Below are positions 1-31,205 of a DNA stretch of 31,205 nt, one piece after another. Under the pieces are notes generated by a model. It was not told the DNA's origin, ran no database searches, and saw only the letters and a list, made by a program, of their open reading frames with translations. The position numbers were made by a program, and so were the translations under genes. Source of the stretch: a virus; IMG/VR virus record IMGVR_UViG_3300030943_000122, positions 1 through 31,205 of that record; one strand, 5' to 3'. The stretch's first letter is position 1; the number at the start of each line of letters is the position of its first letter.

Positions 1-86
1 ACTTGGTAGGTAGAAGTCTTCATATTTTCATTTACGAAAATGCTGAATGACACCGGATTTTGAATGGTTTCTAAAATGTTTTTCAT
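1..86 (-). CDS. Probable major capsid protein, N-terminal fragment (cut by window edge)
   Basis: An ATG at 86 on the minus strand opens a frame that stays open to base 1, giving MKNILETIQNPVSF and about 14 further residues. It lies 6 bases beyond the stop of the decoration-like gene and two genes beyond the scaffold-like gene. In Bacteroidetes phages of this layout that is where the major capsid gene sits, so the assignment rests on position. There is too little protein to recognise a fold, and a different head protein is possible. Confidence 0.55.
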   Translation of the reverse strand, partial: MKNILETIQNPVSFSIFVNENMKTSTYQ

Positions 87-92
87 AGCAGA

Positions 93-668
93 TTATTTTT
101 TAAGAAATTGGACGAACTTCAAAGCTCCGATAATCGCATCAGTGATTGCACTAGGCAACGCTTCCGGCACAACTCCACGGGCTTCATAGATTACAGAACA
201 TGATGGTTGAGCATCAATATCCACATTGCAGAAATTCAACCCATCGGGATTGATTGCCACACCTGCAGCAGTGTACGACTGAACAACTCCACCCAAAGCA
301 ATAACTCCAAGAGCGTTTGCAACAATAGGGAAACTGTCGAACAATGGGTCAGTAGTTGTGATTACACCTACCACTGATTTGTTTGCTCCTGTTCCGACTA
401 CATCGGTTGCAATGAGCAATGAACCCTTTTTGATTTTTACCGCAGTTGAAAGCGCAGTAATCGCTTCATACAAAATAGCTGTTTTTACAACTGATGCTTT
501 TCTCTCAGTCAAGTCAACTTTTAAAAATGTTCCTTTCGGTAACACTTCTAAGCCAAGGGGCAAAGATGATTTGTCAACAAGAAAACCACCGACGAAAACA
601 ACTGTCGATGCTACATCCCACATGTGAATGTAACTTTTCCCACTTTGGGGGGTTGCTTGATAATCCAT
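93..668 (-). CDS. Head decoration/fiber-like structural protein
   Basis: This 191-aa protein is rich in Gly, Ala, Val and Ile and has few charged residues. It reads like a beta-rich virion protein, with runs such as TDVVGTGANKSVVGVITTTD and a C-terminal hydrophobic helix ending FVQFLKK. No enzyme motif is visible. It sits between the scaffold-like gene (686-1318) and the probable capsid gene, the usual place of a head decoration or head fiber protein. It probably shares the promoter at 1429-1470 with both. The structural role is inferred from position and composition, not from a recognised domain. Confidence 0.5.
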   Translation of the reverse strand: MDYQATPQSGKSYIHMWDVASTVVFVGGFLVDKSSLPLGLEVLPKGTFLKVDLTERKASVVKTAILYEAITALSTAVKIKKGSLLIATDVVGTGANKSVVGVITTTDPLFDSFPIVANALGVIALGGVVQSYTAAGVAINPDGLNFCNVDIDAQPSCSVIYEARGVVPEALPSAITDAIIGALKFVQFLKK

Positions 669-685
669 AATTTATTTATTAAAAA

Positions 686-1318
686 TTAAGTAGTTTTGTT
701 TATCTCAGCTTGCATTTTTGCAAACTCGTCAAGTTCAGTTTTTTCACTGCCACCACCTGCAGGACGTGCCATTTTAGAAAGGCCTTCGTCTGCCAACTCT
801 TGATTAATTCCAAGGATCGTGACTGATTTTTCAGCTAGATACGTTTGAAAATCCGCATCGTCTGTAAAGTTGATACGGTCAAAGTCTTTCAACATGGATT
901 CTTTTTGCTTTGGCATTAGCCCTGACAAAGTTGCTTCAAAAGTTGCTTTTCTGTCTTTGGATGCATTGCCTGATTCAAGCGCTTTAAGTCTTGCTTCGAG
1001 GATAGCCATTGCACTGGTTTCATCTGTTTTTGGTGGTGTGCCCCCTGCTAGTATTCTTGCAGCTTCTTTATCAGCTTCAATTTTAGCGAGTGCTTCGGTA
1101 GCTTGTTTTGCTTTCTCTGCATTGATTATCCGATTGGATGAAGACTGCGATAATTGCAAGTAAGGGAGTACGGTTGTGACTGCTGTCGCAACTTCATCAT
1201 CTGTGGATTCGGCTGTAAGATTTGCAGCAATGGATGTTGCAACTCCGTCAAGCTCTGTTTGATTAAACCCCAACGATGACGCTTTGAGTTTTAATTGTGC
1301 TAATACTTTGTTTTTCAT
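686..1318 (-). CDS. Scaffolding-like head protein
   Basis: This 210-aa protein is rich in Ala, Lys and Glu and is mostly helical. A predicted coiled coil spans roughly residues 65-120 (repeated AEKAKQATEALAKIEADKEA-type segments), followed by a Gly-rich linker (PAGGGSEK) and a charged C-terminus. Such proteins just upstream of the capsid gene act as internal scaffolds or scaffold/protease fusions. No catalytic Ser-His or Asp motif is evident, so scaffold fits better. It is the first gene after the operator-promoter at 1429-1470, with a leader of about 105 bases. Confidence 0.55.
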   Translation of the reverse strand: MKNKVLAQLKLKASSLGFNQTELDGVATSIAANLTAESTDDEVATAVTTVLPYLQLSQSSSNRIINAEKAKQATEALAKIEADKEAARILAGGTPPKTDETSAMAILEARLKALESGNASKDRKATFEATLSGLMPKQKESMLKDFDRINFTDDADFQTYLAEKSVTILGINQELADEGLSKMARPAGGGSEKTELDEFAKMQAEINKTT

Positions 1319-1404
1319 TCTGTTATGAATTAATTGTTTTTGTTTGCAAGACCTGAATACAAATCCTATAAACTAACAATTACGATATTTCATAACGGTT
1401 TGTA

Positions 1405-1426
1405 GCCTAAGTCTTAAACTATAGGC
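1405..1426 (-). promoter_or_regulatory. Hairpin at the predicted 5' end of the scaffold-capsid mRNA
   Basis: GCCTA at 1405-1409 pairs with TAGGC at 1422-1426. It begins at about the transcription start predicted from the -7 element at 1429-1436, so the capsid-operon mRNA could carry a 5-bp stem at its 5' end. Such stems can stabilise a message, but this one is short and may be chance. Confidence 0.3.
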
Positions 1427-1428
1427 AA

Positions 1429-1470
1429 CAAAAATACAGAAAAGTGATTGCATTACAATCACTTTTCTGT
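1429..1470 (-). promoter_or_regulatory. Operator-promoter O1 for scaffold/capsid genes
   Basis: A palindrome at 1436-1470 has 15-bp perfect arms (ACAGAAAAGTGATTG and its complement) around a 5-base centre. On the minus strand it contains the -33 TTG (1458-1456). After a 19-base spacer comes a perfect Bacteroidetes -7 element, TATTTTTG (1436-1429). It lies between the stop of the gene ending at 1522 and the start at 1318. It is the longest-armed of seven related sites, so a bound protein would cover the promoter. The stem followed by U-rich sequence could also terminate the upstream transcript. Confidence 0.8.
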
Positions 1471-1521
1471 AATAAAATAACATTTATTTTCTAATATACT
1501 GACAATCTGAATATTACATAT

Positions 1522-1944
1522 TTAATCTTCATCACCAACAAAACCGTCAAGTGTTTGCTTCCAATCTTCGATTAAACCATTTTCGTCAACGTTGAAAATT
1601 ATATAGTCACCATAGCCGTCATCTGTTGGGTCAAGCATTTTAGGAACGTAGTCTTCCTCGATTTGAAGTACTGTATTGCCTTCTTCATCCTTCAAGTAGT
1701 AACTGCCTGAATCACAAATTTTGTAGTGAATCTCAGCCTTTTTGCCCTGCTCCCAATTGGTTATAATACCACTATCGACATTTATAATCGGACACCATAA
1801 TTCACCTTCTTTACATGGAATCAGTTTCCCATCTTCTGAATCGCTTTCTCCGTTTATTTCGGAATCTTCCCAATAACGGACTTGTGCTGCAACGTGTAAC
1901 GTCACAATGTTTACTTCTTGCTTTACTGAAATTGTTGCTTTCAT
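1522..1944 (-). CDS. Conserved phage hypothetical protein, acidic
   Basis: This 140-aa acidic protein has a conserved-looking core: VRYWEDSEINGESD, LIPCKEGELWCPIINVDSG, a HYKICDSGSYYL segment and GDYIIFNVDENG near the end. I recognise this as a type of small protein found in many phages of enteric hosts, where its function is not established. Two Cys residues in the centre do not form a clear metal site. It is the last gene of the accessory island, one base after the gene that ends at 1946, and is followed by O1. Confidence 0.65.
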   Translation of the reverse strand: MKATISVKQEVNIVTLHVAAQVRYWEDSEINGESDSEDGKLIPCKEGELWCPIINVDSGIITNWEQGKKAEIHYKICDSGSYYLKDEEGNTVLQIEEDYVPKMLDPTDDGYGDYIIFNVDENGLIEDWKQTLDGFVGDED

Positions 1945-1945
1945 T

Positions 1946-2416
1946 TTACTTTCTCCTTTTCTTTTTATAATTATTGTTTGACATCTGTTTTCGGTCGTAG
2001 GGTCGTGGGGAATAGTCCTCTAAAATATTATGCAATGACAGGCTTAATCTCTCAAACTCTTCTTTCATAGAAGGAACACCACTGTTCATTGAGAACACTT
2101 TTTGAACATTACTATCATCCAAAAATGTCATTTCACAACCTCTCTCCATAGCTAATTGTCCGACTCTTTCAACCATTCCATCCAATCCACAATGACCAAT
2201 AATTGCAATCCGGCCAAGCCCTGAAACTCTTTCGAAAATGGTTTCCTTTTTTAGCTCTGCTCTCCAATACTCCTTTGCTGCTTCGGATTTTGCGCCTGTT
2301 ACAAAATCAATAATTACACATTCAGAAGCGTGTTTGCTTATACACCCAACAGTATTTTTTAAATACTCTTCTGCAGCCTCTTCAATTGTCTGAGGAACTT
2401 TTTCTTCATCAATCAT
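1946..2416 (-). CDS. Hypothetical protein of the accessory island
   Basis: I place the start at the ATG at 2416 (MIDEEKVPQ, 156 aa). A longer frame to 2533 would overlap the preceding gene by 125 bases, whereas this start gives the short ATGATTGA overlap typical of coupled genes. The N-terminal part (EEAAEEYLKN, then a DFVTGAKSEAAKEYW segment) resembles small phage proteins of unknown function. The central IAIIGHCGLDGMVERVGQLA segment suggests an alpha/beta fold without an identifiable active site. The C-terminus is strongly basic (NNNYKKKRRK). Confidence 0.6.
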   Translation of the reverse strand: MIDEEKVPQTIEEAAEEYLKNTVGCISKHASECVIIDFVTGAKSEAAKEYWRAELKKETIFERVSGLGRIAIIGHCGLDGMVERVGQLAMERGCEMTFLDDSNVQKVFSMNSGVPSMKEEFERLSLSLHNILEDYSPRPYDRKQMSNNNYKKKRRK

Positions 2417-2615
2417 ATCTTCCCCCTTTCCAAATAGGATAACCTTCTTTGAACTGCTCAGGGTCGTGGAGTCGCATTGTGGTCCCGTACTTCGTTTGAT
2501 TTTCTCCGTAACGGAAATAATTCTTTTCCCCAAATTGAAAATACTGTTTCGGGAGAGTACAACCGATTTTGTTTAGCCACGCTTCGTAGTCGTTTCTTGT
2601 TTTTTTCTGTGCCAT
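2409..2615 (-). CDS. Small hypothetical protein (68 aa)
   Basis: This is a 68-aa protein rich in aromatic, Lys and Gly residues (QYFQFGEKNYFRYGENQ). I recognise no domain. It starts 2 bases after the nucleotidyltransferase gene ends and overlaps the next gene by 8 bases, so it is translated as part of the accessory-island operon. Confidence 0.6.
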   Translation of the reverse strand: MAQKKTRNDYEAWLNKIGCTLPKQYFQFGEKNYFRYGENQTKYGTTMRLHDPEQFKEGYPIWKGGRYD

Positions 2616-2617
2616 GA

Positions 2618-3079
2618 TTAAAAATCGTTATGTTTGTATAAGTACTCTAAATCTTCAATGTGCTTAATCGCAGTTTCCTCGTATGGCGTTTGTTCAATAA
2701 TCATTTCTTTTGCTTGAATCAAATAACCAACATCGCTGCAGTTGATACCGTCTACAATCTCAGAGCCTTCATGTGTTGGTAAAAAATCAATACTCAAATT
2801 CGATACTGAGTTTATAAACTTTATTGCTGTTGGACATGACCTTTTCCCTTCGTAGTCCATTTGAAAACCATCGGGCAAAATTGGACATAATTCATTTCCA
2901 ACCTCTGCAATTGCATAATCAGCAACAAGAAAATCAATGTCGTTTGCTTCCCTTCTTTTATTTATTCCCATGTGTGCAAGCATTAAGCTACCTGTAAGCT
3001 TTAAATCCAAACAACCAAACTTATTCAACTCAATTATTTCTTTTGCTATTTCAAGCAATTTTACTTCTTTTTCTGTCAT
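2618..3079 (-). CDS. Minimal nucleotidyltransferase (pol-beta fold), MNT/AbiEii-like
   Basis: This 153-aa protein has the full signature of the DNA polymerase beta-type nucleotidyltransferase superfamily. There is a GS dipeptide at residues 30-31 (LKLTGSLMLAHMG), a DxD pair at 47 and 49 (NDIDFLV), and a third acidic residue at 98 (LSIDFLPT). The family transfers NMP groups from NTPs to proteins, RNA or small molecules. It includes the toxins and antitoxins of AbiE and MNT-HEPN systems. No HEPN or AbiEi partner is adjacent, so the target is unknown. It belongs to the accessory island between MuF and scaffold genes. Confidence 0.7.
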   Translation of the reverse strand: MTEKEVKLLEIAKEIIELNKFGCLDLKLTGSLMLAHMGINKRREANDIDFLVADYAIAEVGNELCPILPDGFQMDYEGKRSCPTAIKFINSVSNLSIDFLPTHEGSEIVDGINCSDVGYLIQAKEMIIEQTPYEETAIKHIEDLEYLYKHNDF

Positions 3080-3081
3080 GA

Positions 3082-3165
3082 CTAGATATTTTTTAAAACT
3101 ACATTGAGAAAACGGACTATTCCGATTGTTATAATTAAATACGCTGTTACCTGAAATGCTATCAT
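3082..3165 (-). CDS. Tiny single-pass membrane peptide (27 aa)
   Basis: An ATG at 3165 overlaps the TGA of the preceding gene as ATGA. The frame runs 27 codons to TAG at 3082, two bases before the next ATG at 3079. The peptide begins MIAFQVTAYLIITIGIVRFL and ends in a Lys-containing tail, so about 20 hydrophobic residues could form one membrane helix. Exact packing between neighbours and the membrane-like sequence make a chance frame unlikely. The function is unknown. Holin-like or exclusion roles are possible but unsupported. Confidence 0.6.
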   Translation of the reverse strand: MIAFQVTAYLIITIGIVRFLNVVLKNI

Positions 3166-3452
3166 ACTGACTTTACTTTACGAAAATTTGAAACCGGTTC
3201 GTGATTTAGTCTGAGCTTGAATTTCTCTGTTATCTCAGTGTTAGTCAAACTCGGCAAAACAAACATCATTAGCTTTTGAGTAAATCCAAAATCCGTGGAG
3301 TTTACACCTCTTGTTTTTAGATCAGGTTTCATTTTGAATACCTTCAACGCTCTTGCATTTTTTTCAACTGCTCTTTTTGGGACAATTTCGTCAAGTATAT
3401 CATCTTTCGTGATAGGCTTTTTATTCTCCTTTGTTGCTCTAGCTTTTTTCAT
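3162..3452 (-). CDS. Small basic hypothetical protein
   Basis: The start is placed at the ATG at 3452 (MKKARATKENKK, 96 aa). A start at 3503 would overlap the upstream gene by 65 bases instead of 14. The protein is rich in Lys and Arg, especially at the N-terminus, so it may bind nucleic acid, but I recognise no domain. Its stop overlaps the start of the membrane peptide at 3165. Confidence 0.55.
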   Translation of the reverse strand: MKKARATKENKKPITKDDILDEIVPKRAVEKNARALKVFKMKPDLKTRGVNSTDFGFTQKLMMFVLPSLTNTEITEKFKLRLNHEPVSNFRKVKSV

Positions 3453-3708
3453 ATACGACTTTTTTAAAATGATTTTGGTAGATAAAATCTTGAAGTTCTC
3501 CAAGACCTTTGATTAAACTTTCGAGCTTTTTAATTGCTTCGGGGACTTCTTCGGGGTTAGTCAAATCGTTATGCAATTGGATTGAACCCTTGCAATCGTG
3601 GATAGTGAGTTTCATAATTCCGTCTTCCATGATTTTAGCATGATAACAAGCCATGCTATTTGAACTATCCGGCAATAGGAATTTCTTTTGGTTGAATGTT
3701 TCGCTCAT
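3439..3708 (-). CDS. Hypothetical protein (89 aa)
   Basis: The ATG at 3708 (MSETFNQKKFLL) overlaps the stop of the preceding gene as ATGA and is preferred to a start at 3762 inside that gene. The middle segment (MKLTIHDCKGSIQLHNDLTN) looks like a small beta structure and is followed by an amphipathic helix (EAIKKLESLIKGLGELQDFI). Function unknown. It is part of the accessory-island operon. Confidence 0.6.
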   Translation of the reverse strand: MSETFNQKKFLLPDSSNSMACYHAKIMEDGIMKLTIHDCKGSIQLHNDLTNPEEVPEAIKKLESLIKGLGELQDFIYQNHFKKVVYEKS

Positions 3709-4022
3709 ATAATTACTTTTAGTACTGCCTTTGCAGCGATTTCTTGTAAATACTCCAAACATTGATTATATCCGTGTGCAACTGAAACACTGTCCAAATC
3801 AGTATCACCCCAAGTGCAACCCTTTACTGAATGAGCTTCTGAAATATGGGTAATGTGGTTCAATGCTTCAAACATTGCCGGAGCATTAGCTATCAATTGT
3901 GCGTTTGCTTCTGATTCTTGTTGATTCCAACCGCTTACTCTATTTGTTATTTTACATTGTGATGGCATTGAAACTATTTCATTCCCACCACTTACAAACC
4001 ATTCTCCTTCTGTATATTTCAT
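3705..4022 (-). CDS. Small phage protein of the 'NAxLIAxAPxMxEAL' type, copy 2
   Basis: This 105-aa protein opens MKYTEGEWFVSGGNEIVS and contains ESEANAQLIANAPAMFEALN. That is the hallmark pattern of a very common small phage protein (start with GxW, later NAxLIAxAPxxxxAL) whose function is unknown. It is a paralogue of its upstream neighbour at 4019-4309, with the same opening and the same ANA/ANV helix, and the two overlap by 4 bases. Tandem duplication followed by divergence is the simplest explanation. Confidence 0.7.
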   Translation of the reverse strand: MKYTEGEWFVSGGNEIVSMPSQCKITNRVSGWNQQESEANAQLIANAPAMFEALNHITHISEAHSVKGCTWGDTDLDSVSVAHGYNQCLEYLQEIAAKAVLKVII

Positions 4023-4309
4023 TTTATTGCCTTATTTATTGCGTTATTCAATACTGATAGAGTTGACTCCAATCCCTCGTTATTCATTTCCCAAGTTCCG
4101 TCCAACAACATTTCAAAATCCTTCTTAGCTGATTGAAGAGCTTTCAACATTACAGAACCGGCATTCATTATTTTTACGTTTGCTTCTTCTTCCCCTGGCT
4201 CTGCATTTTCGGGAGCGAACACCTGTGCAATGTTTCCCTTTTCCGTGTTGATTGTGAATGTTCCTGCGTGGTCTTTAAAGTAGTACCATGCTCCTTTTGT
4301 GTGTTTCAT
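4019..4309 (-). CDS. Small phage protein of the 'NAxLIAxAPxMxEAL' type, copy 1
   Basis: This 96-aa protein opens MKHTKGAWYYFKDHAGTF and has EEANVKIMNAGSVMLKALQS in place of the family's NAxLIAxAPxxxxAL helix. It pairs with copy 2 (3705-4022) through an ATGA overlap. The APE-rich central loop is probably flexible. No enzymatic residues are visible. It follows the Cys-rich gene ending at 4333 within the same operon. Confidence 0.65.
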   Translation of the reverse strand: MKHTKGAWYYFKDHAGTFTINTEKGNIAQVFAPENAEPGEEEANVKIMNAGSVMLKALQSAKKDFEMLLDGTWEMNNEGLESTLSVLNNAINKAIK

Positions 4310-4332
4310 TCGGTTGCTTTTTTAATACTGAT

Positions 4333-4620
4333 TTAAATTAGTTGATTTTCTTTTGCATATTCAATTATATAATTATAAGCCTTTTCCTTAACGTCTTGAA
4401 TAGAACATGTGCTATAAAATGATTTCAGAATTTTTTTACCTCTATCTTTTTTCAAAACGGGATTAATAAATTGTAAATCGTTATCCACATAAAGGTAGTA
4501 ATAGCAACCTATACAGTGAGTCTTACCCAGTCTATAAACATCTTCGCAATACTGTTTGGAATTAATTGTTTTTATAGATAAACAGAACTCTTCAAATGTC
4601 ATTTCAAAATATAGAATCAT
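4333..4620 (-). CDS. Hypothetical protein with clustered Cys/His residues
   Basis: This is a 95-aa protein with CEDVYRLGKTHCIGCYYYLY in the first half and a further Cys in the YSTCSIQD segment. The CxxC-type spacing hints at a metal site or redox pair, but there is no recognised family. It overlaps the peptidase gene by 4 bases (ATGA), so the two are translationally coupled and may act together. Confidence 0.6.
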   Translation of the reverse strand: MILYFEMTFEEFCLSIKTINSKQYCEDVYRLGKTHCIGCYYYLYVDNDLQFINPVLKKDRGKKILKSFYSTCSIQDVKEKAYNYIIEYAKENQLI

Positions 4621-4964
4621 GATACAAATCTTTTATATTCGCCATATGCAAATAAATTAGCAATACCCTCTTTCTGCGATTCAGTTGCATTTTTTGTCCA
4701 AGAAGGCATAACCGAATAGTGCATGTGATGACCAAGTTCATGAAGACAAACAAAATGAAACCTATCTAAATTTTTGATAGAACGAACCCACAATGCAGGT
4801 TTTTTGTCCTTCCCAAATGAATGAATATAAAGCCCATCTGCAGCAACTCCCTTTCCAAATAAATTGTTCTGTATGTTAATAGACACACTATTAATTAGTT
4901 CACTATCAATACCCAAACTAATAAAGTAGTCTTTAATTTCTTTTGAAGTCCTAAGAGTTGCCAT
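4617..4964 (-). CDS. ImmA/IrrE-like zinc metallopeptidase
   Basis: This 115-aa protein has an HExxH motif, HELGHHMHY (His75, Glu76, His79), and a likely third zinc ligand at Glu99 in KEGIANLFAYGEY. This is the arrangement of the ImmA/IrrE (DUF955, M78) family. Family members cleave repressors of mobile elements or activate stress responses. It is the first gene of the accessory operon, just downstream of operator-promoter O2. The phage's XRE repressor lacks a self-cleaving peptidase domain, so repressor cleavage by this protein is an attractive but unproven idea. It could also act on a host protein. Confidence 0.6.
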   Translation of the reverse strand: MATLRTSKEIKDYFISLGIDSELINSVSINIQNNLFGKGVAADGLYIHSFGKDKKPALWVRSIKNLDRFHFVCLHELGHHMHYSVMPSWTKNATESQKEGIANLFAYGEYKRFVS

Positions 4965-4997
4965 AATGCTTATTTTTTATTAGTTGATTTCTTTATG

Positions 4998-5032
4998 TAA
5001 AGGTACTAATATATGATTGTATTACAATCACA
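4998..5032 (-). promoter_or_regulatory. Operator-promoter O2 for the accessory island
   Basis: The operator core lies at 5012-5032, with a 17-base near-palindrome TGATTGTATTACAATCA at its centre. The outer bases of one arm differ from the other copies. On the minus strand the -33 TTG is at 5027-5025, followed by a 19-base spacer and the -7 TACCTTTA at 5005-4998. Transcription would begin about 30 bases before the peptidase ATG at 4964. The MuF terminator stands directly upstream. Confidence 0.75.
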
Positions 5033-5080
5033 TTTTGCATATTATTTTAGCGTTTATGAATAGTTTAACTTTATACCATC

Positions 5081-5108
5081 AAAAAAGGCAACCAATCGGC
5101 TGCCCTTT
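5081..5108 (-). terminator. Intrinsic terminator after the MuF gene
   Basis: On the minus strand AAAGGGCAGCC pairs with GGTTGCCTTT across a GATT loop, with one bulge and one G-U pair. The stem is followed directly by a run of six T. It starts just after the TAG of the head protein gene at 5110. It separates the packaging/head operon from the accessory island. Confidence 0.75.
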
Positions 5109-5109
5109 A

Positions 5110-6195
5110 CTATTTTACGGTTAGAATCGACTTGATTATACCTAAATTTCTGTTATGCTTTATGAAGTTAGGGAGCGTATCTCTATCACTCGACCTTCGG
5201 ATTTTCTCTTTGTTGTCTTTCATGTACTTATTAAATCCATCGGGTAGGTGGGTAACCTCATTCGCTGACTTAGAAGGAATATCTGCTAAGCCGGATAATA
5301 ACCGCTTTTGCTTACTGATAAATTCCTCTTGGGTTGTTAGTATTTCAAGAACGTGACACCTGCATTGAACATGCCACGAAACAAAGTGAAACGTCTTTGG
5401 ATATTTACCTTTCAGTGCATCGCAAATAGGACAGGCAAAAACATGATTGGAGCGAACCACTTCAAACCCGACAATGAAATCTAATTGCTGCCTTTGCAGA
5501 TGATCGCTTTCCCTGTATGCTTCATTGATTGTGTTCCGAGTTAGTCGCATTGCATTTTTGTACGAACTCCGATAACGTCCCGCTCCTGGGTGAAATGCTT
5601 TTGCAGGTTTTGAAAGTTTCAAATTTCCGTTCTTATCACGAACTCTTCGGAACAGTTCATCGGGATTGTTCAGGAAACCCCTCAATTCTCTGCTAAGGTC
5701 GGTTGCTGACATTCCACTACCTAACCCTAAATCTAGGCCCATCTCTAAATCGGTTTTGAATTGAGCCGATAAGTTCCAAACTCTATCCGACAAACCGAGT
5801 CCGTTGTACTTCTGTTTTTGAAAGGCGCTCAGTGCTTCGAGGTTCCTATTTCCATACTTTGCAATTTGCTCAGGTAGAAGTTTTGTTTTGCCGGCAATCG
5901 CTTTTACTAATTCAGCACTTTTTATACAGGCTTCGCTCCACTCTTCTAGTGTAGCATTGGTAATTACATTCGATACCATGCCGTAATGGGTCGCTATTAG
6001 CTTTTTTACTCTTGCGTTGGTACTTGGATAGTCCGCAAATGAAAACGGCTTAGAAAGGTCTACATTAGTTATTGAGGTAGCGATTTGAGCTGCTTCCTTT
6101 ATCGTGGCTAAATAAATCTGCTGAACTCGTTTTGCTGCTATCTCGGTACGGTTGAAATGCTCCGCTTCGAAATCAATCTTAATTATTTTTGGCAT
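5110..6195 (-). CDS. Head morphogenesis protein, phage Mu gpF / SPP1 gp7 type
   Basis: This 361-aa minor head protein helps assemble the capsid and travels with the portal. The family's core is clear in the second half: RLTRNTINEAYRESDHLQRQ, then SNHVFACPICDALKGKYP and WHVQCRCHVLEI, in which the Cys and His residues could bind a metal. The N-terminal half is helical and lacks motifs. The position downstream of terminase and portal fits. The protein ends shortly after the core and carries no obvious C-terminal toxin domain, unlike some polymorphic MuF proteins. Confidence 0.85.
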   Translation of the reverse strand: MPKIIKIDFEAEHFNRTEIAAKRVQQIYLATIKEAAQIATSITNVDLSKPFSFADYPSTNARVKKLIATHYGMVSNVITNATLEEWSEACIKSAELVKAIAGKTKLLPEQIAKYGNRNLEALSAFQKQKYNGLGLSDRVWNLSAQFKTDLEMGLDLGLGSGMSATDLSRELRGFLNNPDELFRRVRDKNGNLKLSKPAKAFHPGAGRYRSSYKNAMRLTRNTINEAYRESDHLQRQQLDFIVGFEVVRSNHVFACPICDALKGKYPKTFHFVSWHVQCRCHVLEILTTQEEFISKQKRLLSGLADIPSKSANEVTHLPDGFNKYMKDNKEKIRRSSDRDTLPNFIKHNRNLGIIKSILTVK

Positions 6196-6199
6196 GATA

Positions 6200-6697
6200 T
6201 TAAACCCAATTTACTGATTGCTTTTGCGTACAAAATGATAAATCTATTGAACGGGAAATAAACTGATAGTCTATACAAACGAATCTGTCTTCAATATACC
6301 CGAAATTCCCTGTGTGAATGTCTGTAAAGAAGTTTGGTAGTTTCTTCGGAAGCTTGTCTTCTGTAGTTATCGTACGAGCTTTTTCCATTAGTAAGAATCG
6401 ACCACATGGGCTGATGTCTATTACAGGACAAAACCACTTTGCATTTTTGGTATCTTTTACAGTTTGCCAAACAGAATACTCATTCCAATTAGATTGACAA
6501 TCCTCAGCCTTGCAAAACTTAACAACAGTATTTGGAGTAAATTTCCAATCAAACACCATTCGGCTCATTCCTGCAGCTATGTAATCACCCAAACAGAATC
6601 TAGCCAAGTCTTGCATAGCAAAAGGCAAATGACAAATCTCCATTTTAGCCCAATAATTCAATTCATTACTTACTTCATTACTATTTGCATTTGTCAT
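6200..6697 (-). CDS. Minimal protein kinase-like protein
   Basis: This 165-aa protein carries a compressed series of kinase motifs. A Gly-containing turn (LGDYIAAGMSRMVFDW) is followed by VVKFCK with Lys60 and NEYSVWQ with Glu73. LLMEKART could be the hinge, then TDIHTGNFG (Asp126, His128, Asn131) resembles the catalytic loop and VCIDYQF (Asp143) the metal-binding DFG. The C-terminal lobe is almost absent, so the protein is much shorter than standard kinases. Small kinase-like proteins occur in other phages, with unclear targets. Its location between portal and MuF genes suggests action on a head protein or in the infected cell. Confidence 0.6.
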   Translation of the reverse strand: MTNANSNEVSNELNYWAKMEICHLPFAMQDLARFCLGDYIAAGMSRMVFDWKFTPNTVVKFCKAEDCQSNWNEYSVWQTVKDTKNAKWFCPVIDISPCGRFLLMEKARTITTEDKLPKKLPNFFTDIHTGNFGYIEDRFVCIDYQFISRSIDLSFCTQKQSVNWV

Positions 6698-6775
6698 TTT
6701 GATTATTTTAGTGAGCAGCTATTTGCTTTTTTATTGTTTTTGCGAGCTGTCGGATAGTGCATTTGTAAAGCAAAA

Positions 6776-6964
6776 TCAAATAACTTCTATCCATTTGCCA
6801 TTTGCTGTATCTCCAACCTTTATCCGACCATCTGAATAGAGTTTGTTTAAGGCATCCGAAACAGCGTTATCAATTTCAAGCTTCGTTGTGTAGGTTGGAA
6901 ACTTACAGGCTGACCGTTTCTCTCCGGCCAACCTGTTGAGTAGTTTAAATATTGCTTCTTCCAT
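6776..6964 (-). CDS. Small hypothetical protein in the head operon (62 aa)
   Basis: This 62-aa protein has two helices followed by a short beta pair (GRIKVGDTANGKWIEVI), a pattern compatible with a winged-helix or small helix-bundle fold. I recognise no family. Its start overlaps the portal stop by one base, so it is co-translated with the portal gene. Confidence 0.55.
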   Translation of the reverse strand: MEEAIFKLLNRLAGEKRSACKFPTYTTKLEIDNAVSDALNKLYSDGRIKVGDTANGKWIEVI

Positions 6965-8385
6965 TACTTAGATGTTGGGAACGCATCGACTGAATTTGAC
7001 TGTTGTTCCTCTAAATCCAATTGTGCAATTTCAGCTTCTTTGTCATCGACCCAATCCAATATATTTACAGCTTCTTTTCTTGAAAGCATTGCTTTGCCAC
7101 CTGTAGCCTTTGAAAGCTTGTCAATGGTTGCCTGTTCGTCATTCTGAATGAATGGAGTTATAATGTGTTCAGCCTTTAGCTCTCCGATTGAGCTTACCCA
7201 AGCCTTATTCATTTGACCAACAAAAGCCTTTATTACATTGAACTCTCTTTCAAGCATTTCGATAATATCACCGCTTTCGTCACCAACTTTCAAATGGGCT
7301 TCTGTCAATAGGGTTTTTCGGGCTTCACCGCTTATTGCTCCAAGACCTTTCATGTTTTCCATTGACAAGTTAGGTAACTGTAATTCCTCTTCAACGTTCT
7401 GTTTTAGAGTTGATATGTGGAACTTTTGCGCTTCAATCTGTTGTTCCCAAGTTGCATACTTCACACTACCTGCACCCTTTATTTGATACACTTCTCTTGC
7501 CAATGTACCTTCGGGAACTTTAGACTCACCAATTAAGTCACCCTCAACAACAAGTATCGGAGCAGCGTTTTTCTTGATAATATCGCTACTTCTCGAAAGT
7601 GTAAACTCAATTTCCTGTGTAGATGTAGTTGAGTCTTCCCAAATAGGGATTGGGCGGGACATGTAACCTGCAGGTATTTTCTCGATTGAAATTAGCGAAG
7701 GGTCTGAAACTTCCGACCATTCACCGTCAATTTGTTTCCAAACAAACTTTGCAGTTTTAGTATAGGTTTCAAAATAGGTTACTTCTTTATTGTCTTCGGT
7801 GATAACGTACTCAAAACTAAGTGCAATCAAATCACCGAAACGGTCTTTCAATGGATATATTGAAGACTGTTCAATTCTCGAAAACTTCTCTTCCATTGGT
7901 GAGTAAGACCGACAACGTAGTTTCCACTTTGTTTCAAATCCGTAAAGGTTATGCACTTCTGTAGGGACAACATACCAAATAGTAGCAATTTCGCAAGCTG
8001 CAAAATAAGCATGCATTCTCTTGCTGTTTACGGCATTTATTCGGGCTTCCTTGTAGATTGCTTCAATCGCCTTTGATTGTTCGATTTTGGTCTTGTCTGT
8101 ACCTGTGACATATACTCTCTTTACAGGGATAGAGAAAGCCATTTGTGTCATTCGTTTTACTGATAGCTTTTGCAATCCGTAAGTAATACGAGCAACCTTG
8201 TCTATTTTACCGTTAGCTCTGCGCTTATCAGGACGTAAGGTTTTGTTTGTTACAATCTCGTGGCGTGTTGGGTCGTACTCTTTTGAAGAGTTAGCCCATG
8301 ACCGAACAATTACAGTCTTTACTTTCAGGTCTGCAATTATTTTCGCAATATCCCGGTCTTTTGTAAAAATCTCGATTAGAGTCAT
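6964..8385 (-). CDS. Portal protein (SPP1 gp6-like)
   Basis: This 473-aa protein has the size and texture of SPP1-type portals, which form the dodecameric ring at the capsid vertex through which DNA passes. Recognisable regions are the N-terminal clip/wing part (ITYGLQKLSVKRMTQMAFSI), a long helical stem region (QKFHISTLKQNVEEELQLPN), and the LSMENMKGLGAISGEARKTL loop that precedes the C-terminal crown in many portals. The order terminase small, terminase large, portal, MuF supports the call. The stop is directly followed by the next start. Confidence 0.85.
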   Translation of the reverse strand: MTLIEIFTKDRDIAKIIADLKVKTVIVRSWANSSKEYDPTRHEIVTNKTLRPDKRRANGKIDKVARITYGLQKLSVKRMTQMAFSIPVKRVYVTGTDKTKIEQSKAIEAIYKEARINAVNSKRMHAYFAACEIATIWYVVPTEVHNLYGFETKWKLRCRSYSPMEEKFSRIEQSSIYPLKDRFGDLIALSFEYVITEDNKEVTYFETYTKTAKFVWKQIDGEWSEVSDPSLISIEKIPAGYMSRPIPIWEDSTTSTQEIEFTLSRSSDIIKKNAAPILVVEGDLIGESKVPEGTLAREVYQIKGAGSVKYATWEQQIEAQKFHISTLKQNVEEELQLPNLSMENMKGLGAISGEARKTLLTEAHLKVGDESGDIIEMLEREFNVIKAFVGQMNKAWVSSIGELKAEHIITPFIQNDEQATIDKLSKATGGKAMLSRKEAVNILDWVDDKEAEIAQLDLEEQQSNSVDAFPTSK

Positions 8386-8390
8386 AATTT

Positions 8391-8651
8391 TTATTTAGTG
8401 ATATGAATTTTCTTACAGTTTCTACATTCACCGTTTTCGTTAGGACGGTTTGAATAACAAATCGGTTCGGGCTTGAATGCCTGTTTTAGATATGCAACAG
8501 CACGAACTTTGTTTTCGGTTGGTTCAACTTCATTTATAGCCAAATTACCTGTTATCTCAGAGCCACCACTAATGGCTGATTTAAGGTAAGATACAGCATT
8601 CGCAACGGTTGTAGTTTCTACAGCTTTGGGCAATTTCTTTTCTTTTTTCAT
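8391..8651 (-). CDS. Small protein with C-terminal zinc-ribbon-like Cys residues
   Basis: This 86-aa protein has a basic start (MKKEKKLPKAVE) and a C-terminus with Cys residues in ICYSNRPNENGECRNCKKIH, which could hold a metal. The two internal segments SYLKSAISGG and AYLKQAFKPE look like a weak internal repeat. No family is recognised. It lies between terminase and portal genes, with 11 bases to the terminase stop. Confidence 0.6.
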   Translation of the reverse strand: MKKEKKLPKAVETTTVANAVSYLKSAISGGSEITGNLAINEVEPTENKVRAVAYLKQAFKPEPICYSNRPNENGECRNCKKIHITK

Positions 8652-8662
8652 ATGATTAGTTT

Positions 8663-10207
8663 TTATAATAAGTCTGCTAGTAAATCGTCATCTGACATTT
8701 GCAATCCTAAGCCGGTAGGATAAAAAGTATTTGCAAGCGGGTCGAAATAATCGGTGGATCGCTTTATTCTTTTTTTGATGTCTTCTTTCGGTTCAATGAT
8801 AATAGAGCCGTTGCTTTGAAATTTCCACTTTATCTCTGTGGCTTCCTCAGTCAGTTTGTCGCATGGTGGCAAGCATGGTAGAAACTTATTCTTTGGGTCG
8901 AGCCAATCCCTTACACACCAATATAAATACGCTCTCATGTTGGCAAATGTGTAAACTCCTGTAATGTCGTTCATGTCGTTTGCTCCTTCTGAAAACTTAC
9001 ACGAAACAGCATTGAATAAACCTAATTCGATAAGCCTAGAGAAAACACCTGCACCCTCTCCGATGGTATCAATAAAGGCATAAGTACCCTTTTTCCCAAG
9101 TGGAGCAACCAACATCCCTGCAACGTGCATGTGGTCGGCTTTTCCTGCTGATTGGTGCGAATCAAATCTGTCTACATAATTATCAAACCGATGGCAAAGA
9201 ACACTTTCATCTCTACCCATTCCTGCAACGTCAACACCAATCCGAACAGGAACATTTGGGAACGAACCTGTATCTTTGTAAAGCTGCCAACGTTCATTTG
9301 CTAAAGCAATCCATTCGTAAGGGATAAGGTTGTCTTCCGATATTCTAGGGAACATTCCCAAAACCTTTACTCTGAATAAATCATTTGGTCGGTAAACCTT
9401 TTTTTCAAAGTGGAAATCTCCTTCACCCTCATTCAATTCACTTTCAGAGATAGGTGAACACCAACTCTCAACCTTATCTTTTATCCAATTGTAATCGACC
9501 TGCCCTGTGATTGTTACTTTCTTATTGACTACATTTTCAGCATGTAATGAATTTAATCTAAACTTTTTAAAACGTGCTGACTTCATGCTTTTAGCTGCAT
9601 AGCCTGTCGTAATGTTAGGATTGAATACAAGTAGTAATCTTGAATTACCTTGCAAGTTCCCTTCAATGGCCGAGTAGGTCAACTCTGAAATGCCTGTTGC
9701 TTCCGTTACTGCGAACATTGTGTTTACTGCGTGGAAACCGGACCATGCTTCTGCATTATTATCATCAGCCTTAAATCCTGTCAAAAACCACTCTTCATAG
9801 TCTGTTCTAATATCTCCGGCAACTACACGCCCAGGAAGGCAACCCGCATTTCTCAAAAGTCTTCTAACTTCGGGAACCATGATATTAGTAACCTGTCTAC
9901 CTGTTGGGGCTGTCATTGCAACTTTTGTATTCTCAATCAGATTGCCGTCTTCATTCCATTTAGGGGTAAGGTAAAAGAAACATAAACAGGCACATGCTGC
10001 AACAAAGTCTTTACCTCTTGCCGTTCCGCTTGCCACTGTTGTCATTGGGTTGTGTTGTACTGAGCTGATAATCTCCTGTTGTTCCTTATCTAATCGGGCT
10101 TTCAGGACTTCACGTACAAATTTATTCCAATCATTTTGCCACGACTTGAATAGAATGATTTTTGCTTCATCATCTTTTGCTTTTTTATCATTCGTTTTCT
10201 TAGCCAT
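8663..10207 (-). CDS. terL: Terminase large subunit
   Basis: This 514-aa protein is the ATPase-nuclease motor that packages phage DNA. The Walker A-type loop is ASGTARGKD at residues 59-67, with Asp in the usual Ser/Thr place, a variant found in some terminases. A likely Walker B/catalytic Glu is in FAVTEATGI near residue 170. The RNase H-type nuclease acids appear in RIGVDVAGMGRD (about 320), YAFIDTIGEG (about 375) and STDYFDPLAN (about 490). It overlaps the small-subunit stop by one base. Confidence 0.92.
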   Translation of the reverse strand: MAKKTNDKKAKDDEAKIILFKSWQNDWNKFVREVLKARLDKEQQEIISSVQHNPMTTVASGTARGKDFVAACACLCFFYLTPKWNEDGNLIENTKVAMTAPTGRQVTNIMVPEVRRLLRNAGCLPGRVVAGDIRTDYEEWFLTGFKADDNNAEAWSGFHAVNTMFAVTEATGISELTYSAIEGNLQGNSRLLLVFNPNITTGYAAKSMKSARFKKFRLNSLHAENVVNKKVTITGQVDYNWIKDKVESWCSPISESELNEGEGDFHFEKKVYRPNDLFRVKVLGMFPRISEDNLIPYEWIALANERWQLYKDTGSFPNVPVRIGVDVAGMGRDESVLCHRFDNYVDRFDSHQSAGKADHMHVAGMLVAPLGKKGTYAFIDTIGEGAGVFSRLIELGLFNAVSCKFSEGANDMNDITGVYTFANMRAYLYWCVRDWLDPKNKFLPCLPPCDKLTEEATEIKWKFQSNGSIIIEPKEDIKKRIKRSTDYFDPLANTFYPTGLGLQMSDDDLLADLL

Positions 10208-10668
10208 TATTTAGCAGTTGCAGCTTTCATTAATTCTTCAAATGGGTTGCCGGAAACTTCAACTTCTTGTTTCTCTCTCCACTCTTCGGGTTTTCTATTC
10301 TTCATCCAAAATATACAGGCGGTCGTATCAGCAACGATATGCTTCTTAGTCTTACTCACTTCGGTGGTCGTACCTGTACCGTCTTTGTTCACAATAACTT
10401 TGGTAGTTGTTTCTTCAACTTCATAGCCTAAAGCTCTGTTATAAAGTGAAGATTCAACTTTTAAGTCAGCATCGTATTTGTTTATTCTCACCAACTTTTT
10501 AAACTCAGGGTAATCTCTTATAAGCCTTTTGAGTGTAGTAAGTCCACACCCAAGCCGTAACGCTAACCCTGCGTTGTCTGCTCCATTCCTACAATCAGAA
10601 GTAATCGTTTCTTCATGTCCTGCGACATACTTCTGATAAATATCTTCTTTCGGTCTTCCTGTTCTCAT
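10207..10668 (-). CDS. terS: Terminase small subunit
   Basis: This 153-aa protein recognises phage DNA for packaging. The N-terminal half holds a helix-turn-helix (LALRLGCGLTTLKRLIRDYP). The remainder has the family's typical pattern: VESSLYNRALGYEVEETTTK, then TTACIFWMKNRKPEEWREKQ. It overlaps the ParB-like gene by one base upstream and TerL by one base downstream. Confidence 0.88.
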   Translation of the reverse strand: MRTGRPKEDIYQKYVAGHEETITSDCRNGADNAGLALRLGCGLTTLKRLIRDYPEFKKLVRINKYDADLKVESSLYNRALGYEVEETTTKVIVNKDGTGTTTEVSKTKKHIVADTTACIFWMKNRKPEEWREKQEVEVSGNPFEELMKAATAK

Positions 10669-11447
10669 TAGTTTTCTTGTGCTTTAATAAGTTGTAGTTG
10701 CTCATTGCAAATGTCAATCATTCGACCAAATGCAACTGTATTACTTTTAATGTTGTAAGCCTTCTTAACCTCAGTCATTGTCTTAATGAACTCTTCAAAT
10801 GAACCTACAACGATATTGCAATTCTCACCAAGCTTTTGCGATTCAAGTTCAGCGAGGACACGCTTTACATCGTTGGTCTTATTCTCAATAAATAAGAACT
10901 TCATCTCTGTAAGTTCAATGTCAGCATCACCAATAGAAGCAATCTGCAGCTTTTCAATATCAACGAACTGTAAGCCGTTCAATCCTGAAAACTCTTTAGA
11001 TTCAATGGTTTTCATCTCTGCGTAAATATCTTGCAACATCTGTACGTCATCCTTACCAACCAAAGCATTATGAGAAAGCTGATAAGCAAGCTGTGTGTCC
11101 TTATCTACCTCGTCAATGTATAAGATTAAGATGTATTCGAGATGTGCCTTTATAGAAGCTTTGAGCCTGTGATTACCTGATAAAATCAAGTACTTTCCGT
11201 CTGCATTCTGTTTCATACCAAAAGGCAATTGAGATAGAAAGCCGTCATTCGATACATTGTCAACCAATTTGTCCAATGTACCTTTGTCCATGAAGTGAGC
11301 ATTTTTCTGTAGTGAAAGGCAATCACCTGTAGGACTGACATAAGCCAATTTGTAGGGAGCAATTAAAATGTTGATGTCAGTCAGCTTTTCCCTGATTTCG
11401 TCAACGTTCTTTTCGGTTACTTCTTTCTGTAATTCTTGTCCAGCCAT
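10668..11447 (-). CDS. ParB N-terminal-like nuclease/CTPase-fold protein
   Basis: This 259-aa protein has the ParB/sulfiredoxin-like fold marker GNHRLKA at residues 91-97 after YLILS, preceded by the typical 'choose neighbours' segment LDKLVDNVSNDGFLSQLPFG. Stand-alone ParB-like domains are frequent in phages beside terminase genes and beside DNA-modification enzymes. No partner ParA is present, so a role in plasmid-type partition is unlikely. Its start overlaps the upstream methyltransferase-like gene by 31 bases, which suggests joint function. Confidence 0.8.
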   Translation of the reverse strand: MAGQELQKEVTEKNVDEIREKLTDINILIAPYKLAYVSPTGDCLSLQKNAHFMDKGTLDKLVDNVSNDGFLSQLPFGMKQNADGKYLILSGNHRLKASIKAHLEYILILYIDEVDKDTQLAYQLSHNALVGKDDVQMLQDIYAEMKTIESKEFSGLNGLQFVDIEKLQIASIGDADIELTEMKFLFIENKTNDVKRVLAELESQKLGENCNIVVGSFEEFIKTMTEVKKAYNIKSNTVAFGRMIDICNEQLQLIKAQEN

Positions 11448-12727
11448 AATGAATAGATTTGTTTTAATGTTTGATTTGTAAATTTGCCAACGTACATCAG
11501 CTTTCCTTTATCTCTGCGCTCCAATTCGTAAACCCCTCGATACTTCATTGATATTGCGCTCTCAGTGTAGACAGTGGTCTTCAATCCTTCGTAGTAGTTT
11601 GCAATCTTTCTTGCAATAACCTTTCGTACTTCTGTGGATCGGGTCAACATGATAAGTAATTTGCTCAGCTTGCCTGTGTCAGTGTTTGCCACAAAATCAC
11701 TTTGCATGAAAATTAATTCCATAGTTGAAAGCATCTTGCTGAATGAAGTAAAACCGAAAGCCTTACCGTCTGCAAAGAATGCAAGACCCATATCACCGCC
11801 TGTCGTATAATTGACCTTGTTAGCCATGTAAAAAGCTTTGAAGTAGTTTATATCATTCACCGAACAAAGTCCTACTGTGATGACCGTACGCTTTGTAAAC
11901 TCGTAGTTTGCGGGTAATACGGTTAAGGTAGATTGAACCTGCTTTTTATCTCGTTGGAAATAGTACTTCTCTCCTGCAATGGAAGAGTACAAAAACAATG
12001 GTTGTTTACCGGCTCCCAAATTCACAACGCCCGATTCCCATTTCATAAGCTCCGGCCACTCTCTGTCTGAGTAAATAATGTTTTCGTCTGCTTCCAACAA
12101 CTCTTGAAAAATCAAGCTGCCTTCCTTCGGGTCAAACATTTTATATTCTGCTCTCTCGTAATTAAAGGCTTTCTCAACGTAGTCGAACATCTTCTCATAA
12201 CCTGCCTTGTATGTAGGCTGGAAGCTGATACCCACACCTTTGCCGTTTTTAGCTTTTAGGAAGTCAACGAAGTCGCAGAACTCAAAGCTCTTAATGTTAA
12301 AGTCAAACGCACCTTTCTCAAACTTTTCTATAGTCTTCGTATAGTATTGTTCTGATTGACACATCCATGAATCAAAGAACATTCTCTGATAGTCATTCTT
12401 CAACGGTGCATAATCAGACAATCTAATTGTGAACATTATCTGAATAAGTTTTTTATACTTTGAATCTTGCCAACTATCAAATAGCACTTTTAGCTCAGGA
12501 TTGATAACTTCTAGCTCCGTATCTGTTCCTAACATTACATCAGCAATCAATTTTGAATACAAACACACATCATTTGAATGCACATTGTACCCTAGCTTTG
12601 ACATAATCTTATCTACAGTGAAGTTTCCCGAACAACCAATAAAAACATCTTTCTTATTGTGTGCGGTGTCCTTCATTAAGTCCTGCAATAATATCTTTAC
12701 CTCCTGCGGAGTCGTTCCTTTAAACAT
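11417..12727 (-). CDS. Adenine methyltransferase-like protein fused to a GNAT/Mom-like domain
   Basis: This 436-aa protein appears to have two parts. The N-terminal half resembles D12-class DNA adenine methylases: VFIGCSGNF (29-35) as the AdoMet loop and HSNDV (50-54) as the next acidic motif. The expected DPPY is replaced by QPTY at 170-173 (ISFQPTYKAGYEKMF). The C-terminal 160 residues read like an acetyltransferase fold (LGMAFF-type strand GDMGLAFFADGKAFGFTSF, then LLIMLTRSTEVRKVIARKI and a late SAISMKYRGVYELERRDKG). Similar phage proteins are thought to modify DNA against restriction. Whether this one methylates, or adds a larger group as Mu Mom does, cannot be read from sequence. Confidence 0.6.
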   Translation of the reverse strand: MFKGTTPQEVKILLQDLMKDTAHNKKDVFIGCSGNFTVDKIMSKLGYNVHSNDVCLYSKLIADVMLGTDTELEVINPELKVLFDSWQDSKYKKLIQIMFTIRLSDYAPLKNDYQRMFFDSWMCQSEQYYTKTIEKFEKGAFDFNIKSFEFCDFVDFLKAKNGKGVGISFQPTYKAGYEKMFDYVEKAFNYERAEYKMFDPKEGSLIFQELLEADENIIYSDREWPELMKWESGVVNLGAGKQPLFLYSSIAGEKYYFQRDKKQVQSTLTVLPANYEFTKRTVITVGLCSVNDINYFKAFYMANKVNYTTGGDMGLAFFADGKAFGFTSFSKMLSTMELIFMQSDFVANTDTGKLSKLLIMLTRSTEVRKVIARKIANYYEGLKTTVYTESAISMKYRGVYELERRDKGKLMYVGKFTNQTLKQIYSLWLDKNYRKK

Positions 12728-12756
12728 ATCCTTTAATTTGCGAATTACACTTTACG

Positions 12757-12798
12757 AAAAAAAGGACAGCACTGTTTGAAATAGTCCTATCCTTTTTT
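12757..12798 (-). terminator. Intrinsic terminator after the tRNA-like gene, possibly bidirectional
   Basis: AAAAAAGGA at 12758-12766 pairs with TCCTTTTTT at 12790-12798. On the minus strand the stem is followed by a T run. A smaller inner pairing (GGAC/GTCC) is an alternative. It lies between the tRNA-like gene and the methyltransferase-like gene, at the head of the packaging operon, and the same A/T tracts would work on the plus strand. Confidence 0.65.
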
Positions 12799-12815
12799 AA
12801 TTGTTCTCATTTTTG

Positions 12816-12884
12816 AGCGGGGTGTGGAATTGAACCACTCATTCACGTTGGGAACGTAACATGCTACCGTAACACTTACCCCGC
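12816..12884 (-). tRNA. tRNA-Gly-like gene, anticodon CCC
   Basis: Read on the minus strand, GCGGGGT pairs with ACCCCGC as acceptor stem. The D arm is GTGT/GCAT around TACGGTA. The anticodon stem TTACG/CGTGA encloses the loop TTCCCAA with conserved T33 and anticodon CCC. The T loop is TTCAATT on a GTGG/CCAC stem. The molecule is 69 bases, one pair short in the T stem, and has A instead of T at position 8. CCA is not encoded. The body resembles bacterial tRNA-Gly(CCC). It follows the DUF488 gene on the same strand. Confidence 0.75.
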
Positions 12885-12889
12885 AGGTA

Positions 12890-13285
12890 CTATACAAACA
12901 TTGCTGTCTGTGTGTTTATTAAAACCGGAACTTCCATTTTGCCTAACTCCAAAACTTCAATTCCCAATTCTTTAGTAAGCCATAGTGCAACTAAGCTTCT
13001 ATGACAGAAATCACCTTCTTTCTCATGGCATAACAAAACAATGTTTTTACCTTTTGAAGCAGCGATTAAATCAGCATACACTTTTTGAGCAGATAGCCTT
13101 TCCAATCCCTTATTAAATTTTTGTGTGTAGCTAGGTTCTGCATCATTCATATAACCCCATTCAGGATTTAGAACTGCGTATGTGTAGCCATTGAAATACT
13201 TTGCACTTAATGCGATTGAGATAGGGAAAAACCCTTTAGCTTGATATTTCTTTACATTCGAAAAATTACCTGTAGCGATTTGCAT
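12890..13285 (-). CDS. DUF488-type protein
   Basis: This 131-aa protein has the DUF488 hallmark LLCHEKEGDFCHRSLVALWL, with Cys86, Cys94, His95 and Arg96. The family is widespread in bacteria and phages; a nucleotide- or nucleic-acid-related role has been proposed but not established. It is the first gene downstream of operator-promoter O3 and a second promoter-like element at 13311-13318. The tRNA-like gene begins 6 bases after its stop region. Confidence 0.75.
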   Translation of the reverse strand: MQIATGNFSNVKKYQAKGFFPISIALSAKYFNGYTYAVLNPEWGYMNDAEPSYTQKFNKGLERLSAQKVYADLIAASKGKNIVLLCHEKEGDFCHRSLVALWLTKELGIEVLELGKMEVPVLINTQTAMFV

Positions 13286-13310
13286 ATTGTAGTTGTTTAA
13301 TTTGTTTCTA

Positions 13311-13343
13311 TAAAGGTACTCATAATCAACTAATTAACTGCAA
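13311..13343 (-). promoter_or_regulatory. Second promoter candidate for the DUF488 gene
   Basis: A -7 element TACCTTTA (13318-13311) sits in the context TATAAAGGTACT, which recurs with slight change at the operator-promoters. The nearest TTG (13343-13341) is 22 bases upstream, longer than the 19 of the other sites, and no operator palindrome is present. It may be a weaker, unregulated promoter. Confidence 0.4.
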
Positions 13344-13470
13344 TATTATACTTAATAAAGCATAACTACAGTAAAATAAAGCTTAGGTACTTACGTCAGG
13401 CTTGCGACTTTCTGTTTTCCCTTAATGTCACTCGCATGTGATATTTGCCTTACTTTGTTCTTTCGAGTCG

Positions 13471-13504
13471 TAAAAGTACACATTCTGTTTGTAATACAAT
13501 CACT
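13471..13504 (-). promoter_or_regulatory. Operator-promoter O3 upstream of DUF488/tRNA
   Basis: The operator core at 13484-13504 has an intact CAATCACT arm and TAATA centre, but the other arm is TCTGTTTG instead of AGTGATTG. The -33 TTG (13499-13497) comes from the intact arm. The -7 is TACTTTTA (13478-13471) after an 18-base spacer. The site touches the stop codon of the resolvase gene at 13500. The leader to 13285 is about 180 bases and holds no convincing gene. Confidence 0.6.
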
Positions 13505-14036
13505 TTTTGCCGAAAACTTTCATTTTTATTGCATAATTGGCATAATTCCACGAAATAAGTGCAGCATCTCGACAGTCTTGATTAGTGCGCTCTTTTATTC
13601 CTGTGAAATATGAAAGCTCAGCATGAGTGATTTTGCCATCAGGACCCGCCCAAATCTTTTTAAGTGGGAGTTGTTCGCGAACTTCAATTCCGTAATGGTT
13701 ACACATTTCAATAATCTTTCGACCTGTTTCATGGTTGGCTCCTGTCTTCCTTGAAATAGCTTCGTTTACATTTCCTGAGTTGGTAACATAAGCCCCTGTC
13801 TTTCCATCCTTGTAACCTTTGTGCCAATTGGATTTATTAAGCCAACCCGCTTCAACTATTACAATCAGTGTTTTCTCGTTTTGGGAACAACTCTTTTTAA
13901 GCCCTTGTAAGCTCTCCAATAACTTAGGAAATGCCATTGACTGCAAAACAAGTCTTCTATCCTCTGTGTAGAGCCATGCAACACCGCTTGCTATTGTATC
14001 GGGGTCTATTCCAATAATCAAATCTTCCTTTGTCAT
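13500..14036 (-). CDS. RuvC-like Holliday junction resolvase
   Basis: This 178-aa protein has the RNase H-fold nuclease acids in RuvC order: GIDPD near residue 10, VEAG near 62 and NQDCRDAAL near 155. Such phage enzymes resolve four-way junctions made during recombination-dependent replication and clear branches before packaging. It lies two bases after the SSB stop and closes the replication operon. Its own stop touches operator O3. Confidence 0.8.
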   Translation of the reverse strand: MTKEDLIIGIDPDTIASGVAWLYTEDRRLVLQSMAFPKLLESLQGLKKSCSQNEKTLIVIVEAGWLNKSNWHKGYKDGKTGAYVTNSGNVNEAISRKTGANHETGRKIIEMCNHYGIEVREQLPLKKIWAGPDGKITHAELSYFTGIKERTNQDCRDAALISWNYANYAIKMKVFGKK

Positions 14037-14038
14037 GG

Positions 14039-14458
14039 TTAAAACGGTAAGTCGCTTCCTTCTCCTGCAGGGGGAACGGGTGGGGGTGTAGGTGAGCCAA
14101 TCGGATTTGGTTCAGCCTTTAGCTCTGCCGGCACAGAATTTTCAGCTTTTGGACTGAGTAGTTCTAAATACGAAACATTGCAATTCAATCCACATTCTCG
14201 CTGTCCGGCTTTCTCAAACATCTTTTTAGAAAGTGCACCTTCAACAAAAACTTTCGTTCCTTTCTTCATGTATTGGACAAGTCCGCTACCCTCTTTTACT
14301 TTCTTCAAGCAGGAAATCCACTCAGTCGTTTCGTGCTTTACTCCTTGACCGTCTGTGTAGCTCTCTGTATTTGCAACTGAGAACGCAATGAAGTGCTGAC
14401 CGTTCCATTCTTTGACTGTAGCATCCTGACCTATATGGCCTGTAACTGTTAATTTCAT
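14039..14458 (-). CDS. ssb: Single-stranded DNA-binding protein
   Basis: This 139-aa protein has an OB fold opening MKLTVTGHIGQDATVKEW, followed by FIAFSVANTES and TEWISCL. It then has KGTKVFVEGALS, the standard order of bacterial-type SSB. A Pro-rich linker leads to the acidic tip ending DLPF, which binds partner proteins. It protects single strands in replication and RecT recombination. It is placed between the homing endonuclease gene and the resolvase gene. Confidence 0.9.
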   Translation of the reverse strand: MKLTVTGHIGQDATVKEWNGQHFIAFSVANTESYTDGQGVKHETTEWISCLKKVKEGSGLVQYMKKGTKVFVEGALSKKMFEKAGQRECGLNCNVSYLELLSPKAENSVPAELKAEPNPIGSPTPPPVPPAGEGSDLPF

Positions 14459-14488
14459 TATGACATTTTACTTTTTAATTGTTTATAA

Positions 14489-15214
14489 CTATAATTTCCA
14501 ATTTTTATATTCGTTAGCTGCATCAATTTCATTTACAAACAACCCAAGGTTGTACTTAACTCCCTTGAAACATTTTTGCGCTCTCCATTTTCCTACGTTT
14601 GAGCACCAACTAACACCCTTAAATTCAGATGTTTTGTTTTGATTTATTTTAAGGTTTAAATACCATTCTTCAAAAGTCAAATCTTCAATTTTATTCAAGG
14701 CTAATTTATATATCTCAGACGCTTCTATTTCATCTTTATAATATCCAAGATGATAGGGGGTGCATCCAACAGTAATACATGAAACCCACTTGCTACTCTT
14801 TGATACCCACGTTACTCCTGTATAAATAGAACTCGTTTTTTTATTCATAAATGCTTCCGATATATTTTTTCTGCTTGAAACAATTTCAAAGTTAGAAGCA
14901 TAATTGTTTTGTTTGTTTTCATCCTTATGGTTTGGAACTAAATCATGTCCGCAAGGAATAAATCCATGAAAAGCAATACACACAAGAACATGAATATCGT
15001 ATCTTTTGCTTATCCCTAGTTTCGCTAAATTGAAACATAAATACTCACGACCTCTATCTGTTGGTTTCAAAATTCTCTCTTTCACAGTTCTAAATCCATC
15101 CCATTTTACGACTTTACGTTCAAGGCTTTTACCTCTTCCAAAACTACTTATTTGATAATACCCCTCAAATTCAGGTAGGTCTTTCCAAACTTCAACTTCT
15201 TCTATATCTTCCAT
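14489..15214 (-). CDS. NUMOD4-HNH-AP2-AP2 homing endonuclease
   Basis: I place the start at the ATG at 15214 (MEDIEEVEVW, 241 aa) rather than the TTG four codons earlier. Domains in order are a NUMOD4 DNA-binding motif (EVWKDLPEFEGYYQISSFGR) and an HNH nuclease region with VPNHKDENKQNNYASNFEIV. Two AP2 DNA-binding domains follow (TGVTWVSKSSKWVSCITVG and FKGVSWCSNVGKWRAQKCF). These are free-standing mobile nucleases that insert in phage genomes. It interrupts the run of small replication genes and stands 31 bases before ssb, with no intron or intein signature around it. Confidence 0.88.
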   Translation of the reverse strand: MEDIEEVEVWKDLPEFEGYYQISSFGRGKSLERKVVKWDGFRTVKERILKPTDRGREYLCFNLAKLGISKRYDIHVLVCIAFHGFIPCGHDLVPNHKDENKQNNYASNFEIVSSRKNISEAFMNKKTSSIYTGVTWVSKSSKWVSCITVGCTPYHLGYYKDEIEASEIYKLALNKIEDLTFEEWYLNLKINQNKTSEFKGVSWCSNVGKWRAQKCFKGVKYNLGLFVNEIDAANEYKNWKL

Positions 15215-15218
15215 AATA

Positions 15219-15383
15219 TTAATCAATAAATCCTTTTTGTTTCAAGTTCCGAGGGTTGCACATCATTTTGGACCCATCATCTAAGTAGACACAAATCTTT
15301 CCATTTACTAAGCTGTCAGAGTTCTTTGTTTGACCTGTTAGCCCTGTAGCCGTTGTTACTTTAAATCCACTGTTTGCGCTCAT
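15219..15383 (-). CDS. Small hypothetical protein (54 aa)
   Basis: The ATG at 15383 overlaps the TGA of the gene ending at 15380 as ATGA. Fifty-four codons run to TAA at 15219, just before the homing endonuclease start. The protein opens MSANSGFKVTTATGLTGQTK and continues NGKICVYLDDGSKMMC, a likely small beta structure. Tight coupling and normal codon use mark it as real. Function unknown. Confidence 0.75.
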   Translation of the reverse strand: MSANSGFKVTTATGLTGQTKNSDSLVNGKICVYLDDGSKMMCNPRNLKQKGFID

Positions 15384-15604
15384 AGTATTTCGTTTTCTCC
15401 GTGCAGTTCAAGCTTTGCCACTTTCCCTGATTGCGTTTCAGTAATTCCTTTGAAATCATATTCGCCAGGGAATACGTTTATACAAGCGTGGTCAATTCTC
15501 TTTGAATCTGTGATAAGACTTGTTTCATTGTCCTTTACGGTGCAAGATATAAAAACAGCATCGTCGTAAAGTGGGACAAACTTCGTTTCTTCTATTTTAA
15601 ACAT
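15380..15604 (-). CDS. Small hypothetical protein (74 aa)
   Basis: This 74-aa protein is beta-rich (KFVPLYDDAVFISCTVKDNE, then GEYDFKGITETQSGKVAKLE), with no recognised domain. It overlaps the 30-aa membrane peptide gene by 13 bases and the 54-aa gene by 4, and belongs to the O4-controlled replication operon. Confidence 0.65.
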   Translation of the reverse strand: MFKIEETKFVPLYDDAVFISCTVKDNETSLITDSKRIDHACINVFPGEYDFKGITETQSGKVAKLELHGENEIL

Positions 15605-15684
15605 AATTTGAAGTATATTATTAAAATCAGCAGTGTTGCTGAAATTGCTATCTCAATTGAATTATTTAGCCGTTTGTTTCTCAT
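15592..15684 (-). CDS. Tiny single-pass membrane peptide (30 aa)
   Basis: An ATG at 15684 lies inside the end of the preceding gene (stop at 15662). Thirty codons run to TAG at 15592, inside the start of the next gene. The peptide has a basic N-terminus (MRNKRLNNS) and then a continuous hydrophobic helix (IEIAISATLLILIIYF) with a Lys-Cys-Lys tail, a typical positive-inside membrane peptide. It fills what would otherwise be a 57-base gap in a dense operon. The function is unknown. Confidence 0.55.
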   Translation of the reverse strand: MRNKRLNNSIEIAISATLLILIIYFKLCLK

Positions 15685-16012
15685 TACCTTTTTCTTTTAA
15701 ATCCTCAATATTTGCAAAGGTTCTGAACTGAGTATCGAAACCCTGATAATCAATAAAGAAATTCTTTTCTTGGTTTTCGTGAATCATACTCCGGACGTAT
15801 TCGAGGTATGTTTTTGTGTCCCTATTCAATGCGAATGTCATTGCTGATGCCTTTCCTTTAAATCCCCAACTTTTCATATACTCGTCATATTCGAGCCGTA
15901 AGGTGTTGGACATGTTTTGGAGTAAGAAAATTGCACTCTCGTACTTACTCATTTTTTCGGGATCAAACCCTTTAGCAATTAATGCGCTCAAATTCGTTTG
16001 TGATATTGCCAT
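15662..16012 (-). CDS. Hypothetical protein (116 aa)
   Basis: This helical 116-aa protein contains EYDEYMKSWGFKGKASAMTF and a C-terminal charged tail (LKEKGNEKQTAK). I recognise no family. It lies two bases after the gene ending at 16015 in a run of small genes between the ASCH-like gene and ssb. Confidence 0.65.
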   Translation of the reverse strand: MAISQTNLSALIAKGFDPEKMSKYESAIFLLQNMSNTLRLEYDEYMKSWGFKGKASAMTFALNRDTKTYLEYVRSMIHENQEKNFFIDYQGFDTQFRTFANIEDLKEKGNEKQTAK

Positions 16013-16014
16013 GA

Positions 16015-16200
16015 TTATAATTGTTCGTCGTGTGTTGCTGCTAAATTTCGTAATTCCTCTGCTTTGCCAAAGAATTGCGCTTCGTCATACCCGACACACA
16101 TACCATTTAACTCTCTATTTTTGTTGAAAGCTTTCATTCCTTCTATGTCTGCCTGAACAGCTAAAACTAGGGCTAATCTTTTTATGTCGTAATTTGTCAT
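16015..16200 (-). CDS. Small hypothetical protein (61 aa)
   Basis: This 61-aa helical protein (DIKRLALVLAVQADIEGMKA, then GYDEAQFFGKAEELRNLAAT) resembles small phage proteins of unknown role. Spacing to both neighbours is short (12 and 2 bases). Confidence 0.6.
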   Translation of the reverse strand: MTNYDIKRLALVLAVQADIEGMKAFNKNRELNGMCVGYDEAQFFGKAEELRNLAATHDEQL

Positions 16201-16212
16201 TTTGCTTATTGT

Positions 16213-16437
16213 TCAATTGTGAATAACTATGTAGTTTAAGTGAGTAAGGAAATCATCAACAGCGTAAGGACTGAACTTCTGAACTCCGTCGCATACTGTC
16301 CAACAGGTACGCTGATTTGCTGTAGCCCATTGAATGTAGGCCTTTGCTTTTGAAAACTCAATCTTCAATGCAAAGAACTCTACATTTGTAAGCTCTTTCT
16401 TTTCTCCTGTTGGGTTGATTAATGTTACTGCGTTCAT
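16213..16437 (-). CDS. Small hypothetical protein (74 aa)
   Basis: This 74-aa protein opens MNAVTLINPTGEKKELTNVE and contains YIQWATANQRTCWTVCDGVQ. No domain is recognised. The density of aromatic residues suggests a compact fold. It is an operon member with 11 bases to the gene before it. Confidence 0.6.
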   Translation of the reverse strand: MNAVTLINPTGEKKELTNVEFFALKIEFSKAKAYIQWATANQRTCWTVCDGVQKFSPYAVDDFLTHLNYIVIHN

Positions 16438-16448
16438 AGCGGTTTTTA

Positions 16449-16778
16449 TTATAAATCTAAAGGAAAAACAGACTCTCCGAAATCTTCAAGTGTGAAAGAT
16501 TTTGAATACATAAAGTGTTTCCCTATTATACAGCGAGAAATGTTTCCGTTTGATTGGAAATCTACTTTTCTAAGCCAACCTTCACGCCAAACTAAATGTT
16601 TTTCCTTTAGTTCTTTCGGCATATAATCAGAACATAACTTATCAGACTCTTCATATTCAGGAATTTCTCTTGAATCTAATGTTGAAATAAATTCTCTTTT
16701 TGCTGCTCTAAAATTGTAAGATTTATACCTGAATTTACAACCTGAAATAATTATTTGTTTTAATTCTTCTTGTGTCAT
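16449..16778 (-). CDS. Hypothetical protein (109 aa)
   Basis: This 109-aa mixed alpha/beta protein has many Lys and aromatic residues (CKFRYKSYNFRAAKREFIST). I see no motif. One base separates it from the ASCH-like gene, indicating coupled translation. Confidence 0.6.
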   Translation of the reverse strand: MTQEELKQIIISGCKFRYKSYNFRAAKREFISTLDSREIPEYEESDKLCSDYMPKELKEKHLVWREGWLRKVDFQSNGNISRCIIGKHFMYSKSFTLEDFGESVFPLDL

Positions 16779-16779
16779 C

Positions 16780-17445
16780 TTAATATCTGAATTTGGTAAG
16801 TTGAATTATTGCAATCGGTTTTGATAGGTCCGCTTTGCGAAACCATGCTTTGAAGCTGCTCCAAGATAAACCATCATTGATTGCTACATTTACTATTTTA
16901 GTTTCACGTCCATCTATACTGCAAAAACTGCAAATACAACCTTCTGTAAATTCTAGTTTCTGAACTCCAATGCCTGAATCTTTATTGAACTGAGCAATTT
17001 CTACAGGTTGGCTGCCGTCATGTTTGGAGTTGTAAGGGCTGCCCGACCACATCCGTAATGATAGGATTGCTTTGCCGGCATTCACTTCGTCAATCTTTCG
17101 TTTCCACTCTTCATAAGCGCCTTTCTTGTTTTTGCTGTTTTTGGAGTCAGCTCGGCAAGTATGGAGCTTTGCACTAAAATTATCAGCATTTTCATTTATC
17201 AATGCAAGTGATAGGGCAATAGCTATTTTATCTACAAAATACGTTGCTTCACCTGCTCTTGGATGATCGTGGGGGAAACGTGGGGAAACCCAAAGAACAT
17301 GGGTTTTGATTTTCGGCTGCTTTTTTAGTTTATTCATTACTTCATATATTTTTTCAAATACAGGGGAAACGTCTTTTTGAATCGCATTACTCAAATCGGT
17401 AATTGCTACATCTAAATTATCAAAAGACTCTTTAAATTTTAGCAT
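16780..17445 (-). CDS. Possible ASCH/PUA-like domain protein
   Basis: This 221-aa protein has an N-terminal coiled helix of about 45 residues. It then has a core common in Bacteroidetes phages: HVLWVSPRFPHDHPRAGEAT, later KLHTCRADSKN and KAILSLRMWSGSPYNSKHDG, then IGVQKLEF. The order of a basic 'K-H-T-x-R' segment and a 'G-K-A-x-L-S-L-R-x-W' strand resembles ASCH domains, which bind RNA or modified nucleotides. Two Cys residues (GCICSFCSIDG) could hold a metal. The assignment is tentative. Confidence 0.5.
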   Translation of the reverse strand: MLKFKESFDNLDVAITDLSNAIQKDVSPVFEKIYEVMNKLKKQPKIKTHVLWVSPRFPHDHPRAGEATYFVDKIAIALSLALINENADNFSAKLHTCRADSKNSKNKKGAYEEWKRKIDEVNAGKAILSLRMWSGSPYNSKHDGSQPVEIAQFNKDSGIGVQKLEFTEGCICSFCSIDGRETKIVNVAINDGLSWSSFKAWFRKADLSKPIAIIQLTKFRY

Positions 17446-17770
17446 CTTCGCCCCCTTTCACATACCAATTCAGCATGTCTGCAATTGCATTGTGGGAAAT
17501 CATTTCGATGTATTTGCGTACTGCAGGGGGTCTGTCTGATACTTTTTCAGCGATTAGAATAGTTTCATACGTGATTGAACTAATATTCAGAATGCCGTGT
17601 TCTTTCAGATAATTTGCGGGGCTTCTTTTTACCCCTCTAAGATTGGCTACTGACTGAATCCTTTTTGCCAAAAACTCTTTAAGCTTTGGGTCTTCCATTG
17701 CTTCCTGTAATGTTTTGAAGTCGGGAATCCTGTTCATCTGAGCAGGGACTACTTTTTTTTCAATGTCCAT
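17432..17770 (-). CDS. Hypothetical protein, first gene of the O4 operon
   Basis: This 112-aa protein opens MDIEKKVVPAQMNRIPDFKT and is mainly helical (LKEFLAKRIQSVANLRGVKR). No family is recognised. It starts about 25 bases downstream of the predicted transcription start of O4 and overlaps the next gene by 14 bases. First genes of phage replication operons often encode regulators or replication loaders, but nothing in the sequence shows this. Confidence 0.6.
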   Translation of the reverse strand: MDIEKKVVPAQMNRIPDFKTLQEAMEDPKLKEFLAKRIQSVANLRGVKRSPANYLKEHGILNISSITYETILIAEKVSDRPPAVRKYIEMISHNAIADMLNWYVKGGEDAKI

Positions 17771-17802
17771 AATGCTGTTTTTAATTGTTTTTGTTTGCTC
17801 TA

Positions 17803-17837
17803 TAAAGATACTAATAAATGTTTGTTATACAATCACT
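17803..17837 (-). promoter_or_regulatory. Operator-promoter O4 for the SSB/resolvase operon
   Basis: The operator core at 17817-17837 has an intact CAATCACT arm and a diverged AATGTTTG arm, as in O3 and O7. The -33 TTG is at 17832-17830, the spacer is 19 bases and the -7 TATCTTTA is at 17810-17803. The bases GCTCTATAAAGATACTAATA are shared with O6, so the two promoters are recent copies or under the same selection. The HNH gene stop is only 9 bases away. Confidence 0.75.
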
Positions 17838-17845
17838 TAAGCCGT

Positions 17846-18142
17846 TTAATTCATCCCGAAATAGCGATTAGCTGCAAGTTTATCAAAAGAGTAAACTTTT
17901 TCATACAAATGTGTTTGAAGTTTTCTAAAATTCATTGAATTGTCAAACTCATTGTGATGCTCCCGACAGCCGATAACTAAATTCTCAGGGTTCAAGTAAT
18001 GCTCCGGCCATATTGATTTGGGAAGGATATGCATTAAATCATCTGCCACTCTACCGCAAACAGTACACTGCTTTGGTAGTTTTTTTTTGATACCGGCTAA
18101 GGTTCTATTTTTAGCTGCCTGTTTATTTGATACTTGTTTCAT
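17846..18142 (-). CDS. HNH endonuclease
   Basis: This 98-aa protein carries a compact HNH nuclease: CTVCG (Cys26, Cys29), DDLMHILPK (His38) and PENLVIGCREHHNEFD (Asn54, Cys59, His62/63). The four Cys/His ligands form a structural zinc site and the His/Asn residues the active site. In lambdoid phages similar proteins act in recombination beside NinB. A terminase-linked role is less likely because the terminase genes are 7 kb away. Confidence 0.8.
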   Translation of the reverse strand: MKQVSNKQAAKNRTLAGIKKKLPKQCTVCGRVADDLMHILPKSIWPEHYLNPENLVIGCREHHNEFDNSMNFRKLQTHLYEKVYSFDKLAANRYFGMN

Positions 18143-18143
18143 C

Positions 18144-18806
18144 CTATCTGATTAAATCCATTCGTAACCACTTCTTTTTTGTATTCAATGCCTTCTTTCG
18201 TTTCTCTGCATTGTGTGCTAGGATAGCGTTTTTAATCTGCTCCCTGTTATCTCGTTGCTCGTTTTCCCTTTCTTGCTGCATTCTCTCTCTGTTTCGGTTC
18301 AGGGCTGTAATTCGCTCAGCTAGGAACTTGTTTTTTGCCGTCATTATTTTCAAGGGATCAACAATTCCGTAAAACTCTCCAAACTTGCCAAGCTTGTAAT
18401 TCAGGAAAAACAAAGCCACTTCTGAGATATTCAAATTGTAACAATCGCAATAAAATAAATTAGCTACATCCGTCAACTGCTTGTCGCTCATTTTTTCCTT
18501 AACTCCGACGAAATTGTTTAAATCAAAGAACTGAATTTTGAGCCATTCTACAACCTGCTCATTTCCGTAAGTGTGACCGATTAAATTCAAAGAAGGGTAT
18601 TTCATATTCCAACATTCAACATATCCGGCCCTAAGATTGGCAATCGAATTTTGAATGTCAGGGTTGAACCTAAGAACAAACTGCCCGTAATTGCCCAGGT
18701 TCTCTCTGACGAGCGCTATCCTCTGCTGCAAGTCTTTCGATATTTGAGGCAATACGGTTGGCAATGATATTTGGTTTTTCACCAACGTTACTAACTTTCT
18801 GTCCAT
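18144..18806 (-). CDS. Hypothetical replication-region protein
   Basis: This is a 220-aa protein. Its first 45 residues are encoded in the region that overlaps the end of the preceding gene by 137 bases in another frame. The N-terminus (LVTLVKNQISLPTVLPQISK) and middle (LTDVANLFYCDCYNLNISEV, then FFLNYKLGKFGEFYGIVDPL) resemble a Bacteroidetes phage family seen after DnaD-like genes. The C-terminal third is a charged helix (NRNRERMQQERENEQRDNRE). A role in helicase loading is possible from position but unshown. An internal start cannot be excluded. Confidence 0.6.
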   Translation of the reverse strand: MDRKLVTLVKNQISLPTVLPQISKDLQQRIALVRENLGNYGQFVLRFNPDIQNSIANLRAGYVECWNMKYPSLNLIGHTYGNEQVVEWLKIQFFDLNNFVGVKEKMSDKQLTDVANLFYCDCYNLNISEVALFFLNYKLGKFGEFYGIVDPLKIMTAKNKFLAERITALNRNRERMQQERENEQRDNREQIKNAILAHNAEKRKKALNTKKKWLRMDLIR

Positions 18807-19587
18807 CTGTTTTTTTGTTTATGAGTTGTTTGTTAAGCCATCTTGAAAAGTATGAACGGCTATCTTTTAGGGTTACTTCTGTTACACCTTCACTTCTCTG
18901 AGTTGAGAAAAATTCAACTAACCATTCTCTTACCTCAATCAAATCAGGGTTTAAATGATATTTCATTGCATTGTTATTCAACGTAATTTCATCTTTTATC
19001 ATTTCAGTTTCACATTCAGAAATAGGGATAAGCATTTTATCTCTGAAAGGTTCCAAATTTATGACTATTGGATTTTTTTTGGTGGGCTTTTCTTTCTCTC
19101 CCTCTTCTCTCCTTTTCTCTTCTTTACTATACTCTACTTTACTCTGTGGAGTTTCTGTTACAGTTTCGTCAACACCTGTGGTATTACTGTCACAGAAATT
19201 GCCGTTTTCTCTTCTTTTCCGTGTTTTTGAACTTTCTTTTGCTCTTTTCCGCTTATCATAAACAGGCTGTAAGTTTTCATTTAAACTCTCTGAATAGATG
19301 AAATTTTCATCGCTTAGAAATAAAAGTTCAATCTTTAAGCAGTAATCAATCATGTCACGTATTTCTGTGACAGAAACTCCAAGTTCTCCGGCAAACATCT
19401 CAAATTCCATTTCAGAATTTTCTATTTCGTTACCATCCTGCTCAGTTAGATACTCCACAAACATTGACCAAAAAGCATAGCCGGAAACTTGACCAAACTT
19501 ATTGCGTAATGCTTTTACCTTTTTATGATTTCTCATTGTTGTGAGGTGTGGAAAATACTCACAATTATTCTTTACTGTCCTTGCCAT
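18670..19587 (-). CDS. DUF4373 / Lin1244-Lin1753-type replication protein
   Basis: This 305-aa protein opens MARTVKNNCEYFPHLTTMRN and has the N-terminal winged-helix segment KVKALRNKFGQVSGYAFWSM, the hallmark of the DUF4373 (Lin1244/Lin1753-like) family. Such proteins have the layout of DnaD-type replication initiators. A poly-charged linker near residues 150-170 (EEKRREEGEKEKPTKK) joins a C-terminal domain containing SYFSRWLNKQL, a DnaT/DnaD-like C-terminal pattern. It probably starts replication with the next gene. It overlaps the NinB-like gene by 16 bases. Confidence 0.75.
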   Translation of the reverse strand: MARTVKNNCEYFPHLTTMRNHKKVKALRNKFGQVSGYAFWSMFVEYLTEQDGNEIENSEMEFEMFAGELGVSVTEIRDMIDYCLKIELLFLSDENFIYSESLNENLQPVYDKRKRAKESSKTRKRRENGNFCDSNTTGVDETVTETPQSKVEYSKEEKRREEGEKEKPTKKNPIVINLEPFRDKMLIPISECETEMIKDEITLNNNAMKYHLNPDLIEVREWLVEFFSTQRSEGVTEVTLKDSRSYFSRWLNKQLINKKTDGQKVSNVGEKPNIIANRIASNIERLAAEDSARQREPGQLRAVCS

Positions 19588-20009
19588 GATTGTTCGTATT
19601 GATTTTGAAAGTCTGCAAAATTTAGATCATCCCTAGTGGGTAACTGATTATGAAACTCAATTGCTGCATCAGCCTGAATTTTAGATAGGAAGTCTGCAAA
19701 CTCATTTGTTTTCAGTGTTGAAGTTCCACCCGATTTGAATTTACCTGCTGAGTTGTATGTGCAATGTGGGAATAGAAACAGCTCTGAGTAGTGTTTGTAG
19801 AGGTCTTGTGGCTCCATTCCTGTGTCTTGGGATAAGCAGTTAAACCACATCCACATAAGGGCGTTTTGGTCAACATTTCGTTTCGGCTTATTGAATGAAA
19901 TTTCGTGAGCCCCATTCTTAATGGTTTCTAGGACGTTATCAAACTGATGATATAAATTGCCTTTATCTACAATTTCGCCTTTATCCTTTTTAAATACAAT
20001 TGTTCTCAT
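19572..20009 (-). CDS. NinB-like recombination protein
   Basis: The start is taken at the ATG at 20009 (MRTIVFKKDKGE, 145 aa) instead of one nine codons earlier. The motif RNVDQNALMWMWFNCLSQDT followed by LYKHYSELFLF, STLKTNEFADFLSKIQ and LPTRDDLNFADF matches the NinB family of phages, which bind single-stranded DNA and take part in recombination. It is the first gene of the O5 transcription unit, with a leader of about 105 bases. Confidence 0.75.
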   Translation of the reverse strand: MRTIVFKKDKGEIVDKGNLYHQFDNVLETIKNGAHEISFNKPKRNVDQNALMWMWFNCLSQDTGMEPQDLYKHYSELFLFPHCTYNSAGKFKSGGTSTLKTNEFADFLSKIQADAAIEFHNQLPTRDDLNFADFQNQYEQSWQGQ

Positions 20010-20120
20010 TAGTGTACGAAAATGCCCCAAATCCAAAAAAGCAGGTGACAGACTACTTTAGAGAATAAGGGGCAAATAAATATATCTACGCTGTCACACG
20101 TTTGTTTTAATTAGAAAGTG

Positions 20121-20161
20121 TAAAGATAATATAAAGTGATTGTATAACAATCACTTTATAT
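20121..20161 (-). promoter_or_regulatory. Operator-promoter O5 for the NinB/DUF4373 operon
   Basis: A palindrome at 20129-20161 has perfect 14-bp arms (ATATAAAGTGATTG) around TATAA. The -33 TTG (20150-20148) is followed by 19 bases and then the -7 TATCTTTA (20128-20121). The upstream gene stops at 20193, 32 bases before the palindrome. The flanks beyond the shared core differ from O1 and O6 yet are self-complementary, which would also allow an RNA hairpin. Confidence 0.85.
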
Positions 20162-20192
20162 GTGAAATATGACTTAATAAATCATAACTTCC

Positions 20193-20927
20193 TTACTTTT
20201 CAATAATCACAATATTTGGAGCAATTGTTCTAATCTTTGAAATTTCAACATCAATTACACTGTCCCGAACATCTTCAAATGATTGGTTAGCTCCTGGACT
20301 GCAAAGTTGAAATGTAATTTCTCCACCTGAAACAGTTGAGTCAAATTCAACTTCTATTTCCTCAGCAGGAACTCCCTTGAATAGTGGGATAAATAAGCTG
20401 AAATTAGCGGGCAAATTTGAGTTTACAACTGAGCTTTTATTGTCTTTTGTAGAACCGTTTTCAATTTTTTGCTGCTCAACTTTAGAATCAATTGAAGCTT
20501 CAAAGTTTTTCAGCAATGTAACCAACTTCATGTTATTTGCTTTGTCTGTAAAAAATGCTCTGTTCATTTTACAGAACTGACCGAACTCATTTGGAGCCCA
20601 TCTTTTGCCTGAGTTAATTCCGAAAGCAACAAACTTTGGATGCTGTTCCAATTTGCCCGATACGTTTCCAATCGTGTACTCGTCATGCTCGTTTGTTACA
20701 AGTGAGATAGATACATTTTCCCTGTCAATAGTAACATGGCATCTGCTTGGGTCAAACTGTTCTGACCCGAAGCGCCTTTGCAAAAATTCAAATACGGACC
20801 CAATTGTTCCGACTAGGTTGATTTTGATAGGGGGCTTAATGTCTAAAATGTTCTGAGCTCTACCTTCTAAAACTGTCAATACTGTTTGTCCTTCATTCAG
20901 TACTACTTGAAATTTTTCTGTTTCCAT
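20193..20927 (-). CDS. Possible DUF2303/YfdQ-like phage protein
   Basis: This is a 244-aa protein. The segments LQRRFGSEQFDPSRCHVTID, KLEQHPKFVAFGIN, the Lys/Ser linker near residue 150 and then LPANFSLFIPLFKGVPAEEI recall the DUF2303 (YfdQ) family of temperate phages, function unknown. The order N-terminal beta region, helix with NEFGQFCKMNRAFF, then C-terminal beta domain is consistent. It is the last gene of the RecT unit, so it is probably early. Confidence 0.55.
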   Translation of the reverse strand: METEKFQVVLNEGQTVLTVLEGRAQNILDIKPPIKINLVGTIGSVFEFLQRRFGSEQFDPSRCHVTIDRENVSISLVTNEHDEYTIGNVSGKLEQHPKFVAFGINSGKRWAPNEFGQFCKMNRAFFTDKANNMKLVTLLKNFEASIDSKVEQQKIENGSTKDNKSSVVNSNLPANFSLFIPLFKGVPAEEIEVEFDSTVSGGEITFQLCSPGANQSFEDVRDSVIDVEISKIRTIAPNIVIIEK

Positions 20928-20949
20928 TTTTTTGATTTTTTTTTGTGAA

Positions 20950-21378
20950 TTAATTATGTGTTCCTGTTCTTAAAACCTGATGAATAGTTCCCTGTAATTC
21001 CTTTTGCATTGCAGGTCGTTCCGAAATCATCGTACCTTCTGAATTGTACGTCCTAACTGCTTTGTCTTCTTGGTCAATGAATGTGTAACACGTTTCATTG
21101 ATATACTCGGCACGTTCTTTTATCCCTTTAAGACAAAGTTGTTTTTCCTCTTTCAGCGGGTCCATTCCGAATTTGAACGTTTTTTTAATATCGTTCAGCT
21201 CTTCTTCTTTGTCATTTATTTCAATTGACACTTCCGCTAGACGGTCTTTTAATTCAGCAACTTTGTCCGGGCTAAACTGTTTCATGTAACCCATATCCTC
21301 TACTGTATCACAATTGTCTTTTAAAAACATTTTGCGTTCCTGTAGGTCTGCATACTCTAAGCCTAAATATTTACTCAT
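20950..21378 (-). CDS. Coiled-coil hypothetical protein
   Basis: This 142-aa protein has a central coiled coil (ELKDRLAEVSIEINDKEEEL and following) flanked by a C-terminal strand pair. Similar proteins sit beside recombination genes in Bacteroidetes phages. I know no function. A GNRA-loop mini-hairpin precedes its start at 21393-21404. Confidence 0.6.
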   Translation of the reverse strand: MSKYLGLEYADLQERKMFLKDNCDTVEDMGYMKQFSPDKVAELKDRLAEVSIEINDKEEELNDIKKTFKFGMDPLKEEKQLCLKGIKERAEYINETCYTFIDQEDKAVRTYNSEGTMISERPAMQKELQGTIHQVLRTGTHN

Positions 21379-21392
21379 AATACTTTGTTTTT

Positions 21393-21404
21393 GCGCCTTA
21401 CGGC
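21393..21404 (-). repeat. GNRA-type mini-hairpin, copy A
   Basis: On the minus strand GCCGTAAGGCGC forms GCC-GTAA-GGC and is followed by AAAAACAAAG before the ATG at 21378. A matching GCCGAAAGGCGC occurs upstream of the SbcC-like gene at 26824-26835, each in a short intergenic gap. Their shared GCC-GNAA-GGCGCAA pattern suggests a repeated RNA element. Two copies only, so chance remains possible. Confidence 0.35.
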
Positions 21405-21411
21405 AGTTTAA

Positions 21412-21738
21412 TTATTTGTTTAATAGTTGTACTGCTAACTCAGGATTCTGAGCAATAGCTAATGCTTTCAAAAGCGTATCACCGGATATAAAAGAGCAGT
21501 CTGCTGTTTTTAATTCGCTGACGATTTCCGTTTCCTTTTCTTCTGATTCAATTGGATAAGGCATCTCGAATACTGTACCTACTCCGTTCTTATCTTTCGA
21601 ATAATTGACTAAGTGGACAAATCCGGTTATATCAATAACTTTATATAACCCATATTCTCTTTTAACCCAATCTTCTATAAAAAAGATATTTGGTTGTTCT
21701 TTTTTTTGAAATACTATTCCAATTACTTTTAAATTCAT
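21412..21738 (-). CDS. Hypothetical protein (108 aa)
   Basis: I prefer the ATG at 21738 (MNLKVIGIVFQK), preceded by A-rich sequence, to one 11 codons earlier that would overlap the previous gene. Short beta segments (LYKVIDITGFVHLVNYSKD) are followed by a helical C-terminus (LLKALAIAQNPELAVQLLNK). No family is recognised. Confidence 0.55.
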   Translation of the reverse strand: MNLKVIGIVFQKKEQPNIFFIEDWVKREYGLYKVIDITGFVHLVNYSKDKNGVGTVFEMPYPIESEEKETEIVSELKTADCSFISGDTLLKALAIAQNPELAVQLLNK

Positions 21739-21757
21739 ATTTTTTGTGTTTGTTTGG

Positions 21758-21997
21758 TTACTTTGATTCAAGTTCTAAAATTCGTTCGTCCTTCCAACGG
21801 AGCTGTTTTGACATACCTGAAATGATAGACAATAGATAACTGTTTCTTTTAGCTTCTCCGTTGGCTCTTCTTTCCTCTCTGTCAGCCTTTGCGATAAGTT
21901 TGTTAGCAAACTTGCCGTTCTTGTCGTGGTGGGCTTTGAATGGCTTCGGTTGCTCAATTGGCTGATTAAATTCTTCGACGTTGAATAAAGTTTCCAT
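21758..21997 (-). CDS. Small basic hypothetical protein (79 aa)
   Basis: This 79-aa protein opens METLFNVEEFNQPIEQPKPF and is then strongly basic (KLIAKADREERRANGEAKRN), ending in a short coiled coil (QLRWKDERILELESK). It may bind nucleic acid. It lies 2 bases after the exonuclease gene. Confidence 0.55.
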   Translation of the reverse strand: METLFNVEEFNQPIEQPKPFKAHHDKNGKFANKLIAKADREERRANGEAKRNSYLLSIISGMSKQLRWKDERILELESK

Positions 21998-21999
21998 GA

Positions 22000-22557
22000 T
22001 TAATTTAGTTTAAAAATTCCTAGTTTATAAAGAGCTAAAACAATATCTGCTTCGTGGAATGCATCATCTGCTCCACGGTGAAGCTCTACATATTCAATCT
22101 CAGGATAAAAGTGTTTCCAAGCTTCTTCTACTTTGGGCCATTTATAGCTATCATATCCGTTTCGGTTTGGTAGCTTGCAAACATCCGTTGATAAAATCAT
22201 CGGGCACGGCAATTCTTTTGGAAAGTTTATACCTCTGCTTTTTAGAAAATCAAAGTCAAAACTTTTATTAAACGCTGTAGCTCCGTTTGGATAGCTATTT
22301 ATAATCTCCTTAATTTCGGGGATTTTGTTTTTTAGCTCTTCCGAGTTTCGGATGTTTTCGACAGTCAAATATCCATTTACCACTATCCAACTTTTTTCAA
22401 CTTCTGCAAGCGTTATCGGTCTTTCGTGAACCAATGAATCAAATAATATTTTCTTTTCACCGGTTTCAAGATTTAGAGAAATTATACCAACTTCTACTAT
22501 TTTCCCGCCCTGATTTAAAAACCCTGTAGTTTCAATATCAATAATAAGAATTTCCAT
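22000..22557 (-). CDS. DnaQ-like 3'-5' exonuclease
   Basis: This 185-aa protein has all three DEDDh exonuclease motifs: IIDIETTG at residues 4-11, FNKSFDFDFLKSRG near 105, and HRGADDAFHEADI near 160-172. Free-standing relatives of the polymerase III epsilon subunit trim DNA or RNA 3' ends. It is 2 bases from the MBL-fold gene in the recombination operon, so it may act on recombination intermediates. Confidence 0.85.
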   Translation of the reverse strand: MEILIIDIETTGFLNQGGKIVEVGIISLNLETGEKKILFDSLVHERPITLAEVEKSWIVVNGYLTVENIRNSEELKNKIPEIKEIINSYPNGATAFNKSFDFDFLKSRGINFPKELPCPMILSTDVCKLPNRNGYDSYKWPKVEEAWKHFYPEIEYVELHRGADDAFHEADIVLALYKLGIFKLN

Positions 22558-22559
22558 GA

Positions 22560-23282
22560 TTAATAAATTTGATTGTGCAATTCTAATTCTAAATCTTTTC
22601 GGGCAATTACTATCGGTTTACCTGTAGCTTTTGCGATTGTGTCAAACATTAATTTAGGATCGCTGTTTTGACTTGAAAGGTGAAGTAACACAATATTGTA
22701 AACCTCACTCAAATCCTGCTGTAGCAATACCTTTTTTGTTGTTTGTAGCTCCATGTGTGAAAGTTGGACCCTATCTCTTACTGACCAATGCAACCCTCTT
22801 TTTACACTTTCGGCTAATGCTTCATCTGAATAATTACATTCCAAAAGAATGTGCTTGATATTCTTAAAACTATAATCACAAAGGAAACTATCAGTCAAAA
22901 ACATTATATTTCCTGTTTTTTTATGGTTGATAAAATATCCAACGCATGGAATATCGTGGTGTGCTTGAAATGGTAGTACTTTAAAATTTCCACACATAAA
23001 CCCTTTTCCTGCTTCAATTTCCTTTGTCCACTTTAGACCTCTAGTTTCAATAACATGTTTATTAGCATATACTTGAAAAACATTTTCAAAATCTTTCGCA
23101 TATTTAGCATGATCTCCGTGTGCGTGGGTTATAAGTACCGCACTTACTTTCCCTACATCAAACCCAAGAACTTGTTTGACTTTCGCCAAACTCATTCCCG
23201 CTTCTAAAATAATTGCTTCTTCTTCGTCTTGAATAACATAACAATTACCTGAACTCCCTGAATTTATAACAGTTAAACGCAT
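22560..23282 (-). CDS. Metallo-beta-lactamase-fold hydrolase
   Basis: This 240-aa protein has the MBL signature ITHAHGDHAKYAKD (HxHxDH at residues 53-58), a later His in QAHHDIPCVG, and LTDSFLCDYSF with a further metal-binding Asp. The family contains phosphodiesterases and nucleases of the YycJ/WalJ type. Next to RecT and an SbcC-like ATPase, it is a candidate for the nuclease that makes single strands. Its start overlaps the end of the endonuclease-like gene by 10 bases. Confidence 0.85.
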   Translation of the reverse strand: MRLTVINSGSSGNCYVIQDEEEAIILEAGMSLAKVKQVLGFDVGKVSAVLITHAHGDHAKYAKDFENVFQVYANKHVIETRGLKWTKEIEAGKGFMCGNFKVLPFQAHHDIPCVGYFINHKKTGNIMFLTDSFLCDYSFKNIKHILLECNYSDEALAESVKRGLHWSVRDRVQLSHMELQTTKKVLLQQDLSEVYNIVLLHLSSQNSDPKLMFDTIAKATGKPIVIARKDLELELHNQIY

Positions 23283-23782
23283 GTACCTTTTTTCCTCCTA
23301 TTCTTTTGTTGTTCTTGAATTGTTATCCATCTGCAATTTGATGGTTCGTAATTTCCAATAGACTCAATTCTATCAATTGTAAGTGTATCGGAATACCCGT
23401 TTTTTAAGGCCCATTCTTTAAATACAATAAAGTCATCCCATTCAGGAGCTGTAGTTACTCCCTGTCCACCATAATATTTATATGTCTTTCGGTTCTTGCA
23501 ATTACATCTATTGCGCATTCCTGACCAAATCTCATACAATCTTGATTTATGACTTTCTCCATGTTTCAATCTATTAAGGTGTTTAGTTTCAATATCCAAA
23601 CATCCACAACTTTTCGTACTACCTGTCTTTAACGCATCTTTAATTACTTCCTTTTCATTTCCGCAATCACAAATGCAAAGCCAAATAGATGAACTATTTT
23701 TATTTACACCAATCCATTTTAGAGCAACTAATCTTCCAAACCGTTGCCCTGAAATGTCTTTCATTTTTCTGCTTTTCCGCAT
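23273..23782 (-). CDS. Mobile HNH-type endonuclease-like protein with CxCxC zinc motif
   Basis: This 169-aa protein has the common phage pattern ISGQRFGRLVALKWIG, then WLCICDCGNEKEV and KSCGCLD, a zinc-binding module. It ends with YYGGQGVTTAPEWDDFIVFK and TIDRIESIGNYEPSNCRW. The last segment is an HNH-like core seen in homing-type phage proteins. It stands alone between RecT and the MBL gene, typical of a recent mobile insertion in a conserved operon. Confidence 0.7.
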   Translation of the reverse strand: MRKSRKMKDISGQRFGRLVALKWIGVNKNSSSIWLCICDCGNEKEVIKDALKTGSTKSCGCLDIETKHLNRLKHGESHKSRLYEIWSGMRNRCNCKNRKTYKYYGGQGVTTAPEWDDFIVFKEWALKNGYSDTLTIDRIESIGNYEPSNCRWITIQEQQKNRRKKGTCV

Positions 23783-23787
23783 CTCAA

Positions 23788-24708
23788 TTATTTGTAAGGG
23801 TCTTCTTCTTCAACAGGTGGTACAACTTCTTTGGGTGCTGCTCCGACCGTTCCGTCTTTTATCTCTGAGAAGTCGGCATCTTCAATGTCGAGTAATGTTG
23901 GGTTCACATCGGCAACCGCTCCATCTCTTGTGTCCTCAGCATCTTCGTTGTCCTTTGAAATGGCATCAATCATTTCAATTGATAGATAACCGTATTTAGA
24001 AATTACATTTCTCAAACATGTTTTTAATGCCATGCTTTCAAAATCTCCAAGCCATCCAACGGCTCCTGTATTTTGTTCGATATTACCCAAAGCCATTAAT
24101 GTTTGGACGGTAACTTCTTTTTTAGCTCTAAGCCCAGGGGAATAGCGTTTCGCATGTTTCGCCATGTTTTCAAGCTTAACATAGATAGTTTTACTAAACC
24201 CATTAATTAACTCTATATAAGCGAAATATCCGACTACTTTATCAGATGTTTTTTGGCCTTCCAAATTTATTTCTCCTGATAATTTATTTTCTCTTTGAAG
24301 TTCCCCTTCATAGACAACATCAGCATTAATAAACCTATATTGACCTGTACGCATTGCTAATTGAATGTACCCTTTATATCCAAGTACGAATGTTGGGGTA
24401 GGGTGCTTTTCCCAAACTCCTGTAGCTTGATTTTTTACGCTATTGTTGAAAACAATAATGTAAGCAAACCCTAAAGCCTTATTGATTGGCAATTTCATAA
24501 CTGCTGCTTTCAAAGCTTCCATTACAACCGATTTAGGCGTACAACTTTGAAGCTGTGTATCTCCACCGTATAAATCAATCATTGATGCAACAAAACTGTT
24601 ACTGTTCGCACCTAAAGCGTTTTTGAACTGTTCTTGTACACTGTCCGCAGACATCATTTGTTTTAATACGTCCACTCTTGTGAGTGCGACTGATTTTTGC
24701 TCTTCCAT
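23788..24708 (-). CDS. recT: RecT-family single-strand annealing protein
   Basis: This 306-aa protein has the RecT core: NKALGFAYIIVFNNS, YKGYIQLAMRTGQYRFINAD and VVYEGEL. An acidic C-terminus rich in Asp and Glu follows. It coats single strands and anneals homologous DNA in phage recombination. It is the first gene after operator-promoter O6 and has a leader of about 35 bases. Confidence 0.9.
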   Translation of the reverse strand: MEEQKSVALTRVDVLKQMMSADSVQEQFKNALGANSNSFVASMIDLYGGDTQLQSCTPKSVVMEALKAAVMKLPINKALGFAYIIVFNNSVKNQATGVWEKHPTPTFVLGYKGYIQLAMRTGQYRFINADVVYEGELQRENKLSGEINLEGQKTSDKVVGYFAYIELINGFSKTIYVKLENMAKHAKRYSPGLRAKKEVTVQTLMALGNIEQNTGAVGWLGDFESMALKTCLRNVISKYGYLSIEMIDAISKDNEDAEDTRDGAVADVNPTLLDIEDADFSEIKDGTVGAAPKEVVPPVEEEDPYK

Positions 24709-24744
24709 TTTTATTGAATTAAATTGTTCTTTTTATTTGCTCTA

Positions 24745-24785
24745 TAAAGATACTAATAAGTGATTGTAATACAATCACTTATTAG
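24745..24785 (-). promoter_or_regulatory. Operator-promoter O6 for the recombination operon
   Basis: A palindrome at 24753-24785 has perfect 14-bp arms (CTAATAAGTGATTG) around TAATA. The -33 TTG is at 24774-24772, then 19 bases, then the -7 TATCTTTA at 24752-24745. The site begins 20 bases after the SbcC-like stop at 24805. It is the best-formed copy of the seven. Confidence 0.88.
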
Positions 24786-24804
24786 ATAAATAATAGTTAA
24801 TAAA

Positions 24805-26811
24805 CTATAACTTATTTACTCTTGCTTTTTCTGCAGCTTCTTCTTCAGCCTTTATTTGAGCTAATAGAACGGTCCTTTCAGTAAGTATTTTTGCTCTTAT
24901 GTCAACCACTAAATTGATAATCTGAGTTTCCATTTCAGGAATCCACGAAACGCTCTCACGGTTATCGACCCAAATAGGTGCAAATGTATTTGAATGCTTA
25001 GATATAGTGTTGATTATGTCAAACCCTGCTCCAACCTGCATCGCATTGTTCAGAACTGAATAGGGAACACCATCAACCATACATTCAAAAGTTGGGACAA
25101 TGGTTCCGTCAACTTGCTGATTGAATAGTTTGAACTTAGTAAACTCAAACATCTCGTTGATTCTAGTCTGATACTCAGTACTTTTTGAAAATTCAAAAGA
25201 TTTCAGAGCAAACTCTTTCTTTTCCAATATCGACAACTCTTTGTTTAGAGACTTGAATTGTTTCTCTAATTGGTCAATTCGGGTATTGGTCCTTTCGAAC
25301 TCGTCTTTCAATGCAAGTTTCTTTTTTAATTCATCAATTACCAATTGAAGAGCATTTTTTTCTTCAATGATAGAAACTGTTGAGTTTCCACCTGCTCCGG
25401 CTGTTTCAGTCAACAAACCCTTTTGAATTACAATTGCTCTTTCATTATCAACAACTAAAGAGGGTTTTACAACCGTTGAGTTTTTAAGCTCCTCAATTTG
25501 CTCTTTCAATACTTGAATACTTGACCCTTGAAACGATTCTGCTTTTATTGGTTCGCTGATAGCCAAAATAGCTGCTTCGATTTCGGCTATTTTTACATTT
25601 ACGGCTTTCCCTTTTTTCTTGTTACCTTCGACTTTTAAGGCCTTTGCTACATTAAAATTATTGGTGAGTAATGTTTGCTTCGCTTCTATATCGTCCATTT
25701 CCAAGGCTCTTTTGCAAGCGGGACACTCAAACGCTCCTGCGACAAATACTAATTGCTCAGCGTTGACCGTAACCCACTCCTTGCGTAATTCAGCAAGCTC
25801 AGACTGTTTCTCAACCTTTTGTTTTTCGAGTGCTGCAACTTTTTCTTTGCGGGTGGCTTCGGCTGTTACTGCTGTTTTGCTTTTATTCTCAATCTCAACA
25901 ATTTTTGCTTCGAGCGTTGCAATTGACTGAGTTTTTTTTGCAGTTTCTAAATTCAACAGCCTTTGGTTTTCAAGTTCCAGGTTATTGATTCCTTGTTGAA
26001 TTTCGAGCCGTTTATTATTCTCATTTTCGGATCGTGTTGCAACATCTCCCAATGAGCCTTCAATGACAGTCATTTTAGCTTCTTCGAATAATAAATCTGC
26101 TGTCAGCAGATCATAGTCAGGAACTACAACAATTTTTCTTTTTAGTTCATCTATCCTTTCGGGAATACCTATTAAATCGTCCTTTATAGGTGCTTTTTTT
26201 GCAGCTAATACCTTTTTGTACGCTTCAAATGTTACTCCTGTTGTGTCCAAAAGAACCTGTTTGAATGACTCATTATCTCCGGCAATATCAGCATCGGTGA
26301 TACCGCCTACCATTTCGTACAATAACCGTCTTTGCTCGTCTTTACTGAGGTTTGGAAAATAAGCAGGGTTGGTAATTGATTTGAAAACCGTTTCATTACA
26401 CCACTCAGCAACTTTGCGGTCATATTCTCCTTTGCTTACTTTTACGTTATTGACATGATAACGAGTTTCGTTGTCTTTGAAAATTTCAAACTCTTCACCT
26501 CGTGGCTTAACCCAATTCTCTGCATAAACTCTTCTGAGGATAGTTTCTTTTCCGTCAATAGAAAGTATTGCTTCAACCTCACATTCTGCTTTGTCGGCTG
26601 TTTTACCTGCCTTGTCGAATGTCTTTAGTTGATTGTCTTGTTTCCCTTGATGGTCTTTACCGAACATTGACCAAATGAATGCATCGAACAAAGTTGTTTT
26701 CCCTGTTCCATTAGCTCCGTGAATGAATGTTTCGTTTTCAGTAAATACAAAGCTTTCGCTGTGTACCCCTCTAAAATTCCGTAATGTTAGTTTTTTTAAT
26801 GCTATTTTCAT
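24805..26811 (-). CDS. SbcC/Rad50-like AAA ATPase
   Basis: This 668-aa protein has a Walker A at residues 32-40 (GANGTGKTT), long coiled coils from about 260 to 560, and a zinc-hook-like CPAC at 363-366 (FECPACKRAL). The C-terminal ATPase half has MQVGAGFDIINTI in place of the usual LSGGQ signature and APIWVDNRES as a Walker B variant. This variant occurs in other phage recombination ATPases. No SbcD nuclease partner is adjacent, but the MBL-fold hydrolase and exonuclease are in the neighbouring operon. It likely processes DNA ends for RecT. Confidence 0.85.
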   Translation of the reverse strand: MKIALKKLTLRNFRGVHSESFVFTENETFIHGANGTGKTTLFDAFIWSMFGKDHQGKQDNQLKTFDKAGKTADKAECEVEAILSIDGKETILRRVYAENWVKPRGEEFEIFKDNETRYHVNNVKVSKGEYDRKVAEWCNETVFKSITNPAYFPNLSKDEQRRLLYEMVGGITDADIAGDNESFKQVLLDTTGVTFEAYKKVLAAKKAPIKDDLIGIPERIDELKRKIVVVPDYDLLTADLLFEEAKMTVIEGSLGDVATRSENENNKRLEIQQGINNLELENQRLLNLETAKKTQSIATLEAKIVEIENKSKTAVTAEATRKEKVAALEKQKVEKQSELAELRKEWVTVNAEQLVFVAGAFECPACKRALEMDDIEAKQTLLTNNFNVAKALKVEGNKKKGKAVNVKIAEIEAAILAISEPIKAESFQGSSIQVLKEQIEELKNSTVVKPSLVVDNERAIVIQKGLLTETAGAGGNSTVSIIEEKNALQLVIDELKKKLALKDEFERTNTRIDQLEKQFKSLNKELSILEKKEFALKSFEFSKSTEYQTRINEMFEFTKFKLFNQQVDGTIVPTFECMVDGVPYSVLNNAMQVGAGFDIINTISKHSNTFAPIWVDNRESVSWIPEMETQIINLVVDIRAKILTERTVLLAQIKAEEEAAEKARVNKL

Positions 26812-26823
26812 ATTGTCCTTATT

Positions 26824-26835
26824 GCGCCTTTCGGC
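26824..26835 (-). repeat. GNRA-type mini-hairpin, copy B
   Basis: On the minus strand GCCGAAAGGCGC (GCC-GAAA-GGC) precedes AATAAGGACAAT and the ATG at 26811. It matches copy A at 21393-21404 in stem and following bases. Translation control or mRNA processing is possible, as is a chance match. Confidence 0.35.
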
Positions 26836-26838
26836 TGA

Positions 26839-27099
26839 TTAGAATACTTGATTTAAAACCTTGTCACATTCACTTTTTCTGAATCTAACAATACCGCCCT
26901 TTTTCTCGAACTTGATATATTTATCCTTTCGCCACCTGTAAAGAGTAGTAACACTCACTTTCAAATAAGCCTGAGCTTCTTTTGAATTAAGGTAAGAATC
27001 TTCTACAATCTCCTTAACCTCTGTTGGAGCTGCCGAATTTTGCAACTCCAAAAACTCTCCGACGGTCAACTGCCAAAGAGGTTTATTTGAATCAATCAT
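26839..27099 (-). CDS. Excisionase-like helix-turn-helix protein
   Basis: I place the start at the ATG at 27099 (MIDSNKPLWQL, 86 aa), which overlaps the previous stop as ATGATTGA. The C-terminal half is a MerR/HTH_17-type domain: YLNSKEAQAYLKVSVTTLYR, then WRKDKYIKFEKKGGIVRFRK. This domain occurs in excisionases and small regulators. Here it is upstream of recombination genes in the early operon, so it may be Xis or a transcription factor. Confidence 0.7.
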   Translation of the reverse strand: MIDSNKPLWQLTVGEFLELQNSAAPTEVKEIVEDSYLNSKEAQAYLKVSVTTLYRWRKDKYIKFEKKGGIVRFRKSECDKVLNQVF

Positions 27100-27340
27100 T
27101 ATGAAATTTATTAAGATCGTTTGCATTTGCTTCTACGGTCAATAACAGCTTTTCATATTGAGCTAAACTAAAATCATCATTTTTAAAACTAAGTAACTCA
27201 ATTTGAATTTCACCCTTCATGGTTCTGATTGTCTTCTCTTTCCAATCTACTACAACCGTGAACGGTTTAATTGTGTGCGACATCGTTTGTTTAGCGGTGT
27301 CATGTGATGTTTCGTAATTAAATACTGTGTCCTTTTCCAT
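27092..27340 (-). CDS. Small hypothetical early protein (82 aa)
   Basis: This 82-aa protein has a beta-rich middle (FTVVVDWKEKTIRTMKGEIQ) and a helical C-terminus. I recognise no domain. It overlaps the LuxR-type regulator stop by one base. Confidence 0.6.
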   Translation of the reverse strand: MEKDTVFNYETSHDTAKQTMSHTIKPFTVVVDWKEKTIRTMKGEIQIELLSFKNDDFSLAQYEKLLLTVEANANDLNKFHND

Positions 27341-27891
27341 TATTTGAATAGTTTATTTTTGTGAGCGAAATCCTGAAATTCAATCAAAGAATGCAATCCC
27401 AATTTTTGAAGTGAATTTCTTCTATGATTCCTTACTGTATGAATTGAAAGAAATAAATCATCTGCGATTGATTCTGTTTTATGTCCGTTAAAAAACTTCT
27501 CCATTACTATCAGCTCCTTATCCGAAAGAGTACTATTAAACTTCGGTTGACAGATTATTTTATACCATTTGCACTCTGCAATAATAGGACAGTCAACTAA
27601 CTCGAAATTTGTATTTCCATCACCGTCAATGTCCGGCTTACTGTCATTTTTTCCGAAGCAACAGTTTATTATTCTTCGAGCTCTTAAAAAATCGTAATAA
27701 GCTTTGTTATTAGAACTCTTTTTGTACTCTTCACTAACAGCTTCATATTGCTCAGGATAAAACGTTTTGCTGTATTCAAGCCTTTCCTCAATAATCGAAG
27801 TATCTTTTTGCGATAACTCTTTTATAATTGGCTCACCTATTTCTCGGTACATCGCTTCTCCCGATGTTGGGTCTGTATGGAACTCTGTCAT
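27340..27891 (-). CDS. LuxR-type HTH transcriptional regulator with Cys-rich middle
   Basis: This is a 183-aa protein. The C-terminal 65 residues are a LuxR-type HTH: LSDKELIVMEKFFNGHKTES, IADDLFLSIHTVRNHRRN, then SLQKLGLHSLIEFQDFA. The N-terminal half has FLRARRIINCCFGKND, DCPIIAECKWYKIICQPKF and a DGDGN turn, so several Cys may bind zinc. This combination is known from Bacteroidetes phages and mobile elements. There is no receiver domain. As the second early gene it is a good candidate for an activator of later phage promoters. Confidence 0.75.
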   Translation of the reverse strand: MTEFHTDPTSGEAMYREIGEPIIKELSQKDTSIIEERLEYSKTFYPEQYEAVSEEYKKSSNNKAYYDFLRARRIINCCFGKNDSKPDIDGDGNTNFELVDCPIIAECKWYKIICQPKFNSTLSDKELIVMEKFFNGHKTESIADDLFLSIHTVRNHRRNSLQKLGLHSLIEFQDFAHKNKLFK

Positions 27892-28124
27892 TTGAATAGA
27901 TTTTCAACTTGAATACCTGTTAGCTCAGCTAACGTTTCTAAATCTTTAGGGTCTGATGGCTTAGTTTTACCCGTAACCCATAATCTTACTGTAGCGATAT
28001 TCTTTCCTGTCTTTTCTGCAACTCGTTCTACAAAATCAGTTTTTGGAGCTACAGCCCTAGGAAGTTTTGAATAATATCCTGTCAGATTGATAACCGACTG
28101 ACATTCGGATGTCATATTTTCCAT
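27888..28124 (-). CDS. Cro-like helix-turn-helix regulator
   Basis: This 78-aa protein has a small HTH: FVERVAEKTGKNIATVRLWV, then TGKTKPSDPKDLETLAELTG. It is the first gene of the leftward early operon, divergent from the XRE repressor gene, the classical position of a Cro protein. Its ATG is 12 bases from operator O7. It overlaps the LuxR-type gene by 4 bases. Confidence 0.7.
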   Translation of the reverse strand: MENMTSECQSVINLTGYYSKLPRAVAPKTDFVERVAEKTGKNIATVRLWVTGKTKPSDPKDLETLAELTGIQVENLFK

Positions 28125-28136
28125 TTTATTTGGTTT

Positions 28137-28171
28137 ATTGTTTGTATTTCAATCACTAACTATTATCTTTG
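28137..28171 (+). promoter_or_regulatory. Operator-promoter O7 for the repressor operon
   Basis: The plus strand has TTTG at 28141-28144, a 19-base spacer and TATCTTTG at 28164-28171, a complete Bacteroidetes promoter for the repressor operon. The operator core is 28137-28157 with an intact CAATCACT arm and a diverged ATTGTTTG arm. The geometry matches the minus-strand sites, so the same protein could bind. It also lies just upstream of the Cro-like ATG at 28124, so binding may affect both directions. Confidence 0.8.
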
Positions 28172-28196
28172 TGCTTAATAGTTTTGTACTATGGTG

Positions 28197-28204
28197 TAAA
28201 AGTA
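28197..28204 (-). promoter_or_regulatory. Weak -7 element for the leftward early operon
   Basis: TACTTTTA on the minus strand fits TAnnTTTA, but no TTG lies 18-22 bases upstream. The tandem repeats at 28215-28247 occupy that region. This promoter may need an activator, or be the target of repressor binding. It would transcribe the Cro-like, LuxR-type, Xis-like and SbcC-like genes. Confidence 0.4.
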
Positions 28205-28214
28205 GCTGATTTAG

Positions 28215-28247
28215 TTGATATATCATTGATATATCAATGATATTTAA
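28215..28247. repeat. Three tandem 11-bp operator-like repeats
   Basis: TTGATATATCA occurs at 28215-28225 and again at 28226-28236, followed by ATGATATTTAA at 28237-28247. Each full copy contains the 10-bp palindrome TGATATATCA. The whole has a 24-bp perfect palindrome at 28220-28243. The 11-base period places copies on one face of the helix. Location between divergent regulator genes makes this a likely immunity operator, distinct in sequence from the O1-O7 family. Confidence 0.75.
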
Positions 28248-28296
28248 GTATAATTAACTGTATAATTTGTTTTGCTTATAATTAATTGACTATTAT

Positions 28297-28635
28297 ATGT
28301 TTAACCTCCAAAAATTAAGAATTGAAAAGGGGCTAACTCAAAAAGATGCCGCAATTTTACTTGGTTGCAAACAACCAAATATCTCCGCTATAGAGAATAG
28401 TGGGAAAAATCCAACACCTGAACAGGTTGAAATTCTAATATCTAAATATGGTGAAGGCTACGTAATGTCTCTATACGACAATTTGAGAGAGGAATTAGAC
28501 ATTAAGTCACAAAACGAGTTGAATTTAGAGTCGGCGTTTCAAATAATGAAAAAACAAGCGGAAAGCCTAAATAAGAAGGACGAGCAAATTGACAGACTTA
28601 TATCTCTTCTTGAAAATCAATTAAATAAACAATAG
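28297..28635 (+). CDS. XRE-family repressor
   Basis: This 112-aa protein has an N-terminal HTH of the XRE/CI type (LRIEKGLTQKDAAILLGCKQ, then PNISAIENSGKNPTPEQVEI) and a C-terminal coiled coil (QAESLNKKDEQIDRLISLLE) that should mediate dimerisation. It lacks the S24 self-cleavage domain found in lambda CI. It heads the plus-strand lysogeny operon downstream of O7, and its gene is preceded by the tandem repeats. Size and layout fit repressors controlled by a separate peptidase such as ImmA. Confidence 0.85.
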   Translation: MFNLQKLRIEKGLTQKDAAILLGCKQPNISAIENSGKNPTPEQVEILISKYGEGYVMSLYDNLREELDIKSQNELNLESAFQIMKKQAESLNKKDEQIDRLISLLENQLNKQ

Positions 28636-28636
28636 T

Positions 28637-29077
28637 GTGAAAAAATCAATCTTCTTTATTTCAATTTTATTTATTTTCGTGTGTTGTGGAGTCTCAACAA
28701 AAGATAAGATGTACATGAATACTATTTTTGCAAATAGGATTCAAGAAATGTACTTTTCAGAAAACATCTCTGCATTATCAATAAAAACAGAGATTAAAAA
28801 AATTATCAAGTCAAAAAACGGAAATAACAAAACAGAGTATTACGACACTTATCAATGCTCTTTTGAGGATGGTGATTCTAATATCTCAATTTGGGGGCAG
28901 GTGCGATTCAACGAGAATTTCGATATTGTGAAAATGCCGGATAGCTTCGGAAAAAATAAATATGATATTTCCGTTTCTATAATAACAATAAACGGAATCC
29001 CTGTAACATCTAATAAAGTGAACAAAAATAAATACGTTCTTGATAAATTTTCAAATAGAAACAACTTTTCAAAATAG
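28637..29077 (+). CDS. Small lipoprotein in the lysogeny operon
   Basis: This gene starts with GTG at 28637, one base after the repressor stop (146 aa). The protein has a basic start and hydrophobic stretch MKKSIFFISILFIFVCCGVS, a signal peptide with a plausible lipobox before Cys16 or Cys17. The remainder is polar with a beta-rich C-terminal region (KYDISVSIITINGIPVTSN). Expression with the repressor means the lysogen makes it. Surface exclusion of other phages or altered fitness are the usual roles of such genes. No known exclusion protein is recognised. Confidence 0.65.
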   Translation: MKKSIFFISILFIFVCCGVSTKDKMYMNTIFANRIQEMYFSENISALSIKTEIKKIIKSKNGNNKTEYYDTYQCSFEDGDSNISIWGQVRFNENFDIVKMPDSFGKNKYDISVSIITINGIPVTSNKVNKNKYVLDKFSNRNNFSK

Positions 29078-29085
29078 CCAAATAT

Positions 29086-29292
29086 ATGACAAATCAACAA
29101 TTAGAAACATTGCTACAACTATACAAGAAAGCTCTAGCAAATAATCTTACTGTAATCGAGTTCTCAAACGAAGTACAAAATGCAAAGATAGAACTTGACA
29201 AATCTTTTGTACAAAATGGGGCAGAGGATACTAATTTGGGTGTATTCCTCGAAGAGTTAAACGAACTTCAAAAAAATATGAACAATGAATAA
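29086..29292 (+). CDS. Small hypothetical lysogeny-operon protein (68 aa)
   Basis: This 68-aa helical protein (LETLLQLYKKALANNLTVIE, then FLEELNELQKNMNNE) has no recognised family. Its end overlaps the next gene's start by 8 bases, which suggests a pair acting together. Confidence 0.55.
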   Translation: MTNQQLETLLQLYKKALANNLTVIEFSNEVQNAKIELDKSFVQNGAEDTNLGVFLEELNELQKNMNNE

Positions 29293-29590
29293 TCCTGAAA
29301 GCATCGCTATCATCAACCGCTTTTACGAAGCGATTGATGTACTTATCTCAGAACGACAATTAAGAGGGGTAAAAACATTTACTGATAAATACAATATCAA
29401 TCGTTGGAATTTAAACACTGTAAGAAAAAACCCTGAGTCAGACATGTTCCAACTCGTTTGGGTTTCTTATTTAATAATGGACTTCGGTGTTTCTGCAGAA
29501 TGGATCATGACAGGGAAAGGGTGGATGTTTGGAGTTGAAAGCCCACAGTTTGCAATCTTGAAACATAAAAATGTTACAAAAGCAAATTGA
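29285..29590 (+). CDS. HTH-like DNA-binding protein similar to Bacteroidetes phage repressor N-termini
   Basis: This 101-aa protein has the pattern RFYEAIDVLISERQLRGVKT, then FTDKYNINRWNLNTVRKNPE and GVSAEWIMTGKGWMF. The same pattern forms the N-terminal domain of many Bacteroidetes phage repressors, ending in a 'GVSxxWxxxGxGxMF' segment. Here no peptidase domain follows. It may act with the XRE protein as a second regulator. It converges with the integrase gene, and the two stops overlap by 17 bases. Confidence 0.65.
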   Translation: MNNPESIAIINRFYEAIDVLISERQLRGVKTFTDKYNINRWNLNTVRKNPESDMFQLVWVSYLIMDFGVSAEWIMTGKGWMFGVESPQFAILKHKNVTKAN

Positions 29591-30896
29591 CTAAATCAGT
29601 TTTCATCTCTTCGTCAATTTCTCTATATCGTGCAAAAGATTTACTTCCTTCCTTATGGCCTGTCAAAGACCCGACTAAATTTTGGTCCTTCACTTGTTTG
29701 TAAAGATTTCCAACAAAACATCTTCTCGCCAGGTGAGAGGATGCAATTAAGTTTAACGGTTGTTTTTCCTCTTCCCTTGTGGTAGGATTGACAACCGTTA
29801 CCATTCTAGTAAGTTTAGCAAAGGTGAACATTTCTTTTATTGCCAAATTATACTTCTGCTCTGAAATGAACGGCATTAGCGATTCTCTTTCATCGTCCCT
29901 ATACCGGTCTATAATTTCCAAAGCAATTGAGTTCAGCGGGACCCGAACCGTGATAAGGCTACCTTCTTTTGTTTTCCTAGCGATGTACTCGATTGCTCCA
30001 TTTATAATACTTGACTTCTTCATTTTGTAGTAGTCACCTACACGGCAACCAATCAAACAATGCAGAACGAATATATCTCTCTGTACTGCTAACTTCGGCA
30101 ATTTTGCCATATTCTTTGCATACAACTGATTGCGTTCTTTTATGTCGATGTAGTATGGTGTTCCGTAAACCGATTCTTCGATAGCATACTTTTTAAATGG
30201 GCTTACACTTATCTTTTCATTTTCAACACACCAAAGGAAAAACGTTCTAATTTTTACGAACATATCATTTATTGTATTCTGTCCACGAGGGGACGGCAGC
30301 CGACTCTCTTTTACAGTAACCCAAATGTCAGGGAACTTTTTATAAATTTCATCTTCAATTCTGAAAAACTTATCAATATCAGAAAGTACTTTTTCGTCAA
30401 CCTCTTTCAACTTTAGCGTATAAGCAGGATTCTCTTTTTGTTTGTACAGCTCATACCTTTGGAGTGACCGAAATGATACCTTTATAGAACGGAGCCGTCC
30501 GACAGACAATTTTCTATTATCAATAAACTCAGAGAATGTTTCAAAAAATGTAGGCTCCACTGCAACAACTTTGTATTTTTCGGGAAAGTGAAATGTATCA
30601 ACACAAGTTTCTAGCCATTCCTTTGAAATGATTTTTTTATCCGTTTTTTCACATTCAGATAAAACATGTTTTTTCAACTCGCTTAATTTTGTATTTAATG
30701 CAATCAAAAGCGTTCGCTCCTCAGTTTCAATTTTTGGGATAGAAACTTCATTCTTTTTAGTCCAACGATTGACAGATACAAACAGTCCGGATTTAATTCT
30801 ATATCTTTGCGTTTGGCTTACTGAAAAACGCATTAATATCTCAGACCGATTTAGGGTGTCGAATTTTTCGGATAAACTCAAAGTTATTGTTGCCAT
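29574..30896 (-). CDS. int: Tyrosine recombinase (phage integrase)
   Basis: This 440-aa protein has the complete catalytic set: Arg285 (IGCRVGD), Lys308/310 (ARKTKEGS), His388 and Arg391 (SSHLARRCF), His414 (LTGHKEG) and Tyr424 (FARYREID). The N-terminal arm-binding domain (KFDTLNRSEILMRFSVSQTQ) and SAM-like core-binding domain (residues 110-230) are present. This is the Bacteroidetes mobile-element type. It catalyses integration and excision at att. It sits at the right end, reading into the phage, so the att site should lie between it and 31136. Confidence 0.93.
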   Translation of the reverse strand: MATITLSLSEKFDTLNRSEILMRFSVSQTQRYRIKSGLFVSVNRWTKKNEVSIPKIETEERTLLIALNTKLSELKKHVLSECEKTDKKIISKEWLETCVDTFHFPEKYKVVAVEPTFFETFSEFIDNRKLSVGRLRSIKVSFRSLQRYELYKQKENPAYTLKLKEVDEKVLSDIDKFFRIEDEIYKKFPDIWVTVKESRLPSPRGQNTINDMFVKIRTFFLWCVENEKISVSPFKKYAIEESVYGTPYYIDIKERNQLYAKNMAKLPKLAVQRDIFVLHCLIGCRVGDYYKMKKSSIINGAIEYIARKTKEGSLITVRVPLNSIALEIIDRYRDDERESLMPFISEQKYNLAIKEMFTFAKLTRMVTVVNPTTREEEKQPLNLIASSHLARRCFVGNLYKQVKDQNLVGSLTGHKEGSKSFARYREIDEEMKTDLVNLLL

Positions 30897-30918
30897 GTCG
30901 TTTTTATTTGTTCGTGTA

Positions 30919-30926
30919 CAAAGATA
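30919..30926 (-). promoter_or_regulatory. -7 element for integrase
   Basis: TATCTTTG on the minus strand fits the Bacteroidetes -7 consensus and lies 23 bases before the integrase ATG. No TTG is at the expected upstream distance. The two GTCCAC repeats at 30935-30951 overlap the -33 region, so integrase or Xis binding there could control this gene. Confidence 0.45.
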
Positions 30927-30934
30927 AGGTTTTT

Positions 30935-30951
30935 GTCCACGAAATGTCCAC
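30935..30951. repeat. Direct GTCCAC repeats, possible integrase or Xis arm sites
   Basis: GTCCAC occurs at 30935-30940 and 30946-30951, 11 bases apart, one helical turn. Their position outside the integrase start, near the expected att region, fits arm-type binding sites. They are only 6 bases each. Confidence 0.35.
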
Positions 30952-31135
30952 CTGATGTAAATATAACCGAAACGATATGTTACAGTTTGAAAATATTTAT
31001 TATCTTTGTCCGTCTTTTACAGGGATTTCAGGATTTTAAATATTTCTATGTATAACATAGTATAACGGTCTTCAAACACCTCCTGGGTCACTGATAAACA
31101 ATTCTCTATAAATTATTAACTCAAAATTAACGAAA
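30952..31135. other. Probable phage-host junction region
   Basis: There is no gene in this 184-base stretch. It holds an inverted repeat CTATG-TATAA-CATAG at 31046-31060, which has the form of a tyrosine recombinase crossover site, and a -7-like element at 31001-31008. One att copy is expected here because the integrase ends the phage and a typical chromosomal gene follows. The exact boundary cannot be set without the other end. Confidence 0.4.
31001..31008 (+). promoter_or_regulatory. -7 element for the flanking lipoprotein gene
   Basis: TATCTTTG on the plus strand matches the Bacteroidetes -7 consensus, 128 bases before the ATG at 31136. The -33 is poor. If right, the host promoter lies between the integrase and the host gene and may be partly phage-derived. 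Confidence 0.4.
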
Positions 31136-31205
31136 ATGAAAAAGAATGGATTAGTAGCTGTCATTTTAAGCGCAGTTATTTTATTTGCAAGCTGTAGCTC
31201 AATGA
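31136..31205 (+). CDS. Host-type lipoprotein gene, N-terminus only (cut by window edge)
   Basis: ATG at 31136 opens MKKNGLVAVILSAVILFASC, followed by SSM at the window end. This is a clear lipoprotein signal peptide with lipobox FASC, followed by Ser-Ser. It is oriented away from the phage and is probably the first chromosomal gene beyond the junction. The mature protein is outside the window, so its function cannot be stated. Confidence 0.7.
   Translation, partial: MKKNGLVAVILSAVILFASCSSM

Follow-up and report, generated by a model that had tools for sequence, protein, structure and literature searches.

Background

Mu Mom is a GNAT-fold enzyme that produces N6-carbamoylmethyl-adenine. To our knowledge, the GNAT-fold aminoacyl-tRNA transferases described to date have proteins and cell-wall peptides as their acceptors, and no known DNA modification uses an aminoacyl-tRNA. 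The literature searched, with most subscription papers and all preprints outside its scope, contains no earlier report of tRNA-dependent DNA modification or of a linked tRNA. A review gives the co-substrate of Mom as an acyl-CoA such as glycyl-CoA, with no proof evident (PMC7824862). In S. aureus, a cell-wall tRNA-Gly evades EF-Tu and supplies FemXAB (PMC4052509). The domain library entries PF22555 (DAM-like-phage1) and PF22559 (GNAT-phage-like), which occur fused in phrog_7858, give domain names only, without a tRNA link. The locus presented here encodes a fusion of this type (DAM-GNAT) beside a tRNA-Gly gene. Comparison with related loci suggests that phages carrying a DAM-GNAT enzyme or Mom together with such a tRNA add a tRNA-derived amino acid to their own DNA.

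Organization of the locus

The window, which is the whole stretch of viral DNA analysed, is 31,205 nucleotides long. An integrase gene at 29574-30896 suggests that the phage is temperate. On the minus strand, the order of transcription is an SSB gene (14039-14458), a Holliday-junction-resolvase-like gene (13500-14036), a DUF488-N3a gene (12890-13285), a tRNA-Gly(CCC)-like gene (12815-12885), a terminator-like hairpin with a U run (12759-12797; fold z -2.9 for 12728-12812), the 436-aa fusion enzyme gene (11417-12727) and a 259-aa ParB-like gene (10668-11447). Genes for both terminase subunits (small and large), the portal and the head are found 3' of the ParB-like gene. The DUF488-N3a gene fits its family model (PF22751, 1.1e-9) and its 3' end is 4 bp before the tRNA.

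Homologs of the enzyme were gathered from viral and genomic contigs, giving 195 distinct loci in one count and 197, all having sufficient 5' sequence, in another; Bacteroidaceae, Prevotella and Chlorobiaceae are among the sources of the relatives on bacterial contigs. The ParB-like partner, which is weak in Pfam (PF02195, 1.7e-3) and matches phrog_7405 (1.9e-59), overlaps the enzyme gene by 31 bp in the window ORFs. This overlap had been pointed out in the original prediction, and the coupling recurs, with a ParB-like gene immediately 3' of the enzyme gene in 183 of 192 loci, a frequency that far exceeds what chance would give. A DUF488 motif is present 5' of the enzyme gene in 96 out of 175 loci.

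Domains and predicted folds of the fusion enzyme

Both domains are found in the window protein in the same order as in phrog_7858, to which its full length matches (3e-116), and both score above the curated Pfam cut-offs of 27, at 136.6 bits for PF22555 and 87.8 bits for PF22559. The Dam-fold half comprises residues 2-263 (11939-12724, minus strand; PF22555, 1.3e-39) and the GNAT-fold half residues 285-432 (11432-11875, minus strand; PF22559, 9e-25). An AF2 model built on an alignment of 118 relatives has a pLDDT of 94.2 and a pTM of 0.82. Residues 1-251 of this model compare with E. coli Dam (2g1p) at Z 15.3 and with T4 Dam at Z 13.9, and residues 279-416 compare with the GNAT 1y9k at Z 10.8; Foldseek also returned GNAT matches, at E of about 4e-4. 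The original prediction of a D12-type methylase-like half joined to an acetyltransferase-like half is therefore confirmed by the domain families, and the structure prediction that it proposed as a check gives folds matching both a Dam methyltransferase and GNAT. No match for the enzyme was found in NCBIfam, PADLOC gave weak matches only, and the family profile, when searched against PDB sequences, produced matches at chance level only.

Active-site motifs

The window protein shares with D12-class Dam of E. coli and T4 the fold, motif I and the ND segment, and across the family the Dam half has conserved motif I (CSGNF) and NDV sequences. It is unlike Dam in the attached GNAT half and in motif IV, where [DN]PP[YF] is absent and F169-Q-P-T-Y173 (12209-12223, minus strand) is present instead. 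At the D/N position, 79 of the 118 aligned relatives have F, 21 have Y and 11 have N, and the next position is P in 83, L in 22, A in 8 and Q in 1, this last being the window phage. P171 is conserved in 117 of the 118. The change from DPPY to QPTY had been correctly seen beforehand, but the stress laid on the Q was misplaced, as close relatives carry P, A or L there. The larger change is loss of the D/N, which is a trait of the family and not private to the window phage, since F or Y replaces it in 100 of 118 relatives. The Faecalibacterium-phage clade, which is associated with tRNA-Lys, retains N in this motif (NPPTY).

With motif I and the NDV segment conserved, SAM binding is possible, and the N kept in the tRNA-Lys clade would also suit an active N6-adenine methyltransferase to which the GNAT half is an accessory. 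This is nevertheless highly improbable, given that the catalytic D/N is replaced in those 100 relatives and that the invariant residues are mostly in the GNAT half. These are T384, R397 and G398, invariant in the family alignments. Motif A of the GNAT half is [KR]RL[SA]KL[VIL] across the family, with zero glycines, and the CoA-pyrophosphate motif [QR]xxGx[GA] is absent. Because the motif A glycines have been lost while these three residues are invariant, the conserved core of the enzyme is located in the GNAT half, and it does not look fitted out for acyl-CoA.

A tRNA linked to the enzyme gene

The tRNA-Gly gene of the window, overlooked in the original prediction, stands 87 bp 5' of the enzyme gene. 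It was identified by ARAGORN, cloverleaf parse, fold and the covariance model R1 described below. The cloverleaf parse shows that G1:C72, C2:G71, G3:C70, U73 and C35C36 are retained, that U8 and an encoded CCA are lacking, and that the T stem is short. The fold has an MFE of -24.8 kcal/mol (z -2.4). Model R1 scores 57.9 bits on a locus identical to that of the window, which is part of its training set. A tRNA-Gly is again present in Mycobacterium phage Argie, where the enzyme is just 23.6% identical to that of the window, and a tRNA-Lys in Faecalibacterium phage FP_Brigit, with an enzyme 19.5% identical.

Across the DAM-GNAT loci, which total 1.85 Mb, ARAGORN identified 72 tRNAs, 62 of which are on the same strand and no more than 800 bp 5' of the enzyme gene (42 Gly, 14 Lys and 1 Pro). 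With a second, independent scanner, 9 out of 11 upstream matches had a Gly anticodon, against 0 out of 13 in four control regions. Rfam RF00005 placed tRNAs above its cut-off in only 6 of 50 records. Standard tRNA tools miss many cases and a dedicated covariance model, R1, was therefore built from 42 linked tRNAs. In the training alignment 95% of cells are paired, against 63% when shuffled, with a cloverleaf covariation of 0.824 against 0.192. At E up to 0.02 the model has 99 matches, of which 90 are linked to the gene, in 88 loci. The 88 same-strand matches are concentrated in a region that makes up 13% of the space searched (P of about 1e-64), a figure to be read in light of linkage windows set after inspection of the data, covariance-model E-values that are rough, and many loci that are fragments.

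A linked tRNA is present in 86 of the 177 loci having at least 900 bp upstream; it is nearly always Gly, with Lys in one clade. A few of the loci without one carry such a tRNA elsewhere in the record. On a FastTree topology, tRNA presence changes at least 34 times, a count that missed detections inflate, and the isotype changes only 3 times. The number of presence changes indicates that the tRNA is a helper, not strictly required, and recurrent gain and loss fits a helper that supplements the host's charged tRNA.

At two loci of the tRNA-Lys clade the tRNA in that place is called as Pro (L108:3809-3884, tgg, and L315:3844-3918, agg), where the amino acid may have switched. At L240:2488-2558 and L289:3750-3820 the tRNA-Gly adjoins the enzyme gene on the opposite strand, as is also the case in Microbacterium phage Antuna (L350:3654-3728).

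Mom homologs

The Mom family (PF25680) resembles the window protein in its GNAT fold, in sometimes being encoded beside a ParB-like gene (Antuna, StevieBAY) and, in many cases, in a linked tRNA-Gly; it has no Dam-like half, unlike the window protein. In Antuna the ParB-like gene, mom and an annotated tRNA-Gly are consecutive. A sample of 118 Mom loci, 84 of them non-Mu, was chosen for resemblance to the Mom of Antuna. In 590 kb of these 118 loci ARAGORN found 15 tRNAs; each is no more than 800 bp from mom, and 13 of them are Gly. The covariance model detected a tRNA-Gly-like cloverleaf in 48 of the 84 non-Mu loci, a proportion that applies to a sample chosen by likeness to Antuna. By the same model, none was detected in the other 36 non-Mu loci or near Mu-type mom genes. 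Of the Mom-locus matches, 29 are outside the training set, and in these U73, G1:C72 and C2:G71 are all present in 29 of 29 and an encoded CCA in 23. Their covariation is 0.674, against 0.143 when shuffled.

Nearly all of the Mom-locus cloverleaves are at, or overlap, the 3' end of mom, the overlap often being with its final 90-120 bases. At L351:3541-3611, L364:3569-3641, L412:1713-1785 and others, the tRNA-Gly-like sequence overlaps the last 20-120 bases of the mom frame, and a single segment therefore seems to specify a tRNA as well as part of the protein.

The GNAT half had been predicted to resemble the Mom group. Its sequence kinship is weak: hhalign aligned it to the Mom profile over 54 columns with a probability of 44.5 and E of 2.3e-4, and the window protein has no PF25680 match at E up to 0.1, where Mu Mom scores 2e-75. 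The link to Mom is instead through the dedicated tRNA-Gly that the two share.

A third architecture

A protein of 694-716 aa that occurs in Prevotella and further Bacteroidales combines Amidoligase_2, DAM-like-phage2 (PF22556) and the same GNAT-phage-like domain. One or two tRNA-Gly genes are upstream in all 6 of the 6 loci examined (L309-L314). One of these islands (L313:520-5859) contains, in order, DUF488-N3a, two tRNA-Gly genes, an octopine-dehydrogenase-like gene, the amidoligase-DAM-GNAT gene, a ParB-like gene and an ATP-grasp gene. The substrates of opine dehydrogenases, amidoligases and ATP-grasp ligases are amino-acid groups, and these genes would therefore suit a base that bears an amino acid.

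Identity and elongator features of the linked tRNAs

G1:C72, C2:G71, U73 and C35C36 are the bases read by bacterial glycyl-tRNA synthetase. Among tRNAs selected as Gly-like by G1C2 and U73, a selection that besides the Lys and Pro tRNAs lost one badly parsed tRNA, the first three features are present in 58 of 58 distinct sequences and C35C36 in 55 of 58. The elongator features scored were U8, G18G19, U33, G53 and the T-loop TTC. All five are present in 8 of the 47 DAM-GNAT-linked and in none of the 11 Mom-linked Gly tRNAs, compared with 46 of 58 in an identically parsed set of ordinary tRNAs taken from four bacterial genomes. Across the family, identity is kept and elongator elements are lost, and the window tRNA likewise keeps the identity bases and is without U8. 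Some linked tRNAs appear normal for translation. The non-proteinogenic tRNA-Gly that serves the S. aureus amino-acid transferases FemXAB/MurMN is similar in being dedicated and in having kept its identity while losing G18G19 and the T arm (PMC4052509). There the acceptor is a cell-wall peptide, whereas the phage acceptor would be DNA.

tRNAs are frequent in phages, and those described here could be ordinary translation tRNAs, spares against tRNA cleavage or remnants of integration that are adjacent by inheritance, with the enzyme using an acyl-CoA such as the glycyl-CoA stated for Mom in the review (PMC7824862). Such an explanation is improbable. Other tRNAs are scarce in these records, a single isotype recurs beside three architectures, elongator features are missing in many, and GGG is little used in the window, where it accounts for 13% of Gly codons. 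The window tRNA is also mid-operon and far from the integrase gene, which argues against an integration remnant and on which basis the tRNA was rejected as an attachment site.

Some GNAT toxins prefer Gly-tRNA. Several acetylate aminoacyl-tRNAs (PMC9177977), and the GNAT half might similarly act on charged tRNA in the manner of TacT or AtaT, with the linked tRNA as a resistant decoy or spare. We regard this too as quite unlikely, because motif A is devoid of the glycines that bind CoA, because tRNAs without U8, U33 or G18G19 are poor spares for translation, and because the Dam half, the ParB-like partner and the link to Mom are left unexplained.

Proposed function

The fusion enzyme is probably an aminoacyl-tRNA-dependent DNA base modifier, in which the GNAT half moves glycine from the charged phage tRNA to a base held by the Dam half. 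The host glycyl-tRNA synthetase would charge the phage tRNA, which would stay outside translation because its elongation features have been lost. The Dam-like half would bind DNA and flip a base, most likely adenine given the precedents of Dam and Mom. The GNAT half, being without CoA-binding glycines, would then move the glycyl group from Gly-tRNA to the exocyclic amine. The guess in the original prediction that the methylase-like domain is kept for base recognition may be counted as supported, with the Dam half used for recognition or flipping and the other half for a new reaction. The ParB-like and DUF488 proteins may have roles in site handling and further tailoring, although these are guesses, and the likely benefit to the phage would be escape from restriction.

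The expected product, N6-glycyl-A (Ade-NH-CO-CH2-NH2), would be an isomer of the N6-carbamoylmethyl-A of Mom (Ade-NH-CH2-CO-NH2), with equal mass (+57 Da). A Smiles-type shift via a five-membered ring at C6 could interconvert the two, and a Gly-tRNA donor would therefore fit the product of Mom as well. In the Faecalibacterium-phage clade, lysine would be expected as the attached group, since the linked tRNA is Lys. Loci without a linked tRNA, which are about half of the DAM-GNAT loci, 36 of the 84 non-Mu Mom loci and Mu, would use host Gly-tRNA or a tRNA encoded elsewhere.

Transfer from the aminoacyl-tRNA could instead be to a target other than DNA, which might be a protein of the host or the phage, a peptide, or the ParB-like partner; FemXAB, acting on the cell-wall peptide, is a precedent (PMC4052509). 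This is unlikely, since the other half of the enzyme has the Dam fold, its partner is ParB-like, and this tRNA is also linked to homologs of Mom, a family in which the prototype from Mu modifies DNA.

Transfer to a DNA base is the reading adopted here. There is a somewhat better than even chance that these loci represent a class of hypermodification in which the donor is a dedicated, translation-defective phage aminoacyl-tRNA, that Mu Mom works likewise via host Gly-tRNA, and that in other clades lysine is attached or the glycine is elaborated further, as suggested by the genes of Prevotella elements in which tRNA-Gly pairs have amidoligase, opine-dehydrogenase-like and ATP-grasp neighbours. 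If this is true, the long-missing donor of Mom would be named and its co-substrate question settled, and genome protection would be tied to the translation apparatus. It would also explain the missing elongator features in some phage tRNAs, and the anticodon of the adjacent tRNA would predict the mass added to the base, +57 Da with Gly and +128 Da with Lys. Cultured phages suited to testing this are Northamptonvirus, Clawzvirus, Microbacterium phage Antuna and Faecalibacterium phage FP_Brigit. Those annotating genomes gain a type of tRNA that is frequently missed by ARAGORN and Rfam.

Other features of the loci

About 180-260 bp 5' of the enzyme gene at L060 there are three hairpins closed by an eight-base-pair helix, which is cloverleaf-like and without a Gly anticodon. 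The Streptomyces-type loci (L078-L085) have a conserved element, GATAGGTGACATGAT..CAAGG, about 170 bp 5' of the enzyme gene. It has a hairpin and a long flanking helix, and it was rejected as a tRNA for lack of fit. The 48-kb phage record of L010 has a single tRNA (L014:1501-1577) with an eight-base anticodon loop (ctaa). In the window, a gene resembling NUMOD4/HNH/AP2 homing endonucleases (14489-15226) lies within the replication gene block, and the head-morphogenesis gene at 5110-6195 has one PHROG match labelled as a Bxa ADP-ribosyl transferase.
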